From the NCBI GenBank assembly GCA_014138725.1, contig JACJID010000010.1:124001-188000 (forward strand): DNA of 64,000 nucleotides, read 5' to 3'. The first letter of the stretch is position 1. Every line of letters starts with the position of its first letter. The position numbers and the translations under genes were made by a program. Shown in pieces: positions 1 through 64,000 of this stretch. Source of the stretch: Kutzneria viridogrisea. Its GTDB lineage: Bacteria; Actinomycetota; Actinomycetes; Mycobacteriales; Pseudonocardiaceae. Under the pieces are notes generated by a model. It was given only the letters and a program-made list of their open reading frames with translations, had not been told where the DNA came from and did no database searches.

Positions 1-120
1 TCGAGCGACCGTCTTACTGACCAACGCTAGACATTTGATAACCCGGTGTAATAGTTTACGCCGGAAGGAGTAGCTACTGACTCCGTTCAGAGGTGCCATG
101 ATCAAGCGCCCACCCAGTAG

Positions 121-138
121 TGTCACTCCTGCGTGACA
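121..138. promoter_or_regulatory. Inverted repeat upstream of the XRE regulator gene
   Basis: TGTCAC and GTGACA arms separated by six bases lie 22 bases before the ATG of the XRE gene, just ahead of a good ribosome site (GAGGAG at about 148-153). The position fits an operator, possibly autoregulatory. No experimental support can be drawn from sequence. Confidence 0.4.
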
Positions 139-159
139 AGTTGACAGCGAGGAGTCACT

Positions 160-1143
160 ATGACGATCGCTGCTGGTCATACGGACCTGTCGTTCGTCGA
201 CACCGTGCCAGCTGATCGGGAAGAGTTGGTGGGCCTGTTGGCCACCGGCCCGTTCCCCGATGCCTTGCGCGCCGCGATCAAGACCAGCAGGTTGAGCCTG
301 GACCGCATCCAGCACCGGCTCGGCCTGCGGGGCATCACCATCAGCGTCGCGACCCTCAGCTACTGGCAGTCGGGCCGTCGCAGGCCCGAACGGCCGGAGT
401 CGCTGGAGGCGCTCCGGCACCTGGAGGCGGTGCTGGGCGTGCCGCCGAGCGCGCTGACGGCACTGCTCGGGCCGCCCCGGCCGCGGGGTCGGCGCAGCAG
501 GCCCACCCGGGTCCTGCCGATCGACGCGCTGTGGTCGCGGCGTGAGCGGCTGGCCAGCCTGCTCTCCAGGGTGGACACCAGCTCCGACTGCCGACTGGGC
601 AGACTCAGCCAGCACGACCGGGTGGAGGTGGCCGCCGACGGCGGGCAACGCTCCCTGTGGGTGCGGCAGGTGCTGCGCGCCGAGCAGGACGGGGCCGACC
701 GCTGGGTGCTGGTCTTCGACTCGGAGTCGGCGCCGGGCACCATCCCGGAGCTGGGCAACCTGAGCAACTGCCGGGTCGGCCGCACGGCCGTGGACGAGGA
801 GGCCAGCATCCTGGTGGCCGAGCTCGTCTTCGACCGCACGCTGGCCCGCGGCGACACGGTCATCATGGAATACCAGCTGACCCACCCGGCACCGCCGTAC
901 CCGGCCAGTGGCAACGCCTACTGCCGCAAGTTCCGGCTGCCGGTGCGCGAGTACGTGCTGGAGGTGCGCTTCGACCAGTCCCGGCTGCCCGCGCGCTGCC
1001 AGCAGTACGCGGTGCCCGCGGGCGAGGAAGGTCCCTCGCGCCGTCGCAACCTGGCGCTGGACCCGTCCGGCGGGGTGCACTCGGTGGCACTGGGCTTCGG
1101 ACCGGGTGTGTTCGGCATCCGCTGGGACTGGCCGACCCGCTAG
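160..1143 (+). CDS. XRE-family transcriptional regulator with a large C-terminal domain
   Basis: A 327-residue probable DNA-binding regulator. Residues about 30-100 form a helix-turn-helix of the XRE type: the run ITISVATLSYWQSGRRRPER looks like the recognition helix region, followed by ALRHLEAVLGVPPSALTALLG. The remaining 200 residues look beta-rich and carry no motif I recognise. Actinomycetes have many paralogues with this layout, and the C-terminal half may sense a ligand. The ATG at 160 has a strong ribosome site (GAGGAG, spacing about 6). The gene stands alone, ended by the hairpin at 1157-1200, and an inverted repeat just upstream may be its own operator. The targets are unknown. Confidence 0.8.
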   Translation: MTIAAGHTDLSFVDTVPADREELVGLLATGPFPDALRAAIKTSRLSLDRIQHRLGLRGITISVATLSYWQSGRRRPERPESLEALRHLEAVLGVPPSALTALLGPPRPRGRRSRPTRVLPIDALWSRRERLASLLSRVDTSSDCRLGRLSQHDRVEVAADGGQRSLWVRQVLRAEQDGADRWVLVFDSESAPGTIPELGNLSNCRVGRTAVDEEASILVAELVFDRTLARGDTVIMEYQLTHPAPPYPASGNAYCRKFRLPVREYVLEVRFDQSRLPARCQQYAVPAGEEGPSRRRNLALDPSGGVHSVALGFGPGVFGIRWDWPTR

Positions 1144-1156
1144 CAACCAGTTCACG

Positions 1157-1200
1157 AAGGTGCCCTTGACGAGGCTGGACCTCGGCAAGGGCACCTTTTT
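1157..1200 (+). terminator. Intrinsic terminator of the XRE gene, diverged palindrome-family member
   Basis: AAGGTGCCCTTG at 1157 pairs with CAAGGGCACCTT at 1186-1197, with a weaker inner GAGG/CCTC pairing, and a T-run follows. It starts 14 bases after the stop codon. The arms match the palindrome at 11219-11263 and resemble that at 49189-49241. Confidence 0.75.
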
Positions 1201-1365
1201 GCCGTGCGGGCGAAGATGGTTGTCCACAGCCGCCGACCTGTCCACAGCGGGCCCCAAATCAAGATCAACTAGGGGGTGCGGGCGGTAGGCTGGGATCGGG
1301 GTCGCCCCCCAGGGAGTGGCGGGGGATGTTCATGGGTGGGTACAAGATCACCACACCTGTGGTAC

Positions 1366-1401
1366 CCGGGGTCACCACCACACCCGTGGTGGTGACCCCG
1401 G
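1366..1401 (-). terminator. Hairpin at the 3' end of the S8 protease gene
   Basis: CCGGGGTCACCACCAC and GTGGTGGTGACCCCGG pair around a four-base loop, seven bases beyond the protease stop codon. There is no T-run on the minus strand, so it may act as a strong-stem terminator of the kind common in actinomycetes. It could also stop readthrough from the XRE side. Confidence 0.6.
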
Positions 1402-1407
1402 CTCACA

Positions 1408-4215
1408 TCAGGCCTCGTAGCCGTTGAGGTGCAAGGAAATCGCGCGGATCGAGCCGCTGTCGGCCGCTCCGCCGTCGACCACCTTGAAGGTCCACGTGCC
1501 GTCGGCGGTGTCGGCGAGCAGGCCGGACAGCGCGGTCTGCGGCTTCCACGTGCCGGTGAACGGCGCCTGCGTGGAGGTCACCGAGGCGAAGGCCGCACCG
1601 GCCCCGTCGTCGAAGACCACCTGGCACAGGTTGTGCCCGGTGCCGCCCTTGCGCTGGAACAGCACCGCCGAGGCACCCGAGGGCGAGGTGAGCGTGCCGA
1701 CCAGGTCGCTGACGTAGCTGTGGTCGATGCCCACCGTGGTGGACCCGACCGCGGTGGAGCAGGCCGTGCCGTCGATGGAGAAGGTCACCTTGGAGGCGCG
1801 GCCGATCCCGCTGACGGTGATCGGCACACTGGCGCCCACCGTGCTGTTGTCCGGGATGGCCACCGGGGCGCCGGTGTAGGCGAAGTCGTGCACCACCGAG
1901 GAGGGCTGGCCCACCGGCACCGGGAAGCTCACCGTGGTCGGCGAGTGGGCCCCGGAGAAGGTCACCTTGGCGCGCAGCACCACCGGCACGCCCACCTGCT
2001 GGGTGGCGGGCACGGTCAGCCCGAAGGTGTTGATCACGGTCTGGCCCGACTCGATGGTGCCGTACCGCTTGGACCGCGGGGTGATCGTCACGCCCGGGGT
2101 CGGCGAGTCCAGCACCACGCTGGTGGAGGCGGCCGTGCCGTCACCGCCGTTGGACACCGGCAGGGTGATCGTGCCGGTGTCGCCGGGCTTGAGGTACGCG
2201 CCGCCGCTGGCGGAGCGCACCGTGGGCGCCTGCGCCACGGCGTAGGGCTGCGGGCTGGCGCCGGTGTAGGCGAGCACCTTGTCGGCGAGGATCACGCCCG
2301 CGCCGGTGCGGGAGTCCACGCCGGGGGCGCCGATGTCCACCGCGGTCTTGGTCAGCGCCTCACGCACGTCGGCGGGCGAGATGCCGGGGTTGCCCGACAG
2401 CACCAGCCCCGCGATGGCCGCGGCGTGCGGGGCCGCCGCCGAGGTGCCGAAGAACGGCGCGAACCCGGCGACCGAGGTGGCCACGCCGTCGGCGGCGGTC
2501 AGGTCCGGCTTCTGGCGCACCTGGCTGCCACCGCTGACCGGGCTGCCGTCGGCGTTGAAGAAGACCTTGCGGGGGCCGTCGGAGGAGAACCGCTCGATCT
2601 GCGTGGCCGAACCGAACATGCCGGGGAAGGGACCGGCGGGGTTTGCCGGGTCCCCGGGCTCCAGCGGACGGCCGAACGCGGCGGCGGCGGGGGCCGCGGC
2701 CACGCTGTAGGCGTCCTTGGCCGCGGAGTGGCCGCTGGTCATGCCGGGGGTGACGAACTTCTTCAGCCCGTCGGCGGAGTCGGCGAACCGCCCGCGCAGC
2801 GCGGACAGCGACAGGTACTTGTTGGCGCCCTTGAACTTCACCACGGCCAGCCGCTGACCGGAGGCCGAGGTGGTGTTGATCCGCTCGTAGGGGTCCTGGG
2901 TGCCGTTCTGGATGTTCTGGCTGAACGAGATGACGTTGCCGTTGCCGTCCAGCAGGTAGAGGTCGTAGTCGTCGGTGGCGGCCCTGAGCGGGTCGTTCCA
3001 CCACAGCGTCACCGGCACGCCCGCCGAGCCCGCGGACAGCGGCTCGTAGATCTGGGTGCCGCCCGCGCCCGCGAAGTTGTGCGCGGTGCCCGCGAACTTG
3101 GCCACGCCCTGGCCGGAGTCGACGAAGTCGCCCTCCCAGTGGCCGGAGGTGCCGTCACCGGTGTTGCCCTCGTTGCCCGCCGAGGAGAAGTACAGCGCGC
3201 CCGAGGCGGTCACCTCGTTGACGGCCTGGGCGATCGGCCCGTCCTGGAACGGGGCCTCGTTGAAGTAGAAGACGTCGTCCACGATGACGTCGCAGTGCTC
3301 CTGGGTGCGCAGCGCGCGGATGTTGTCGGCGAAGCTGGCGTCCCCGTTGAACGCCGTGGCGAAGCCCAGACTCGCGCCCGGCGCCAGGTCGTGCAGGATC
3401 TCCAGCATCGCGGTGCCCTCGTCGCCGCTGCCCTCCTGGCCGGGCAGCACGTCGACCGGGGACAGCTCGCCGGAGGCCACCGAGGCGGCCAGCGAGTCCA
3501 CACCGTCGGACAGGGCGCACAGCTTGACGCCGACCCCGGTGACCCCGTTGGACTGGCGGGCCGTGTCGGCGGCGTGCACGCGGTCGCCCTGGCTGGTGAC
3601 CGCGGCCGCCGCGGTGCGGGCCTGCTTGGACTGGATCGCGGCCTTGGTGCGCTGCTCGATGCGCGCGGTCTTCTCGGCCTTGGACTCGGCCTCGGGCGCG
3701 TCGGAGCGACGGCCGGGGGCTTGCTGAGAGGTCATCGCATCGGAACCGGACTCGACGCGCCGCACGTCCTCCCGGCCCGCCAGCGTGGTCAGCGCCGACA
3801 GCGGGACCTGCGCCCGCACGGTGGCCCCGCGCTGGGAGACGACGCGGACCTGGCCGCCCACCTTGCCGATGGCGGCCACGAGGTCCTCGCTGACCTTCGT
3901 GGCGCGCACGTCGACGAGCACGCCGCCGTTCGCGTCGACGTTGATTCCGGACTGCACGCGGGCCAGCGCCGAGTTGCTCGATTGGTTGGTGCGCTGCTTC
4001 TGCTCGACGAGCAGGCGGCTGTCCAGTTTGGACTCGGTCTTGGTGGCCGCGGTCTTCACGCTCTGCAACGCCGCGATCTGGGCCGCCGTGCTGTCCGACA
4101 GCGAGCCGGGCCCTGCGGCGGGTTGGGCCACGACGGGGGCGGCCAGCCCCAGCATGGCGGTCAGGCAGGCCAGCCCGGCAGCAGCCAGACCGGTGGTTCT
4201 GGAGGGTCTACGCAC
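1408..4215 (-). CDS. Secreted subtilisin-like (S8) serine protease with C-terminal P/Homo-B domain
   Basis: A 935-residue exported protein. A signal peptide covers residues 1-30 (cut near APVVA-QP), followed by an Ala/Lys/Gln-rich pro-region to about 225. The catalytic domain shows Asp237 (LSDGVD), oxyanion Asn348 (SSAGNEGN) and the nucleophile Ser592 (FGTSAAAPHAA). At the place of the usual HGT histidine the chain reads GDEGTAM, with Glu266. The last 150 residues form a proprotein-convertase P domain (DHSYVSDLVGTLTSPSG ... GTWTFKVVDGG). Some actinobacterial S8 proteases do share this EGT variant as far as I recall, so it is likely active, perhaps with a sedolisin-like Ser/Glu/Asp set, but that is inference. 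The gene is monocistronic, with a 20-bp palindrome in its leader. Confidence 0.85.
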   Translation of the reverse strand: MRRPSRTTGLAAAGLACLTAMLGLAAPVVAQPAAGPGSLSDSTAAQIAALQSVKTAATKTESKLDSRLLVEQKQRTNQSSNSALARVQSGINVDANGGVLVDVRATKVSEDLVAAIGKVGGQVRVVSQRGATVRAQVPLSALTTLAGREDVRRVESGSDAMTSQQAPGRRSDAPEAESKAEKTARIEQRTKAAIQSKQARTAAAAVTSQGDRVHAADTARQSNGVTGVGVKLCALSDGVDSLAASVASGELSPVDVLPGQEGSGDEGTAMLEILHDLAPGASLGFATAFNGDASFADNIRALRTQEHCDVIVDDVFYFNEAPFQDGPIAQAVNEVTASGALYFSSAGNEGNTGDGTSGHWEGDFVDSGQGVAKFAGTAHNFAGAGGTQIYEPLSAGSAGVPVTLWWNDPLRAATDDYDLYLLDGNGNVISFSQNIQNGTQDPYERINTTSASGQRLAVVKFKGANKYLSLSALRGRFADSADGLKKFVTPGMTSGHSAAKDAYSVAAAPAAAAFGRPLEPGDPANPAGPFPGMFGSATQIERFSSDGPRKVFFNADGSPVSGGSQVRQKPDLTAADGVATSVAGFAPFFGTSAAAPHAAAIAGLVLSGNPGISPADVREALTKTAVDIGAPGVDSRTGAGVILADKVLAYTGASPQPYAVAQAPTVRSASGGAYLKPGDTGTITLPVSNGGDGTAASTSVVLDSPTPGVTITPRSKRYGTIESGQTVINTFGLTVPATQQVGVPVVLRAKVTFSGAHSPTTVSFPVPVGQPSSVVHDFAYTGAPVAIPDNSTVGASVPITVSGIGRASKVTFSIDGTACSTAVGSTTVGIDHSYVSDLVGTLTSPSGASAVLFQRKGGTGHNLCQVVFDDGAGAAFASVTSTQAPFTGTWKPQTALSGLLADTADGTWTFKVVDGGAADSGSIRAISLHLNGYEA

Positions 4216-4256
4216 TCGTTCTCCCCAAGTCCGCGTGCCCCCGACGCACGCCCCAG

Positions 4257-4276
4257 CGGTCGGTGATCACCGACCG
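4257..4276. promoter_or_regulatory. Perfect 20-bp palindrome upstream of the S8 protease
   Basis: CGGTCGGTGATCACCGACCG is a perfect 20-bp palindrome about 42 bases before the protease start codon. An AT-richer stretch upstream on the minus strand (around 4280-4315) is the likely promoter. The site would suit a dimeric repressor acting just downstream of the -10. Confidence 0.45.
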
Positions 4277-4358
4277 AGGAGGAGAACGTAAAGTTTTCGT
4301 ACAGTGACAAACATCAGCCGGGCGGGTGACGCTCACCTGCGTTAACGGTCACAGCGCG

Positions 4359-5915
4359 TCACAGCACAAAGCTCTCGGTCCAGAGCTGGCCCGTGCGCCC
4401 GGACAACGCGTCGAGCAGGGCGGCGGCCTGTCCGTCGGTCAGCGAGGCCACGAAGTCCACCACCGCGCGGCCCCTCGCCAGCGCGCGCACCGCGTCGGTG
4501 CCGGTCGGTGGCTCACCGGCCGGACCGGCCAGCACGTGCGGAGCGGTGCGGGCCAGCGCCCGGTACTCGGTGTCGGCCAGTTCCACCAGGTCGTGCAGGC
4601 GGCGCGGCAGCCGGTCGGCCTCGTGCCGGTCGGACATCCACTGGTCGAGGGCGTCCACCAGCTTGGTCAGCAACCTGGCCTGCCCGCGCTGGTGCAGGGC
4701 CAGGTCGGGGCGCAGCAGCACGAAGCGCCGGTGCACGAACTTGAGCACGGCCACCTCGTGCCACTGTGCGGCGGCCAGCACCACGTGCCCCGACCTGGTC
4801 GTCGGGTTGAGCAGCACCTCCACGCCCTCGACGAGCCGGGTGCTCCACCGGCTGAAGAACCCGGCCACGGTCTGCTCGGCCTCGGCGGAGCCGTCGAAGG
4901 GCACCGCGAGCAGCCCGTCGACCAGCTCCGCGCGGACCCGGGCCACGGCGGCGGCGAACGCGTCGTCGTCGACGATCCACGAGTCCTTGGCGTGCAGCCT
5001 GCGCCGCAGCGCCTCCAGCGAACGGCCCGGCCTGCGCGACTGGGCGGCCAGTTCGGCGTCGCTGAGCTCGGCCAGCGCGAGCGCCTCGGTCAGCCAGGTG
5101 CCCAGCTCGGCGGCGACGGTGGCGTGTTGCAGCACGCCCACCCGGTGGAAGTCCTCCACGTCGTGGATGGCGTAGGCGATGTCGTCGGCGGTGTCCATCA
5201 CCGAGGCCTCGACGGTCTGCTGCCAGTCGTCCACCCGGCCCAGGAACGGGGCCCGCGCCTGCACGAAGTCGTCCAGTTCGGTGACGTAGGCGGAGAACTT
5301 GGCCGAGCCGCTGCCCGGCGCGTCCGAGGGTTCGGCGGCCCCGCGCGGCGGCTGGGCCATCGTGCTGGGGTGCGGGTCCGGGTGGGACAGCCGGGTCCAC
5401 GGGTACTTCAGGATCGCCGCGCGCACCGCCACGGTCAGGTCCATGCCGACCCCACCGGGCCCGCGCACGTCGGTGGTGGTGACGATGCGGAAGGACTGCG
5501 CGTTGCCCTCGAACCCGTCGGCCAGGCCGAAGCGGTTGCGGGCGACGCGGTCCAGGATCTGCTCCCCCAGGTGCCCAAACGGCGGGTGACCCAGGTCGTG
5601 AGCCAGGCTCGCGGCCTCCACCACGTCGGGGTCGCAGCCGCCGAACTTGTCCACAGTGGCCGCGACCTCGGGCTTGGCGGCCAGCCGCTCGGCGATGGCG
5701 CGGGCCACCTGCGCGACCTTGAGGCTGTGCGTGAGGCGGTTGTGCAGCAGCAGGCCCGAGCCGCCGGGGCTGATCACCTGGGTGACGCCACCCAGCCGGG
5801 CGAAGAACGGGGAGCTGGCGATCCGGTCGCGGTCCGCGCGGTACGGGCTGGCCGCCAGGTCGGGGGTGTCCTGGCCGGCGGATCGGCGTTCCTGACGGCT
5901 CGTCTCCTCGTGCAT
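4359..5915 (-). CDS. dgt: dGTP triphosphohydrolase-like HD-domain protein
   Basis: A 518-residue cytoplasmic enzyme of the Dgt family, which hydrolyses dGTP (or other dNTPs) to the nucleoside and tripolyphosphate. The metal-binding HD residues are visible: His63 in NRLTHSLKVAQ, then His106-Asp107 and His110 in AASLAHDLGHPPFGHLGE. The GFEGNAQSFRI motif follows, as expected for this family. The length is slightly above the usual 420-500, mostly through the C-terminal helical part. The start codon has no Shine-Dalgarno sequence. It sits 6 bases after TAACGT, so the message is probably leaderless. The gene is divergent from the lycopene cyclase gene across only 22 bases. Confidence 0.9.
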   Translation of the reverse strand: MHEETSRQERRSAGQDTPDLAASPYRADRDRIASSPFFARLGGVTQVISPGGSGLLLHNRLTHSLKVAQVARAIAERLAAKPEVAATVDKFGGCDPDVVEAASLAHDLGHPPFGHLGEQILDRVARNRFGLADGFEGNAQSFRIVTTTDVRGPGGVGMDLTVAVRAAILKYPWTRLSHPDPHPSTMAQPPRGAAEPSDAPGSGSAKFSAYVTELDDFVQARAPFLGRVDDWQQTVEASVMDTADDIAYAIHDVEDFHRVGVLQHATVAAELGTWLTEALALAELSDAELAAQSRRPGRSLEALRRRLHAKDSWIVDDDAFAAAVARVRAELVDGLLAVPFDGSAEAEQTVAGFFSRWSTRLVEGVEVLLNPTTRSGHVVLAAAQWHEVAVLKFVHRRFVLLRPDLALHQRGQARLLTKLVDALDQWMSDRHEADRLPRRLHDLVELADTEYRALARTAPHVLAGPAGEPPTGTDAVRALARGRAVVDFVASLTDGQAAALLDALSGRTGQLWTESFVL

Positions 5916-5937
5916 GTACCGACGTTAGCCTGAGCGG
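5916..5937. promoter_or_regulatory. 22-bp divergent leaderless promoter for dgt and lycopene cyclase
   Basis: Plus strand: TAGCCT (5926-5931) then six bases, then GTG at 5938. Minus strand: TAACGT (complement of 5922-5927) then six bases, then ATG at 5915. Both match the actinobacterial leaderless layout, a TANNNT -10 about 6-7 bases before the start codon. The two -10 boxes share a TA, so the two polymerases should exclude each other. Confidence 0.65.
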
Positions 5938-7017
5938 GTGCTGGACGTGCTGGTGGTCGGGGCGGGCCCGGCCGGGTTGGCGCTGGCGGCGAGCTGCGCG
6001 CGGGTCGGGCTGGCGACGGCCGTGGTGGACCGCGCGCCGCAGCGGCCGTGGCGGGCCACCTACGGCGCGTGGGCCGACGAGCTGCCCGCGCTGCCCGACA
6101 CGGCCATCGCCGCGCGGGCGAGCCGGGTGCGGGCCGTGGCGCTGACCGAGCACGTGCTGCCCCGCGAGTACGTGGTGCTGGACAACGCGGGACTGCGCGC
6201 GCACCTCGCCCACCCCGAGGTGGACCTGCGCACCGGGCGGGTCGTTGCCGTGCGCCCCGGCGAGGTCGAACTCGCCGACGGGACCCGCATGCCCGCGCAC
6301 ACCGTGGTCGACGCCAGCGGGGCACCGGCCGCTCGCGGCGCCGCCGAGCAGACGGCCGTGGGCGTGGTGCTGCCCGAATCGTGCGGAGTGCTCGCGCCGG
6401 GCGAGGCCGTGTTCATGGACTGGCGGCAGGTGGCGCCCGGCGAGCCGACGTTCTGCTACACGCTGCCGCTGGGTGGGGGTGAGGTGCTCGTCGAGGAGAC
6501 CTCACTCGCCCGGCGGCCCGGCCTGCCGCTGCCGGTGCTGCGCGAGCGCCTGGCGGCCCGGCTCGCCGCCGCCGGGCTGTCCGCGGGAGGCAGGGAGGAG
6601 CTGGTCCGGTTCCCGCTGGACGTGCCGAGGCCGCGGGGCCGCCTGGCGTTCGGGGCCGCGGCGGGCATGGTGCACCCGGCGAGCGGCTACAGCGTGGCCA
6701 CCGCCCTGGGCGCGGCGCCCTCGGTGGCCGAGGCGATTGCCGTGACCAATTCACCTGTTCGGCGAAACATCTGGCCACTTCGTGCCAAGATGGTGCACGC
6801 ACTGCGCCTGCGGGGGCTGGCCGTGCTGCTCCGGTTGCCCGCGCGGGACGTGCCGCTGTTCTTCGAGCTGTTCTTCACGCTGCCGCCTGGCCTGCAGCGT
6901 GCCTACCTCTCCGGGAGGACCGACCCGAGCGGAACCACCGCCGCCATGCTGGCGCTATGGCGAGCAGCACCCTGGCGGTTACGCGGCGTGATCGCACGCG
7001 CTGCTACGACTAGGTGA
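5938..7017 (+). CDS. Lycopene cyclase family FAD-dependent protein (CrtL/CrtY type)
   Basis: A 359-residue flavoprotein related to lycopene beta-cyclases, which close the ends of lycopene to give carotene. Evidence: an N-terminal dinucleotide-binding motif (VVGAGPAGLALA, residues 6-17), the family signature YGAWADE (42-48), DWR in the middle, a FLEET-like motif (VLVEETSLARRPG), and HPASGYSVATALGAAP near residue 245. A leaderless GTG start fits. There is no crtE, crtB or crtI nearby, so it either works with carotenoid genes elsewhere or acts on another isoprenoid. The only neighbour is the divergent dgt gene. Confidence 0.8.
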   Translation: MLDVLVVGAGPAGLALAASCARVGLATAVVDRAPQRPWRATYGAWADELPALPDTAIAARASRVRAVALTEHVLPREYVVLDNAGLRAHLAHPEVDLRTGRVVAVRPGEVELADGTRMPAHTVVDASGAPAARGAAEQTAVGVVLPESCGVLAPGEAVFMDWRQVAPGEPTFCYTLPLGGGEVLVEETSLARRPGLPLPVLRERLAARLAAAGLSAGGREELVRFPLDVPRPRGRLAFGAAAGMVHPASGYSVATALGAAPSVAEAIAVTNSPVRRNIWPLRAKMVHALRLRGLAVLLRLPARDVPLFFELFFTLPPGLQRAYLSGRTDPSGTTAAMLALWRAAPWRLRGVIARAATTR

Positions 7018-7064
7018 ACACCTGGTGAAGGCACTCGGCAACTGCGCGTGAGTGCAGCAGGATC

Positions 7065-8789
7065 GTGCCCGTGACCGCGCTGCTGGACGACGTGCGCTTC
7101 GCGTTCCAGCCGCTGTTCAACCTGCACACCGGCGGCGTCGTGGCGATCGAAGCGCTGGCAAGACCCTCCGACCGATCCGCGTACGAGCTCCTTCGGGACG
7201 CGGCCAGAGCAGGCGTGCTGCTCGAGACGGACGCCGCGCTGGCCGCGGCAGCCGTCCGGGCGGCCGCCGAACGTGACACTCTGTTACCACTGCACATCAA
7301 CCTGCTGGCCGCGACGGCGGCGAAGGCGGCCGAGGCCGTCGGCCCGTTGCTGGAGGCGTTGCAGGAGACCGGCCGCCGCGCCGAGGACGTGTGGCTGGAG
7401 ATCGGCACACCGTTCTCCCGGCTGCGCCGCGACGCCCTGTTCACCGGGCTGGACCTGCTCCGCATGAGCGGGTTCCACCTGGTGCTGGACGGGGTCGGCG
7501 ACGGGGACGTGCCGCTGAGCCTGTACACCGAGCTGGCGCCTGAGATGATCAAGCTGGACCGGCGGGTGGTGGCCGGACTGGCCGAGGATCCCGGCAAGGC
7601 GGCACTGGTCACGGCGCTGACCGTGCTGTGCGAGCACAACCAGGGCCAACTGGTCGCCGAGGGCGTGGAGACCGAGCTGCAACTGGCCGCGGTGCGCAGG
7701 CTGGGCTTCGGCCTGGCCCAGGGCAACCTGCTGGCGCCGGCCAGCCGCCGGCCAGCGGTGGACGCGACCATCTCCCCCACGCTGACCAAGCTGCCCGAGC
7801 ACGAGATGACCGGGCCGGTGCGCCGCGCGGCGGGCCCCCGGGTCACCGACTTCCTGCACCCGGCCACCGCGCTGTCGGTGGAAGCCACCGCCGAGGAGGT
7901 GCGGGCGGTGTTCGCCAACCAGGCCGCGGTCAGCGGGGTCGTGCTGGTCGACGAGCAGGGGCGGCCGAGCTGGACGGTGGACCGCAACCGGTTCCTGCTC
8001 GCGGTGACCGGGCCGTACGGGCACGCGCTGCACGCCAAGCGGGAGGCCGCGCGGCTGGCCGATCCGCCGTACATCGTGCCCACCGACGCCACCGCGCTGG
8101 ACCTGCTCGACCTGCTGGCCCACGCCGAGCGCTCGCGAATGAGCGACGAGGTCGTGGTGGTGGACAAGAACGACCGCTGCCTGGGCGTGGTGCGGGTCTC
8201 CGACGTGGTGCGCGGCATCGCGGAGATGAAGGTGGAGCAGGCCGCCGCGCTCAACCCGCTGACCCGGCTGCCCGGCAACGACGCCCTGGCCCGCGAGGTG
8301 GACCGGCGCATCGCCGCCAGGGAGATCTTCGCGGTGGGCTGGCTGGACGTGGACGGGTTCAAGATCGTCAACGATTCGGCGGGCTTCGCCGCGGGCGACG
8401 ACCTGATCCGCGAGATCGGGCGTGGGCTGGCCGACGCTGCCGCGGTGCTGCCGACCGTGCAGGTGGGCCACATCGGCGGGGACGACTTCGTGTTCGTCAC
8501 CGGGCTGGACGACCTGGTGCCGCTGTCCTCCGGGCAGCTGGACACCCCGCGTTCGGCCGGGGGCATGGCGGTGTCGATGTCGCTGGCCACCCTGGTCTGC
8601 GCGACGGGCAGCGTCGCGGACTACCGCGAGGTGTCCCGGCTGCTCGCCCCGCTCAAGAAGCAGGCCAAGGCGCTGCGCGGGTCCAGTTGGGTGCTGGGCA
8701 GGCCGGGCTCGGACCGGATGGACGTGCTGCGCGGCACCGCCCCCGCATCGGCGGTGCCGCCAGCGCAGCGTGGGGCGGTCAGCGCCTGA
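7065..8789 (+). CDS. EAL-CBS-GGDEF cyclic-di-GMP signalling protein with altered active sites
   Basis: A 574-residue soluble protein. An N-terminal EAL domain spans about 10-235 (Glu29 in IEALARP, EGVET near 205), a pair of CBS domains about 255-385, and a C-terminal GGDEF domain about 395-545. The usual EAL phosphodiesterase motif DDFGTG reads DGVGDG (Asp142-Gly143), losing the second Asp. The GGDEF motif is GGDDF (471-475), a conservative Glu-to-Asp change at the catalytic position. No transmembrane segment is seen. The CBS pair suggests an adenine nucleotide or similar ligand as input. The catalytic status is uncertain. It may be a c-di-GMP sensor or a weak cyclase. A start at GTG 7071 is also possible. 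Confidence 0.85.
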   Translation: MPVTALLDDVRFAFQPLFNLHTGGVVAIEALARPSDRSAYELLRDAARAGVLLETDAALAAAAVRAAAERDTLLPLHINLLAATAAKAAEAVGPLLEALQETGRRAEDVWLEIGTPFSRLRRDALFTGLDLLRMSGFHLVLDGVGDGDVPLSLYTELAPEMIKLDRRVVAGLAEDPGKAALVTALTVLCEHNQGQLVAEGVETELQLAAVRRLGFGLAQGNLLAPASRRPAVDATISPTLTKLPEHEMTGPVRRAAGPRVTDFLHPATALSVEATAEEVRAVFANQAAVSGVVLVDEQGRPSWTVDRNRFLLAVTGPYGHALHAKREAARLADPPYIVPTDATALDLLDLLAHAERSRMSDEVVVVDKNDRCLGVVRVSDVVRGIAEMKVEQAAALNPLTRLPGNDALAREVDRRIAAREIFAVGWLDVDGFKIVNDSAGFAAGDDLIREIGRGLADAAAVLPTVQVGHIGGDDFVFVTGLDDLVPLSSGQLDTPRSAGGMAVSMSLATLVCATGSVADYREVSRLLAPLKKQAKALRGSSWVLGRPGSDRMDVLRGTAPASAVPPAQRGAVSA

Positions 8790-8809
8790 ACCGGGCGCTT
8801 ACGTGAAAG

Positions 8810-8840
8810 CTTGCGCAATTTCGCAACAGAATTGCGCAAG
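8810..8840. promoter_or_regulatory. Operator-like inverted repeat upstream of the beta-helix glycosidase
   Basis: CTTGCGCAATT (8810-8820) and AATTGCGCAAG (8830-8840) are perfect 11-base arms with a nine-base centre that itself contains TCGCAA. A half-like copy, GCGTAATTTTGCG, follows at about 8845-8857. Clustered TTGCGCAA-like half-sites before a secreted glycosidase suggest a sugar-responsive repressor (LacI or ROK type is a guess). Confidence 0.5.
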
Positions 8841-8933
8841 CCTGGCGTAATTTTGCGACTTTGTGTTCAGTTATTGCATCCAGATTCGGCGGGCGCCTAG
8901 GTTTCACGGCACCCTGCAGCCGAACTGGAGACA

Positions 8934-11186
8934 ATGATGTCCGCACATCCCACTCCCCTGCGCGCGGCCGCACTCGGCATCGGCGCGGCGGCATTGGCCG
9001 GACTCGCGTTCACCGCGATTCCGCAGACAATTCCCACAGCATCGGCCGCGATCGCCGGCGGGCGCGGCGCCACTGTTCCCTTCACCGAGTACGAGGCCGA
9101 ATCGGCGGCCACCAACGGTTCCGTGATCGGCATGGACCGCACCGCGGGAACGCTGGCCAGTGAGGCCTCCGGGCGCAAAGCGGTCACCCTGTCCGGAAAC
9201 GGCAAATACGTCGAGTTCACGCTGACCGCTCCCGCGAACGCGGTGACCGTGCACTACTCGGTTCCCGACGCGGCGGGCGGGGCGAACTACACCAGCCCGC
9301 TCGCGGTCTACGTCAACGGGGCCAAGAACCAGGACCTGACGCTGACCAACAAGTACAGCTGGTACTACGGCAGCTACCCGTTCACCAACGACCCGGGTCA
9401 GGGCAAACAGCACCACCTGTACGACGACGTACGCGCGATGTTCGGCAGCACGCTCGCCCAGGGCACCAGGGTGCGGCTGCAACTGGACGCCTCCTCGGTG
9501 CCGGTCACCGTGGACACCGCCGACTTCGAGTCGGTGGCCGCGCCGATCGGCCAGCCCGCGGGCTCGCTGTCGGTGACCTCCTACGGCGCGGACCCCAGTG
9601 GGGCCGCCGACTCGGGGCAGGCCATCACCAACGCCGTCAACTCGGCCTCGGCACAGGGCAAGGTGCTCTACATCCCGCCGGGCACCTACACGGTCAACCA
9701 GCACATCATCGTCAACAACGTGACGGTGCAGGGCGCGGGCCAGTGGTACTCGGTGCTGCACGGGCTCGGGGTCGGCGTGTACGGCAACTACGCGCCCAAC
9801 CCCAGCGGCAACGTCAAGCTCAGCGACTTCGCGATCATGGGCGAGACGGTGGAGCGCAACGACGGGGACCAGGTCAACGCGATCGGCGGCGCGCTGGGCG
9901 GCGGCTCGGTGGTGGCCGACATCTGGATGCAGCACACCAAGTGCGGGCTGTGGCTGGACGGCCCGTTCGACGGGCTGACCGTCAGGGACAACCGGATCCT
10001 GGACATGACCGCGGACGGGCTCAACCTGCACAACGGGATCAGCCACGTCACGGTGACCAACAACTTCCTGCGCAACCTCGGCGACGACGGGCTGGCCATG
10101 TGGTCGGAGCAGAACGCCGACCACGACAACACCTTCTCCTTCAACACCGTGGAACTACCCATCCTCGCCAACAACATCGCCCTCTACGGCGGCCGGGACA
10201 ACAGCGTCACCGACAACCTGCTCAGCGACACGCAGACCCAGGGCGGCGGGCTGCACGTGGCCAACCGCTTCAACGCCGTGCTGCTGGCGGGCACGACCAC
10301 CCTGGCGCGCAACACCCTGGTCCGGACCGGGGTGCTGGACCCCAACTGGCAGTTCGGGGTCGGCGCGCTGTGGTTCGACGCGCAGAACGGCGCGCTCAAC
10401 GGGACCGTGAACGTCTCGGACACGGACCTGATCGACAGCTCCTACGAGGCGATCCAGACCGTGGAGGGCTCCACGGTCAGCAACCTCAACTTCACCAACG
10501 TGCGCATCGACGGCACCGGCACGTTCGCACTGCAGTTGCAGACCGGCGGCTCGGCCACGTTCGCCGGGGTCACCGCGGCGCACGTCGGGGCGTCCAACCC
10601 GATCTACAGCTGCCTGGGCAGCGCGTTCACGATCAACCAGGGTGCGGGCAACTCCGGTTGGTACACCAGCACTCCCTACTGCGGACCGTGGCCCGCGCCG
10701 AACTACACCTACCCCGGCGATGGCGGCACGACCACGACTCCCCCGACCACCACCACGACTGAGCCCAACGCGAACCTGGCCGCGGGCAAGCCCGTCTCGG
10801 CCAGTGGTTCCACCCAGGTCTACGGCCCGGGTAACGCCGTCGACTCAGACGCCGCCAGCTACTGGGAGAGCGCCAACAACGCCTTCCCGCAGTGGATCCA
10901 GGTCGACCTCGGCTCGACGCGGACCGTGGGCCGCATGGTGCTGAGGCTGCCGCCCTCCTCGGCCTGGGGCGCGCGCACGCAGACCCTGTCGGTGTCCGGC
11001 TCCACCGACGGCTCCTCGTTCAGCACCGTGCTCGGCTCGGCCGGGTACCGGTTCGACCCGGCCACCGGCAACTCGGTGACCATCCCGGTGCCCGCGACGA
11101 GCCAGCGCTACCTGCGGCTGACCTTCACCGGCAACACCGGCTGGCCCGCGGGCCAACTCTCCGACTGGCAGGTCTACCAGTCCTGA
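8934..11186 (+). CDS. Secreted parallel beta-helix glycoside hydrolase with two carbohydrate-binding domains (GH87-like)
   Basis: A 750-residue exported enzyme. The signal peptide ends near residue 40 (TIPTASA-AI). A CBM6/35-type module (YEAESAATNGS ... YVEFTLTAPANAVTVHYSVPD) covers about 45-205. It is followed by a right-handed beta-helix domain (about 215-590: SVTSYGADPSGAADSGQAI, then many N/D-rich coils such as TVTNNFLRNLGDDGLAMWSE). A Thr/Pro linker near 600-615 leads to an F5/8-type discoidin (CBM32) domain. This layout is that of actinobacterial alpha-1,3-glucanases (mycodextranases, GH87), so a role in degrading fungal or dextran-like glucan is likely. The ATG at 8937 has better spacing to GGAG than 8934. 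Confidence 0.75.
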   Translation: MMSAHPTPLRAAALGIGAAALAGLAFTAIPQTIPTASAAIAGGRGATVPFTEYEAESAATNGSVIGMDRTAGTLASEASGRKAVTLSGNGKYVEFTLTAPANAVTVHYSVPDAAGGANYTSPLAVYVNGAKNQDLTLTNKYSWYYGSYPFTNDPGQGKQHHLYDDVRAMFGSTLAQGTRVRLQLDASSVPVTVDTADFESVAAPIGQPAGSLSVTSYGADPSGAADSGQAITNAVNSASAQGKVLYIPPGTYTVNQHIIVNNVTVQGAGQWYSVLHGLGVGVYGNYAPNPSGNVKLSDFAIMGETVERNDGDQVNAIGGALGGGSVVADIWMQHTKCGLWLDGPFDGLTVRDNRILDMTADGLNLHNGISHVTVTNNFLRNLGDDGLAMWSEQNADHDNTFSFNTVELPILANNIALYGGRDNSVTDNLLSDTQTQGGGLHVANRFNAVLLAGTTTLARNTLVRTGVLDPNWQFGVGALWFDAQNGALNGTVNVSDTDLIDSSYEAIQTVEGSTVSNLNFTNVRIDGTGTFALQLQTGGSATFAGVTAAHVGASNPIYSCLGSAFTINQGAGNSGWYTSTPYCGPWPAPNYTYPGDGGTTTTPPTTTTTEPNANLAAGKPVSASGSTQVYGPGNAVDSDAASYWESANNAFPQWIQVDLGSTRTVGRMVLRLPPSSAWGARTQTLSVSGSTDGSSFSTVLGSAGYRFDPATGNSVTIPVPATSQRYLRLTFTGNTGWPAGQLSDWQVYQS

Positions 11187-11218
11187 CCTGGCGGTGCACA
11201 CCGCGTAAGCCCTCGCCG

Positions 11219-11263
11219 TGAAGGTGCCCTTTGGGACGTTCAACGTCTCGAAGGGCACCTTCA
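11219..11263. terminator. Bidirectional terminator palindrome between convergent genes
   Basis: TGAAGGTGCCCTT and its complement GAAGGGCACCTTCA form a long stem with an inner GGACGTT/AACGTC pairing and a one-base tip. It lies between the convergent glycosidase and sedolisin genes. It belongs to the same family as 1157-1200 and 49189-49241. Confidence 0.7.
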
Positions 11264-11272
11264 TGACGTGGA

Positions 11273-13453
11273 TCAGAAGCCGTAGATCTGGAACTTGAAG
11301 CTGGCCGAACCGCTGGTGCCGTTGGCCTCCTTGGCGGTCACGGTGACCGTCGTGGTGCCCGCGGCCGTCGGCGTACCGGAGATCAGACCAGAAGAACTGA
11401 TCGTGACACCGGCGGGCAGACCCGTCGCGGAGAAGGTCAGCGCACCACCGTCACTGGCAGTGGCCTTCACCTGGATGTTCTGGAACAGCTTGTACCCCTT
11501 GAAACCCCACTGGTCACCAGGACTGGTCACCGTGACGGTACCGGTGGGCGGCGGGGTGTCGCCGACCGTCCACTTGAAACTGGTGTTGCCGGACGCCTTG
11601 GTGTCGTCGGTGACGGTCACCGTGACGTTCGAGGTGCCCGCGGTGCTGGCGGTGCCGGTGATCAGGCCGCTGGCCGAGTCGATGGACAGCCCGGCGGGCA
11701 GGCCGCTGGCGCTGTAGGTCAGCTTGGCGCTGGACGAGGAGTCGGTGGCCTTGATCTGGAGGTTCACCGAGCCGCCGACCTTGGTGGTCTGGTCACCGGG
11801 GTTGGTGACGCTCACGGTGTTGCCGGTGGGCGTGCCGTTGAGCACGGTGAACAGCCCGCTGCCGTTGTACGAGCCCCAGCCGGTGACCTGGTCGTAGCCG
11901 GCCTTCGCGCTGAAGTCGGTGTTGCTGCCGGAGGTGATGTCGTGGAACGCCTTGCCGTAGTCGGCACCGGCACCGATCTGGTAGAAGGCCTGGTTGCCGT
12001 TGCCGAGCTTCTTACCGGCCTTCTGGTTGTACAGCGCGGCCCAGCCGGCCCACATCGGCGCGGCGCAACTCGTGCCGCCGTACTGCTTCCAGCTGCCCTG
12101 GGTGTAGATCGCGTAGCCGGTCTGCGGGTCCGCGTCCAGTGCCACGTCGGGCTCGGTGCGCTTGCCGTTGACCCCGGTCTGCCAGCTCGGCGCGTCGAAC
12201 ACGGTGGAGGTACCGCCGCCGGAACCGCTCCAGCCCCGCTCGGAGCCGTAGGTGTTGTTGCTGCCCACGGTGAGCGTGGTGCCGCCGACACCGGTCACCG
12301 AGGGAGAGGTCCCCGGCCAGCCGGCCGAGACCACGCTGGACCCGGAGTTGCTGCGGGTGCAGCCGCGCGAGCCGTCGTCGCCGGTGGCGGCGAAGAAGCT
12401 CTGGCCCTGCGCCTCACCCTGCTTGTAGGCGTTGTTCACGTTGGTCATCTGCGAGGTGGCCATGTCCTTCTCGCACAGGCCCCAGGAGATCGACGTGATG
12501 GACGCCTTGTTGTCCTTCACGATCTGGTTGACCATGTTCAGCTCGCCGGGATCGCTGTTCTCGGCCTCGTACACCAGCGTGGACGCCTTGGGCGCCATCG
12601 CCTGCACCAGCTCGATGTCCAGGGTCACCTCGTCCTGGCCGGCGCCCGGGTTCGAGTCGTAGTTCTGGCCGTTGACCGGAACCGTGACCGGGGCCGAGGA
12701 GCCCAGGTTGTAGTTCTTGTCGTAGTAGGCGATGTCGGACTGCTTGTAGCCGTCGAACTCGTAGAGCACGACGGTCTGCCCGCTGCCGTCCCCGCCGATC
12801 GGGTTGGTGTTGTAGATCGAGCGCAGGGCGTCGGGCGCCAGGCCCGAGGCGTTCGGGTTGGCGCTGGGCGCGGCGACCTCGCTGTGCTTGCGCACCGCGT
12901 GGTTGTCCAAACCGGACACACCCTGCACCAGCTCGGCCACGCCGCTGGGCAGCAGCGGTGCCGAGTCGTTGGCGAAGAACTGGCGGTTGGCCGCCGGGTC
13001 CTGGTAGACGCCGAGCCTGGTGCCGAACGCGGCGCTGACCTGCTCGGCGCTGCCGGTGGCGTTGACGACCTGGTTGTTGGTGCCGGTGACGTGCAGGCCC
13101 TTGCCCGTCAGGAAGGAGCTGACGCGGTCCAGCTCGGCCTTGGTGGGGCCGAAGCGGTCGGCGAACTGCTGCGGGGTCAGGTAGTGCCCGTACATGGCGG
13201 ATCTCGGGTTGCTGACCTGGGCCAGGAACCCGTCCAGCTCGGCGGTGTTGTGCAGCTTCAGGCCGACCGCGACCGACAGCTGCCGGTCGGCGGGCAGGTC
13301 ACCGGCGCGGTGGCTGGTGGCCACGGCCGGGTTGACGTTGCCCGGCACGGCGACCTGGGCCTGCGCGGCCTGGGCGACGCCGCCCAGTGCCACCGCGGCG
13401 ACGATCGGCAGGGGCGCGATCGCCAACGCGATCGCACGGACTTCTCTTCTCAC
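11273..13453 (-). CDS. Secreted sedolisin (S53, pro-kumamolisin type) with two C-terminal Ig-like domains
   Basis: A 726-residue exported acid protease. The signal peptide covers about 1-31 (GVAQAAQA). The Pro-kumamolisin activation domain spans about 50-190 (LHNTAELDGFLAQVSNPRSAMYGHYLTPQQFADRF shows its hallmark). The catalytic residues are Glu275 and Asp279 (DEVTLDIELVQAMAPKAS), oxyanion Asp359 or 360 (ATGDDGS) and Ser462 (GGTSCAAPMWAG), all present. Two putative-Ig (He_PIG-like) repeats follow from about 545 (PAGLSIDSASGLITGT and PAGVTISSSGLISGTP). These may bind the cell wall or substrate. It is convergent with the glycosidase and faces a long upstream non-coding region. Confidence 0.9.
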   Translation of the reverse strand: MRREVRAIALAIAPLPIVAAVALGGVAQAAQAQVAVPGNVNPAVATSHRAGDLPADRQLSVAVGLKLHNTAELDGFLAQVSNPRSAMYGHYLTPQQFADRFGPTKAELDRVSSFLTGKGLHVTGTNNQVVNATGSAEQVSAAFGTRLGVYQDPAANRQFFANDSAPLLPSGVAELVQGVSGLDNHAVRKHSEVAAPSANPNASGLAPDALRSIYNTNPIGGDGSGQTVVLYEFDGYKQSDIAYYDKNYNLGSSAPVTVPVNGQNYDSNPGAGQDEVTLDIELVQAMAPKASTLVYEAENSDPGELNMVNQIVKDNKASITSISWGLCEKDMATSQMTNVNNAYKQGEAQGQSFFAATGDDGSRGCTRSNSGSSVVSAGWPGTSPSVTGVGGTTLTVGSNNTYGSERGWSGSGGGTSTVFDAPSWQTGVNGKRTEPDVALDADPQTGYAIYTQGSWKQYGGTSCAAPMWAGWAALYNQKAGKKLGNGNQAFYQIGAGADYGKAFHDITSGSNTDFSAKAGYDQVTGWGSYNGSGLFTVLNGTPTGNTVSVTNPGDQTTKVGGSVNLQIKATDSSSSAKLTYSASGLPAGLSIDSASGLITGTASTAGTSNVTVTVTDDTKASGNTSFKWTVGDTPPPTGTVTVTSPGDQWGFKGYKLFQNIQVKATASDGGALTFSATGLPAGVTISSSGLISGTPTAAGTTTVTVTAKEANGTSGSASFKFQIYGF

Positions 13454-14352
13454 AGGATCCTCCTGGGCAGGGCTGAGGAAACTCGGGACTCGCGGGAGTC
13501 GACGGCTGGCGCGGGCGGCCGGGTACCCCCGAACGCCACGCCCGGACCGGCCGCCGTAGGGGAAACACGGCAGCGGAGTCCGGTCAACTCCCGAAGCGGT
13601 TCAAGCACAGACCATTTCAGACAGGTCACCGACCCGTTCCACGACGAGCACAAATCCCTCTTGAACTGCACCGATCACACCAGGTGGCGAAATTGGCCGC
13701 AGGTGGACCGGAAACGGTTCAGCAGAGTTCGAGCAGGTCACCCGCTGGGAATCGGACATCCCGCGAGTCGGCGTTTCCCCGTGGCGACGCACGATGTTCA
13801 CCGTGGTCACGGCCAGGTCAGGCTGGCAGCGGACAACACGGCCAAGTCCGAAAAAAGGGACAGAACCGACGTGCGACAACCAGTGAGGCGAACGACGTGC
13901 GGGCATTGTGGAGCTGTCCTTCCTTGCCGGGCGAAGGGGCAGGGACCTCGTCGAAGGACTGTTCTTAAGTGTTATGACGCATATTCAGTTGATCCTCACG
14001 AAGTAAATGCCAAGCCGCAACCGAACGTCAAGGGGCAAAGGAAGGGCTATTGTTCGCACTGCGTCAACGGTGAATGCGCGGAGCCCCGTCCTGACCCTGG
14101 GTTACCCCGCTCGGCGCACTCGGACCACGGCGGACTGGTCACCAGCCGCCGTCCGGCTTCCCCGCAGACACCGCGAGTGCGTGCGGTGCGTCCGTTCGGG
14201 GAGAGGGCGGAGCAGGTGCCCCCGATAGTGCGCAGCAGACCACACCAACGCCGGACGCGCGTAGAAGGTGATCACTCCTAGCATTGCCGCGGTGACAGAG
14301 CGCACTCTGCCACATTCCTGGTGTCCGGTCAGGCGGACGGGCGGGAGTTCCA
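13454..14352. other. 899-bp intergenic region with a lower-GC patch and no convincing gene
   Basis: Nothing here has the third-position GC bias of the neighbours. A stretch from about 13930 to 14060 is clearly less GC-rich. A plus-strand frame from a GTG at 13871 reads through to 14281 and contains CGHCGAVLPC and YCSHC, which look like Cys-pair zinc-ribbon fragments, but its codon use is unlike real genes here and it has no ribosome site. It may hold promoters for the sedolisin (left) and the GCS2-type ligase (right), or a decayed foreign gene. Confidence 0.5.
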
Positions 14353-15543
14353 GTGCAGACCAGCAAGATCGGAGAGAAATTAGCTTCGCCAGTGGGACCG
14401 ACGGTGGTCCCCGCACCGCGCGCGGTGCCCAGCAGAACGGGGGTGGCCCAAGCACTGACAGTGGGCGTCGAGGAGGAGTTCCTGCTCGTCGACTACCGGA
14501 CCCGGCGGGTCGCGGCACGGGCACCACTGGTGCTGAGCGCGAACGCGGGCAAACTGCCGGGATTGCACCCGGAGATCACCCAATTTCAGGTGGAAACGAC
14601 AACAACGGTGTGCCACACCATGGAGGAGGTGTCCCGGCAGCTGTCCACCAGCCGGGCGAAACTGGCCAGTGCCGTGCGCCAGCACGGGCTGCGACTGGCC
14701 GCGGTCGGAGCCCCGGTGCTGGGCAGGGCGGTGCCACCACCGCTGACCGACAACCCCCGCTACCACCAGATGGCCGCGGAGTACGGCGCGGTCACCGACG
14801 GGCTGTCGATCTGCGGTTGCCACGTGCACGTGGGCATCCCGGACCAGGAGGCGGGCATCAAGGCCAGCAACCACCTGCGTCCCTGGCTGCCGATCCTGTT
14901 GGCGCTCAGCGCGAACTCGCCGTTCTGGGAGGGCCGGGACACCGGCTACGCGAGCTGGCGCTACCTGGTGTGGGCGCGCTGGCCCAGTGCGGGACCGCCA
15001 CCGGTCTTCGAGTCGCCCGACCAGTACGAGCACGCCGTGCGCGCACTGCTACAGGCGGGCGCGGCGATGGACCGGGGCATGGCCTACTGGGACGTGCGGC
15101 TGTCGCACCGGCACCCGACGATCGAGCTGCGGGTGTGCGACGTGGCGGCTACCTCCGAGGAGGCGGTGCTGATCGCGGCGCTGGCACGGGCGATGGTGGC
15201 CACGGCGCTGGCCGATGACCGGCCTCCTCTGCCGATGCCGCAGCACGTGCTGCGGGCGGCGACCTGGCGGGCGGCCCGCGACGGGCTGGACGGCTACTGC
15301 GTCAACCCCGTCACCGGGCACACCCTGCCCGCACCGGTGCTGCTCAAGCAGTTGATCGGACGAGTGCGGCCGGCGCTGGAGGAGGCCGGGGACCTCGACC
15401 TCGTCCTGGACTCGGCCGCGGAGCTGGTGGCCAAGGGCTGCGGGGCACACCGGCAGCGCAAGGCATACGCCCGCACAGGCAAGCTCACCGACGTGGTCGA
15501 CCTGCTGACCGCGCAGACCGCCGGCGCCGCGGACCTGGTCTAG
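14353..15543 (+). CDS. Putative glutamate-cysteine ligase 2 (GCS2/YbdK-type carboxylate-amine ligase)
   Basis: A 396-residue ATP-grasp-like ligase of the GCS2 family, whose members join a carboxylate to an amine using ATP. Seen: VGVEEEFLLVD (about residues 37-47, the signature with the metal-binding Glu residues), QVETTTTVC, GCHVHVGIPD (HVHVG signature) and TIELRVCDV. The length is typical. Start GTG 14353 follows GGGCGGGAG. The true substrate in actinomycetes is often unknown: weak gamma-glutamylcysteine synthesis has been seen for family members, but these bacteria mainly use mycothiol. No linked biosynthetic genes are present. Confidence 0.8.
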   Translation: MQTSKIGEKLASPVGPTVVPAPRAVPSRTGVAQALTVGVEEEFLLVDYRTRRVAARAPLVLSANAGKLPGLHPEITQFQVETTTTVCHTMEEVSRQLSTSRAKLASAVRQHGLRLAAVGAPVLGRAVPPPLTDNPRYHQMAAEYGAVTDGLSICGCHVHVGIPDQEAGIKASNHLRPWLPILLALSANSPFWEGRDTGYASWRYLVWARWPSAGPPPVFESPDQYEHAVRALLQAGAAMDRGMAYWDVRLSHRHPTIELRVCDVAATSEEAVLIAALARAMVATALADDRPPLPMPQHVLRAATWRAARDGLDGYCVNPVTGHTLPAPVLLKQLIGRVRPALEEAGDLDLVLDSAAELVAKGCGAHRQRKAYARTGKLTDVVDLLTAQTAGAADLV

Positions 15544-15562
15544 GCGTCAGCGCAACCGGGGC

Positions 15563-16078
15563 TCACTCCCCCACCTGTCCGTCGGCCAACTCGCGCAGGA
15601 CGTCGAGGTGGCCGACGTGGCGGGCGGTCTCCTGGCACACGTGGGCCAGGACCCAGCGCACCGTCCGGTGCTGCCCGTGCACCTCGCGCCGGGCCAGGTC
15701 CTCGGGGGCCATGCCGGACAGGGCATCGCGGGACAGGACCCACTCCCGCTGGTACGCCGCGACAACGGAGTCCGGCGTGTCCTGTTCGGACAGTCGGAAG
15801 TCGATGTCGCGGTCCGGGCTGTCCCAGGCGTTGGGCAGCTGGACCCCGCCGCCGACCAGCGAGATCCACCAGCGCTCGACCGAGGTCAGGTGCTTGATCA
15901 CGCCCAGCGCGCTGAACAGCGGGGAACTGGGCAGCGGGGTGGCGGCGGCCTGCTCCCGGCTGAGCCCGGCCAGCTTGTTCACCGCGGTGGCGCGCAGGAA
16001 GTCCAGGAACTCCCACTGCAACCGCAGTTCGTCCCGCGCGACCTGCTCCGGCCAGCTCCTCGAAACTGTGTTCGACAT
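15563..16078 (-). CDS. DinB/DUF664-family protein
   Basis: A 171-residue four-helix-bundle protein of the DinB superfamily (DUF664 branch). The metal-ligand pattern is visible: ALGVIKHLTSVERWW (His near 63), then WVLAHVCQETARHVGHLDVLRELADG, with two or three His residues near 143-156. Relatives include metal-dependent thiol transferases that use mycothiol or bacillithiol, so a mycothiol-dependent transferase is plausible but unproven. It is convergent with the GCS2-type ligase gene, with 19 bases between stops. The transposon scar begins 34 bases upstream of its start codon and may have displaced its native promoter. Confidence 0.75.
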   Translation of the reverse strand: MSNTVSRSWPEQVARDELRLQWEFLDFLRATAVNKLAGLSREQAAATPLPSSPLFSALGVIKHLTSVERWWISLVGGGVQLPNAWDSPDRDIDFRLSEQDTPDSVVAAYQREWVLSRDALSGMAPEDLARREVHGQHRTVRWVLAHVCQETARHVGHLDVLRELADGQVGE

Positions 16079-16111
16079 GGCCCGGATGCTAGTTCACCGT
16101 GAGTGTCGCGG

Positions 16112-16244
16112 TCAGGCTGCGGCGTCGGCCCAGGCCAGACGGATCGCCTGGATTTGTTCGGGGGTGGGGTCGTCGGTCAGGTCGGCACGGAATTGGGCGG
16201 CGATGAGTACGCGGCGGAGCTTGGTGAGCATGTCCTGGTAGCTA
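16112..16244 (-). pseudogene. C-terminal remnant of an IS701-like transposase, cut off by the IS630 insertion
   Basis: Reading the minus strand from the TA at 16243-16244 gives SYQDMLTKLRRVLIAAQF, then RADLTDDPTPEQIQAIRLAW and a stop at 16112-16114. This is the expected tail of the transposase whose main part lies at 17406-18268, on the other side of the IS630 element. It is 44 codons including the stop, with no start codon of its own. Confidence 0.8.
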
Positions 16245-17405
16245 AGCAGGTTGCCAGAAGTTGTGTCTGTAACTCGCGTGAGTTGACCTTGCCGTGAACG
16301 TGAAGAGCCTCGTCGGGTTGGATTCGGTTACCACACCAGACTCCACCACGACGAGGCCTCCACCAGTATGCGCCCCGCGCATGTCTACGCCGACTTGACC
16401 CCTGCCCAGCACCTCGAACTGGTCACCGCGCTGCACGGACCCTGGCGAGTCGCCACCCGCATCGTCATCGTCTTGCTGTCCGCGTCCGGGATGAGCGCGC
16501 CCGAGATCGCGGAACTTCTGCACTACGAGCCGGTCACGGTGCGCCGCTGGATCACCCGACACACCCGCGACGGCATCAACGGGCTACCCGACCGACCCCG
16601 CAGCGGACGCCCCCGCCTGGGCAGCCCCACGCTCGGACACCGCATCCACACCCTGCTGCACACCCCGAAAGCCTGGACCACCGCACGACTGTGGCGCGCC
16701 GCCCGACGCCCCGAAATGAGCCTGCGCACCTTCTACCGGCGACTGCGTGAACACGCCAGCTGGCGGCGTCCCCGGCTGATCGCCAAAGGCGACCCCGACC
16801 ACGACACGACCTGCGCCACGATCCAGGCCCGCCTCGCCGCACTCCCCACCGGCTCCGTGGTTCTGGCCGAGGACGAAACCCACCTCGACCTGCTGCCGCG
16901 GGTCCGATCGTGCTGGATGCCCACCGGCCTGCGTCACCGGATCCTGACTCCCGGCAGCAACATCCGCCGCACCATCCACGGCGCGATCGACCTCACCACC
17001 GGCGCCTGGCACCACCACGTCTCCGTCAAGAACGTCTCCGTGGTGTTCTGCTACTTCCTGCAACAGGTACTCGACGCCTACCCCGACGCCCCTGTTGTCG
17101 CGGTGATCTGTGACAACGGCGGCACCCATCACAGCGGGATCACTCGCCGCTGGCTGGCCGAACACCCGCGCCTGTTACTGATCGAGGGCGCGAAATACAG
17201 CCCGCAGGACAACCCCGTCGAACGCGTCTGGGCCGGCCTCAAGCACCACATCGCCAACACCGCGCCAGCCACGATGGCCGGCCGCGTCCGACAGGCACAC
17301 GCCTACTTCCGCGACCGGAGCACCGAACAGAACCTGATCACCGCCGCGCCCTGGACCAGCCCCTGGCTACCCGAAGGTTTCGGACAAGACTTTTGGCCAC
17401 GTGCT
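16245..17405 (+). mobile_element. IS630-family insertion sequence, 1161 bp, with TA target duplication
   Basis: The element is bounded by TA at 16243-16244 and 17406-17407, the duplication expected for IS630/Tc1 elements. The ends form imperfect inverted repeats: left AGCAGGTTGCCAGAAGTTGT, right (complement) AGCACGTGGCCAAAAGTCTT, with about 22 of the first 29 bases identical. Inside is one full-length transposase. A hairpin (GCCTCGTCG at 16307-16315 with CGACGAGGC at 16349-16357) precedes the start codon and may block translation from outside transcripts. It interrupts an IS701-like relic. Confidence 0.9.
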
Positions 17406-17408
17406 TAG
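16368..17408 (+). CDS. IS630-family transposase
   Basis: A 346-residue DDE transposase. The N-terminal helix-turn-helix region (SAPEIAELLHYEPVTVRRWI and GLPDRPRSGRPRLGS) binds the element ends. The catalytic residues lie in AEDETHLDLLPRVR (first Asp/Glu pair), ICDNGGTHHS (second Asp) and NPVERVWAGLKHH (Glu). No frameshift or internal stop is seen, so it looks active. The last codon before the stop ends exactly at the element edge, and the stop TAG is formed by the duplicated target TA plus the next flanking G. The element therefore borrows its stop codon from the target. Confidence 0.92.
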   Translation: MRPAHVYADLTPAQHLELVTALHGPWRVATRIVIVLLSASGMSAPEIAELLHYEPVTVRRWITRHTRDGINGLPDRPRSGRPRLGSPTLGHRIHTLLHTPKAWTTARLWRAARRPEMSLRTFYRRLREHASWRRPRLIAKGDPDHDTTCATIQARLAALPTGSVVLAEDETHLDLLPRVRSCWMPTGLRHRILTPGSNIRRTIHGAIDLTTGAWHHHVSVKNVSVVFCYFLQQVLDAYPDAPVVAVICDNGGTHHSGITRRWLAEHPRLLLIEGAKYSPQDNPVERVWAGLKHHIANTAPATMAGRVRQAHAYFRDRSTEQNLITAAPWTSPWLPEGFGQDFWPRA

Positions 17409-18268
17409 GGGGGTTTGGTGGTGTACCAGCGGGCGCGGTGCCGGTGATCGGCGACAACCTTGGGTGAGTGGCCGGCCAGGTGGTACCAGACCACGACGAG
17501 GGATTGGGCGAGCATCACAAACGGTGCGGTGCGCTCGACCGCTCGTCGGGTGCGGTTGCGGGCCTCTCCTGCTCCGGTGATGTGTTTGGCGTCGGCGAGG
17601 GCGACTTCGATGGCCCAGCGGGCGGCGTAGCACTCGATGATCCGCGCTGCGGGTGTGGTGAGGTCGGTGGTGACCAACGCGAAGCCGGGTTTGCGGGGTT
17701 CGCGTACGGCGAGCACGCGGATCGGTTGGCTGCGGAACACGCCGTACCACAGGCACCGACGTTCGTGCACGGTGACCGTGCTGGTCCGACCGTAGCGGGT
17801 CACCGTGGTTGGCACGCCGGGAGTTGCCGCGGCTAGCTCGGCCGGGGTGCCGATCCGCTCGCCGCGGACGCGGGGGCGGCCCCGCCGCCGCAACGGCCGT
17901 GCCTGGGCGGTGTCGGGGTGGGCCTCGTAGAGGCCGGCGTGGCGCGGCGGCGGGCCGGTGAGGGTGACGCTATCCGGCAGGTGCCGCAGCGTGCGGCACA
18001 GGTAGGCGCCGTCGGCGACCACATGGACACGCCGGTCGGGGCGGGCGCGGGCGATCAAGGTGACCAACTGGAAGGCCAGGGCGGGCTTGCTCGGGCCGCC
18101 CGGCTGCCACAACCGGAACAGCACCGACAGCGCGATCGGACGCTGCAGGAACGGCAACTCGACCACGAGGGCCGCGACGACGAACGTGGCGAACGTGGCG
18201 AAGGTGAAGCACGGCTGGAACGCGTCCAGTAAGCACCGCAACGACTTCGACAGGTGTGGCCGAGGCAC
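17406..18268 (-). pseudogene. Decayed IS701-like transposase, internally deleted and truncated
   Basis: A 287-residue open frame of the IS701/DDE_5 type: an N-terminus like LLDAFQPCFTFATFATF, then LFRLWQPGGPSKPALAFQ, VHVVADGAYLCRTLRHLP, TVTRYGRTSTV, FALVTTDLTTPAARIIE, and RWAIEVALADAKHITGAGEA. Two faults are visible. Compared with what I know of full-length relatives (about 400 aa), roughly 100 residues carrying the first catalytic Asp are missing between ATFVV and ALVVELPFLQ. The C-terminus is cut by the IS630 insertion. Its tail survives at 16112-16244, but rejoining at TA leaves the two pieces one base out of frame at a run of six G. It was therefore already dead or became so later. Confidence 0.85.
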
Positions 18269-18361
18269 AAGCCACGGATCCTGGCCCCGCGATCCGGCGC
18301 ATGGGCACGCGACACGCCACCAGTACCACCAGCCGCCGCCTCATGGGCGATGTGGACACGC

Positions 18362-19045
18362 TCACTGGTGCGTCGTGCGTTGCGGGGAGGTCAGGTAGGC
18401 CAGGGCCATCTCGGTGGTCTCGTCGGCCCAGCTGGTCCAGGTCAATCCGTCCGGCCAGGACTGGCAGGTGGCGGCCCGGTGCACGCATGAGCTGGTGATG
18501 GTGCGGGCGGCCACCCGCAGGGCCAACCCGGGGTCCGCCCTGCGGATGTCGTCCCGGTACGGCTCGGCGGCCTCGGCGAGGGCGTCCTGGATGACCGCGA
18601 GCGCCAGCAGGCCGCGCTCGACCCTTTCCGCGCGTTGGCCGCTGAGCAGGTCGGGGAAGATCCGGTCGTGGTGGGAGAACGTGCGTGCCATCGCGTGGGT
18701 GAACGCGGCGACCACGCCGTCCAGTCCGGACTCCGCGCAACGGAGTGCCTCCGCGACACCGGTTTCCAGCTGGCCGAGCAGCTGGTCCTTGACCGCGTGG
18801 AGCAGTTGCTCCTTGCCGGTGAACCGCCGGTAGATCGCGCCAACGGACACGCCAGCGTGTTCGGCGACCGCCGCGACCGTGAACTCCTCGATGCCGCTGG
18901 TGGCCAGCACGTGCTCGGCGGCGGCCAGCACCTTCCGCAGGGACATCCGGCTGCGGGCTTGCTGCGGAGGGCGGAAGGCGGGGTCGGCGTGCTGCTGGCT
19001 CACCGGTGTGACGTTACTGCCCGCCGAGGGACGGGTGGCCGCCAC
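18362..19045 (-). CDS. TetR-family regulator, divergent from a CocE-type hydrolase
   Basis: A 227-residue repressor-like protein. After a 30-residue tail, the TetR helix-turn-helix lies at about 37-83 (VLAAAEHVLATSGIEEFTVA, then HAGVSVGAIYRRFTGKEQLL). The remainder is the helical ligand and dimer domain. The GTG at 19045 directly abuts a palindrome overlapping its putative promoter. Internal starts (for example at VSQQHADP) are possible. It is divergent from the alpha/beta hydrolase at 19127 and is the obvious candidate to control it. Confidence 0.85.
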   Translation of the reverse strand: MAATRPSAGSNVTPVSQQHADPAFRPPQQARSRMSLRKVLAAAEHVLATSGIEEFTVAAVAEHAGVSVGAIYRRFTGKEQLLHAVKDQLLGQLETGVAEALRCAESGLDGVVAAFTHAMARTFSHHDRIFPDLLSGQRAERVERGLLALAVIQDALAEAAEPYRDDIRRADPGLALRVAARTITSSCVHRAATCQSWPDGLTWTSWADETTEMALAYLTSPQRTTHQ

Positions 19046-19079
19046 CCAGATGCGAATGATAATTTGCGTTCACATCTGG
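19046..19079. promoter_or_regulatory. Palindromic operator in the TetR/hydrolase divergent promoter
   Basis: CCAGATG (19046-19052) and CATCTGG (19073-19079) are perfect arms around an AT-rich core. That core holds -10-like hexamers on both strands, GATAAT on the plus strand (19058-19063) and TATCAT on the minus strand. A regulator bound here would block both promoters. Confidence 0.55.
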
Positions 19080-19126
19080 CGCGGCACCGTCGCCCGGCGC
19101 AGGCGCACGACAGGAGGGGGATACCC

Positions 19127-20635
19127 ATGCGAATCGACCGCGACGTGACCGTCCCGACCAGGGACGGCACACCGATCGTCATCGACGTGTTCCGGCCCGA
19201 CGGCGAGCAACCGGTGCCCGTGATCGCTTCGATGAGCCCCTATGGCAAGGACGTGCACTGGCCGGAGCGCTACCCCATGTACGAGCTGGTCGACCAGGGC
19301 GAGCACATGGTGTGGGAGACGCCGAACCCGCAGTGGTGGACCGAACGCGGGTACGCCGTCGTCCGTGCCGACGCGCGCGGCACCGGCAAGTCCGCCGGCC
19401 GCCTCGACGTCCTCAGCCGCAAGGACGCCGAGGACTTCTACGAGGTCATCGAATGGTGCGGCGTGCAGCCGTGGTCGACCGGCAAGGTCGCCAGCAGCGG
19501 CATCTCCTGGTACGCGATGATGGGCTGGCACGTCGCCGCGCTCCAGCCGCCGCACCTGGCCGCGATCGTCGCCTGGGAGGGCTGCACCGACTTCTACCGG
19601 GAATGGGGCCGCCAGGGCGGCATCTACACCAACGCCACCGAGAGTTGGTGGCAACGGCAGATCATCCCGCAGTTGGGCGGCGAGGACCACGCCAGCATGC
19701 CCGAGGACCTCAGATCACGCGAGCTGCTCGACGACTGGTACCGCGAGCGAACCGTCGACCTCACCCAGGTGCGGGTGCCCGTGCTGTCGGCGGGGAACTG
19801 GGGCTCGATCCACCTGCACCTGCGCGGCAACATCGAAGGGTGGCTCGACGCCGCCTCCGAGCACAAATGGCTCGTGGTCCACGTCGGCTCCCACATCGAC
19901 CCCTACTACGCGGACTGGGCCAAGGACCTCCAGTTGCGGTTCCTGCAACGCTTCCTCGGCGGCGACCAGGCCGCGATGGACGACGTCCCACCCGTCCGGC
20001 TCGCGATCCGCCGCGGCCACGACGTCGAATGGCGCGACGAACAGGACTGGCCGCTTCCCCGCACCCAATGGCGCCAGCTCTACCTGGGGCAGAAGGAACT
20101 CAGCTGGCACCAGCCGGCCGAAGGCCGGACGCCGTACCCGGCCACCTTCGACTTCACCGCCACCGAACGGCTGGAACTCACCGGCCCGCTCGCCCTGCGG
20201 CTGTGGGTCTCGCACATCGCCGACGACCTGGACGTCTTCGTCCAACTCGAACAGTACGAGGTCGACGGCCAGCGCATCCCCGCGATCGGTCCCGGCGGGA
20301 CGGCCACACCGGTGCCGATGGGCATCGGCTGGCTGCGCGCCTCCCACCGCAAACTCGACCCCGAACGCACCCTTCCGCACCGCCCGTGGCACAGCCACGA
20401 CGAGATCCAGCCCCTCGAACCCGGCGTGCCAACCCTGCTCGAAGTGGAGATCTGGCCCACCTCCATCACACTCGAACCCGGGCAACGCCTCCAACTGCGC
20501 GTCCAAGCCGAGGACGACAACATGGGACTGCTCGCCCACAACGACCCGGACGACCGCAAGAGCGGACACGGTGCCACCATCCACCTCGGCGGCGACCACG
20601 CCTCACACCTGTACGTGCCGGTCATCCCCCACTGA
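19127..20635 (+). CDS. CocE/NonD-family (X-Pro dipeptidyl-peptidase-like) alpha/beta hydrolase
   Basis: A 502-residue cytoplasmic hydrolase. The N-terminal alpha/beta fold starts MRIDRDVTVPTRDGTPIVID. The nucleophile Ser lies in KVASSGISWYAMMGWH (near 126, a GxSY-like elbow) and an acid/His pair probably in the VDLTQVRVPVLSAG and VVHVGSHIDPYYADW regions. The C-terminal jelly-roll (about 285-500: RLAIRRGHDVEW ... WPTSITLEPGQRLQLRVQ) is the X-Pro/CocE C-terminal domain. Family members cleave esters or amides such as acyl esters and Xaa-Pro peptides, and the substrate here is unknown. ATG 19127 has a strong ribosome site (AGGAGGGG). The divergent TetR gene probably controls it. Confidence 0.85.
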   Translation: MRIDRDVTVPTRDGTPIVIDVFRPDGEQPVPVIASMSPYGKDVHWPERYPMYELVDQGEHMVWETPNPQWWTERGYAVVRADARGTGKSAGRLDVLSRKDAEDFYEVIEWCGVQPWSTGKVASSGISWYAMMGWHVAALQPPHLAAIVAWEGCTDFYREWGRQGGIYTNATESWWQRQIIPQLGGEDHASMPEDLRSRELLDDWYRERTVDLTQVRVPVLSAGNWGSIHLHLRGNIEGWLDAASEHKWLVVHVGSHIDPYYADWAKDLQLRFLQRFLGGDQAAMDDVPPVRLAIRRGHDVEWRDEQDWPLPRTQWRQLYLGQKELSWHQPAEGRTPYPATFDFTATERLELTGPLALRLWVSHIADDLDVFVQLEQYEVDGQRIPAIGPGGTATPVPMGIGWLRASHRKLDPERTLPHRPWHSHDEIQPLEPGVPTLLEVEIWPTSITLEPGQRLQLRVQAEDDNMGLLAHNDPDDRKSGHGATIHLGGDHASHLYVPVIPH

Positions 20636-20668
20636 CACGGCAAACCGTGTTGTGCCAACGTCGCTTGC

Positions 20669-21904
20669 TTACGGTGCGGTGGACGACTGGTGGCCGTTCA
20701 GCAGCACAGGCAGTGCACGATGTCCGTTGGAGATGAACGAGTCCAGGTGTCGTAGCTCGTCCGGGGCAATCGCGAGTGTCATGTTCGGGAACCGCTCGAA
20801 CAACGCCGGTAGTGCGATCGCCGCCTCCAGCCGGGCCAGTGGCGCGCCGAGGCAGTGGTGCACGCCGTAACCGAACGCGACGTGCGACTTGTCGGTGCGG
20901 GTGAGGTCGAACTGGTCGGCGTCCTGCCCGTGCAGTGCCGGGTCACGGCCGGCGGCCGCGTAGCCGGCCAGAATCGCCTCGCCCTGTCGGATGACGACCT
21001 CGGCGACGTGGATGTCCTCGACCGCGTACCGCAATGGCAGGTGCGCGACGGGCGCCTGCCAGCGCAGCGTCTCCTCGACCGCGTCCGGCCAGCCGATCTG
21101 CCCGGCGCGCAGCAGGACGAGTTGGTCGGGATGGGTCAGCAGCGCGGTGATTGCCTGGTCGAGCAGGTTCACGGTGGTTTCGTGGCCGGCAGAGATGAAC
21201 AGGATCAGGGTGTCCAGCAGTTCGGTCTCGTCCAGCCGGGCGCCGTCGTCCTCGCTGTGAGCGGCGATGAGCGCGGTGGTGAGGTCCTCGCCGGGGGTCA
21301 CGCGTTTGGCGGCGACGAGGTCGGTGAGGATCGTGTGGATGTCCTGATACGCGGCCAGCACTGTCTGCTGGCCTGCCGAGGTCTGGAAGAAGGTATCGAC
21401 GGCGTGGCGTAACCCGGGGCGGGCGGAGTCGGGCACCCCGAACAGTTGACAGATCACCTCGATGGGCATCGGATAGGCGAAATTCTCGCGCAGGTCAACG
21501 GGTTTGTCCGTGGGCATGGCCGCGAGCGCCGCCAGCAGGTCGGTGACGATCTCGGTGATCCGGGGTTGCAGCGTGGCGATCCGACGCGCGGTGAATGCCT
21601 GTGTCACCAGCGAACGCAGCCGTTTGTGGTCGGCGCCGTAGGCGGTGAACATGTTCCGCACCGAGACCCACACGAGCAACGGCCAGTCCTTGCTGACCTC
21701 GGCCAACGCCGGCCAGTGTTGCCGGGCGTCCTTGGACACGCGGGGGTCGCTGAGCAGGCTGCGCAGCAGCTCGTAGTTCGTCACCGACCAGGCCACCACA
21801 CCGCCTGGCAGTTCGACCCGGGCAAGCGGACCGTGTTCGCGCAGCCGCTCGTTCTCGGCGTGGATGTCGTGGCCGTTCGGGTCCAGCGCGAGGGGGTGCG
21901 TCAC
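20669..21904 (-). CDS. Cytochrome P450 (CYP107-like)
   Basis: A 411-residue class I bacterial P450. Seen: the I-helix AGHETT at 239-244, the K-helix ExxR as EETLR at 277-281, and the heme loop [15 protein letters not shown] with the thiolate ligand Cys351. The sequence style is that of CYP107 monooxygenases, often used on macrolides or other secondary metabolites. No ferredoxin, polyketide synthase or peptide synthetase gene is nearby, so the substrate cannot be guessed. The GTG start has AAGGGAG at good spacing. The ribosome site is embedded in a palindrome (21913-21928). Confidence 0.92.
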
Positions 21905-21912
21905 CAGCGATC

Positions 21913-21928
21913 TCCCTTATCTAAGGGA
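21913..21928. promoter_or_regulatory. Palindrome over the ribosome site of the P450 gene
   Basis: TCCCTTATCTAAGGGA is a perfect 16-bp inverted repeat. On the minus strand its left half supplies the AAGGGA ribosome site of the P450. It could be an operator or a small RNA hairpin that hides the ribosome site. Confidence 0.45.
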
Positions 21929-22159
21929 AGTGAAGCGATTTTCAGTGTGCCAGCGGACCCATCGTCCAGCTATTCGCCAATCGGTGATGTTTGACATCTT
22001 GTCGCCGCGAGCGGTCATTCGCTCAACAACGACCATCCGCTATTGCCGCTGAGTGCGCACCTCCGAGCATCGAACGCGTGGGCGACCAGGGCGCGAAGGT
22101 CGAGAGTTCACCCGGGCGCGCGGTGGTGCCCGCAGGCGACGGCACGGGACGATCAGCCC

Positions 22160-23290
22160 GTGAACCACGACGCCACCTCACTGGACGGCTTACGCTTCGA
22201 GGGCGACCCGCTGGCCGATGCCGTGATCGCCGACCTGGTGTCCACCGGGCAGATCGCGGCGGTCAACCGGGTCCTCGCCCAGTTCCGGCACAACGACCAG
22301 CCGGTGCCACAGGACCTGCCCGCCTCGGTGCGGGACTACCTGGTCACCACCGACGACCCGCCGGAGTGGGCCGACCTGGACCGAGTGGCACGGGCCTACG
22401 AGTTCTTCGTGGACGACGGGGTGCACGTGGCCTCCGTGCTGTCCTTCGGCGCCATGGTCAACTGCTACGCGCAGCCCCGCCCCTCGCGGGTGCTCACGCT
22501 GACGCACCGGCTCAACCAGCCCCACCGGCGCCTGTCGGAGACCTCCCAGTTCGTGCTGAACATGATGGGGCGCAACCCCTTCGGCTCCGGCGGCGCGTTC
22601 GTGCCGACCATCCAGAAGACCCGGCTGATCCACGCGGCGGTGCGGCACCTGATCACCGAGTCCGGGGAGTGGGACACCGCCGCCGAGGGCGTCCCCATCT
22701 GCCAACTGGACCTGCTCGGCGCGATGCTGATCTTCTCCGTGCAGGTGGTGCAGGGCATGCGCCGCATCGGCGTCTCGGTCACCGAGGAGGAAGCCGAGGA
22801 CTACTACTACGTCTGGCAGGTCACCTCGGCCCTGCTCGGCATCCGCACCGAGGCCGTGCCAAAGACCTACGCCGAGGCGGCCGCGCTGAGCGCCACGCTG
22901 GTGGAGGCGAGCTACGGCCCCTCCCCCGAGGGCGTTGTGCTGACCCGCTCCCTGCTCGACCTGTACGAGAAACTGGTGCCGGGCAAGGCGTTCGACGGGG
23001 TGGTGCCCGCGATGGTCCGTCAGGTGGTCAATCCCGAGGTCGCCGACTGGCTGGGCGTGCCGCACTCGCGGGGCTGGACGAGGCTGGTCGGTGCCGGGAC
23101 CCGCCTGATGCGGCTGCTGGAACGCTCCGAGGACAACAGCCGCGTGGCCCGCGCGGTGCTGGACAAGGCGGGGCACCTGCTGCTGACGGGCAGCGCCCGC
23201 ACCCTGTCCTCGGGCCAGCCCACCTCGCTGTGCATCCCGGAGGACCTGCGGCAGCGCTGGTCGGCCGAGGGGCGCAAGATAGGTCCATGA
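22160..23290 (+). CDS. MpaB/latex-clearing-type oxygenase family protein (DUF2236)
   Basis: A 376-residue protein of the oxygenase-MpaB (DUF2236) superfamily, which includes heme-dependent rubber oxygenase Lcp and fungal MpaB. Visible family features are VASVLSFGAMVNCYAQPRPS, a conserved core IQKTRLIHAAVRHLI (His and Arg near 165-170) and the CQLDLLGAMLIFSVQVVQGMRRIG helix. I infer heme binding from the family only. GTG 22160 was chosen because the family N-terminus begins near there, and the longer frame from 22043 is Arg-rich. The ribosome site is weak. The downstream GNAT gene overlaps by ATGA, so the two are translationally coupled. Confidence 0.75.
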   Translation: MNHDATSLDGLRFEGDPLADAVIADLVSTGQIAAVNRVLAQFRHNDQPVPQDLPASVRDYLVTTDDPPEWADLDRVARAYEFFVDDGVHVASVLSFGAMVNCYAQPRPSRVLTLTHRLNQPHRRLSETSQFVLNMMGRNPFGSGGAFVPTIQKTRLIHAAVRHLITESGEWDTAAEGVPICQLDLLGAMLIFSVQVVQGMRRIGVSVTEEEAEDYYYVWQVTSALLGIRTEAVPKTYAEAAALSATLVEASYGPSPEGVVLTRSLLDLYEKLVPGKAFDGVVPAMVRQVVNPEVADWLGVPHSRGWTRLVGAGTRLMRLLERSEDNSRVARAVLDKAGHLLLTGSARTLSSGQPTSLCIPEDLRQRWSAEGRKIGP

Positions 23291-23784
23291 TCACTCGTCG
23301 CGAACTGCCCACCGACCACGCGGCCGTGCACGCGGTGCACAGCGAGGCCTTCGGCCAGCCGCTGGAGGCCGATCTCACCGAGGCGCTGCGCGCCGACGAG
23401 GGCTTCATCCCCGAACTGTCCATTGTGGCCGTTGTCGACGATCACGTTGTCGGACACGTCATCTGCACCCGTGGGCACGTGGGCGAAGCCCCCGCGCTGG
23501 GGCTGGGACCGCTCGGGGTAGCGCGCGGGCACCAGCGGTCCGGAGTGGGCAGGGCGCTGGTGCACGCGGTGCTCGGCGCGGCCGACGCACTGGGCGAGCC
23601 GCTGGTGGTGCTGCTCGGGGATCCGGGCTACTACAGCCGGTTCGGCTTCGAGCTCGCGGTGCCGTTGGGCATCACCCCGCAGCAGGCCGAGTGGGAGCCA
23701 CACTTCCAGGTCAGGCGGCTGACCACGTACCGGCCCGGACTGCGCGGACCGTTCCGCTACTCCGCGCCCTTCGACCTGATCTAG
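23287..23784 (+). CDS. GNAT-family N-acetyltransferase
   Basis: A 165-residue acetyltransferase. The acetyl-CoA pyrophosphate loop is the segment LGLGPLGVARGHQRSGVGRALVH (about 76-98, pattern Q/RxxGxG/A), followed by LVVLLGDPGYYSRFGFELA, typical of the YhbS-like branch. ATG 23287 overlaps the stop of the MpaB-like gene (ATGA), which supports a common function or at least co-expression. The acetylated substrate is unknown. It ends four bases before the stop of the convergent TetR gene. Confidence 0.85.
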   Translation: MITRRELPTDHAAVHAVHSEAFGQPLEADLTEALRADEGFIPELSIVAVVDDHVVGHVICTRGHVGEAPALGLGPLGVARGHQRSGVGRALVHAVLGAADALGEPLVVLLGDPGYYSRFGFELAVPLGITPQQAEWEPHFQVRRLTTYRPGLRGPFRYSAPFDLI

Positions 23785-23787
23785 GGC

Positions 23788-24372
23788 TCAGCGCGCGCGG
23801 CCCGCATCGCGGCGCTGCCGCCAGCTCACTCCGGGCAACGCCTGCCCGCGCAGCGCCCCGTGCAGCGCGGGCAGGGTGGCCCCGAGCACGGCGCGCACGG
23901 TGTCCTCGCCGATCTCCGGTGAGGACAGGTAGAGCAGGTTCGTGGTGGAGGCGTGCGAGGCCAGCACGAAGGCGTAGTCCTCGTCGATGCCGGGCAGCCG
24001 CTGCCGGGTCTGCGCGATCTGGCCGTCGAACATCTCCAGGGTCTGCTCGTCGTAGGGCCCGGACAGGTAGTAGGCGGCGGCCCCCCGGTGGCGCTGGGCG
24101 ATGCGCCGCAGCCGCAGGTTGACCGTGATCAGGTACTCGGTCCAGTCCGCCACTTCGGGCGCGGTCACCTCCAGCGAGGACAACACGCGCGCCCCGGCCA
24201 GCACACGCAGGGCCTCCCGGCTGCGCACGTAGTTGTAGATCGTGCTGTCGCGCACCTCCAGCCGCCGCGCCACCTCGGTGACGGTGAACGAGTCCAGGCC
24301 GACCTCCTCCACCACGTCCAGGATCCGCCCCAGCTCCAGGCTGGCCGGACGGCCGACAGCACGCTTGCCCAT
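23788..24372 (-). CDS. TetR-family regulator
   Basis: A 194-residue repressor-like protein. The helix-turn-helix is at about 10-55 (LGRILDVVEEVGLDSFTVTE, then VARRLEVRDSTIYNYVRSRE). The C-terminal half resembles TetR_C domains of the tetracycline or WHG type. The start ATG follows TAGGAT by six bases, so its message is probably leaderless. It is divergent from the siderophore-binding lipoprotein gene, and a GAGA-N3-TCTC palindrome lies between them. It may therefore control that iron-uptake pair or itself. Confidence 0.85.
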   Translation of the reverse strand: MGKRAVGRPASLELGRILDVVEEVGLDSFTVTEVARRLEVRDSTIYNYVRSREALRVLAGARVLSSLEVTAPEVADWTEYLITVNLRLRRIAQRHRGAAAYYLSGPYDEQTLEMFDGQIAQTRQRLPGIDEDYAFVLASHASTTNLLYLSSPEIGEDTVRAVLGATLPALHGALRGQALPGVSWRQRRDAGRAR

Positions 24373-24384
24373 GACCGGATCCTA
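24373..24384 (-). promoter_or_regulatory. Leaderless -10 element of the TetR gene
   Basis: On the minus strand TAGGAT is followed by six bases and then the ATG at 24372, the standard TANNNT leaderless arrangement. No Shine-Dalgarno sequence is present. Confidence 0.5.
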
Positions 24385-24420
24385 GGTACGCCGTCACCGG
24401 CCCCTGGTCACCGACACGAG

Positions 24421-24441
24421 TTTATGAGACGCTCTCGTTAA
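24421..24441. promoter_or_regulatory. Imperfect palindrome between TetR and siderophore-binding genes
   Basis: A 21-bp imperfect palindrome with core GAGA-CGC-TCTC and AT-rich flanks (TTTATGAGA ... TCTCGTTAA). It lies just upstream of the ribosome site of the lipoprotein gene. It is a candidate TetR operator and does not resemble a DtxR/IdeR iron box. Confidence 0.45.
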
Positions 24442-24461
24442 TCGAGTGCGAGGGGGATCCG

Positions 24462-25451
24462 GTGCGGCGCAGCGCGTGGTTGACGGCCGTGGTCGCGGGC
24501 ATCGGCCTGCTCGCGGCCTGCGCCCCCTCCCCCGCGACGGGGTCGGCGCCTGCCGAGCCGGGCTTCCCGGTGACGATCAGCCACGCCAAGGGCTCGGCCA
24601 CGGTCGGGCACCGGCCCCGGCGCGTGGTGGTGCTCGGCTCGGCGGACGCGCAGATCGCCTCGGCCCTGGACCTGCCGGTGGTCGCGGCGGTGCGCAGCCC
24701 GTCCAGCGCCGACGGCAACTGGCCGGGCCTGGCCAAGCCGCTGCCCGCCGCGGTGCTGACCCTCGACGCGCTCAACCCCAGGTTGGAGGCCGTCGCCGCG
24801 GCGGCGCCCGACCTGATCCTGGCCACCTCGGCCCAACCGGCGTACGGCGCGGTGTACGACAAGCTCGCCGCGATGGCGCCGGTGATCACCTACCGGCACG
24901 GGCTGTTGCAGGACGACGGGGACGAGCTGGTGACGATGATCGGGCAGGCCGCGGGCGAGGAAGCGCGGGCCCGTGAGCTGGTGGCGAGCTCGCACGCCGC
25001 GATCGAGGCGGTGAAGCGGGAACTGCCGGGACTGGCGGGCAGGAAGGTGGCGTTCGGGCAGTACACCGGGGGCAAGACCTACCTGGCCGCCAGCGATCAC
25101 GCGCTGTCGGTGCGGCTGCTCGGGCAACTCGGGCTGCGCGTGCCGGAGCAGCTGTCCGCGCTGGCCGGGCAGGCCGAGGGCTACGCCGCCTCCTTGGGCA
25201 TGGTCACGCCCAGCGCGGAGAACCTCGGTGTGCTCGACAGCGCCGACCTCGCGCTGATCAGCACGTACGGCAGCGGGGCCCGCGAGGAGTTCACCCGCAT
25301 CCCGCTGGTGGCGAAGTCCTCGCTCGCGGCGAGGGGTCGGCTGAACCTGATCAACCAGGACCTGGCCACGACCCTGCTGACCCCGACCCCGGCGACCACC
25401 GGCTACCTGCTGGAGCAGCTCAAGCCCTTGCTGGCCAAGGCGGTGAGCTGA
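24462..25451 (+). CDS. Fe(III)-siderophore ABC transporter substrate-binding lipoprotein
   Basis: A 329-residue lipoprotein. The lipobox LLAAC puts the acylated Cys near residue 20. The rest is a type III (helical-backbone) binding protein of the FepB/FhuD class: HRPRRVVVLGSADAQIASALDLPVVAA, LNPRLEAVAAAAPDLILATS, and a YRHGLLQDDGDELVTMIGQA region. It should deliver a ferric siderophore to a permease, but no permease or ATPase gene is adjacent. GTG 24462 follows GAGGGGG. The siderophore-interacting protein gene starts three bases after its stop, so both are one operon. Confidence 0.85.
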   Translation: MRRSAWLTAVVAGIGLLAACAPSPATGSAPAEPGFPVTISHAKGSATVGHRPRRVVVLGSADAQIASALDLPVVAAVRSPSSADGNWPGLAKPLPAAVLTLDALNPRLEAVAAAAPDLILATSAQPAYGAVYDKLAAMAPVITYRHGLLQDDGDELVTMIGQAAGEEARARELVASSHAAIEAVKRELPGLAGRKVAFGQYTGGKTYLAASDHALSVRLLGQLGLRVPEQLSALAGQAEGYAASLGMVTPSAENLGVLDSADLALISTYGSGAREEFTRIPLVAKSSLAARGRLNLINQDLATTLLTPTPATTGYLLEQLKPLLAKAVS

Positions 25452-25454
25452 GGC

Positions 25455-26219
25455 GTGCACAGCATCAGCGCGGGCATCCGCAGGGTCATGGCGCGACGCG
25501 GGCACCAGGTGCTGACCTGTCCGGTGACCTTCGTGGGCAGCAGGCAGATCAGTGCGAACTACCACCGGGTCACCCTGCGGGGCGAGGGCCTGCGCGGCTA
25601 CCGCGACCCGTTGCCCGGGGACGCGTTCAAGCTCGCGCTGCCCGCGGTCCGCTGCTACACCGTGCAGAGCTTCGACCCGGACAGCGCCACGCTGGAGTTC
25701 GACCTCTTCGTGCGGCCACAGGGGTTCGGCGCGCGCTGGCTGCGCACCGCACGCCCCGGCGAGGAACTGTCCCTGACCGGGATGCGGGTGGACTTCCACC
25801 GGGTGCCGGACGCCCACCACCTGGTGATCGCCGACACGGCCGGGATTCCCGCCGCGGCAACGATCCTGCGGTCCTGTGCGCGCGCCGAAGCCGTGGCCCG
25901 GGCCGACCCCGGCGACCGCGGCCTGCTCCCGGAGCGCACCCGCTGGGCCAGCGGTGCGCTGCTCGACGCGGTGCGACCGCCAGACCCCGGCACGCAGGTG
26001 TGGATCGGTGCCGAACACGCCGTCGCGCAACAGATCCGCAAGTACCTACTGCACGAATGCGCCGTACCGCAAGAAAACCTGCACGCCAGTCCATATTGGA
26101 CCAGTGGACTCGACTGGGAGAGGACCTTCGCCGAGTCCATGCGCAGATTCACCGACGCGGCGGCGGCCGGACTCGACACGGGCGATCCGCTGCTGTTGCA
26201 GTCACTCGCCTTCGAGTGA
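25455..26219 (+). CDS. Siderophore-interacting protein (FAD-dependent ferric-siderophore reductase)
   Basis: A 254-residue flavoprotein of the SIP family (ViuB-like), which reduces ferric siderophores in the cytoplasm to release iron. Evidence: the FAD-binding motif CYTVQSFDPDSATLEFDLFV (RxYT at about 73-76), FGARWLRTARPGEELSLTG, and the C-terminal NAD-binding and SIP domain with TQVWIGAEHAVAQQIRKYLL and an ASPYWTSG motif (usual GYWR-like position). It is in an operon with the binding protein three bases upstream. The pair forms a compact iron-uptake and release unit. Confidence 0.85.
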   Translation: MHSISAGIRRVMARRGHQVLTCPVTFVGSRQISANYHRVTLRGEGLRGYRDPLPGDAFKLALPAVRCYTVQSFDPDSATLEFDLFVRPQGFGARWLRTARPGEELSLTGMRVDFHRVPDAHHLVIADTAGIPAAATILRSCARAEAVARADPGDRGLLPERTRWASGALLDAVRPPDPGTQVWIGAEHAVAQQIRKYLLHECAVPQENLHASPYWTSGLDWERTFAESMRRFTDAAAAGLDTGDPLLLQSLAFE

Positions 26220-26286
26220 CCCATGAGCCCCGGGGGAGGGATCGTGTCCGCCAGCGCACACCCCCAGACTGCGCGGCGACACGAGG

Positions 26287-26320
26287 ACCGGCGCGGCCGT
26301 TCCCCAGCAGCCGCGCCGGT
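26287..26320 (+). terminator. GC-rich hairpin after the siderophore-interacting gene
   Basis: ACCGGCGCGGC (26287-26297) pairs with GCCGCGCCGGT (26310-26320) around a 12-base loop, 67 bases past the stop. It works with the next palindrome as a tandem stop for transcription. Confidence 0.5.
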
Positions 26321-26338
26321 CCGTTCACCCGGTACGAC

Positions 26339-26368
26339 AGAAGCGCCCGGGACGTCCCGGGCGCTTCT
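26339..26368. terminator. Perfect 30-bp palindrome between convergent genes
   Basis: The arm AGAAGCGCCCGGGAC is followed directly by its exact complement, with no loop. It lies 13 bases from the stop of the minus-strand VOC gene and likely ends transcription from both sides. Confidence 0.65.
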
Positions 26369-26380
26369 GCGAATAGTTGC

Positions 26381-26773
26381 TCAGCGGTCAGTCGGCTGGA
26401 TCAGGTCCCACCGGTTGCCGTACAGGTCGCGGAAGACCGCGACCGTGCCGTAGGGCTCGTGGCGGGGTTCCTCCTCGAACTCGACACCCGCCGCCTTCAT
26501 GCGCGCGTGATCGCGGTCGAAGGACTCGGTGTTCAGGATCCAGCCCACGCACCCGCCGGTCTGGTCCCCGACCCTGGCCTGTTCCACGGGGGTCGAGGCC
26601 CTGGCCAGCAGCAAGGCGGTCTCCCGCGTGCCCGGTGGGCGCACGACCACCCACCGGGTCACCTCGTCGACCCGGGTGTCCTCCAGCAGGTCGAAGCCGA
26701 GTGCGTTGACGTAGAAGGCAATCGCCTCCTCGTACTCGCGCACGAGGAGGGCCACCAGTCCCAGATGGGCCAT
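26381..26773 (-). CDS. VOC-family (glyoxalase/bleomycin resistance fold) protein
   Basis: A 130-residue protein with two beta-alpha-beta-beta-beta modules: LVALLVREYEEAIAFYVNAL at the start, and VFRDLYGNRWDLIQPTDR at the end with the usual terminal metal or substrate residues. Members include glyoxalases, dioxygenases and drug-binding proteins, and the substrate cannot be named. It starts four bases after the stop of sufT and is probably read through from the SUF operon. Confidence 0.85.
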   Translation of the reverse strand: MAHLGLVALLVREYEEAIAFYVNALGFDLLEDTRVDEVTRWVVVRPPGTRETALLLARASTPVEQARVGDQTGGCVGWILNTESFDRDHARMKAAGVEFEEEPRHEPYGTVAVFRDLYGNRWDLIQPTDR

Positions 26774-26776
26774 GCC

Positions 26777-27172
26777 TCAGACGGTGAAGCCGAGTGCCCG
26801 CAGCTGGTCGCGGCCGTCGTCGGTGATCTTCTCCGGGCCCCACGGCGGCATCCAGACCCAGTTGATCCGGAAGTCGGAGACCAGCCCGCCGCCGGGTCCG
26901 CCGGTCAGCGCGGCCTTGGTCTGGTCCTCGATGACGTCGGTCAGCGGGCAGGCCGCCGAGGTCAGCGTCATGTCCAGGGTGCAGACCCCGTCCTCGTCCA
27001 CGCGGATGTCGTAGACCAGACCGAGGTCCACCACGTTGATGCCCAGCTCGGGGTCGACCACGTCGCGCATGGCCTCCTCCAGGTCCTCCACCGACGGTAC
27101 GTCGGCACGAGGAGCCTGCTCGGGCAGGCTCGCGGCAGTCCGGTCCAGCTCGGACTCGCCTGTGGTGGTCAC
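26777..27172 (-). CDS. sufT: SufT-like metal-sulfur cluster assembly factor (DUF59/MIP18 family)
   Basis: A 131-residue protein with an extended N-terminus (about 25 aa) and a DUF59 core: EEAMRDVVDPELGINVVDLG, LDMTLTSAACPLTDVIEDQT (the conserved Cys near 77) and VWMPPWGPEKITDDGRDQLR. DUF59 proteins help mature Fe-S enzymes. It is the last core gene of the SUF operon, as in mycobacteria, and its GTG overlaps the stop of the Uma2 gene by four bases. Confidence 0.88.
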   Translation of the reverse strand: MTTTGESELDRTAASLPEQAPRADVPSVEDLEEAMRDVVDPELGINVVDLGLVYDIRVDEDGVCTLDMTLTSAACPLTDVIEDQTKAALTGGPGGGLVSDFRINWVWMPPWGPEKITDDGRDQLRALGFTV

Positions 27173-27753
27173 TGGTCCACCTTCCTCTCCATGCGCGCGT
27201 GGCAGGCGTGCAACGCGGTCAGGTCAACAGTCAACGGGAACGGGTAGTCGGTCTCGAACAGCCCCTCGGCCCTGGCCGCCACCCGGTACGCGCCCTCGTG
27301 CAGGCGGTACGCGGTCAGCGACCCAGCTCCGGCGAGGTCGACCACCCAGTAGTTCGGGATGCCGGCGCGGGCGTACTCCACCGGCTTGAGCACGGTGTCG
27401 GTGGACACCGAACCCGGTGAGAGCACCTCCACGGCCACCAGCACCTGCTGCGCGGTCAGCGCGGGCGCGTCCGCACCGACCAGGTCCTCCGCGTACACCA
27501 CGACATCGGGTACCCGCACGCAGGCGGGGTACTCGGCCTTGGTCACGACCTCCACGCAGAACAGGCAGCTCCACGCGCCGGGCAGCTGCTCGTTGAGGGC
27601 CAGCGCCAGGCCGGACACGGCGCGCTGGTGCGCGAGCTCCGGGTGGGGGCGCGCGATCAGCACCCCGTCCTGGAGCTCGTAGTGGCGGCTGTTGTCCTCG
27701 GGGAGCTCCAGGAACTCCGCCAGGCCCAACAGGTGGTCCGCCTGCGGGATCAT
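27169..27753 (-). CDS. Uma2-family (DUF820) putative endonuclease embedded in the SUF operon
   Basis: A 194-residue protein with a PD-(D/E)xK nuclease fold of the Uma2 family: YELQDGVLIARPHPELAHQR near the start, CVRVPDVVVYAEDL (the PD), VAVEVLSPGS (Glu), then DTVLKPVEYARAGIPNYWVV with a Lys. The catalytic set therefore seems kept. Function is unknown for nearly all members. ATG 27753 shares one base with the stop of sufU (TGATG), and its own stop overlaps the start of sufT. It is therefore translated as part of the SUF message. Uma2 is not a usual SUF partner. It may be a recent insertion that preserved coupling. Confidence 0.82.
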   Translation of the reverse strand: MIPQADHLLGLAEFLELPEDNSRHYELQDGVLIARPHPELAHQRAVSGLALALNEQLPGAWSCLFCVEVVTKAEYPACVRVPDVVVYAEDLVGADAPALTAQQVLVAVEVLSPGSVSTDTVLKPVEYARAGIPNYWVVDLAGAGSLTAYRLHEGAYRVAARAEGLFETDYPFPLTVDLTALHACHARMERKVDQ

Positions 27754-28202
27754 CAGGTCCCGGCCACCCTCGCCACCGCGTCCTTGAACGCCATCCAGCC
27801 CAGCAGCGCGCACTTCACCCGCGCAGGGTACTTCGCCACACCGGCGAAGGCGACCCCGTCCTCCAGCACGTCCTCGTCCGGTTCCACCTGGCCGCGGCCC
27901 TGCATCAGCTCCAGGAAGGACTCCATGGTGCCGAACGCGTCGTCCACGGTGCGGCCGATCACCAGGTCGGTCATCACCGAAGTGGAGGCCTGGCTGATCG
28001 AGCAGCCCTGCCCGTCGTAGGACACGTCGAGCACCTTGGCCTCGCCGCCGGAGCCCGCCAGCTGGACCCGCACGGTGATCTCGTCACCGCAGGTGGGGTT
28101 CACGTGGTGCACCTCGGCCCCGAACGGCTCGCGCAGGCCGTGGTGGTGCGGGTTCTTGTAGTGGTCCAGGATGATCTCCTGGTACATCTGCTGAAGCTGC
28201 AT
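27753..28202 (-). CDS. sufU: SufU sulfur-relay / Fe-S scaffold-like protein
   Basis: A 149-residue IscU-fold protein. It accepts sulfur from SufS for delivery to SufBCD, binding zinc at the site. The three conserved Cys positions are present: NPTCGDEI, GQGCSISQAS and RVKCALLGW, together with the Asp in CGDEI. ATG 28202 was chosen over upstream codons because it begins MQLQQMYQEIILDHYKNP, the family N-terminus. One base separates it from the sufS stop. It overlaps the Uma2 start by one base. Confidence 0.93.
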   Translation of the reverse strand: MQLQQMYQEIILDHYKNPHHHGLREPFGAEVHHVNPTCGDEITVRVQLAGSGGEAKVLDVSYDGQGCSISQASTSVMTDLVIGRTVDDAFGTMESFLELMQGRGQVEPDEDVLEDGVAFAGVAKYPARVKCALLGWMAFKDAVARVAGT

Positions 28203-28203
28203 C

Positions 28204-30304
<2,101 letters not shown>

Positions 30305-30341
30305 GGGTCCTTCGTTCTCCTGTGTGGCGGTGCGAAACAAG

Positions 30342-30662
30342 TCAGTTGGTCCGGGTGTCCACGTCTACGTGCACGTCACCGTCGATCACGGTGACCGCGT
30401 AGACGGGCACCGGCTCGGTGGCCGGTGGTGTGGACGGCGCCCCGGTGCGCAGGTCGAAGCACGAGCCGTGCAGCCAGCACTCCAGGCCGTTGCGGGTCAG
30501 CTCCCCCTCGGAGAGCGAGACCTCGGCGTGGGTGCACTCGTCGCGCAGCGCGTGCACCTGCTCGCCCTGGCGGACGAGCACCACGGGGGTGTCCGCCAGC
30601 TCGACCGCGAAGGGCTTGCCCTCGTCCAGGTCCGCCAGCGGACACACCCTGTGCACGCTCAC
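30342..30662 (-). CDS. Rieske [2Fe-2S] ferredoxin in the SUF operon
   Basis: A 106-residue small ferredoxin. The cluster ligands are in CTHAEVSL and CWLHGSCFDL (Cys-x-His and Cys-x2-His boxes, residues about 43-63). It probably supplies electrons during Fe-S assembly, or is a client of it. A gene of this kind is common between sufD and sufC in actinobacteria. Its start overlaps the stop of sufD by four bases. Confidence 0.92.
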   Translation of the reverse strand: MSVHRVCPLADLDEGKPFAVELADTPVVLVRQGEQVHALRDECTHAEVSLSEGELTRNGLECWLHGSCFDLRTGAPSTPPATEPVPVYAVTVIDGDVHVDVDTRTN

Positions 30663-31840
30663 GCTCCGACGGCCTGCAGCTCGGCCTCGATCGCGGCCTC
30701 CAGGCGCTCGCGCACCTCGGGCACCGTGATCTTCTGCAGCACCTCGTGGAAGAAGCCGCGCACCACGAGGCGACGCGCCTGCTCCACCGGGATTCCCCTG
30801 GCCTGCAAGTAGAACAGCTGCTCGTCGTCGAACCGGCCGGTGGCGCTGGCGTGGCCCGCGCCCTCGATCTCACCGGTCTCGATCTCCAGGTTGGGCACCG
30901 AGTCGGCGCGCGCCCCGTCGGTGAGCACCAGGTTCCGGTTGAGCTCGTAGGTGTTGGTGGCCTCGGCCGCCGCGCGGATCAGCACGTCGCCGATCCACAC
31001 CGTGTGCGCGCCCTCGCCCTGCAACGCGCCCTTGTAGACCACGTTGCTGCGGCAGTTGGGCACCGCGTGGTCCACGAAGGTGCGGTGCTCAAGGTGCTGG
31101 TCGGCGTCGGCGAAGTAGAGCCCGGTCAGCTCCGCGTCCCCGCCCTTGTCGGCGTAGGTCACGGTGGGGCTGACCCGCACCAGGTCCCCGCCGAGGGTCA
31201 CCACGGTGTGCTTGAGCACCGAGTCCCGGCCGACCTTGATGTGGTGCGCGCCCACGTGCACGGCGTCGTCGGCCCAGTCGTGCACGGTGACCACGGTCAG
31301 CCGCGCGCTGTCGCCGAGCACGACCTCCACGTTGTCCGCGTAGGTGCCCGAGCCCCGGTAGTCCAGCACGACCACGGCCTCGGCGAAGGCCTCGGCGCGC
31401 ACCTGCACGTGCCCGAAGGCCACCCCGCCCTGGCCGGGCCCGGTCACGGTGACCAGGGTGGGCCGGGAGGCCTTGGTCTCCTTCGGCACGGTGACCAGGG
31501 TGGCGGTGGTGAACGCCGACCAGGCCTGTGCGGCCACCCGGTCCACGGGCACCCCGCCCTCGCCGATGCGCTGGTCGTCTCGGGCGACCCGCTCCACGCG
31601 GACCTCCGGCGACTCCCGCACCTCCACGGTGGCGGTACCGCTGGCGACCGCCGTGCCGTTGTGCAGGCCGTTCAGCCGCTTGAGCGGGGTGAACCGCCAG
31701 TCCTCCTCGCGACCGCCGGGCACCTCGAAGGCGTCGACGTCGTAGGAGGTGAAGCGGTCGCCGCGCGAACCCAGCGGGACGACCTTGCCGCCGCCGTGCG
31801 AGTGCTCCGACAGCCCGTGCTGCGTCGTTGGCGCTGCCAT
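30659..31840 (-). CDS. sufD: Fe-S cluster assembly protein SufD
   Basis: A 393-residue beta-helix scaffold subunit, partner of SufB and SufC. The C-terminal conserved part reads HASATGRFDDEQLFYLQARG, then VEQARRLVVRGFFHEVLQKI. The core has many short beta turns such as YRGSGTYADNVEVVLGDSA. ATG 31840 (MAAPTTQHGLSEHSHGGG) follows the sufB stop by one base. The longer frame upstream reads into sufB and is rejected. Confidence 0.94.
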   Translation of the reverse strand: MAAPTTQHGLSEHSHGGGKVVPLGSRGDRFTSYDVDAFEVPGGREEDWRFTPLKRLNGLHNGTAVASGTATVEVRESPEVRVERVARDDQRIGEGGVPVDRVAAQAWSAFTTATLVTVPKETKASRPTLVTVTGPGQGGVAFGHVQVRAEAFAEAVVVLDYRGSGTYADNVEVVLGDSARLTVVTVHDWADDAVHVGAHHIKVGRDSVLKHTVVTLGGDLVRVSPTVTYADKGGDAELTGLYFADADQHLEHRTFVDHAVPNCRSNVVYKGALQGEGAHTVWIGDVLIRAAAEATNTYELNRNLVLTDGARADSVPNLEIETGEIEGAGHASATGRFDDEQLFYLQARGIPVEQARRLVVRGFFHEVLQKITVPEVRERLEAAIEAELQAVGA

Positions 31841-31841
31841 C

Positions 31842-33296
31842 TCAGCCAACGGCCCCTTCCATCTGCAGTTCGATAAGCCGGTTGAGCTCCAGGGCGTACT
31901 CCATGGGCAGCTCGCGGGCGATCGGCTCCACGAAGCCACGCACCACCATCGCCATGGCCTCGTCCTCGGTCAGTCCGCGCGACATCAGGTAGAACAGCTG
32001 GTCCGCGCTGACCTTGGACACGGTCGCCTCGTGGCCCATGGACACGTCGTCCTCGCGCACGTCCACGTACGGGTAGGTGTCCGAGCGGCTGATCTGGTCC
32101 ACCAGCAGCGCGTCGCACTTGACCGTGGAGGCCGAGTGGTGCGCGCCCTTGTTGACCCGGACCAGGCCGCGGTAGGAGGTGCGGCCACCGCCGCGCGCCA
32201 CCGACTTGGACACGATCGTCGAGGAGGTGTGCGGGGCCAGGTGCACCATCTTGGCGCCCGCGTCCTGGTGCTGGCCCTCACCCGCGAAGGCGATCGAGAG
32301 CACCTCGCCCTTGGCGTGCTCGCCCATCAGGAACACCGAGGGGTACTTCATGGTGACCTTGGAGCCGATGTTGCCGTCGATCCACTCCATGGTCGCGCCC
32401 TCTTCGGCCTTGGCGCGCTTGGTGACCAGGTTGTAGACGTTGTTCGACCAGTTCTGGATGGTCGTGTAGCGGCAGCGGCCGCCCTTCTTGACGATGATCT
32501 CCACGACCGCGGAGTGCAGCGAGTCCGAGGAGTAGATCGGGGCGGTACAGCCCTCGACGTAGTGGACGTAGGCGTCCTCGTCGACGATGATCAGCGTCCG
32601 CTCGAACTGGCCCATGTTCTCGGTGTTGATGCGGAAGTACGCCTGCAGCGGGATGTCCACCTTGACGCCCTTGGGCACGTAGATGAACGAGCCGCCCGAC
32701 CACACCGCGGAGTTCAGCGCCGAGAACTTGTTGTCCCCGCTGGGGATCACCGAGCCGAAGTACTCCTGGAACAGCTCGGGGTGCTCCTTGAGACCGGTGT
32801 CGGTGTCCAGGAAGATCACGCCCTGGGCCTCCAGGTCCTCGCGGATCTGGTGGTACACGACCTCGGACTCGTACTGGGCGGCGACACCGGCGACCAGACG
32901 CTGCTTCTCCGCCTCCGGGATGCCCAGCTTGTCGTAGGTGTTCTTGATGTCCTCGGGCAGGTCCTCCCAGGAGGCCGCCTGCTTCTCCGTGGACCGCACG
33001 AAGTACTTGATGTTGTCGAAGTCGATGCCCGACAGGTCCGAGCCCCAGTTCGGCATGGGCTTGCGCTCGAACAGCTTCAGGCCCTTGAGCCGGTGCTCCA
33101 GCATCCACTCGGGCTCGTTCTTCTTGGCGGAGATGTCCCGAACGACGTCCTCGTTCAGGCCCCGGCGGGCGCTCGCGCCTGCCACGTCCGAGTCGGCCCA
33201 GCCGTACTCGTAGTTCCCGAGCGTCGCCAGGGTTTCCTCCTGGGTGAGCGCGGGCTGTGCCGTGGTGGGCGTGCGCTGCTCGGCAGCGGCAGTCAT
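31842..33296 (-). CDS. sufB: Fe-S cluster assembly protein SufB
   Basis: A 484-residue scaffold protein on which Fe-S clusters are built with SufC and SufD. It is very well conserved: [60 protein letters not shown] (with the cluster-related Cys), [20 protein letters not shown], and [20 protein letters not shown]. No intein is present, unlike the M. tuberculosis homologue. ATG 33296 overlaps the sufR stop by four bases, so regulator and scaffold are coupled. Confidence 0.96.
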
Positions 33297-34060
33297 GCGA
33301 GCTCCCCTCCGTCCGGGGTGGGTGTACTTGTCGTGTTCGGGGTCGTGCTGGGTGCCGGGGTCAGCGGGACGTGCGTGGTGCACGCCGCGTCACCGCGGGC
33401 GATCGTCGCCAGCCGCTGCACGTGGGTGCCGAGCATCTCGGCGAACGCCGCCGTCTCGGCCTCGCACAGCTGGGGGAACTCGGCGGCCACGTGGGCCACC
33501 GGGCAGTGGTGCTGGCACAACTGCTCCCCCGCACCGACGTGGCGGGCCGTGGAAGCGTAGCCCTCACGGGTCAGCGCCACGGCCAGGGCCTTGGCCCGTT
33601 CGGCGGCGTCACCGTTGGCCACCACGGTGGCCCGGTGCCGGTCCACCATCGCGGCGACCCTGCGCTCGGCGAACGCCCGCACGGCCTGCTCCCCGCCGCT
33701 CTCCGCCAGGAAGCGCAGCGCGGCGACGGCCAGGTCGTCGTAGGCGTGCCCGAAGCGGGACCGCCCCGACTCGGTGAGCAGGAACAGCTTGGCCGGGCGA
33801 CCACGTCCCCGGCGACCGCGCTGCGGCGCCTCCCTGGTGCACGCCTGGCCGTCGGCCAGCAGTGCGTCCAGGTGCCTGCGCACCGCGGCGACGCTCAGCC
33901 CCAGCTCCTCGGCGACCTCCACAGCGGTGGACGGCCCCCGTTCCAGCAGCAGCCGGGCCACGCCGTCGCGGGTGCGCCCGTCAACGGGCGTCGCGGTGCC
34001 CGACCCGGTGCGGGTCGTGGCCTCCTCCGCGAGCTCGTCAGCGGTCCCGGCGTTTTTCAC
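33293..34060 (-). CDS. sufR: SufR-like Fe-S-sensing repressor of the SUF operon
   Basis: A 255-residue winged-helix regulator (ArsR/MarR-like). The helix-turn-helix is at about 40-75 ([20 protein letters not shown]). The C-terminal half has Cys residues suited to bind a cluster: [15 protein letters not shown], then QLCEAET, and a late GDAACTT. It is the first gene of the operon and overlaps sufB, as in mycobacteria where SufR represses suf. Start GTG 34060 has no ribosome site, and the operator-like CAAC-N6-GTTG abuts it. The true start remains a little uncertain. Confidence 0.9.
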
Positions 34061-34073
34061 AACACAAGTGTTG
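34060..34073. promoter_or_regulatory. SufR box (CAAC-N6-GTTG) at the start of the SUF operon
   Basis: CAACACAAGTGTTG matches the CAAC-N6-GTTG motif described for cyanobacterial SufR sites and is a perfect palindrome except for its centre. It touches the first base of the sufR start codon. Bound SufR would sit on the transcription start region. Confidence 0.6.
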
Positions 34074-34200
34074 CCTATTTCCTCGCGGGGGGCAAAGCGA
34101 GTCCCGGTGATCAGTGACTCGACTCACACCTGGTCCCCCTCGCGGCGGCTTCCGCCCAGCTCACGACTCCACCCCGTGATCACCGCCACCGATCCGCAAC

Positions 34201-34292
34201 ACGCCGACACGGCGTACCGCAAGCGCCGACACGCGCTGTCAACCCCGCGTGTCGGCGCTTCCCGTGCGGTGTGTCGGCACTTCCCGTAGGCG
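34201..34292. repeat. Inverted cluster of 22-bp repeats between sufR and mptB
   Basis: Two units in reverse orientation (cores CCGACAC ending at 34210 and 34232) face two forward units (cores GTGTCGGC at 34249 and 34271), with a 22-base period within each pair. The halves can fold into a stem of about 32 pairs (about 26 matched), loop about ten bases. Same family as 41155-41259, 54165-54252 and 55336-55511. Confidence 0.8.
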
Positions 34293-34317
34293 TACACGGG
34301 CCCCACCCCGGCCCCGA

Positions 34318-34329
34318 TAGGCTCGCTCG
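34318..34329 (+). promoter_or_regulatory. Leaderless -10 of mptB
   Basis: TAGGCT, six bases, then GTG at 34330. No ribosome site is visible. Confidence 0.55.
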
Positions 34330-35985
34330 GTGCTGGTGGCCCGTCTCAAACACCTGGTGACCTGGCTGGCCGGGGATCCCCGGCAGCCCGTGCTCACCCC
34401 CGTCGAACAGACCCCGGTGCGGTTGGACCGCGCCGAGCGCCGCCAGCTCGACGGCATCCGCCGCTTCGGCACGGTCGGCTCCCTGCTGATGGCCTGCGGC
34501 GGGCTCGGCGCCGGGGCCTCGCCGGTGATCAACCCGCTGCCCGGCGTGCCGATGCTCGGCCTGTTCCCGCGCATCCCCACCGTGGCCATCGCCAGCGCCT
34601 TCACCGGCATGGCGATGCTGGTGCTGGCCTGGCTGTGGCTGGGCCGGTTCACCTGGCCAGGCAGGCCGCGGCTGCTGTCCCGCGCGCAGATGGACCGCAC
34701 GCTGGTGATGTGGACCGTGCCACTGGTCCTGGTGCCGCCCATGTTCAGCCAGGACGTGTACAGCTACCTGGCGCAGAGCTGGGCCGTGGACAAGGGCCTT
34801 GACCCGTACACCAGCGGGGCGGCGGCCGGGCTCGGGCCCGACGACGTGCTCGCGCAGAACGTGCCCACGATCTGGCGGGACACGCCCTCCCCCTACGGCC
34901 CGCTCTTCCTCACGCTGGGCCGGCTGGTGACCTCGATCTCGGGCACCAACGTGGTCATCGGCGTGCTGCTGGAACGGGTCCTGATGCTGATCGGGCTGGG
35001 GCTGATCGTCTGGGCCCTGCCCCGCCTGGCTCGGCGCTTCGGGGTGCCGCCGATCAGCGCGATCTGGCTGGGCGCCGCCAACCCGCTGGTGATCTTCCAC
35101 CTGGTGGTGGGCGTGCACAACGAGGCGCTGGGCATCGGGCTGATGCTGGCCGGGTTCGTGATCGCCCTGCACCGGCTGCCCGCGGTGGAACCGGGCGACC
35201 CCGTGCCGCCACTGGGACGGCACGAGCTGCTCGGGCTGCTGGCCGGGGCCGTGGTCATCACGCTCGGCGCGGGCATCAAGATCCCCGCGCTGGTCGCACT
35301 GGGTTTCCTCGGGGTGATGATCGCGCGCCGCTGGGGCGGCACGTTCCGGCAACTGGTGTGGGCCGGGGCCGCGCTGGTGGGCATCGCCGGGCTGGTGACC
35401 GCCGGGATCACCGTGGCCAGCGGGCTGGGCTGGGGTTGGACGGGCACGCTCAACGGCGGCACGATCGTGCTGAGCTGGCTGTCCCCGGTGACCCTGGTCG
35501 GGCTGGCCGCCAGCGGGGCGGGCATCGCGCTGCAACTGGGCAACCACACCAACGCCATCGTGGGCACGATCCGCTTCCTGGGCTGGCTGGTCTTCGCCGG
35601 GGGCAGCGCGCTGGTGCTGTGGCGCAGCTTCAAGGGCCGCTACTCCGCCATGTACGGCATGGGCCTGGTGCTGGTGCTGTTCGTGGTGTTCGGGCCGGTC
35701 GTGCAGCCCTGGTACGTGCTGTGGCCGATCATCCCGCTGGCCACCGCCGTGACCAACCCCAGGTTCCGGCTGTGGGCCACGGTGATCTGCGCGCTGGTGG
35801 CGATCGTCACCCCGCCGACCGGGTCCACCTTCGACGGTCGGGTGTTCGTGCTGCCGCAGTCGGCCGTGGCCGCGATCGTGCTGACCGCGATCCTGTTGCT
35901 GCTGGTCAGGGGCCGGTTGCCCGCCCGCGAACCGCGTGGCAAGGACGCCGAGGTGCGCCCGGTCACCGCGGAGCCGGTGGGGTGA
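34330..35985 (+). CDS. mptB: Polyprenol-phosphomannose-dependent alpha-(1->6)-mannosyltransferase MptB-like
   Basis: A 551-residue integral membrane glycosyltransferase (GT-C fold) with about 12-13 hydrophobic segments. After TM2-3 comes the extracytoplasmic loop motif FSQDVYSYLAQSWAVDKGLDPY, with the acidic pair needed by GT-C enzymes, then RDTPSPYGPLFLTLGRL and AANPLVIFHLVVGVHNEALG. MptB adds alpha-1,6-mannose early in lipomannan assembly in mycolata, and relatives occur throughout Pseudonocardiales. The position divergent from sufR matches mycobacterial gene order. It is followed by an ABC transporter pair. Confidence 0.85.
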   Translation: MLVARLKHLVTWLAGDPRQPVLTPVEQTPVRLDRAERRQLDGIRRFGTVGSLLMACGGLGAGASPVINPLPGVPMLGLFPRIPTVAIASAFTGMAMLVLAWLWLGRFTWPGRPRLLSRAQMDRTLVMWTVPLVLVPPMFSQDVYSYLAQSWAVDKGLDPYTSGAAAGLGPDDVLAQNVPTIWRDTPSPYGPLFLTLGRLVTSISGTNVVIGVLLERVLMLIGLGLIVWALPRLARRFGVPPISAIWLGAANPLVIFHLVVGVHNEALGIGLMLAGFVIALHRLPAVEPGDPVPPLGRHELLGLLAGAVVITLGAGIKIPALVALGFLGVMIARRWGGTFRQLVWAGAALVGIAGLVTAGITVASGLGWGWTGTLNGGTIVLSWLSPVTLVGLAASGAGIALQLGNHTNAIVGTIRFLGWLVFAGGSALVLWRSFKGRYSAMYGMGLVLVLFVVFGPVVQPWYVLWPIIPLATAVTNPRFRLWATVICALVAIVTPPTGSTFDGRVFVLPQSAVAAIVLTAILLLLVRGRLPAREPRGKDAEVRPVTAEPVG

Positions 35986-36029
35986 GCCGGATCGAGACGC
36001 CCGTCCCGGACGGCCTAGGCTGCCGTGCC

Positions 36030-36968
36030 GTGACTACCCACCCCGATGCCCCAGTGGTCGAGGTGTCGGGTCTTGTGAAGCGCTACGGCTCCACCGTCGC
36101 GGTGAACGGTCTCGACCTGCGCGTGGAACGCGGCACCGTGCTGGCCCTGCTGGGGCCCAACGGCGCGGGCAAGACCACGACCGTCGAGGTCTGCGAGGGC
36201 TTCCTGCGCCCCGACGCGGGCAGCGTGCGGGTGCTGGGGCTGGACCCGGTGCGCGAGGGCGCCCAGTTGCGGGCGCGGATCGGCGTGATGCCCCAGGGCG
36301 GCGGCGCCTACCCCGGCGTGCGCGCGGGCGAGATGCTGCGGCTGGTCGCCAGCTGCGCGGCCAACCCCCTGGACCCCGCCTGGCTGCTGGACGTGCTCGG
36401 GCTGGCCGGCGCGCACCGCACCCCGTACAAGCGGCTGTCCGGCGGCCAGCAGCAGCGGCTGTCCCTGGCCTGCGCGCTGGTGGGACGTCCCGAGCTGGTG
36501 TTCCTGGACGAGCCGACCGCGGGCATGGACCCGCAGGCGCGCAGGCTGGTGTGGGAGCTGGTGACCGCGCTGCGCGGTGACGGGGTGAGCGTCGTGCTGA
36601 CCACGCACCTGATGGACGAGGCGGAGACGCTGGCCGACCAGGTGGTGATCGTGGACCACGGCCGGGTCGTCGCCGGGGGCAGCCCGCAGCAGCTGACCTG
36701 CGGCTCCGACGGGGAGCAGCAACTGCGCTTCCGCGCCCGCTCGGGCCTGGACACCAGCCTGCTGGTCTCCGCGCTGCCGGAGGGCTGCACGGTGGACGAG
36801 GTCGGCCCGGGTTCCTACCTGGTCGGCGGCCGGGTGGACCCGCAGGTGATCTCCACGGTGACCGCGTGGTGCGCGCAGCAGGGCGTGCTCGCCGAGGAGA
36901 TGCGGGTGGCCAAGCGCAGCCTGGAGGACGTGTTCCTGGAGCTGACCGGACGGGAGCTGAGGTCGTGA
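36030..36968 (+). CDS. ABC exporter ATP-binding protein
   Basis: A 312-residue ATPase of the DrrA/CcmA type. Walker A LLGPNGAGKTTTVEV (about 40-54), signature RLSGGQQQRLSLA, Walker B LVFLDEPTAGMDPQA, and the switch His in VVLTTHLMDEAETLAD. A C-terminal domain of about 75 residues follows, as in drug and lipid exporters. GTG 36030 was chosen because VVEVSGLVKRYGSTVAVNG begins shortly after it. TAGGCT lies eight bases upstream. Together with the permease at 37030 it forms an exporter of unknown substrate. The same pair sits beside mptB in mycobacteria. Confidence 0.92.
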   Translation: MTTHPDAPVVEVSGLVKRYGSTVAVNGLDLRVERGTVLALLGPNGAGKTTTVEVCEGFLRPDAGSVRVLGLDPVREGAQLRARIGVMPQGGGAYPGVRAGEMLRLVASCAANPLDPAWLLDVLGLAGAHRTPYKRLSGGQQQRLSLACALVGRPELVFLDEPTAGMDPQARRLVWELVTALRGDGVSVVLTTHLMDEAETLADQVVIVDHGRVVAGGSPQQLTCGSDGEQQLRFRARSGLDTSLLVSALPEGCTVDEVGPGSYLVGGRVDPQVISTVTAWCAQQGVLAEEMRVAKRSLEDVFLELTGRELRS

Positions 36969-37029
36969 GCTCACCATCGAGCACAGGGCGCCCGCTCGCG
37001 GGCCGACGAGCGTCAGCGAGGAGTGTCCC

Positions 37030-37806
37030 GTGAGCACGTTCGAACCGGGCATGTTCGTGCCCGCGCCGGGACGCGGCAGGCTGGGCCGGATGCTGCTGGT
37101 GCAGGCCCGCACCGAGGCCACTTTGGCGCTGCGGCACGGAGAGCAGGTGCTGCTGACCCTGCTCATCCCGCTGGCGCTGCTGGTGGGCATGACCCTGGTG
37201 CACGTGGTCGCGCTGCCCGAGCCGCGGGTGAACTCCGTGACGCCCAGCGTGTTCGCGCTCGCGGTGATGTCCTCCGCGTTCACCGGGCAGGCCATCGCGC
37301 TGGGCTTCGACCGCCGGTACGGCGTGGTCAAACGCCTTGCCGCCACGGCGATCCCGCGCTGGCTGCTGGTGGCGGGCCGCCTGCTCGCCGCGTTGATCGT
37401 CGTGGTGCTGCAACTGGTCGTGCTGGGTGCCGTGGCGCTCGCGCTGGGCTGGTCCCCCACTCTGGGCGGCATCGCCTGGACCGCGCTGCTGGCACTGCTG
37501 GGCACGCTGGCCTTCGGTGCGCTAGGCGTGCTGCTGGGCGGTTCACTGCGTGCGGAGATCGTGCTCGCCGTGGCCAACATCGTGTGGTTCGCGCTGCTGC
37601 TGGCCGGGGGCATCGTCGTGCCGCTGAGCGCGCTGCCCAGCGGGCTGGCCGCCGTGGTGCAGTTCCTGCCCTCGGGTGCACTGGCCGAGTCGCTGCGCGC
37701 GGTGCTCGCCACCGGCGCGGCTCCCGGCGTGCAGCCCGTGCTGGTGCTGCTGTTCTGGTGCGTGGCCGGTGCGGGCCTGGCCGCCAGGACCACCCGGCTG
37801 ACATGA
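37030..37806 (+). CDS. ABC-2 type exporter permease
   Basis: A 258-residue membrane protein with six predicted segments (first near residues 42-62, LLTLLIPLALLVGMTLVHVV), the ABC-2 pattern with a conserved FTGQAIALGFDRRYGVVKRL cytoplasmic loop. It pairs with the ATPase 61 bases upstream. Its stop overlaps the MurJ-like start (ATGA), so the flippase gene is translated with it. Confidence 0.9.
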   Translation: MSTFEPGMFVPAPGRGRLGRMLLVQARTEATLALRHGEQVLLTLLIPLALLVGMTLVHVVALPEPRVNSVTPSVFALAVMSSAFTGQAIALGFDRRYGVVKRLAATAIPRWLLVAGRLLAALIVVVLQLVVLGAVALALGWSPTLGGIAWTALLALLGTLAFGALGVLLGGSLRAEIVLAVANIVWFALLLAGGIVVPLSALPSGLAAVVQFLPSGALAESLRAVLATGAAPGVQPVLVLLFWCVAGAGLAARTTRLT

Positions 37807-39431
37807 CGATGACCGCACGGAACGAGCCCTCGCTGGCCAAGGCCAGCGGCTCCATGGCGATCGCCACGCTGACCAGCCGGATCACCGGCTTCCTGTCGAA
37901 GTTCCTGCTGGCCTACGTGATCGGCCTGAGCGCGGGCGCGGTCAACGACTCCTACACCGTGGCCAACACGGTGCCCAACATCCTCTACGAGCTGTTGCTG
38001 GGCGGGGTGCTGACCAGTGTCGTGGTGCCGCTGCTGGTGCGCGCCAAGCACGAGGACGCCGACGAGGGCGAGGAGTACACCCACCGGCTGCTCACTGTCA
38101 GCTTCACCCTGCTCACCGCACTGACCGTGGTCGCGGTGCTGTGCGCCCCGCTGGTGCCCAAGCTGTTCGTGTCCGGCACCGACACCTCCAACCCGGCGCT
38201 GGTCACCGCGTTCGCGTACCTGCTGCTGCCCGAGATCATCTTCTACGGGCTGTTCGCGATGTTCGGCGCGATCCTCAACTCCCGCACGGTGTTCGGGCCG
38301 CCCGCCTGGGCGCCTGTGATCAACAACCTGGTGCTGCTCGTCACCATCGGCGTGTACTACGTGCTGCCCGGCGAGATCTCCACCAACCCGGTGGAGATGG
38401 GCAACGTCAAGCTGCTCGTGCTGGGCATCGGCACCACGTTGGGCATCGTGGCCCAGGCGGCCATGCTGGTGCCTCCCCTGCTGCGCAGCGGGTACCGCCC
38501 GCGCTGGCGGTGGGGCTGGGACCCCAGGCTCACCGAGTTCGGCGGCCTGGCGGCCTGGGTGGTCGGCTACGTGGTGGTCAGCCAGGTCGGCTACGTGACC
38601 ATCACCCGCGTGGCCACCGGGCACGCCACCGGCGGCATCTCCATCTACACCTACTCCTGGCTGCTGGTGCAGATGCCCTACGGGGTGCTGGGCGTGTCCC
38701 TGCTGACCGCGATCATGCCGAGGATGAGCAAGGCCGCCGCCCAGCGCGACATCCCCGCGCTGATCGAGGACCTGTCCCTTGGCAGCCGCATGTCCGCGGT
38801 GATGCTGGCCCCGATCAGTGCGCTGATGACCGTGCTGGGACCGGCGATCGCGGCCGGTCTGCTCGTGTTCGGCAAGGCGGGCGCGGACTCGGGGCGGCTC
38901 GGGCTGGCGATCACCGCCTCGGCCTTCGGCCTGCTGCCCTACGGCCTGACCATGTTGCAGATGCGCGTGTTCTACGCGATGAAGGACGCGCGCACGCCCA
39001 CCCTGATCAACATGATCATGATCGCGGTGAAGGTCCCGGTCTGCGTGGCCGCCGCGTACCTGCTGCCCTCCCAGATGGTCGTGTTCGGACTGACCTTCTC
39101 CGACGCGATCAGCTTCACCGTGGGCACGGTGGTCGGCGAACTGTGGCTGCGCAAGAGGTTCGGCCGGATCGGCAGCCGCAGGGTGGCCCGCACCTACGTG
39201 AAGGTCGCCGTGTCCGCCGTGTGGGGCGCCGCGGCAGCGCTGGTGATCGAACTCGGTGTGGCCAAGTTCGTGCCCGGCGGGGTGCACGGTGCCGCCGGGG
39301 CGTGGATCTCCTTGCTGCTGGGCGGGATCCTGGGTCTGCTGGCGGCCTTCGGCATGATGGCCCTGCTGCGGGTGCACGAGCTGCGGCCCGCCCTGGACAA
39401 GATCACCAGCCTGGTGCGGCGATCCGCGTAG
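37803..39431 (+). CDS. MurJ/MviN-family lipid flippase
   Basis: A 542-residue MOP-superfamily transporter with about 14 membrane segments. Typical features: ASGSMAIATLTSRITGFLSK with the Arg of the central cavity, NTVPNILYELLLGGVLTSVV, VQMPYGVLGVSLLTAIMPRM, and MRVFYAMKDARTPTLINMIM. MurJ flips lipid II. The usual actinobacterial murJ is elsewhere (near trxB) and often has an extra cytosolic domain that this protein lacks, so this may be a second flippase for another polyprenyl-linked glycan. ATG 37803 overlaps the permease stop, implying a joint role. Confidence 0.88.
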   Translation: MTMTARNEPSLAKASGSMAIATLTSRITGFLSKFLLAYVIGLSAGAVNDSYTVANTVPNILYELLLGGVLTSVVVPLLVRAKHEDADEGEEYTHRLLTVSFTLLTALTVVAVLCAPLVPKLFVSGTDTSNPALVTAFAYLLLPEIIFYGLFAMFGAILNSRTVFGPPAWAPVINNLVLLVTIGVYYVLPGEISTNPVEMGNVKLLVLGIGTTLGIVAQAAMLVPPLLRSGYRPRWRWGWDPRLTEFGGLAAWVVGYVVVSQVGYVTITRVATGHATGGISIYTYSWLLVQMPYGVLGVSLLTAIMPRMSKAAAQRDIPALIEDLSLGSRMSAVMLAPISALMTVLGPAIAAGLLVFGKAGADSGRLGLAITASAFGLLPYGLTMLQMRVFYAMKDARTPTLINMIMIAVKVPVCVAAAYLLPSQMVVFGLTFSDAISFTVGTVVGELWLRKRFGRIGSRRVARTYVKVAVSAVWGAAAALVIELGVAKFVPGGVHGAAGAWISLLLGGILGLLAAFGMMALLRVHELRPALDKITSLVRRSA

Positions 39432-39545
39432 CGTTTCCTCGTCACAGCCTGGAATTCCGCGCTAGAGCGGTGCTCGAACCCGACTGGTTCGCGCCCGCGC
39501 GCGTCCGGATCGGGCCCCGGCCAAGGGTTCTCAGCAAGCCCGACC

Positions 39546-39557
39546 TACCATCGAAGG
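39546..39557 (+). promoter_or_regulatory. Leaderless -10 of ctaA
   Basis: TACCAT, six bases, then GTG at 39558. There is no ribosome site. Confidence 0.5.
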
Positions 39558-40526
39558 GTGTCGCTGAAAGCCTGGATCGACCGCCTGCCAGCTCTGCCCC
39601 GTCGTGCCGAGCGCGGGCTCGCGTTGGCCGCGGTGATCGGCCAAGTGGTCATCGCCGTGACCGGCGCCGTGGTCCGCGTCACCAGTTCCGGGCTCGGGTG
39701 CCCGACCTGGCCGCAGTGCGCCCCCGGCAGCCTGGTGCCGATCGCCGACCCGCTGGAGGGGCAGCTGCACCAGTGGATCGAGTTCGGTAACCGGATGCTG
39801 GGCGGTCTGCTCGGCGTGGTCGGCGCAGCCTGCGTTCTGATGGCCCTGGCCGCCCGGCCGCGTCGGCGGCGGGTGGTCGTGCTGGCCGCAATGATGCCGA
39901 TGGGCGTGGTGGCCCAGGCGGTGATCGGCGGGATGACCGTGCTGGCCGGCCTTCAGTGGTGGACGGTGGCCCCGCACTTCCTCGCCTCGATGCCGCTGAT
40001 CTGGCTGTCGGTGCTCCTGTACCGCTCGCTGGACGAGGGCGACGAGCCGCTCCGGCCGACCGTGCCGCGCCCGCTGCTGCACCTGCAGGCGGCGCAGGCC
40101 GTGGTGCTGGTGCTGCTGCTGATCGCCGGCACGCTGGTGACCGCAGCCGGGCCGCACTCAGGGGACCGGCGCACGCCCCGGTTGGACGTGCCGGTGGAAC
40201 TGCTCGCCCAGATCCACGCCGACCTGCTGTTCCTGTTCCTCGGCATGATCGTGGCGCTGGGCTTCGGGCTGCGGATCACCTCGGGCAGCCCGGTGCTGTG
40301 GCGGCGGTACTGGCTGCTGGTGGCCGTGGTGCTCGCCCAGGGCGCGATCGGGATGATCCAGTACTGGACGGGGGTGCCGGCCCTGCTGGTGCTCGGGCAC
40401 GTGTTGGGTGCCGGCCTGGTGGTGGCGGCCGGTGCCAACCTGTGGACCGCCTGCCGCGACCGCGGCCCTGCTCCGCGAGCCGTCACCCAGCCCGCCACCG
40501 ACCACGCCGAACCGGCCCCGGTGTAG
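39558..40526 (+). CDS. ctaA: Heme A synthase (COX15/CtaA family)
   Basis: A 322-residue membrane protein with eight helices. It oxidises a methyl group of heme O to make heme A for the aa3 cytochrome oxidase. Visible: RVTSSGLGCPTWPQC (conserved Cys pair region), LHQWIEFGNRMLGGLLG with a heme-ligating His, VVAPHFLASMPL-like helix (WWTVAPHFLASMP), AQIHADLLFLFLG and VLGHVLGAGLVVAAG with the second-half His residues. The place next to the mptB/ABC block is conserved in actinobacteria. A leaderless GTG start is likely. Confidence 0.9.
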   Translation: MSLKAWIDRLPALPRRAERGLALAAVIGQVVIAVTGAVVRVTSSGLGCPTWPQCAPGSLVPIADPLEGQLHQWIEFGNRMLGGLLGVVGAACVLMALAARPRRRRVVVLAAMMPMGVVAQAVIGGMTVLAGLQWWTVAPHFLASMPLIWLSVLLYRSLDEGDEPLRPTVPRPLLHLQAAQAVVLVLLLIAGTLVTAAGPHSGDRRTPRLDVPVELLAQIHADLLFLFLGMIVALGFGLRITSGSPVLWRRYWLLVAVVLAQGAIGMIQYWTGVPALLVLGHVLGAGLVVAAGANLWTACRDRGPAPRAVTQPATDHAEPAPV

Positions 40527-40537
40527 TCAGGTACGGC

Positions 40538-40600
40538 GAGTCCCGCTGAGCCGCTGACGAGTCTCGTCCTGGGGCGGCCGAGTCCCGCCCAGCGGGCAGC
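40538..40600 (+). repeat. Three exact-period 21-bp repeats filling the ctaA/GbsR gap
   Basis: Three tandem units start at 40538, 40559 and 40580, each beginning GAGTCCCGC or GAGTCTCGT. They fill the space between the two convergent stop codons almost completely. Same family as 41271-41354 and most of 54253-55330. Confidence 0.8.
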
Positions 40601-40602
40601 GG

Positions 40603-41061
40603 CTACTTCGGCGGCGCGGGGCGGCGTTCCCACACCCCGGGCAGCTCCGCGGCCAGCCAGCCGTAGAGCTCGTCGATGGCCCGCAGGCGCAGCGCCCGCT
40701 GCGGGTCCCCGCTGAGCAGGCGCAGACCGGAGGAGGTCAGCTCCCTGGTCTGCGCGAGCGCACGCAGCCGGCGGTTGACCATGTCGTGCCAGCCCTGCTC
40801 GTTGAGCTTGTACTCGGCGGCCTGCCGCCCACGGCGGGTCGTCTTGGTCACCACGCCGAGGTTCATCAGCAGGCGCACGTTGGTGCTGATCGACCCGCTG
40901 CTGGCCTCCAGCTCCTCGGACAGCTCGGCGGCGGTGCGCTCGACCGGGTCGCACACCAGCAGGTATGCCAGGATGCGCCCACCGATCAGCGGGATGCCCT
41001 CCGGCACGAAGTGCGCGGCCATCTGCTCGATCCAGACCGAAAGCTGGCTCTCTCGGACCAC
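40603..41061 (-). CDS. GbsR/MarR-family transcriptional regulator
   Basis: A 152-residue winged-helix regulator. The DNA-binding part is RTAAELSEELEASSGSISTN, then VRLLMNLGVVTKTTRRGRQA (about 42-82), typical of GbsR-like regulators that act on osmolyte or efflux genes. The GTG start has AGGGGG at good spacing. A perfect 16-bp palindrome sits between its promoter and ribosome site, which suggests autoregulation. The neighbouring DHA2 exporter (same strand, upstream) is a possible target. Confidence 0.85.
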   Translation of the reverse strand: MVRESQLSVWIEQMAAHFVPEGIPLIGGRILAYLLVCDPVERTAAELSEELEASSGSISTNVRLLMNLGVVTKTTRRGRQAAEYKLNEQGWHDMVNRRLRALAQTRELTSSGLRLLSGDPQRALRLRAIDELYGWLAAELPGVWERRPAPPK

Positions 41062-41073
41062 TGGTGCCCCCTG

Positions 41074-41089
41074 CGATTGAATTCAATCG
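41074..41089. promoter_or_regulatory. Operator palindrome of the GbsR-like gene
   Basis: CGATTGAATTCAATCG is a perfect 16-bp palindrome 13 bases upstream of the start codon. A TACACT -10-like hexamer on the minus strand (about 41101-41107) lies just upstream, so the site covers the early transcribed region. Confidence 0.6.
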
Positions 41090-41154
41090 ACACTGAAGGT
41101 CTAGTGTAACCGGAGGGTACGGAGCGGGCGAGTGGCCACGCGGCAGGACAGCGC

Positions 41155-41354
41155 GTGTCGGCGCTTCCCGCACGGTGTGTCGGCGCTCGGAGGGCGGTTT
41201 CCCAATTCGTGGGATTTCGTACCGAAACCGCCGACACGCGGCACCGGAAGCGCCGACACGCGCTGGGGTTGAGCGGGGTTCGCGCGCGGCTGAGCGGGAC
41301 TCGCGTGCGGGTCAGCGGGGTTCGCGCGCGGCTGGGCGGGACTCGCCGGTGGGC
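41155..41354. repeat. Mixed 22-bp and 21-bp repeat cluster with inverted orientation
   Basis: Forward 22-bp units start at 41155 and 41177. After a 40-base centre, reverse 22-bp units end at 41237 and 41259. Four reverse 21-bp units follow at 41271, 41292, 41313 and 41334 (cores GCGGGGTTCG or GCGGGACTCG). The last two lie in the coding end of the exporter gene and encode its final residues. Confidence 0.8.
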
Positions 41355-42742
41355 TGGCGCAGGGTGGCGGCGGCGTCCACGTCGCGCACGGTCAGCGCGG
41401 CCGCCGCGGCCAGCAGTGCCAGGGCCGCGGCGGTGAAGAACCCCGCGTGGTAGGCGATCAGCCCCGAGTCGCTGTCGGGTACCGGCCCGAACACGGTGAC
41501 GACCGCGCTGAGCAGGGCCACGCCGATGGCCGACCCGAGCTGGCGGACCGTGTTGAACAGGGCGGCGGAGCGGCCCAGCTGCTCGACGGGCACGGCGGCG
41601 AAGGCGGCGGTCTGCGTGGGCAGGAAGACCCAGCCCATGAACACGCCGACCCCGAACATCATCGCGGCGATCAGCCACTGCTCGGTGCCCAGGTCCACGG
41701 TGCCGAGCAGGCTGATCGTCAGCCCGACACCGGTCAGGCCGAACAGCTGCAACCGGCGCGGGCCGACCCTGGGGTAGATCCGGCCGACCACCTGCACCGA
41801 GCAGAGCACGCCCAGGGCCTCGGGGAAGGTGGTCAACCCGGAGGACAGGGCGGAGGCGCCCCGCACGTTCTGCAGGAACAGCGGCATCAGGTACAGGGTG
41901 CCGAGGAACCCCGCGGTGGCCAGGAAGATGACCAGCGAGTTGGACCGGAACAGCCTGCTGCCGAACAACCTCAGCCGCAGCATGGGCTCGGCGGAGCGCA
42001 GTTCCACCAGCACGAGCAGGACCAGCAGCGCCAGGCCGCCCAGGCCGGTGGCGAGCACGTCCGGGGAGCTCCAGCCGCTGATTGGGCCCTGGCTCAGCGC
42101 GTACATGCTGGCGCCCAGCCCGAGGCCGGTCAGCACGAAACCCGGCAGGTCGAACCGACCGGCTTCCGGCTCGCGGCGCTCGGTGAGCATGAACGCGCCG
42201 AAGGCGAAGGCCAGCACGCCCAGCGGGATGTTGATGAAGAAGACCCAGCGCCAGGACAGCCGGTCGGCGAGCAGGCCGCCGATCACCGGACCGCTGGCCG
42301 GGGCGAAGATCGTGGGCAGGGAGAGCAGCCGGGAGGCGCGGGCCCGCTCCGCCGGCGGGAAGGCGCGCAGCATCATCGCCAGGCCGACCGGGGTGAGCAG
42401 CCCGCCGCCCGCGCCCTGCACCACCCGGAACAGCACCAGCTGCGGCAGGTTGGCGGCCAGCCCGCACAGCACCGAGGCGCCGACGAACACCGCCAGCGCC
42501 ACCAGGAAGACCCGCTTGCTGCCCCAGCGGTCACCGAACCAGCCCGAGGCGGGCAGGAACACGGCCAGGCTCAGCAGGTAGCCGATGACCACCGAGTGTG
42601 CGTCCACCGGGGCCACCCCGAACTCCGCGGCCATCTTGGACAGGGTCACGTTGACGACCGTCGAGTCCAGGATTGTCATGAACAGCGCGGACACGTAGAC
42701 CACGCCGACAACGACCTTGGGGCTCACCCTGCCCGACACCAC
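41312..42742 (-). CDS. DHA2-family (EmrB/QacA) multidrug efflux MFS transporter
   Basis: A 476-residue proton-driven exporter with 14 predicted helices. TM1 has the DHA2 motif ILDSTVVNVTLSKMA, motif A is GWFGDRWGSKRVFLVALAVF, and motif C appears as PASGPVIGGLLADRLSWRWV. The GTG start has GGGGGA upstream. The last dozen residues (GESRPAAREPR) and the stop codon lie in the 21-bp repeat array, so the C-terminus seems to have been rewritten by repeat spread. The GbsR-like gene downstream on the same strand may regulate it. Confidence 0.9.
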   Translation of the reverse strand: MVSGRVSPKVVVGVVYVSALFMTILDSTVVNVTLSKMAAEFGVAPVDAHSVVIGYLLSLAVFLPASGWFGDRWGSKRVFLVALAVFVGASVLCGLAANLPQLVLFRVVQGAGGGLLTPVGLAMMLRAFPPAERARASRLLSLPTIFAPASGPVIGGLLADRLSWRWVFFINIPLGVLAFAFGAFMLTERREPEAGRFDLPGFVLTGLGLGASMYALSQGPISGWSSPDVLATGLGGLALLVLLVLVELRSAEPMLRLRLFGSRLFRSNSLVIFLATAGFLGTLYLMPLFLQNVRGASALSSGLTTFPEALGVLCSVQVVGRIYPRVGPRRLQLFGLTGVGLTISLLGTVDLGTEQWLIAAMMFGVGVFMGWVFLPTQTAAFAAVPVEQLGRSAALFNTVRQLGSAIGVALLSAVVTVFGPVPDSDSGLIAYHAGFFTAAALALLAAAAALTVRDVDAAATLRQPTGESRPAAREPR

Positions 42743-42815
42743 GCCACGTCCCCCACACCCGCACGGCCAGCCGATTCAGGCATCCTATGGCACGAACGGG
42801 TGAAGATCGGAGGTC

Positions 42816-43130
42816 TCAGGCCTTGCGGGCCCTCGGCCCCGCCATGCGCCGCCGGTGCTTCGCACCGATCTTCGCCGCCGCGGTGGTGTCCCGGTCCCAC
42901 TCGGACTGCTCCAGGTCGGCGACCGCCGCGCAGAGCGCCTCCCCGGTGGCCACGTCGGCGACCACCACGTCGCCCATGGCACCGTCGGCCCCCACCAGCA
43001 CCACCCGGGCACCCATGCGGCCGATGTTCTCCACCACGGCGCGCGCGGGCGTGCCGTGCGCGGAGACGAAGGACTTGGCCGCGGCCACCGCGCGGGCCGG
43101 TGCCGTGACGGCGACGGTCTGCTCAGACAT
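42816..43130 (-). CDS. Conserved hypothetical protein, Ala/Val-rich N-terminus and basic tail
   Basis: A 104-residue soluble protein that I do not recognise by function. It has alternating Val-rich strands (RAVVENIGRMGARVVLVGAD, then GAMGDVVVADVATGEALCAA) and a basic end (KIGAKHRRRMAGPRARKA) that could touch nucleic acid. TAGCCT lies seven bases before its ATG, so a leaderless message is likely. It is divergent from the DUF885 gene across 39 bases. Third-position GC is normal. Confidence 0.65.
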   Translation of the reverse strand: MSEQTVAVTAPARAVAAAKSFVSAHGTPARAVVENIGRMGARVVLVGADGAMGDVVVADVATGEALCAAVADLEQSEWDRDTTAAAKIGAKHRRRMAGPRARKA

Positions 43131-43169
43131 GACACGGAGGCTAGTCGACGACGACTAGATTCAGTCCAC
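43131..43169. promoter_or_regulatory. 39-bp divergent promoter with mirrored -10 boxes
   Basis: CTAGTCG (43141) and CGACTAG (ending 43158) form an inverted repeat whose outer bases belong to the two -10-like hexamers: TAGCCT on the minus strand (seven bases before ATG 43130) and TAGATT on the plus strand (eight bases before GTG 43170). Confidence 0.5.
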
Positions 43170-44777
43170 GTGACCGAGCACACGCCCGACTTCGTGGCCG
43201 ACTTCATGGCCTGGTACCTGGACGCGAACCCGATGCACGCGGCGATGTTGGGCCGTACCGAGCAGGAGCACACCTTCGGCGACCTCAGCGAGTCGGGCTG
43301 GCTCGACCGCGAGCGGCAGTCCGCGGGCTGGCTGGACCGGCTCGCCTCGGTGCGGCCAGCAGACCAGGACTCGGCCATCGACCGGGACCTGATCGTCTCG
43401 CACCTGCGCGGCCAGCGGGCCCGCGCGCAGTGGCCCACCTGGCGCCGCGATCCCGCCGTGTACGCCGGGTCGCCGATCCAGTCCCTGTTCGGCACCTTCC
43501 TGCACCGCCAGCAGCCCGAGCCCGAACTGGTCGCCTCCGCGCTGTCCAGGCTGGCCGAACTGCCCGGGGTCTTCGCGGCCTGCCGGGCGAACCTGGATCC
43601 CGAGCTGTCCTGCGAGCTGCTGGTGCGGCGCGCGCTGAGCTCGCTGCGCACGGCCCGGCAGTTCCTCACCGTGACGCTGCCTGGTGAGGTGGCCGACGAG
43701 TCCCTGCGGGCGAAGCTGGCCGAGGCGGGCGAGTCGGCGGCGGAGGAGGCGGAGTCGCTGGCCACCTACCTGGAGTCCTTCGCGGAGCGGGCCACCGGGG
43801 ACTGGCGGATGGGCGAGCAGCTGTACTCGACCCTGCTCACCGAGTGCGAGATGCTCGGCTACGGGGCCGGTGAGCTGCACGAGCGCGGGCTGGCCGCCTA
43901 CGAGGAGTTGGCCGCCGAGGCACGCGCGCTGGCCGGGGACGACTGGCAGCAGGCGATCCGCGCGTTGCAGGAGGACCACCCGGCCACGCTGGCGGAGCTG
44001 CTCGCCGAGTGCACCTCGGAAACGGAGCGGGCCAGACAGTTCCTCCTCGAGCGCGACCTGGTGAGCTTCGCCGACGGGGAGCTGTGCCGCGTGGTGCCCG
44101 CGCCGGTCTTCCTGCGTCCGCTGTTCGCGGTGCCGTTCTACATGGCCCCGCGCCAGCTCACCGCCTCCCGCACCGGCCACTACTTCGTGCCGTTCACCCC
44201 GGAGGACGCCGACCAGGAGCAGCTCACCCACCGGTTGCGCGGCAACTTCCGCGCGCAGGTGACCTCGGCGGCGGTGCACGAGGCGTACCCTGGGCACCAC
44301 TGGCACCTGTCCTGGCTCGCGGGCAACCCCAGGGCCGTGCGCAAGGCGCTGACCACCTCGTACTTCACCGAGGGCTGGGCGCTGTACGCGGAGAAGATGA
44401 TGCGCGAGCAGGGCTACTTCACCGACCCGGGCCGCGAGCTGGCGCACCTGGACATGCGGATCTTCCGCGCGGCGCGCATCGTGGTGGACACCGCGCTGCA
44501 CTGCGGGGACATGACCGTGGCGCAGGCGGAGCAGTACATGGGCAGCAGGTCCTCGCTGAACGAGGGCATGGCCAAGGCGGAGGTGAACCGGTACTGCGCG
44601 TGGCCGACCCAGGCACCGTCCTACCTGACCGGGGCGCTGGAGATCGACCGGATCCGCGCGGACTACCTCGAAGCGGGGCTGGGTGACCTCAAGTCCTTCC
44701 ACGACAGGATCGCCGGGTCCGGGGCGCTGCCGCTGGGGCTGGCCCGCCGCGCGGCGCTGGGAACAGCGGCGGCCTGA
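43170..44777 (+). CDS. DUF885-family putative metallopeptidase
   Basis: A 535-residue protein of the DUF885 family. The probable zinc site is AAVHEAYPGHHWHLSWL (HExxxGHH, near residue 370), with a downstream Glu in SYFTEGWALYAEKMMREQGY. The rest is helical, like thermolysin-superfamily oligopeptidases. No signal peptide is seen, so it is cytoplasmic, unlike some secreted relatives. GTG 43170 fits the family N-terminus (TPDFVADFMAWYLDANPMHA). Substrates are unknown, with peptides or peptide-like compounds likely. Confidence 0.82.
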   Translation: MTEHTPDFVADFMAWYLDANPMHAAMLGRTEQEHTFGDLSESGWLDRERQSAGWLDRLASVRPADQDSAIDRDLIVSHLRGQRARAQWPTWRRDPAVYAGSPIQSLFGTFLHRQQPEPELVASALSRLAELPGVFAACRANLDPELSCELLVRRALSSLRTARQFLTVTLPGEVADESLRAKLAEAGESAAEEAESLATYLESFAERATGDWRMGEQLYSTLLTECEMLGYGAGELHERGLAAYEELAAEARALAGDDWQQAIRALQEDHPATLAELLAECTSETERARQFLLERDLVSFADGELCRVVPAPVFLRPLFAVPFYMAPRQLTASRTGHYFVPFTPEDADQEQLTHRLRGNFRAQVTSAAVHEAYPGHHWHLSWLAGNPRAVRKALTTSYFTEGWALYAEKMMREQGYFTDPGRELAHLDMRIFRAARIVVDTALHCGDMTVAQAEQYMGSRSSLNEGMAKAEVNRYCAWPTQAPSYLTGALEIDRIRADYLEAGLGDLKSFHDRIAGSGALPLGLARRAALGTAAA

Positions 44778-44821
44778 GCGCTGTTGGCACCGATCAGGTA
44801 GTTCGTCACGAGGAGGCACGG

Positions 44822-45796
44822 ATGCGGGCGGTGCAGGTCCAGACCACGGGTGGCCCCGAGGTGTTGCGGGCGGTCGAGGTCGACGATCCGGTGGCGGGCG
44901 AGGGCCAGCTGCTGGTGGAGGTCGCGGCCAGCGGGGTCAACTACATCGACACCTACCACCGGACCGGGGTCTACCCGCTGCCGCTGCCGTTCACGATCGG
45001 CCTGGAGGGCGCGGGCACGGTCGTGGCGGTCGGCGAGGGCGTGACGCGTTTCGCCGTTGGCGACCGGGTGGCCTGGGCCAGCGCGCCGGGCAGCTACGCG
45101 GAGAAGGTCGCCGTGCCGCAGGACCAGGCGGTGGCCGTGCCGGACGGGGTGGCGCTGGACGTGGCGGCGGGCGCGATGTTGCAGGGCCTGACCGCGCACT
45201 ACCTGACCGCCTCGACCTATCCGGTGCAGGCCGGTGACGACGTGCTGGTGCACGCCGCGGCCGGTGGCATGGGGCTGCTGCTGACCCAGCTGGTCAAGGC
45301 CCGTGGCGGCCGGGTGATCGGCACGGTGTCCAACGCGGAGAAGGAGAAGCTGGCCCGCGAGGCCGGTGCGGACGAGGTCATCCGCTACACCGAGGTCGAG
45401 GTGGCGCCGGAGGTGCGCGGGCTGACCGGCGGCGAGGGTGTGGCGGTGGTCTACGACGGGGTCGGCAAGGACACCTTCGACGCCAGCCTGGACAGCCTGC
45501 GGGTGCGCGGGGTGCTCGCCCTGTACGGGGCGGCCAGCGGCCAGGTGCCGCCGGTGGACCTGCAACGGCTCAACAGCGGCGGGTCGCTGTTCGTGACCCG
45601 GCCCTCGCTGGGCCACCACCTGCGCACCCGCGAGGAGCTGGAGTGGCGGGCCGGGGAGGTGCTCGGCGCGGTGGCCCGCGGCGAGCTGACCATCAGCATC
45701 GGCGCGCGCTACCCGCTGTCCGACGCCCGTCAGGCCCACGAGGACCTGGAGGGACGCCGGACCACGGGCAAGGTGCTGCTTCAGCCCAGCGCGTAG
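44822..45796 (+). CDS. qor: NADPH:quinone oxidoreductase (zinc-independent MDR family)
   Basis: A 324-residue reductase. The GroES-like N-terminal domain contains VAASGVNYIDTYHRTGVYPL and LEGAGTVVAVGEGVT. The Rossmann nucleotide site is DDVLVHAAAGGMGLLLTQLV (AAxGGxG). Catalytic zinc ligands are absent, as expected for quinone oxidoreductases. ATG 44822 has GAGGAG upstream. Its 3' end overlaps the last 16 bases of the GH92 gene on the other strand. Confidence 0.9.
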   Translation: MRAVQVQTTGGPEVLRAVEVDDPVAGEGQLLVEVAASGVNYIDTYHRTGVYPLPLPFTIGLEGAGTVVAVGEGVTRFAVGDRVAWASAPGSYAEKVAVPQDQAVAVPDGVALDVAAGAMLQGLTAHYLTASTYPVQAGDDVLVHAAAGGMGLLLTQLVKARGGRVIGTVSNAEKEKLAREAGADEVIRYTEVEVAPEVRGLTGGEGVAVVYDGVGKDTFDASLDSLRVRGVLALYGAASGQVPPVDLQRLNSGGSLFVTRPSLGHHLRTREELEWRAGEVLGAVARGELTISIGARYPLSDARQAHEDLEGRRTTGKVLLQPSA

Positions 45797-48700
45797 CTGA
45801 ACACGTGGGCCTCACCGCCACTTGTGGTGGCGGGCAAGGTGATCGTGCGGACCTGCTTGCCCGGCGTCAGCGTGATCGGCGCCGTGGCGAACAGGTAGGC
45901 CTTGTAGGGCCGTTGCAGGCGGAACATGTAGCGCGGGAACGCCGAGTTCACGTACGGGGTGGTGGCGACGACCGCGTTGCCGAACTGGGGCTGTTCGGTG
46001 CCGCCCTTCAGCAGCCACTCGGACAGCCCCAGGTCGGCGGTCTGCGTGCTGCCGTCGGTGTAGGTGATCGTCACCGTGCCGTGCGCGTCCCCGCCGACCG
46101 CGGCGCCGAGGAAGGACAGCTTGGTGGCGCCCGGTGAGTCGGGGGCGGTCAGCGTCTGCCCGGCGGCGACCACGTTGTCCGGGTTGCCGCCGGAGGCGCT
46201 GGCGGGCCAGGTGAAGGCGAGCCCGTTGGCGTTGACCTGCTTGCCTGGCTGGACCCCGGCGGCGGCCAGGGCCTGCGCCGAGTAGGAGAAGCCGTAACCA
46301 CCGGGGTACAGGTCGGTGGTGCCGAAGTCCCCCAGCCAGACCTTGCTGTCCTCGGTGACACCGGTGTTGCCGTAGCTGGCGATCATGCTGCCCGGCTTGC
46401 CGATCGTCACGCTCAGCCGCGCCGCGAGCTGCCCGCTGAAGGCCACCGGCACGGTTGTGCTGCCCTGCTTGGTATCCGCACTCGCCCGCAGGTGGATCTC
46501 CTGCTGCGCCTTGCCGTTCGAGCCGACCGTCAGCGTGCCGCTGCTCGGGGTCACGGTCACGCCCGCGGGCGGATTCGCCTGCCAGGTCACGGTTCCGCTG
46601 CCGGTGATGCCCTCAGCGGTGACCGTCGCGCTGGTGGACTGCCCGCCGGGGTCGAGCACCACGGAGCCCGGTCCGACCGCGCCGCGCACCGGCACCTCGC
46701 CCTCGCGGAAGGACGGCGGGGCGTCGGCCGCGGCGGCGCCCCAGCTCGTGTTGGGCGTGGCCGCCAGCGCGTAGTCCAGGGTGCCGCCGTCGACCGCGAA
46801 GGACTCCGGCAGCCAGGCCTTGCCGGTGCTCTTGCCGTTGACGCGCAGGGACTGCACGTACTTGCCGTCCCCTGCGGAGTTGATCGTGATGCGCTGGCCG
46901 GAGCCGCGGGTCACCGTGATGTGCGGGAACATCGGGCTGGCCAGCACCAGTTCGGCCCGGCCGGGCGCCTCCGGGTACATGCCCAGCGCCGCCCACACGT
47001 ACCAGGCCGAGGTCGCGCCGAGGTCGTCGTTGCCGGGCAGGCCGTCCGGGGTCGGCTTGAACAACTGCTCGGCCGACCGGCGCACGAGGTCCTGCGTGCG
47101 ATACGGGGCGCCCGCGTAGGCGTACTCCCACGGCACCTCGAAGGAGGGCTCGTTGGCCATGAAGGCGTAGGGCTCGTCCGCGCTGGTGTTGAGCTTGGTG
47201 AAGAAGGTGTCCAGGCGCCGCACCGCCGCCTTGTCCCCGCCCATCGCGTCGAACAGGCCGCGCACGTTGTAGGGCACCATCCAGGTGTACTGCGCCGCGT
47301 TGCCCTCCTGGTAGCGCATCTCCTGGTGGTTGGCCGGGTCGAACGGGGTCAGGAACTGCCCGTTGCGCAGCCGGGTCTGCAGGTAGCCGCTGGCCGGGTT
47401 GTAGACGTTCTCCCAGTACTGCGCCCGCTTCATGAACTCCTGGTGCACCTGCGACTGCCCGAGCCGCTGGGCCAGCTGCGCGATGCCGAAGTCGGCGCTG
47501 GTCTCCTCCAACATGTCCGAGACGTTGTCCGGGTGGTAGCCCAGGGTCAGGTAGTCCCAGAGCCCGGGCCGCTCCAGGGCCCGCTCCCCCGCCTGCTGGA
47601 CCCGTGTCGCCCCGCGCACCATCGAGGCCAGCGCGCCCTTCACGTCGAAGTCCTTGGCGCCGAAGGCAACCGAGCTCGCGATCATCGAGTGGTACGGGTC
47701 GCCCGCCATGACGCCCATGAAATCGTTGTTCTGCGACCAGCGGTCCCAGATGCCCCCGGCCTGCGTGGCCTGGTTGTACAGCGACTGGGAGATGTCCGAG
47801 GTCTCGTGCGGGGCCAGCAGCGCGAGCAGTTGGATCTCGTCGCGGTAGACGTCCCAGCCCGAGAAGTTCGCGTACTGCGCGTGGCCGGGCGCGGCCCGGT
47901 GCACCTTGTTGTCGAACCCCGTGTACCGCCCGTCCACGTCCGAGAACACGTTGGGCTGCAACAGGCAGTGGTACAGCGCGGTGTAGAAGGTCGTGCGCTG
48001 GTCGGCGGTTCCCCCGCCGATCCGCACCTGGTTCAACCGATCGTTCCACTGGCGGCGCGCCTGCTGCCGGACCTGGTCGAACGAGCGCTCACCCTGTTCG
48101 GCCGACAGGTTGCGCCGCGCGCCGTCAGCGTCCACATACGACAGTCCAACTCGGACGTTCACCGGCCTGTCCTGGGCGAAGGTCAGGTACGCGCCCGAGC
48201 CACCGTCCGCCGTGACCACCTGCTTGTCCCAGGTCGCCTTGCTCAGGTTGCCGCCCTGCGCGCTGGTCGCGCCCGGCTTGACGGCACCGTCCTGCCACAC
48301 CCCGTACGCCGTGAACGGCTGGTCGAACTTCGCCGTGAAGTAGGCCTTGTACTTGTTCGGCCCCGCACAGAAGTGCCCGCTGGACACCCAGCCCGACACG
48401 GTCCGGTTCGCGGGGTCGATCGTCACCGCGGCGTCGTCACTGCCCATCGCCGAGTCCGCGACGTCCACCAGCAGGTTCGCCGTCTTGCCCGCGGGGAACG
48501 CGATCCGCCCCAGCCCGGTGTGCGTGGTCGCCGTCAGCTCGGTGGTGACCCCGGCATCGGTCGTGACCTTGTAGTACCCCGGCGAGGCGCTTTCCCTGTC
48601 GTGCGAGAACGTGGCGTAGTAGTGCGCCTGGTCGGCCGCCGGTGAGGTCGTCACCTCGCCCGCGTACGGGATGAACGGCAGGTCGCCCGCTGCTCCGCCG

Positions 48701-49047
48701 CAGCCCGCACCGTTGAGGTGCGTGAGGCTGAAGCCCCGCAGGCGGTTGTCCTCCCAGGCGTAGCCGCCGTCCCGGTCCCGGCTGTAGTAGCGGCCCGTGC
48801 CCTGCGGCACCTTGGGCTGCAACGGGTTGTCCGGGCTCCACTGCACCATGCCGAACGGCACGTCCGCGCCGGGGAAGGTGTCCCCGGCGTAGGTGTTGCT
48901 CTCGGCCTGCTCGCCCGCCTTCGCCCCGACGAACGGGTTCACCGCGGCCGCCAGGTCCTGCCAGGCCTCGGTGTCCGCCGAGACCGGCGCGGCGACCGCC
49001 CCCAGCAACAGGGTCGCGGGGATCAGCAGCCCCAGTGTTCGACGCAT
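45781..49047 (-). CDS. Secreted GH92 alpha-mannosidase with C-terminal NEW3-like and carbohydrate-binding-like domains
   Basis: A 1088-residue exported glycosidase. The signal peptide ends near residue 24 (AAPVSA). The GH92 N-terminal domain begins VNPFVGAKAGEQAESNTYAG, then DTFPGADVPFGMVQWSPDNP, hallmark of calcium-dependent exo-alpha-mannosidases. The (alpha/alpha)6 barrel includes FYTALYHCLLQPNVFSDVDG and GLPGNDDLGATSAWYVWAAL, with the catalytic acid region near LEETSADFGIAQLAQ. From about 760 an Ig-like/NEW3 domain and a beta-sandwich (YGNTGVTEDSKVWLGDFG) are added. It would release mannose from fungal or other mannans. A LacI-type operator lies upstream. Confidence 0.9.
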   Translation of the reverse strand: MRRTLGLLIPATLLLGAVAAPVSADTEAWQDLAAAVNPFVGAKAGEQAESNTYAGDTFPGADVPFGMVQWSPDNPLQPKVPQGTGRYYSRDRDGGYAWEDNRLRGFSLTHLNGAGCGGAAGDLPFIPYAGEVTTSPAADQAHYYATFSHDRESASPGYYKVTTDAGVTTELTATTHTGLGRIAFPAGKTANLLVDVADSAMGSDDAAVTIDPANRTVSGWVSSGHFCAGPNKYKAYFTAKFDQPFTAYGVWQDGAVKPGATSAQGGNLSKATWDKQVVTADGGSGAYLTFAQDRPVNVRVGLSYVDADGARRNLSAEQGERSFDQVRQQARRQWNDRLNQVRIGGGTADQRTTFYTALYHCLLQPNVFSDVDGRYTGFDNKVHRAAPGHAQYANFSGWDVYRDEIQLLALLAPHETSDISQSLYNQATQAGGIWDRWSQNNDFMGVMAGDPYHSMIASSVAFGAKDFDVKGALASMVRGATRVQQAGERALERPGLWDYLTLGYHPDNVSDMLEETSADFGIAQLAQRLGQSQVHQEFMKRAQYWENVYNPASGYLQTRLRNGQFLTPFDPANHQEMRYQEGNAAQYTWMVPYNVRGLFDAMGGDKAAVRRLDTFFTKLNTSADEPYAFMANEPSFEVPWEYAYAGAPYRTQDLVRRSAEQLFKPTPDGLPGNDDLGATSAWYVWAALGMYPEAPGRAELVLASPMFPHITVTRGSGQRITINSAGDGKYVQSLRVNGKSTGKAWLPESFAVDGGTLDYALAATPNTSWGAAAADAPPSFREGEVPVRGAVGPGSVVLDPGGQSTSATVTAEGITGSGTVTWQANPPAGVTVTPSSGTLTVGSNGKAQQEIHLRASADTKQGSTTVPVAFSGQLAARLSVTIGKPGSMIASYGNTGVTEDSKVWLGDFGTTDLYPGGYGFSYSAQALAAAGVQPGKQVNANGLAFTWPASASGGNPDNVVAAGQTLTAPDSPGATKLSFLGAAVGGDAHGTVTITYTDGSTQTADLGLSEWLLKGGTEQPQFGNAVVATTPYVNSAFPRYMFRLQRPYKAYLFATAPITLTPGKQVRTITLPATTSGGEAHVFSYALG

Positions 49048-49072
49048 CCCAGGGTGTTCCCTTCAGCAACGG

Positions 49073-49086
49073 TGACAACGTTGTCA
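49073..49086. promoter_or_regulatory. LacI-type operator before the GH92 gene
   Basis: TGACAACGTTGTCA is a perfect palindrome with the central CG typical of LacI/CebR-type sites, 26 bases before the start codon. It suggests repression relieved by a mannose-containing sugar. No lacI gene is in the window. Confidence 0.6.
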
Positions 49087-49188
49087 GGACGGCTGGCGGC
49101 GACCCGGGAAGACAACCAGCCACCGAACACCCCGTCAAGGATCCTGTCCAGTACCGGACCCACCCGGTCATCCCGCGCACACCAGCAA

Positions 49189-49241
49189 GTCATGAACGTG
49201 CCGTTCGAGACATTTAGTGTCTCGAACGGCACGTTCATGAC
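49189..49241. terminator. Perfect long palindrome, terminator of the small secreted protein gene
   Basis: Two exact 24-base arms (49189-49212 and 49218-49241, core AACGTGCCGTTCGAGACA) flank a five-base loop, 23 bases beyond the stop of the gene at 49265. It is the best-preserved member of the palindrome family also found at 1157 and 11219. Confidence 0.75.
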
Positions 49242-49264
49242 ATCACCGCGGGCTGGCTGGGGGC

Positions 49265-49873
49265 TCAGCTCACGGTGATGGTGGCCAGTGCGACGTCCTG
49301 TCCGGGGTCCAGGGAGCACTGGGGGTCGAAGGTGCCCAGGCCGGTGGGCGTGCCGTCAGCCTTCTTCGGCGTGATCTGCGCGGCGAAGGTGCTGCCGAGC
49401 GCGAAGGACACCTGACCGGCCGCCTTCGGGGTCAGGCCGGGGATGGGTCCGCTCAGCGTGAGCGAGGTGGGGCCGGTCTCGGGAACCGGGCTGTTCGGGA
49501 TGGCCAGGCCGTTGAGGGTCACCCCGATCTCGGTGTCGTTGATTTTCACGTCGACACCGGCGGAGGCCTTGTCGCCCTCGACCGTGGTGGCGCCAATGAG
49601 CCGCAGACCGGCGGTGGCATTGTCGGGCAGGGTGAGTCCGACACTGAAATCGGTGGGCTGAATGACCGATCCCACCGCGACCGAATCGGGGAAGGTGATG
49701 GCCAGGACGGCATTCACCTGCTGCTGGCCGATCAGCGGGAAGTTGCAGGTGTAGGTGAGGTTCTTGGTGACGGACCCGCTGGTCCGAACTGGTGCGGCGG
49801 CACTGGTGGCGGCAGTGGTCAGCGCGGCGAGCGCGAGGGCGGCGACCAGTACCGGAATTCTATGTCTGAACAC
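49265..49873 (-). CDS. Small secreted protein (DUF6801-like)
   Basis: A 202-residue exported protein of unknown function. The signal peptide spans about 1-27 (VAALALAALTTAATSAAA). The mature part begins with LTYTCNFPLIGQQQVNAVLA, a pattern I associate with DUF6801 actinobacterial surface proteins. It has two Cys residues (near 42 and 190), likely a disulfide, and a beta-sandwich style. GTG 49873 is preferred because GAGGAGA lies seven bases upstream. It is ended by the long palindrome. Confidence 0.75.
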   Translation of the reverse strand: MFRHRIPVLVAALALAALTTAATSAAAPVRTSGSVTKNLTYTCNFPLIGQQQVNAVLAITFPDSVAVGSVIQPTDFSVGLTLPDNATAGLRLIGATTVEGDKASAGVDVKINDTEIGVTLNGLAIPNSPVPETGPTSLTLSGPIPGLTPKAAGQVSFALGSTFAAQITPKKADGTPTGLGTFDPQCSLDPGQDVALATITVS

Positions 49874-50094
49874 AGGTGTCTCCTCAACCACGTACAGGGG
49901 AAGTGATCGATCTCACCGATGGCAGTGACGTTACCAACACGTATAGCGACCGGCAACAACCAATTTTGTTGTCACAAAGCGCGAATTCACGAATAGCGTG
50001 TTGACCGAATGGGACAGAGATGCGCCCTGCGGCGGGCGCGGGGCAGCACCTAAGCTGTGCGGCGGCAGAGGTTCCCGCGCGGGAAGGTGGTGTG

Positions 50095-50850
50095 GTGGCG
50101 GCAGGTCAGCTGGACCGGACCGGCTCGGTGCCACTGTGGCGGCAACTGCGCGAGGACCTGCTCGGCAGGCTCGGCGCGGGCGAGTTCGGCGAGCAGTTCC
50201 CCGGGGAACTGGCCCTGGCCACCGAGTACGGCATCAGCCGGTACACCGTGCGCCAGGCCCTGCACCAGCTGCGCGCCGACGGCACGGTCACCGCCGAGCG
50301 CGGGCGCCAGCCGCGGATTGCCCCGCCCGCGGAGATCCGCCAGCCGCTGGGCGCCCTGTACAGCCTGTTCGCCTCGGTGGAGGCGGCCGGTCTGACGCAG
50401 CGCAGCGTGGTGCGGATCTTCGACCAGCGCGCGGACGCACTGGTGGCCGAACGGCTCGGACTGGAGGCCTCCGCCCCGCTGGTCTACCTGGACCGGCTCC
50501 GACTGGCCGGGGAGGAACCCCTGGCGCTGGACCGGGTGTGGCTGCCCGCCGCGCTGGCCGCTCCCCTGCTCGGCGCCGACTTCACCCGCACCAGCCTGTA
50601 CGCGGAACTGGCCGCACGCACCGGGATCCGGCTGGACAGCGGCCGTGAGGACGTGCGCGCCGTGCTGCCAACCGCGGCTGAGCGCGCGCAACTGCGCTGC
50701 CCGCAGGGCACGGCGGTGTTCGCGGTGAACCGACTCAGCCGCGCCGGAGACGTGCCGGTGGAGTGGCGGCACACGGTGGTACGCGGGGACCGGTTCGCGC
50801 TGACCGCCGAGTACTCCGCGGCCACCGGCTACCGGCTCACCGGGGCCTGA
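50095..50850 (+). CDS. GntR-family regulator of the HutC/UTRA type
   Basis: A 251-residue repressor-like protein. The winged helix is at about 8-70 (VPLWRQLREDLLGRLGAGEF, YGISRYTVRQALHQLRADGT). The UTRA ligand domain follows (APLVYLDRLRLAGEEPLALD, VWLPAALAAPLLGADFTRTS, and EWRHTVVRGDRFALTAEY). GTG 50095 lies seven bases after GGGAAGG. It is convergent with tauE and overlaps its stop by 14 bases. The regulon is unknown, and the adjacent sulfide operon is a possible but unproven target. Confidence 0.86.
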   Translation: MAAGQLDRTGSVPLWRQLREDLLGRLGAGEFGEQFPGELALATEYGISRYTVRQALHQLRADGTVTAERGRQPRIAPPAEIRQPLGALYSLFASVEAAGLTQRSVVRIFDQRADALVAERLGLEASAPLVYLDRLRLAGEEPLALDRVWLPAALAAPLLGADFTRTSLYAELAARTGIRLDSGREDVRAVLPTAAERAQLRCPQGTAVFAVNRLSRAGDVPVEWRHTVVRGDRFALTAEYSAATGYRLTGA

Positions 50851-51586
50851 CCGCGTCCACCAGCATGAACGCGGCCACCGCGAGCAGCAGCACGGCGAAG
50901 GCCCTGCGCAGTGCGGTACCGCTGAGCTTGGCGGCCAGCCGCTTGCCGTCCCAGGCACCGAGCACGGCGGCACCGGTGAACGGGGCCAGCGCCGACCAGT
51001 CCAGCGCGGTGTGCGCGGTGATGAGCCGGGCGCCCAGTGCTGCCACCGAGTTGACCGCGATCACCAGCAGGCTGGTGCCCACGGCGGCCCGCATCCGCAG
51101 TGACAGCACGGAGACCAGCGTGGGCACCACCAGGAAACCGCCGCCGACCCCCAGCAGCCCGGTCACCGCGCCGAGCCCGGCACCCGCGCCGAGGGCCATC
51201 GGCGCGCCGGCGCGGTGTACGGCCGGGCTTTCACCGCGCAGCATGGTGATCGCGGCCAGACCTGCCAGCACCGCGAACGCCGCGGTCAGCACCGCGTGCG
51301 GCAGCTGGCGCGACACCACGGAGGCCGCCACCGCGGGCAGCAGCCCGGCCGAGGCGAACACCAGGCCGGTACGCCACCGCACCGCACCGGCCCTGGCGTG
51401 GGTGCACAACGCGGTCAGCGAGGTCACCGAGACGATGACCAGGCTCGCGGTGGCCGCGTCGTTCGGGGCGACCCCGACCAGGTAGGTCAGCGCGGGCACC
51501 GCGAGCACCCCGCCACCTCCGCCGAGCGCGCCCACCGCCAGCCCGATCACGGCCCCGGCGGCCAGCGCCAGCAGCAACGCCGTCAC
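50837..51586 (-). CDS. TauE/SafE-family sulfite/sulfonate exporter
   Basis: A 249-residue membrane protein with about eight helices in two halves, each with the family Gly-rich signature: AVGALGGGGGVLAVPALTYL and AVTGLLGVGGGFLVVPTLVS. It likely exports the sulfite formed by persulfide oxidation. It is the last gene of the SQR operon, its start overlapping the stop of the dioxygenase gene by four bases. Confidence 0.88.
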   Translation of the reverse strand: MTALLLALAAGAVIGLAVGALGGGGGVLAVPALTYLVGVAPNDAATASLVIVSVTSLTALCTHARAGAVRWRTGLVFASAGLLPAVAASVVSRQLPHAVLTAAFAVLAGLAAITMLRGESPAVHRAGAPMALGAGAGLGAVTGLLGVGGGFLVVPTLVSVLSLRMRAAVGTSLLVIAVNSVAALGARLITAHTALDWSALAPFTGAAVLGAWDGKRLAAKLSGTALRRAFAVLLLAVAAFMLVDAVRPR

Positions 51587-52928
51587 CTGACCGGGAACCC
51601 CGCGTCCAGCCAGGCGCCGAACCCGCCCCTCAGGTCGGTCACCGAGGTGAACCCGTTGGCGCGCAACCAGGACGCGGCGGTCGAGGAGCGGTTGCCGCTG
51701 GCGCAGTACACCAGGGTCGGCCGTTCACGGTCCAGCTCGGCGACCCGGGAGGTCAGCTCCGGCAACGGGATCAGCTGCGCGCCGGGGATCGAGCCGGTGC
51801 CCGCGATCTCGCCCAGGCCGCGCACGTCGACCACGTGGAACTCGGGCAGCCGACCGGCCAGTCCCTCGGCGGTGGTCCGGTCGGCGGTACGCAGGCCGCC
51901 CGGCCCCAGCTCGTCGGCGAGGTGGCCCAGTACACCGTCGAACCCGATCCTGGCCAGCCGGGTGCGGGCCTCCCGCCGGGTGCCGGGCAGCCCGACCAGC
52001 ACGATCGGGTCGGTCGGTCGCAGCACCTGCCCGGCCAGCTCGGCGAACCGGCCGCCGAGCCAGATGTTGACCGCTCCGGCGCGGTGCCCGGCCGCGAACT
52101 CCTCGGGCTCGCGGACGTCCAGGATCACCGCGCCCTCGGCCCGCTCGGCGGTCACCGGCTCGACCGGCTCCTGTTCGTCCAATGTGGACCGGTTCTCGCG
52201 GTTGCGTTGCGCGGTGTAGGAGAAGTACTGCGGCACAACAGGTTGATCGACACCCACTGCGCGCACGAACTGGTCCTCGGTCATCGGGGCGAGCGCGTAG
52301 TTGGCGAGCCGCTGCTCACCGATCGTGCTGCTCGTGCTGGCGGACAGGTTCCTACCACAGGCCGAGCCCGCACCGTGCGCGGGGAAAACCCTTGTGGCGT
52401 CAGGGAGAGTGAGCAGCCTGTCGTGGATCGAGCGGTACAGCGCCCTGGCGAGCCGCTCGGCCGACCAGCCACGAGCACCCAGCAGGTCGGGTCGCCCGAC
52501 GTCGCCGACGAACAGGGTGTCCCCCGTCAGCACGCCGAAGGGTTCGGGCCCACCGGTCCAGACCACGGCGCAGATCGACTCCGGGGTGTGGCCGGGGGTG
52601 TGCCGGATCTCCAGTTCCACCTCGCCCAGTGCGATCCGCGCGCCGTCCGCGAGCCGGGTGATCGGGAAGTCGACCTCGGCCTCGGCCCCGTAGCAGATCC
52701 GCGCCCCGGTGGCCCGGGCCAGTTCCAGGTGGCCGGACAGGAAGTCGGCGTGCACGTGGGTCTCCAGCACCAGCTCGATGTCCAGGCCGCTCTCGCGCGC
52801 GTCCGCCAGGTACTGGCCGATGTCGCGCTGCGGGTCGACCACCACCGCCCGGCCGGTGCCGCGATCGCCGACCAGGTAGGAGGCGTGCGAGAGGCAGTCC
52901 AGGTAGTACTGCCGGAACACCAAGGGGT

Positions 52929-52932
<4 letters not shown>
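51583..52932 (-). CDS. Persulfide dioxygenase-like MBL-fold protein fused to two rhodanese domains
   Basis: A 449-residue protein. The N-terminal metallo-beta-lactamase domain (1-240) has THVHADFLSGH, HTPGHTPESI and the motif GDTLFVGDVGRPDL, as in ETHE1 and Blh persulfide dioxygenases that turn persulfide into sulfite. Two rhodanese domains follow. The first (about 255-345) lacks an active Cys (IVLVGLPGTRRE). The second (about 355-449) has it in LVYCASGNRSS. GTG 52932 overlaps the SQR stop. The fusion would pass sulfane sulfur between sites. Mycothiol persulfide is the likely carrier. Confidence 0.9.
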
Positions 52933-54116
<1,184 letters not shown>

Positions 54117-54122
<6 letters not shown>

Positions 54123-54139
54123 ACATTTAAAGTACGGAC
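54117..54139. promoter_or_regulatory. Operator-like palindrome over the -10 and start codon of sqr
   Basis: GTCC-N-TAC at the left and GTA-N-GGAC at the right frame an AT-rich centre (18 of 23 positions symmetric). On the minus strand the same bases contain TACTTT, six bases before ATG 54122. A repressor bound here would block a leaderless start directly. An ArsR- or CsoR-like persulfide sensor would fit, but none is adjacent. Confidence 0.5.
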
Positions 54140-54164
54140 ATTTGTGGCCCGACTCAACCCGTGC

Positions 54165-55511
54165 GTGTCGGACGCTCCGGAACCGCGTGTCGGCGCTGGC
54201 CGTACGGTGTGTTGGCGCTTCCGGTACGGCGTGTCGGCGCTGGCCGTACGGCGAGTCCCGCTCAGGAGCACGCGAGTCCCGCCGAGCCGACGACGAGTCC
54301 CGCTCAGCGGGGTCGGAGCTCGGAGCGGGTTCAGTCGGCAGGACTCGCGTGCTGCGGAACGGGACTCGTTGTGCTGGTCAGCCGGACCGCAACGCCCCGA
54401 TGGGCGGACCCGCGCACGGCAGGTCGGGACTCGCGTGGCCCAGAACGGGAGTCGGCCGCCGCCTGTGGGATTCGCGCCCAGTACGCCGGGACTCGGGGCA
54501 CGGCGGGCGGGACTCGCGCGCCCGTGGACGGGACTCACACCCCAGTGACCGGGACTCGGGCCCACGTGGGCGGGGCTCGCGCCCCGATGGGCGGGACTCG
54601 CACGCCCTGGGGGGCGGGACTCGGCCCGAGGGGCGGGAGTCACACGCCCCAGAACGAGACTCCCGCCCTGGTGAACGGGACTCGGGGCACAGCTAGCGGG
54701 ACTCACGGCCCCGTGGACGGGACTCCTGCTCCCATGGGCGGGACCCATGCGCCGGTGAACGGGACTCACGCCCCGGCGGACGGGACTCACACGCCGGTGA
54801 ACGGGACTCGCGCGCCCGTGGACGGAACTCGCACGCCGGTGAACGGGACTCGGGCCCATGTGAGCGGATTCGGGCACGGCGGGCGGGAGTCACATACCCA
54901 AGAACGGGACTCGCGCCCCAGTGACCAGGACTCCCGCGCCGGTCGACGGGACTCACACCCCAGTAACCGGGACTCGCGCCCCCGTGGACGGAACTCGCAC
55001 GCCGGTTGACGGGCTCCTCCTCCCATGGGCGGGACTCGCGCGCCGGTTGACGGGACTCCTGCCCCCATATGGACGGGACTCGCGCGCCAGTGAACGGGAC
55101 TCGCGCGCCGATGGGCGGGACTCGGGCGCCGGTGGGCGGGAGTCACGCGCCCCAGAACGGGACTCGCGCCCCAGCGGGCGGGCCCCACGCGCCGCCGCGA
55201 ACGGAACTCCCGCCCCAGTGAACGGGACTCGCGCGCCAGTGAACGGGACTCGCGTGCCCCAGAACGGGACTCGTCCACCTCAGCACGGGACTCACGCGCC
55301 GGTCGACGGGACTCACACCCCCGCGAGCGCAACTCACCGCACCGGAACGTCCAACACGCGCGACCGGAACGTCCGACACGCGCCACACGAAACGCCGACA
55401 CGCGCCACCGGAACGTCCGACACGCGCCACCGGAACGTCCGACACGCGCCACCGGAACGTCCGACACGCGGCACGCGAAGCGCCGACACGCGGCACCGGG
55501 AGCGCCGACAC
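54165..55511. repeat. 1.35-kb array of phased 22-bp and 21-bp repeats with an orientation switch
   Basis: Left arm, forward: four 22-bp units starting 54165, 54187, 54209 and 54231 (core GTGTCGGCGCT), then three 21-bp units at 54253, 54274 and 54295 (core GAGTCCCGC). After about 54320 the units are reversed: roughly 45-48 diverged 21-bp units (core GCGGGACTCGCG or AACGGGACTC) to about 55335, then eight phased 22-bp units from 55336 to 55511 (core CGTCCGACAC). The 21-bp period is a multiple of three, which keeps long false frames open on both strands. It fills the whole gap between sqr and padR, and I see no gene in it. Confidence 0.85.
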
Positions 55512-55526
55512 GCGGGGGCGCTGGGG

Positions 55527-56051
55527 TTAGTCGGGGCGGGTGGCGATGCGGGTCGCGGCCTCCTGGCTCCAGCCGAGCATGGCGTCGGTCATGCGCAGGG
55601 TGAGGTCCAGCGCCAGGTTGTGCGAGCCGTGCGGCGGGGACATGCGGGCACTGCGCTCCATCACCGCCACCAGGCCCGCCCGCTGCTCGGTCCACACCTG
55701 GACCTCCCGCTCCAGCACGGCGAGCGCGTCGTCACGGCAGAGCACCGTGGACAGCAGGAACGCCCGCAGGTAGATCTCACTGCGCATGGTGCGGTCCGGC
55801 TCCACCTCGACCAGCCAGCGACGCAGCTCCTCGCGGCCGAACTCGGTGATGGCATACGTGCGCCGCCCGCGGGCGCCCTCCTCGACCACCTCGACGTGCC
55901 CGTCGGCGGCGAGCCTGGACAGCTCGGGGTAGAGCTGGTGGCTGCGGGCGTTCCAGATGCCGCGCAGCGTGTACTGGAAGTGCTTGGCCAGCTCGTAGCC
56001 GCTGCTCGGCGAGAAGTTGAGCAGCCCGAGCAGTGCGTGCCGCAGCGACAT
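55527..56051 (-). CDS. PadR-family transcriptional regulator
   Basis: A 174-residue winged-helix repressor. Signature MSLRHALLGLLNFSPSSGYE, HQLYPELSRLAADGHVEVVE and GRRTYAITEFGREELRRWL cover the DNA-binding part, followed by the C-terminal PadR dimer helices. ATG 56051 is favoured by AGGAGG four bases upstream and shares one base with the stop of the ABC exporter (TGATG). It probably senses the exported compound and controls the exporter. Its stop lies 15 bases from the repeat array. Confidence 0.9.
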   Translation of the reverse strand: MSLRHALLGLLNFSPSSGYELAKHFQYTLRGIWNARSHQLYPELSRLAADGHVEVVEEGARGRRTYAITEFGREELRRWLVEVEPDRTMRSEIYLRAFLLSTVLCRDDALAVLEREVQVWTEQRAGLVAVMERSARMSPPHGSHNLALDLTLRMTDAMLGWSQEAATRIATRPD

Positions 56052-58015
56052 CACGCCTCCTTCGCGGCGGGCGCGTCCAGGTACGCCGCGGCCTGCAGGG
56101 TGAACAGGTGCGCGTACTGGCCGTCGACCCGCATCAGCTCGGCGTGCGTGCCGGACTCGACGAGCTGGCCGTCCTGGAGGAACAGGATCCGGTCGGCCTG
56201 GCGCACGGTGGAGAACCGGTGCGAGATGTACAGCGTCGTGCGACCGTGCGAGAGCCTGCGCAGCCGCGCGAACAGGTCGTACTCGGCCTGGGCGTCCAGC
56301 GCGGAGGTCGGCTCGTCCAGCACCAGCAGCGGGGCGTCACGCATGAAGGCCCTGCTGAGCACCACCTTCTGCCACTCCCCGCCGGACAGGTTGGCGCCCT
56401 CGTTGAACCACCGGCCCAGCGGGGTGTCGTAGCCCCGTGACAGCCCGGTGAGCAGCTCGTCCGCGCCACCGGCGGCCGCCGCCGACTCCACGCGGGGCCG
56501 GTCCTCGACCCGGCCGAGGTCGCCGAGGCCGATGTTCTCCGCGGCGGTGGCCTGGTAGGTCACGTAGTCCTGGAACATGGCGCTGATGTGCAGGCGCAGG
56601 TCATCGGGGTCCAGCTCGCGCAGGTCAACGCCGTCGAGCAGGATGCGGCCCCCGGTCGGGTCGTACAACCGGCACAGCAGCTTGAACAGCGTGGACTTGC
56701 CCGCCCCGTTGCGGCCCACGACGGCGGCGGTCTCGCCGGGCCGGATCTCGAAGCTGACGTCGGACAGCGCGGGCCGCTCGCTGCCCTGGTAGCTGAAGGA
56801 GACGTGCTCGAAGACCACGTGCCCGCGCACCGGCTTGGGCAGCTCGCGGGGCCGCTCGGGGCGGGTGATCGTCGGCTCGGTGGCCAGCAGCTTGTACAGG
56901 TTGTCCAGGTACAGGTTGTTCTCGTACATGCCGGTGGCCCCGCTGAACAGCGCGGACACCGAGCCCTGGACCGAGCTCGTGGCCTGGGTGAACAGCAGCA
57001 GGTCGCCCAGGGTGAGCCTGCCGTAGACGGCCTCCAGCGCGATGTAGAGGTAGGTCAGCGAGCCGGTCAGCGTGGTGAGCATGCCCCAGCCGGTGCTGCG
57101 CAGGGTGCGCTCGGTGGACAGCTTGCGCTGCCGCGCGAAGTAGACCTTGCCCAGCTGGCGGAACCGGTCCACGAAGTAGGGCCCGAGCCCGAAGAGCTTG
57201 ACCTCCTTGGCGTCCTCGTCGGTGGTGACCAGCCTGCCGAGGTAGTCCATGCGGCGGCGGATCGGCGAGGTCCACAGCGCGAACCGGTAGGTGCGCAGCC
57301 CGTACCGGGACTCGGCGATGAACGCCGGGATCGGCGCGAGCACCGCGACCGCGGCCAGCAGCGGGCTGATCGTCAGCAGCAGCGCGATCATGCTGCTGAA
57401 GGTGATCAGCGTGCGGATCAGCCCGAACGCCCCGTTCATCATGGACATCGGGCGGCTGGGCGCCTCCTGCTGGGCCTGCCGCAGCAGGTCGTAGGAGGCG
57501 GAGTCCTCGAAGAAGGCCAGGTCCAGCTTGCTGGCGTGGTCCATCACCTTCAACTGGATGGTGTGCGACACCCTGTCCTGCAACAACCCCTGGCTGACCT
57601 GGGACACGGTGTTCATCACGGTGGTCACGGCGGTCAGCAGCAGCTGGAGCACCGCCACCGCGATGATCATCTGCACGGTGTCCAGGGTGAACGGGCCCAG
57701 CACCGCCTGATCGGGCAGGTGCTGGGTGTGCACGAGTACCGCGTGGGTGACCGAGTCCAGCAGCAGCTTGGCCATGTAGGCCGTGGCCGCCGGGCTCAGG
57801 CCGCTGATCACGGTGGCCAGCGCGAGCCAGGTGGTCAGCCAGGGCCCGGCCTCCCAGGACAGCCGCACCACCCGGGGCAGCCCGCGCAGCGCCGCCGAGA
57901 CCGACTGCCGCAGCCGGGCCCACCGCGAGCGCAAGTCGTTGTCCTGCTTGGGTTCCTCCGGCTCCGGGATGTCCACCGAGCCGGTGAGCCCACTGTCCGG
58001 CACGGTGCTGATCAT
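56051..58015 (-). CDS. ABC exporter, fused membrane and ATPase domains
   Basis: A 654-residue half-transporter. Six membrane helices lie in about 55-340. The ATPase domain is at about 385-630: Walker A VVGRNGAGKSTLFKLLCR, signature ANLSGGEWQKVVLSRA, Walker B PLLVLDEPTSALDAQAEYDL, and the switch His in TLYISHRFSTVR. The SGGEW form of the signature is typical of a actinobacterial peptide and natural-product exporter group. It is coupled to padR. The start is uncertain: ATG 58015 or a GTG at 58045, neither with an ideal ribosome site. Confidence 0.9.
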   Translation of the reverse strand: MISTVPDSGLTGSVDIPEPEEPKQDNDLRSRWARLRQSVSAALRGLPRVVRLSWEAGPWLTTWLALATVISGLSPAATAYMAKLLLDSVTHAVLVHTQHLPDQAVLGPFTLDTVQMIIAVAVLQLLLTAVTTVMNTVSQVSQGLLQDRVSHTIQLKVMDHASKLDLAFFEDSASYDLLRQAQQEAPSRPMSMMNGAFGLIRTLITFSSMIALLLTISPLLAAVAVLAPIPAFIAESRYGLRTYRFALWTSPIRRRMDYLGRLVTTDEDAKEVKLFGLGPYFVDRFRQLGKVYFARQRKLSTERTLRSTGWGMLTTLTGSLTYLYIALEAVYGRLTLGDLLLFTQATSSVQGSVSALFSGATGMYENNLYLDNLYKLLATEPTITRPERPRELPKPVRGHVVFEHVSFSYQGSERPALSDVSFEIRPGETAAVVGRNGAGKSTLFKLLCRLYDPTGGRILLDGVDLRELDPDDLRLHISAMFQDYVTYQATAAENIGLGDLGRVEDRPRVESAAAAGGADELLTGLSRGYDTPLGRWFNEGANLSGGEWQKVVLSRAFMRDAPLLVLDEPTSALDAQAEYDLFARLRRLSHGRTTLYISHRFSTVRQADRILFLQDGQLVESGTHAELMRVDGQYAHLFTLQAAAYLDAPAAKEA

Positions 58016-58141
58016 CGCGCGCCGGCGAGCGCCTCCTCGCGCCACTCCCCCACCAGTCCTTTCCGACCTGTCGAGTTCGACTGGTCAGACGGTACCCGAA
58101 TGCCCCCGGCACGTCACCGGAATAGTCGCCCGCCCGTCCCG

Positions 58142-58153
58142 TACCTTGTGATC
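58142..58153 (+). promoter_or_regulatory. Leaderless -10 of the phosphopantetheinyl transferase gene
   Basis: TACCTT, six bases, then GTG at 58154. This spacing is the main reason for choosing 58154 over GTG 58148. Confidence 0.5.
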
Positions 58154-58882
58154 GTGAGTTCCAGCCCCTTGCACGACGAGGAGTGCCAGGTCTGGTGGGC
58201 ACGGCCCGACCAGGTCGACGAGCAGCGCATGCTCGCCGTGGTGAGCGAGGCCGAGCGCGCGAGGGCCCAGCGCTACCACCGCCCGGTGGACCGGCTGCGC
58301 TCGCTGACCGGCTGCTGGCTGCTGCGCACCGTGCTGGCGGCCAACCTCGGGGTGGACGCCAGGCAGGTCGTGCTGGACCGCACCTGCTCGGACTGCGGGC
58401 TGCAACACGGCAGGCCCCGGCTGCTCTCCGGCATGGGCGTGCACCTGTCGGTCAGCCACGCGGGCCAGCGGGTGGCCGTGGCGATCACCCGGCTTGGCGA
58501 GGTCGGGGTGGACGTGGAACACCTGCGCACCGACGGGCCGCCCTTCGACGAGGAGCTGGCCGAGAACACGCTGAGCGCGCAGGAGCTCAAGGCCCTGTTG
58601 GCGGCTGCGCCCGAGGACCGGCACACCGACTTCCTGCGGCTGTGGGTGCGCAAGGAGGCGCTGCTCAAGGCCACCGGGCACGGCCTGCGGCTGCCGATCG
58701 ACCAGGTCGAGGTGAGCCCGGCCGACCAGGAACCGGCCCTGCTGCGCTGGCCGCTGCCGCGCCCGCCGGAGCAGGTGCGCATGGCCGCGCTGGACGCGGG
58801 CAGCGAGCACCTGGCCGCCGTGGCGGTGCTGACCGGCTCCCCGCTGACCGTGCGGGAACTGGGCGCCTCCACTCTGCTGTGA
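58154..58882 (+). CDS. 4'-phosphopantetheinyl transferase, Sfp type
   Basis: A 242-residue enzyme that moves phosphopantetheine from CoA to carrier proteins of fatty acid, polyketide or peptide synthases. Evidence: VHLSVSHAGQRVAVAI, the magnesium motif VGVDVE (near residue 120), and LRLWVRKEALLKATGHGL (the WxxKEA box). The length is right for Sfp type. No carrier-protein gene is nearby, so it is likely a general activating enzyme. It is divergent from the ABC exporter. Confidence 0.9.
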   Translation: MSSSPLHDEECQVWWARPDQVDEQRMLAVVSEAERARAQRYHRPVDRLRSLTGCWLLRTVLAANLGVDARQVVLDRTCSDCGLQHGRPRLLSGMGVHLSVSHAGQRVAVAITRLGEVGVDVEHLRTDGPPFDEELAENTLSAQELKALLAAAPEDRHTDFLRLWVRKEALLKATGHGLRLPIDQVEVSPADQEPALLRWPLPRPPEQVRMAALDAGSEHLAAVAVLTGSPLTVRELGASTLL

Positions 58883-58905
58883 GGCTTGCGCGGCCGCCGA
58901 AAATT

Positions 58906-58925
58906 GGTTAAGAAGGTTTCCTAAC
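58906..58925. promoter_or_regulatory. GTTA-GAA / TTTC-TAAC inverted repeat before the phosphoesterase
   Basis: An imperfect palindrome reading GGTTAAGAA and TTTCCTAAC around two bases, about 45 bases before the start. Similar GTTAGGAAA/TTTCCTAAC motifs are, to my recollection, frequent before secreted hydrolase genes of actinomycetes. Confidence 0.45.
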
Positions 58926-58969
58926 AGTAAGTCTTCACTTGCCGCCGCCCCGGCCAGTACGGAGACGTC

Positions 58970-59866
58970 ATGACCCTGCGAACACTCGCCACCGCCCTGT
59001 CCGCGACCCTCGCGCTCGCCGCACCCAGCGCGCACGCGGGTACCACCTACACCGTCGCAGCCGCCGGAGACATCGCCGAGCGGTGCAAGGCCAGCGACAG
59101 CAAGTGCATTCACCCCAAGACGGCCGCGCTGGTCAGCGCCATGAAGCCCAGCGCCGTGATCACCATGGGCGACAACCAGTACGACGACGCCCACCTGTCC
59201 GACTTCAAGAAGTACTTCGACACCACCTGGGGCAAGTTCAAGTCGATCATGCACCCGGCCCCGGGCAACCACGAGTCCTACGACGACACCCCCGAAGCCG
59301 GTTACAAGGCCTACTTCGGCTCGATCGCGACCCCACAGGGCAAGACCTACTACAGCTGGAACCTGGGCAACTGGCACTTCATCGTGCTGGACTCCAACGA
59401 GTTCGTCACCCACGACGACTTCAGCGCCGCGGAGTCGGCGCAGATCAGCTGGCTGCGCAAGGACCTGGCCGCCAACTCCGGGCACTGCCTGGCCGCCTAC
59501 TACCACCACCCCAGGTTCAGCTCCGGCGACCACGGGGACAACATGGACAGCGCGCAGCTCTGGCAGATCCTGGTGGACAGCAAGGTGGACCTGGTCCTCA
59601 ACGGGCACGACCACGACTACGAGCGGTTCGTGCCGCAGGACGCCAAGGGCAAGCCCGATCCCGCCGGACCGGTGGAGATCGTCGCGGGCAACGGCGGGGC
59701 CGACCCGTACAAGGTGCACTCCGAGCACGCCACCACCGCCAAGCTGCTGGCCAACACCTTCGGCGTGCTGCGGCTGACGCTGACCGACAACACGTTCAGC
59801 ACCCAGTTGGTGGGGCTGGACAGCAAGGTGAAGGACGCCAGCCCGACCTACACCTGCCACCACTGA
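58970..59866 (+). CDS. Secreted calcineurin-like metallophosphoesterase
   Basis: A 298-residue exported enzyme. The signal peptide ends near residue 23 (AAPSAHA). The dimetal site motifs are in order: AAAGDIAE (Asp), MGDNQYDD, PGNHESYDD, YYHHPRFSSG and NGHDHDYERF. The fold suits phosphomonoester or diester hydrolysis outside the cell. The MFS gene starts two bases after its stop, so both may be co-transcribed. Confidence 0.9.
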   Translation: MTLRTLATALSATLALAAPSAHAGTTYTVAAAGDIAERCKASDSKCIHPKTAALVSAMKPSAVITMGDNQYDDAHLSDFKKYFDTTWGKFKSIMHPAPGNHESYDDTPEAGYKAYFGSIATPQGKTYYSWNLGNWHFIVLDSNEFVTHDDFSAAESAQISWLRKDLAANSGHCLAAYYHHPRFSSGDHGDNMDSAQLWQILVDSKVDLVLNGHDHDYERFVPQDAKGKPDPAGPVEIVAGNGGADPYKVHSEHATTAKLLANTFGVLRLTLTDNTFSTQLVGLDSKVKDASPTYTCHH

Positions 59867-59867
59867 G

Positions 59868-61067
59868 GTGTACCTGGCATCGACCCGCAGCCCCGTCTCC
59901 GGACGGGGCGGCGGTCAGGTCGCACGCACCGTGTTCGCGCTCGGACTGGTCAGCCTGATCACCGACGTGTCCAGCGAGATGGTCAGCTCCGTGCTGCCGC
60001 TGTACCTGGTGCTCGGGCTCGGGCTGAGCCCGTGGCAGTTCGGCTTCCTGGACGGGGTGTACTCCGGGGTGACCGCGCTGGTGCGGGTGCTCGGCGGGCA
60101 CCTGGCCGACCGCTTCGGGCGGCTCAAGCTCGTCGCCGGGGTCGGCTACGCCCTGTCCGCGGTCAGCAAGCTCGGGCTGCTGGCCGCGGGCGCCTCCCCG
60201 GTGGCGCTGGGCGCGGTGCTGGCCGTGGACCGCACCGGCAAGGGCGTGCGCACGGCCCCGCGCGACGCGCTGATCTCGTTGAGCAGCAAGCCCGAATCCC
60301 TCGGCAGGGCCTTCGGTGTGCACCGCGCGATGGACACCGCGGGCGCACTGCTCGGGCCGCTGGTGGCGATGGGCGTGCTCTGGGTGGCGGTCGGCCGCTA
60401 CGACGCGGTGTTCGTGGTGAGCTTCTGCTTCGCCGCGCTGGGCGTGCTGGCGCTGGTCGTGACCGTGCGCGACCACGAGCCAGGGCAGGCACGCCCCGCA
60501 CCCCGCGTGCTGCTGTCCCTGCTGCGGCACAAGGGATTGCGCCGGATCTGCGCCTGCGCGGCGCTGCTCGGGCTGGTGACGATCAGCGATTCCTTCCTGT
60601 ACCTGCTGTTGCAGCGCCGGTGGGAGCTGGCCGCCACGTACTTCCCCCTGCTGGCAATGGGTACCTCGGTGTCCTACCTGCTGCTGGCGGTGCCGCTGGG
60701 CCGGCTGGCCGACCGGATCGGCCGCTGGCCGGTGTTCCTCGGCGGGCACCTCGCCCTGCTCGCCGCGCTGCTGCTCGCGCTCGGCCCGTGGGCGGGCTGG
60801 CCGGTCCTGCTGCTGCACGGCGCGTTCTACGCCGCCAGCGACGGCGTGCTGATGGCGGCGACGAGTCCGCTGCTGCCAGAGTCGCAGCGTGCCAGCGGCA
60901 TGGCGGTGGTGCAGACCGTGCAGGCAGCCGCCCGCAGCGCGTCCTCGGTGCTGTTCGGCGCCGCGTGGACGGTGTGGGGTCCGGAGGTGGCGCTGGCCGT
61001 CATCGCGGTGGCGCTGGCAGCGGCAGTGGGTGTGACGGCAGTGCTCCGACCGGTGCGAGGTCAGTGA
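59868..61067 (+). CDS. MFS transporter
   Basis: A 399-residue, 12-helix major facilitator. Motif A is GGHLADRFGRLKLVAGVGYA, and a second conserved loop is AVDRTGKGVRTAPRDALISL, a pattern found in a group of uncharacterised MFS proteins with RTxPRDAL. The substrate is unknown. The GTG start is two bases after the phosphoesterase stop. Its stop overlaps the start of the propeller gene (TGATG). Confidence 0.87.
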   Translation: MYLASTRSPVSGRGGGQVARTVFALGLVSLITDVSSEMVSSVLPLYLVLGLGLSPWQFGFLDGVYSGVTALVRVLGGHLADRFGRLKLVAGVGYALSAVSKLGLLAAGASPVALGAVLAVDRTGKGVRTAPRDALISLSSKPESLGRAFGVHRAMDTAGALLGPLVAMGVLWVAVGRYDAVFVVSFCFAALGVLALVVTVRDHEPGQARPAPRVLLSLLRHKGLRRICACAALLGLVTISDSFLYLLLQRRWELAATYFPLLAMGTSVSYLLLAVPLGRLADRIGRWPVFLGGHLALLAALLLALGPWAGWPVLLLHGAFYAASDGVLMAATSPLLPESQRASGMAVVQTVQAAARSASSVLFGAAWTVWGPEVALAVIAVALAAAVGVTAVLRPVRGQ

Positions 61068-62002
61068 TGAAGATCCTGTTGGCGGTGCTCGCGGTGCTCG
61101 CGCTCGTGGGCGGCGGCACGCTGTACGTGCTCAACGCGCGGCAGGAGGTGCAGGCGGACAGTGTTGTGACAGCGGTGATAACGCCGGAGCAGCTGCCGTT
61201 CCGGGACAAGTCCGGGCAGGTCGCGCTCGCGCCGCGCACCGATCCCGGTGGCCAGCGGACGCTGACCGGCCTGCACTGCGATCGGTTCCACTTCGCCGCG
61301 AAGACCGCGGTGTGCCTGCGCGTCCGGGCCGGTGCGTTGACGCCGACCACGGACGTGATCGTGCTGGACGAGAAGCTGCACGAGCGCCAGCGCGTGGAGA
61401 TCCCCGGCACGCCCAGCCGCGCACGGGTCTCCCCCGACGGCCGCATCGTGGCGTGGACCGCGTTCGTCACTGGTGATTCCTACGCCACTACGGGTTTCTC
61501 CACCCGTGCCGGGCTGCTCGACCTGTCCGACGGCCAACTGGTCAAGACGATCGAGGAGTTGCCGGTGCTCAAGGACGGGCGCCGCTACTTCGCCGCCGAC
61601 GTCAACTACTGGGGCATCACCTTCGCCAGGGACAACGCCACCTTCTACGCGACCATGGCCAGCAAGGGGTCCACCTACCTGGTGCGCGGGGACTACCCCA
61701 GTTATCGCGGCAAGGTGTTGCGGGACAACGTGGAATGCCCCTCGCTGTCACCGGACGGCTCGCACCTGGTGTTCAAGAAGAAGGTGGCCGACGGAGACCA
61801 GCCCTGGCGGCTGTACACGCTCGACCTGGCCACGATGCGCGAAACACCGCTGGCCGAAACGCACAGCGTGGACGACCAGGCGGCCTGGTTGGACGAGCAC
61901 ACCGTCCTGTACGGGCTGGGCGGGGACGTGTGGGCCGTGCCCGCCGACGGCAGCGGTGCCCCGCGACAGCTGATCGCGGGCGCCTCCTCGCCCGGGGTCT
62001 GA
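61067..62002 (+). CDS. Membrane-anchored WD40-like/TolB-type beta-propeller protein
   Basis: A 311-residue protein with one N-terminal membrane anchor (ILLAVLAVLALVGGGTLYVL) and an extracytoplasmic domain of TolB-like propeller blades: RARVSPDGRIVAWTAF, ITFARDNATFYATM, CPSLSPDGSHLVFKKK and AAWLDEHTVLYGLGGDVWAV. It is coupled to the MFS gene by a one-base overlap, so it may be a periplasm-side partner of that transporter. No enzyme motif is seen. Confidence 0.8.
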   Translation: MKILLAVLAVLALVGGGTLYVLNARQEVQADSVVTAVITPEQLPFRDKSGQVALAPRTDPGGQRTLTGLHCDRFHFAAKTAVCLRVRAGALTPTTDVIVLDEKLHERQRVEIPGTPSRARVSPDGRIVAWTAFVTGDSYATTGFSTRAGLLDLSDGQLVKTIEELPVLKDGRRYFAADVNYWGITFARDNATFYATMASKGSTYLVRGDYPSYRGKVLRDNVECPSLSPDGSHLVFKKKVADGDQPWRLYTLDLATMRETPLAETHSVDDQAAWLDEHTVLYGLGGDVWAVPADGSGAPRQLIAGASSPGV

Positions 62003-62080
62003 CCGGCGCGGCGATGCCGCGGTGACGGTCGGCGCCCAGACTCGGTCGCGCAGGAGCACGCCGTCCCGAGGAGGACCGCC

Positions 62081-62353
62081 ATGTCCGATCTGATCACCGC
62101 CTGGCTGCGCACGGTCGTACCGGGCCTGTGGGCCTCGCTGCTCGGCGTGCTGGTGGCGCACGGGCTGCTGCCCGCCTCGCTGGTGGACCAGGCCACGGCG
62201 CTGGGCGGCACGCTGACCGTGGCCGCGATCGGGCTCGCGCTGGCCGTGTGGAAGTACGTCTGGTCCACGGTGGAGCACCACCTGCCGCCGTGGCTGACCG
62301 CGATCCTGTTGGGCAGCAACAAGACCCCGACCTACTCCAAAGCCACCTCCTAG
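62081..62353 (+). CDS. Small two-helix membrane protein, holin-like
   Basis: A 90-residue protein with two hydrophobic segments (about 10-30 and 40-62) and a short polar tail ending TPTYSKATS. The size and layout recall phage holin-like proteins of actinomycetes, but no lysis gene is nearby and I cannot confirm the family. ATG 62081 has a strong GAGGAGGAC site. Its stop overlaps the end of the convergent binding-protein gene. Confidence 0.6.
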   Translation: MSDLITAWLRTVVPGLWASLLGVLVAHGLLPASLVDQATALGGTLTVAAIGLALAVWKYVWSTVEHHLPPWLTAILLGSNKTPTYSKATS

Positions 62354-63789
62354 GCCACCGACACACCCGCGAGGCCGATGCCGCCGAACGGCGTCGCCGC
62401 CACGTCGTGCAGCCGCTCCGACCACACCGCGTGACCGTGCGCTGTCCACAGTGGAACAGCGGGCAGGTCGCGGACCAGTTGCGCCTCGACCACCCGGCAG
62501 GCCCGGCCCAGTTCCTCCGGGGAACCGGCGCCGTCGGCCGCGGCGAGCAGGTCGGCGAAGCCCTCGTCGGCGTAGCCGGTGGCCTTGGCGATCGCCGCGA
62601 ACAACTCGTGCGGGCTCGGGCTCGCCAGCGACACGGTCAGCGCGAAGGGCCCGTCCGCGTCGGCGATCGTGACCGGCACACCCAGCACCCCGTGCACCTG
62701 CTCGCCCATCGGCTTGGCCCACACCTGGTCGCCAGCGGCCACGCGAACCGTTGCGGCACCGGTGAACCCGGACTGGCTCACCAGCGCCTTGGCCGCCGCA
62801 CCATCGAAGACGCAGGCCCGGCAGGCATCCCCGGCCGGGCCGGGCGAGTCGGCGGGCGGCAGCACCCCGCGCGCCGGGTCGACCTGGCTGCCCAGCGGGC
62901 CGGCCGCCAGCTTCGCGCGGTCCACCGCCAGCGCGAACCCGTGCCGCACCGTCGGGTCCTCGAAGCGCTTGTCCGCCACCGGGAACGCCAGGTACGTCGC
63001 CTCCGGCAGCGCCCACATCGCGTGCCGGTCCGGGAAGTCGGTGTGCATCGCCCCGTGGCGGTCGCCGGGGACCTCGGTGGCCAGGTCCAGTTCGCCCGCC
63101 TTGACCTGATCGTACTGTGCGGACGGGTCGCCGACGCGCAGGTCCACCTCGTGTGCCTTGCCGGGCACGTCGGCCACCCGCACCAGCGTGCCGCCCTGCC
63201 CTGGCCGCCAGGGTGCCGTGAGCCGGAACGGCCCGTTGCCCACCGGCTGGCGCGCGAACCCCGCCCAGTCGTGCGAGGTCAGCACGGACGCGGGCAGCGG
63301 TACCAGTCCCGGCGCCGACAGCACGGCGGGCACCTGGCCGAACGGCCGCTCCAGGGTGAGCGCGATCGTGGTGTCGTCGGGCGCGGTGATCTCCTTGGCG
63401 CGCAACGTGTCCGCCAGCAGGCCGGCGGTGGCCCAGTGGCTGGCGGAGATCGCCTGCCAGGTGTCCACATAGGACTTCGCAGTGACCGGCGTGCCGTCGT
63501 GGAACCGCCCACCGGGACGCAGCCGCACCACCCAGTGCACCTGGTCGGTGCTGGTGATCGACTCCGCGGACCGGGGCGTGAGCTTGCCGCTGGCGGGGTC
63601 GTAGTCGGCCAGCGGGGTCCACAGCGCCGAGGTGACCAGCCGACCGGCCTGGTCGCGAACCTCGGCGGGCAGCAGGGTGGCCGGTTCGCGCAGACCCGCG
63701 GTGAGCACCCCGGGCTGGGACGCGGCGGAGGTGCAGCCGCTGAGCAGGAGCAGGGCGAGGACCGGAGCGGCGAGGACGCGCAGACGCAT
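62350..63789 (-). CDS. Family-5 (oligopeptide-type) solute-binding lipoprotein
   Basis: A 479-residue lipoprotein. The lipobox LLLSGC (Cys near 21) follows a MRLRVLAAPVLALLL signal. The SBP_bac_5 fold shows HWVVRLRPGGRFHDGTPVTA, VRHGFALAVDRAKLA and FADLLAAADGAGSPEELGRA. It would bind peptides, nickel complexes or similar ligands for an ABC importer, but no permease is visible to the edge of the window. ATG 63789 was chosen for the signal peptide, and the longer frame upstream is Arg/Ser-rich and rejected. Confidence 0.87.
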   Translation of the reverse strand: MRLRVLAAPVLALLLLSGCTSAASQPGVLTAGLREPATLLPAEVRDQAGRLVTSALWTPLADYDPASGKLTPRSAESITSTDQVHWVVRLRPGGRFHDGTPVTAKSYVDTWQAISASHWATAGLLADTLRAKEITAPDDTTIALTLERPFGQVPAVLSAPGLVPLPASVLTSHDWAGFARQPVGNGPFRLTAPWRPGQGGTLVRVADVPGKAHEVDLRVGDPSAQYDQVKAGELDLATEVPGDRHGAMHTDFPDRHAMWALPEATYLAFPVADKRFEDPTVRHGFALAVDRAKLAAGPLGSQVDPARGVLPPADSPGPAGDACRACVFDGAAAKALVSQSGFTGAATVRVAAGDQVWAKPMGEQVHGVLGVPVTIADADGPFALTVSLASPSPHELFAAIAKATGYADEGFADLLAAADGAGSPEELGRACRVVEAQLVRDLPAVPLWTAHGHAVWSERLHDVAATPFGGIGLAGVSVA

Positions 63790-63883
63790 GGAACTGTCAT
63801 AGCAGCAACAGCATCCGACGAAAGCAGGTTGTAGGCGGCTGACTACCGATCGTAGAGTGCGGACGTCTCTCAGGGAGGTCCGT

Positions 63884-64000
63884 GTGCGCAGCCGACTGCT
63901 CCGATCCTGCCTCGTGATGGGCACCGCTGCCGTCACGCTGCTGGCGACCGCGCTCCCCGCCGCCGCATGCGGTGCGGACGACAAACCCGCCGACAGCGCC
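63884..64000 (+). CDS. Secreted protein, N-terminal fragment at the window edge
   Basis: An open frame from GTG 63884 after AGGGAGG gives VRSRLLRSCLVMGTAAVTLL and then ATALPAAACGADDKPADSA, a signal peptide with a possible lipobox-like AAAC (Cys near 28). It runs off the right end with 39 codons seen. Its function cannot be judged. Confidence 0.6.
   Translation, partial: MRSRLLRSCLVMGTAAVTLLATALPAAACGADDKPADSA

Follow-up and report, generated by a model that had tools for sequence, protein, structure and literature searches.

What kind of DNA fills the gap between the sqr and padR genes of Kutzneria viridogrisea? In the window, which is the whole 64,000-nucleotide stretch analysed here, this gap (54123-55526) is filled by repeat units of two periods, 22 bp and 21 bp, arranged in forward and reversed halves. 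Our analysis points, with a probability of roughly one half, to a REPIN-like family of gene 3' ends that spread as mirrored pairs, was enlarged in tandem and shares the slot of bidirectional terminators, a reading in which any part in termination, protein recognition and mobility is inferred.

Layout of the array and of smaller loci in the window

The array stands between two genes on the minus strand, namely an FAD oxidoreductase (52929-54122), before whose start codon it begins by 42 bp, and a PadR-family regulator (55527-56054), behind whose stop codon it ends by 15 bp. The name sqr for the former was given in the sequence-only reading; the domain found is Pyr_redox_2, and the best named relatives of the protein (68%) are from Pseudonocardia and Actinokineospora, and also from Streptomyces and Actinomadura. 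Four forward 22-bp units with a GTGTCGG core (54165-54252, plus strand; cores at 54165, 54187, 54209 and 54231) are followed by three forward 21-bp units with a GAGTCCCG core (54253-54315, plus strand; cores at 54253, 54274 and 54295), by a switch from forward to reversed halves that measures 10 bp in the layout scan (54316-54325), by a long run of reversed 21-bp units (54326-55335, minus strand) and by eight reversed 22-bp units (55336-55511, minus strand), whose cores at 55351-55505 all keep exact 22-bp steps (8/8). The reversed 21-bp run has about 48 slots, with 39 units scored and 41 cores at no more than one mismatch (54339 to 55307). Because the layout scan leaves gaps equal to about 9 units beside the 39 scored, the earlier count of 45-48 reversed 21-units is a fair one. 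TRF recovered the forward part as period 22 at 54163-54257 (4.3 copies) and period 21 at 54251-54308 (2.8 copies), and the reversed part as period 21 at 54487-55314 (39.4 copies, 67% matches) and period 22 at 55340-55514 (8.0 copies, 89% matches), and it also reported a higher period of 107 bp. The design that had been read from the letters alone, from the four forward 22-bp units to the eight reversed ones, is therefore confirmed by TRF, by the core positions and by the layout scan.

The same holds for the claim that the array contains no gene, as a home-made codon-based gene finder calls none in 54123-55526. The window gave no match to Rfam 15 at the gathering score and nothing in a tRNA scan, and a plasmid collection returned no match.

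The recurrence of both families at 34.2, 40.5 and 41.2 kb proved real, at intergenic or gene-end sites. At 41155-41259, a small mirrored element is composed of two forward 22-bp units, a 17-bp centre (41199-41215, TTCCCAATTCGTGGGAT) and two reversed units. Four reversed 21-type cores at 21-bp steps (41261-41344, minus strand; two scored in the layout scan) come next and overlap the 3' end of an MFS gene (41312-42742). Three forward 21-bp units (40538-40600, plus strand) fill a convergent gap of 76 bp, while two reversed and then two forward 22-type cores (34189-34292; the layout scan scored three of these cores) lie in a divergent gap, and a lone 21-type unit was scored by the layout scan at 34099-34119 (plus strand).

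Mirrored halves were seen again at further loci. Forward-reverse 22-elements number 23 across the close-up sample described below, extra stretches and pattern-picked loci, and 16 of the 23 have a centre of exactly 17 bp. In an earlier list of 20 mirrored 22-elements, 14 had the 17-bp centre, and nine of these 14 read TCCCA-N5-TGGGA by eye. This motif has six matches in 1.344 Mb, five of them within 70 bp of a 22-unit, and none in the reversed control. The long array of the window follows the mirrored 22 plan with 21-units inside. Where both unit directions occur in a convergent gap (14 gaps, by eye), forward units come first in 10 and reversed units in three, and one gap is mixed.

Dispersal, spacing and position at gene ends

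The repeat arrays are not a product of chance. Throughout the 10.25-Mb genome, exact tandem core pairs number 1,040 for GAGTCCCG at a 21-bp step and 235 for GTGTCGG at a 22-bp step, vs zero pairs of either family in the reversed control. Confinement to this locus, which the sequence-only reading had named as an argument against a dispersed non-coding system, is therefore not what is observed. For a closer view, 1.264 Mb of the 10.25 Mb were sampled, consisting of the window and 60 spaced 20-kb stretches of contigs C1-C4. Weight matrices trained on this sample matched 379 21-units (7 control hits) and 97 22-units (1 control hit), with the consensus GAGTCCCGCYCWGNGGNGCGC for the 21-unit and GTGTCGGCGCTTCCGGTACGGC for the 22-unit. 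The 22-units are sparse in the C1 sample, with 4 in 20 stretches, and number 49 in the 20 stretches of C2. The core GAGTCCCG also occurs within an apparent tRNA T-arm (L288, right part; by eye), probably by chance.

Spacing is strict in both families. Among exact-core distances of 20-23 bp in the 21 family, 155 of 163 equal 21 bp, and 34 of 36 distances below 30 bp in the 22 family equal 22 bp; the 21-bp frame is broken by occasional 20-, 22- or 23-bp steps. Rows of a single orientation are common in the layout scan, and uninterrupted rows reach up to 24 units.

Adjacent units share an identity of only 0.70 in the 21 family and 0.74 in the 22 family, and the values between arrays are 0.66 and 0.68. 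Identity in the 21 family does not decay over lag, and neighbours do not exceed distant units of the same array in mean identity. Near-identical pairs (at least 95%) in the 22 family have a frequency of 0.106 at lag 1 within arrays vs 0.002 between arrays, and those in the 21 family of 0.010 at lag 1 and 0.051 at lags of at least 12 vs 0.001 between arrays. These commoner near-identical pairs inside arrays, together with the 107-bp TRF period, indicate some within-array duplication, partly in blocks. The evidence on the unit-wise copying suggested earlier is mixed, with near-identical pairs enriched within arrays but no gain in the mean identity of neighbours. The rows appear to be old or homogenised, with a spacing that is far better preserved than the sequence.

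Gene calls in the sample were made with the same home-made finder (1,126 genes, 87% coding). Of the 137 convergent gaps in the 1.26-Mb sample, 24 contain 21-units and 8 contain 22-units; the 472 tandem gaps include 17 with 21-units and 8 with 22-units, and among the 178 divergent gaps none has 21-units and one has 22-units. For the 21 family, the Fisher test of convergent vs divergent gaps gives 6e-10. Altogether 357 of the 379 21-units lie between genes; the other 22 are inside 16 called genes, in eight of which they sit at the very 3' end, while the other eight genes have one unit apiece, except one gene with two. Among the 97 22-units, eight are in genes and five at stretch edges. Units also supply gene ends, as at L137:6503-6578, where they provide the last codons of a gene ending ...ERESRSAEDESRSGDDESR, and at 41302-41344 of the window.

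Within the gaps, the arrays are set directly behind stop codons. In 18 tandem gaps, a median of 8.5 bp separates the array edge from the stop upstream and a median of 89 bp from the start that follows, with two outliers at 82 and 625 bp, and none of 200 random placements gave an edge-to-stop median as small. Of 30 convergent gaps, 22 have the nearer stop no more than 20 bp away. Orientation toward the gene is a bias only. Counted per unit, with units of one array not being independent, the ratios of sense to antisense relative to the nearest gene end are 42:3 in convergent and 22:14 in tandem gaps for the 22 family, and 147:71 and 110:29 for the 21 family. Counted per array in tandem gaps, the 21 family has 11 sense and 6 antisense, and the 22 family 4 to 2 with 2 ties. 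The genome-wide pairs, the spacing, the gap counts and the edge-to-stop distances all support the earlier view of dispersed, phased and apparently non-coding arrays at gene ends.

Folding, relatives and occupants of syntenic gaps

The arms of the 22-elements do not covary. Arm identity was 0.680 in mirror pairs (n = 42) vs 0.689 in random pairs, and the inner arm pair beyond the core gave 0.472 for own and 0.551 for cross pairs (n = 23). A palindrome family that occupies such slots in the same genome served as positive control and gave 0.798 for own arms and 0.609 for cross pairs (108 strand hits, selected through the motif of a single arm, with scoring restricted to the sequence outside it and intact palindromes counting twice), an identity of at least 0.9 being reached in 49 of 108 own pairs vs 6.1%; in copies picked as hairpins, the values (n = 21; own 0.963, cross 0.815) are biased by that selection. 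Given that the palindrome family covaries and the 22-elements do not, the conserved feature does not appear to be the folded strand. Mutual information within the 21-unit revealed no stem covariation; the 21 consensus is able to fold, with stem positions 14 and 17 near random. Better folding than in shuffles was seen for a pair of small mirrored elements and for the big array at its mirrored start (z -4.15 to -5.45). Tandem-only rows gave z values of -2.39 to +2.47 in six tests, most of them about as expected of shuffled DNA. For the 120 nt behind stops in convergent gaps, the mean z was -2.26 with mirrored 22-elements (n = 12), -1.48 with 22-units lacking a mirror (n = 4), -2.81 with 21-arrays (n = 40) and -2.63 in unoccupied gaps (n = 132), so that convergent gaps with repeats do not show more structure than those without. 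In tandem gaps, it was -0.21 with 21-arrays (n = 13) and -1.45 in unoccupied gaps (n = 247), so that these stretches are less structured with arrays. An RNA hairpin as the conserved feature of the units is unsupported by mutual information, arm identity and folding against shuffles.

If kept as duplex rather than folded DNA, the units could be bound by a sequence-specific protein, spaced regularly behind genes, with the effect of blocking or insulating transcription or of organising the chromosome. Such a phased binding array would fit the strict spacing at a neighbour identity of about 70-74%, the lack of covariation in arms where the palindrome control covaries, and the common one-orientation rows. 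However, few indels could also be explained by a low indel rate or homogenisation, two exact periods of 21 and 22 bp are odd for helical phase alone, and a candidate binding protein was not found. Moreover, exact 22-family pairs occur in only one of the seven genus genomes, which would demand a lineage-specific or optional protein, and we consider this explanation rather unlikely.

A sister-type unit pattern, searched in the seven genomes of the genus with one mismatch allowed, was found 203, 107, 35, 25, 17 and 0 times in the six sisters and 68 times in K. viridogrisea; the control never exceeded 1 per direction. Mirrored elements in the sister loci read have the unit at their ends, and many of them lie between stop codons; mirrored 21-unit pairs show a recurring spacing of 41 bp in at least five pairs of one sister (G002) and of 47 bp in at least three of another (G001). 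All seven strict unit matches in 26 sister stretches fall into 4 of 71 convergent gaps, with none in the 281 other gaps and none in genes. The strict 21-bp pair pattern is present in 12 of 390 family genomes, K. viridogrisea included, and in 5 of 46 genera (control 0), and was found in none of 395 other genomes drawn from the phylum. A looser 21 pattern matched 17 of 150 genomes, two of them outside the family; in one of these two, as well as in the congener G001, a 7-bp repeat is behind the match. Arrays with a 7-bp step (GAGTCCC repeated) were noted at L068 (G001:C14) and L062 (G095:C36), and 21 equals 3 x 7, perhaps by coincidence. The 22 pattern occurs in 25 of 150 genomes, with more than four matches only in K. 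viridogrisea (235) and in G077 (34) and G044 (21) of genus g39, controls reaching up to 2. At 24 loci of other genera, the central match lies in a convergent gap in 9, a tandem gap in 12, a divergent gap in 2 and a gene in 1. As to the locus itself, no orthologous array was found in about 300 nt behind padR in four sisters (G001, G003, G005 and G006), and 80 loci around named sqr relatives contained none of three unit-pair patterns.

Strong variation in copy number among congeners (0 to 203 for one unit pattern) would be expected of a selfish miniature or foldback mobile element with no host use, which would be seen behind stops only because insertions elsewhere were lost. A mirrored build, in which units form the inverted ends and spacing recurs among the sisters, and the 0 of 178 divergent gaps with 21-units would agree with it, yet neutral insertion alone does not predict edges within about 8 bp of stops, a search for the Y1/RAYT class linked no transposase to it, and several syntenic gaps hold units instead of, not beside, the sister hairpin. 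This explanation seems to us as doubtful as the binding array.

The syntenic comparison covered two 100-kb regions (only 20 kb each in G002) and five sisters, at a hairpin threshold score of at least 10. In all, 20 convergent gaps lie between neighbours shared with one or more of the five sisters; 14 of them are longer than 30 bp here, and six contain at least two units. At these six, the sisters have hairpins in 13 of 19 cases and units in 1 of 19 (among the 13), and the median length is 182 here and 58 in sisters; at the eight gaps without units here, sister hairpins occur in 9 of 25. The roles are reversed at one gap, with a hairpin of score 26 here, at least two unit cores in three sisters and one in a fourth. 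Downstream of secA, a compact AACGGGGC...GCCCCGTT-type hairpin is present in four of five sisters, and the gap here extends over 1,354 bp with 16 22-unit and 21 21-unit hits, another hairpin being retained beside the array. In the gap 2973-3061 of L129, a hairpin is conserved in all six species, with no units. Across the convergent gaps of the sample, hairpins outside units occur in 10 of 32 unit-bearing and 48 of 90 unit-free gaps (p 0.04), indicating that the exclusion is partial. With a looser core pattern, syntenic gaps of the divergent or tandem type also have single matches, and one such match is present in four sisters. The syntenic gaps hold different occupants instead of a clean empty site.

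Such alternation might be taken further, in that hairpin terminators at many converging pairs could have been swapped in a bacterial lineage for phased duplex sites where a DNA-bound protein, in place of an RNA hairpin, marks or blocks the transcript end, a possibility that we hold to be somewhat less probable again than the two preceding ones. Last and very improbable is an array encoding a repetitive or degenerate protein. Long open frames do span it and units do enter the ends of some called genes, but codon statistics call no gene in it, each 22-bp copy shifts the frame, the 20-, 22- and 23-bp steps break the 21-bp frame and 357 of 379 21-units in the sample are intergenic, so that a coding array is rejected.

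Relation to known repeat systems

That no named element has this design, as the sequence-only reading put it, was too strong a statement, because REP and REPIN sequences share both the placement and the mirrored pairing. In the excerpts of PMC3733652 used here, REP sequences are described as dispersed and extragenic, mainly between converging or unidirectional genes, and in two diagrammed species as close to 3' ends (less than 20 bp for converging genes); CGTC REPs are said there to be without a dedicated transposase. REPINs, in the excerpts of PMC3116915, are mirrored pairs that form the spreading unit, with some tandem clusters. As far as these partial sources go, the 21/22 units resemble REP and REPIN in their position at gene 3' ends, their rarity in promoters and the mirrored pair as dispersed unit, and differ in a consensus that by eye lacks a GTAG or CGTC end tag. 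They also seem unlike REP and REPIN in that the unit does not look like a kept hairpin, and differ in that uninterrupted rows extend to as many as 24 units and two families are nested in one locus. The ACG subtype of the 22-unit does contain CGTC when read on the opposite strand, internally and not as an end tag. A search for the Y1/RAYT transposase (PF01797) gave no match in the K. viridogrisea genome and one marginal match in one of the seven genus genomes, and a RAYT-borne REP is rejected for this genome on that ground. Given REP- and REPIN-like placement and pairing, yet no Y1/RAYT match, no tag and no apparent kept hairpin, the units are best regarded as a REPIN-like family of their own.

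In this reading, the basic element consists of one or more mirrored pairs of units, 21 or 22 bp long, that flank a short centre. Its site is directly behind stops, above all in convergent gaps, a position held at other loci or in other species by a bidirectional hairpin terminator or another palindromic repeat. The elements could have spread as mirrored pairs by the action of some enzyme and would be retained only where the gene or promoter stays uncut, and later growth by recombination may have produced the long phased rows, the array of the window probably being a much enlarged member of this dispersed gene-end family. The most likely job, if any, would be to end or insulate transcription between neighbours. 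In favour of this reading stand the dispersal, the placement, the mirrored pairs here and in sisters and the varying occupants of syntenic gaps. Against it weigh repeat-bearing gaps that show no surplus of structure behind stops, tandem-only rows that mostly fold as shuffled DNA would, an only partial replacement of hairpins, looser-core matches outside convergent gaps, the negative Y1/RAYT search and an orientation that is no more than a bias.

MITE and foldback designs have inverted ends, and the arms of foldback elements are built of short tandem units. Inverted ends are likewise found in the 21/22 elements, for which a search limited to Y1/RAYT gave no partner transposase. Among prokaryotic satellites, transposed non-coding families of long repeats are reported in PMC6749651 from Leptospira interrogans and Methanocella conradii only. 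Such satellites are similar as tandem arrays of non-coding units in intergenic DNA, whereas the 21/22 units have many dispersed copies and a mirrored design. With bidirectional hairpin terminators and 3'-end stem-loops, as far as described in part of PMC1590033, the units share the slot between converging genes. Either type can be present at the same syntenic gap in different species; unlike hairpin terminators, the 22-elements have arms without covariation, and the tandem rows are mostly without excess folding. In Kutzneria albida, according to the excerpt of PMC4210621, two genomic islands are flanked by inverted repeats, with lengths of 432 bp (69% identity) and 323 bp (70%), and as a guess these could be such arrays. 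None of the titles and abstracts covered, all from open-licence PMC papers, was found to describe these units.

What sets this system apart is the presence of nested mirrored families of two fixed periods in terminator slots, alternating with hairpins between congeners and without a REP-transposase match. Should the units prove to be duplex binding sites, they would offer a testable example of terminators being turned over through protein-bound repeats; were they purely selfish, such spread and growth of satellite-like DNA would still be unusual for a bacterium.

Two further observations concern palindromic elements at gene ends. In a sister species (L309, G002), a hairpin element is present three times in tandem within a convergent gap of 189 bp that is orthologous to the gap 13230-13435 of L120, indicating that tandem growth at gene ends is not restricted to 21/22 units. 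A second dispersed family is made up of near-perfect 54-bp palindromes (TGCCATGAAAGTGCCGTTCC...) in convergent gaps, among others at L312:5921-5979, in the L135 gap from 3207 and in the L128 gap from 15249; their arms covary, and the family looks like a mobile or templated terminator family.
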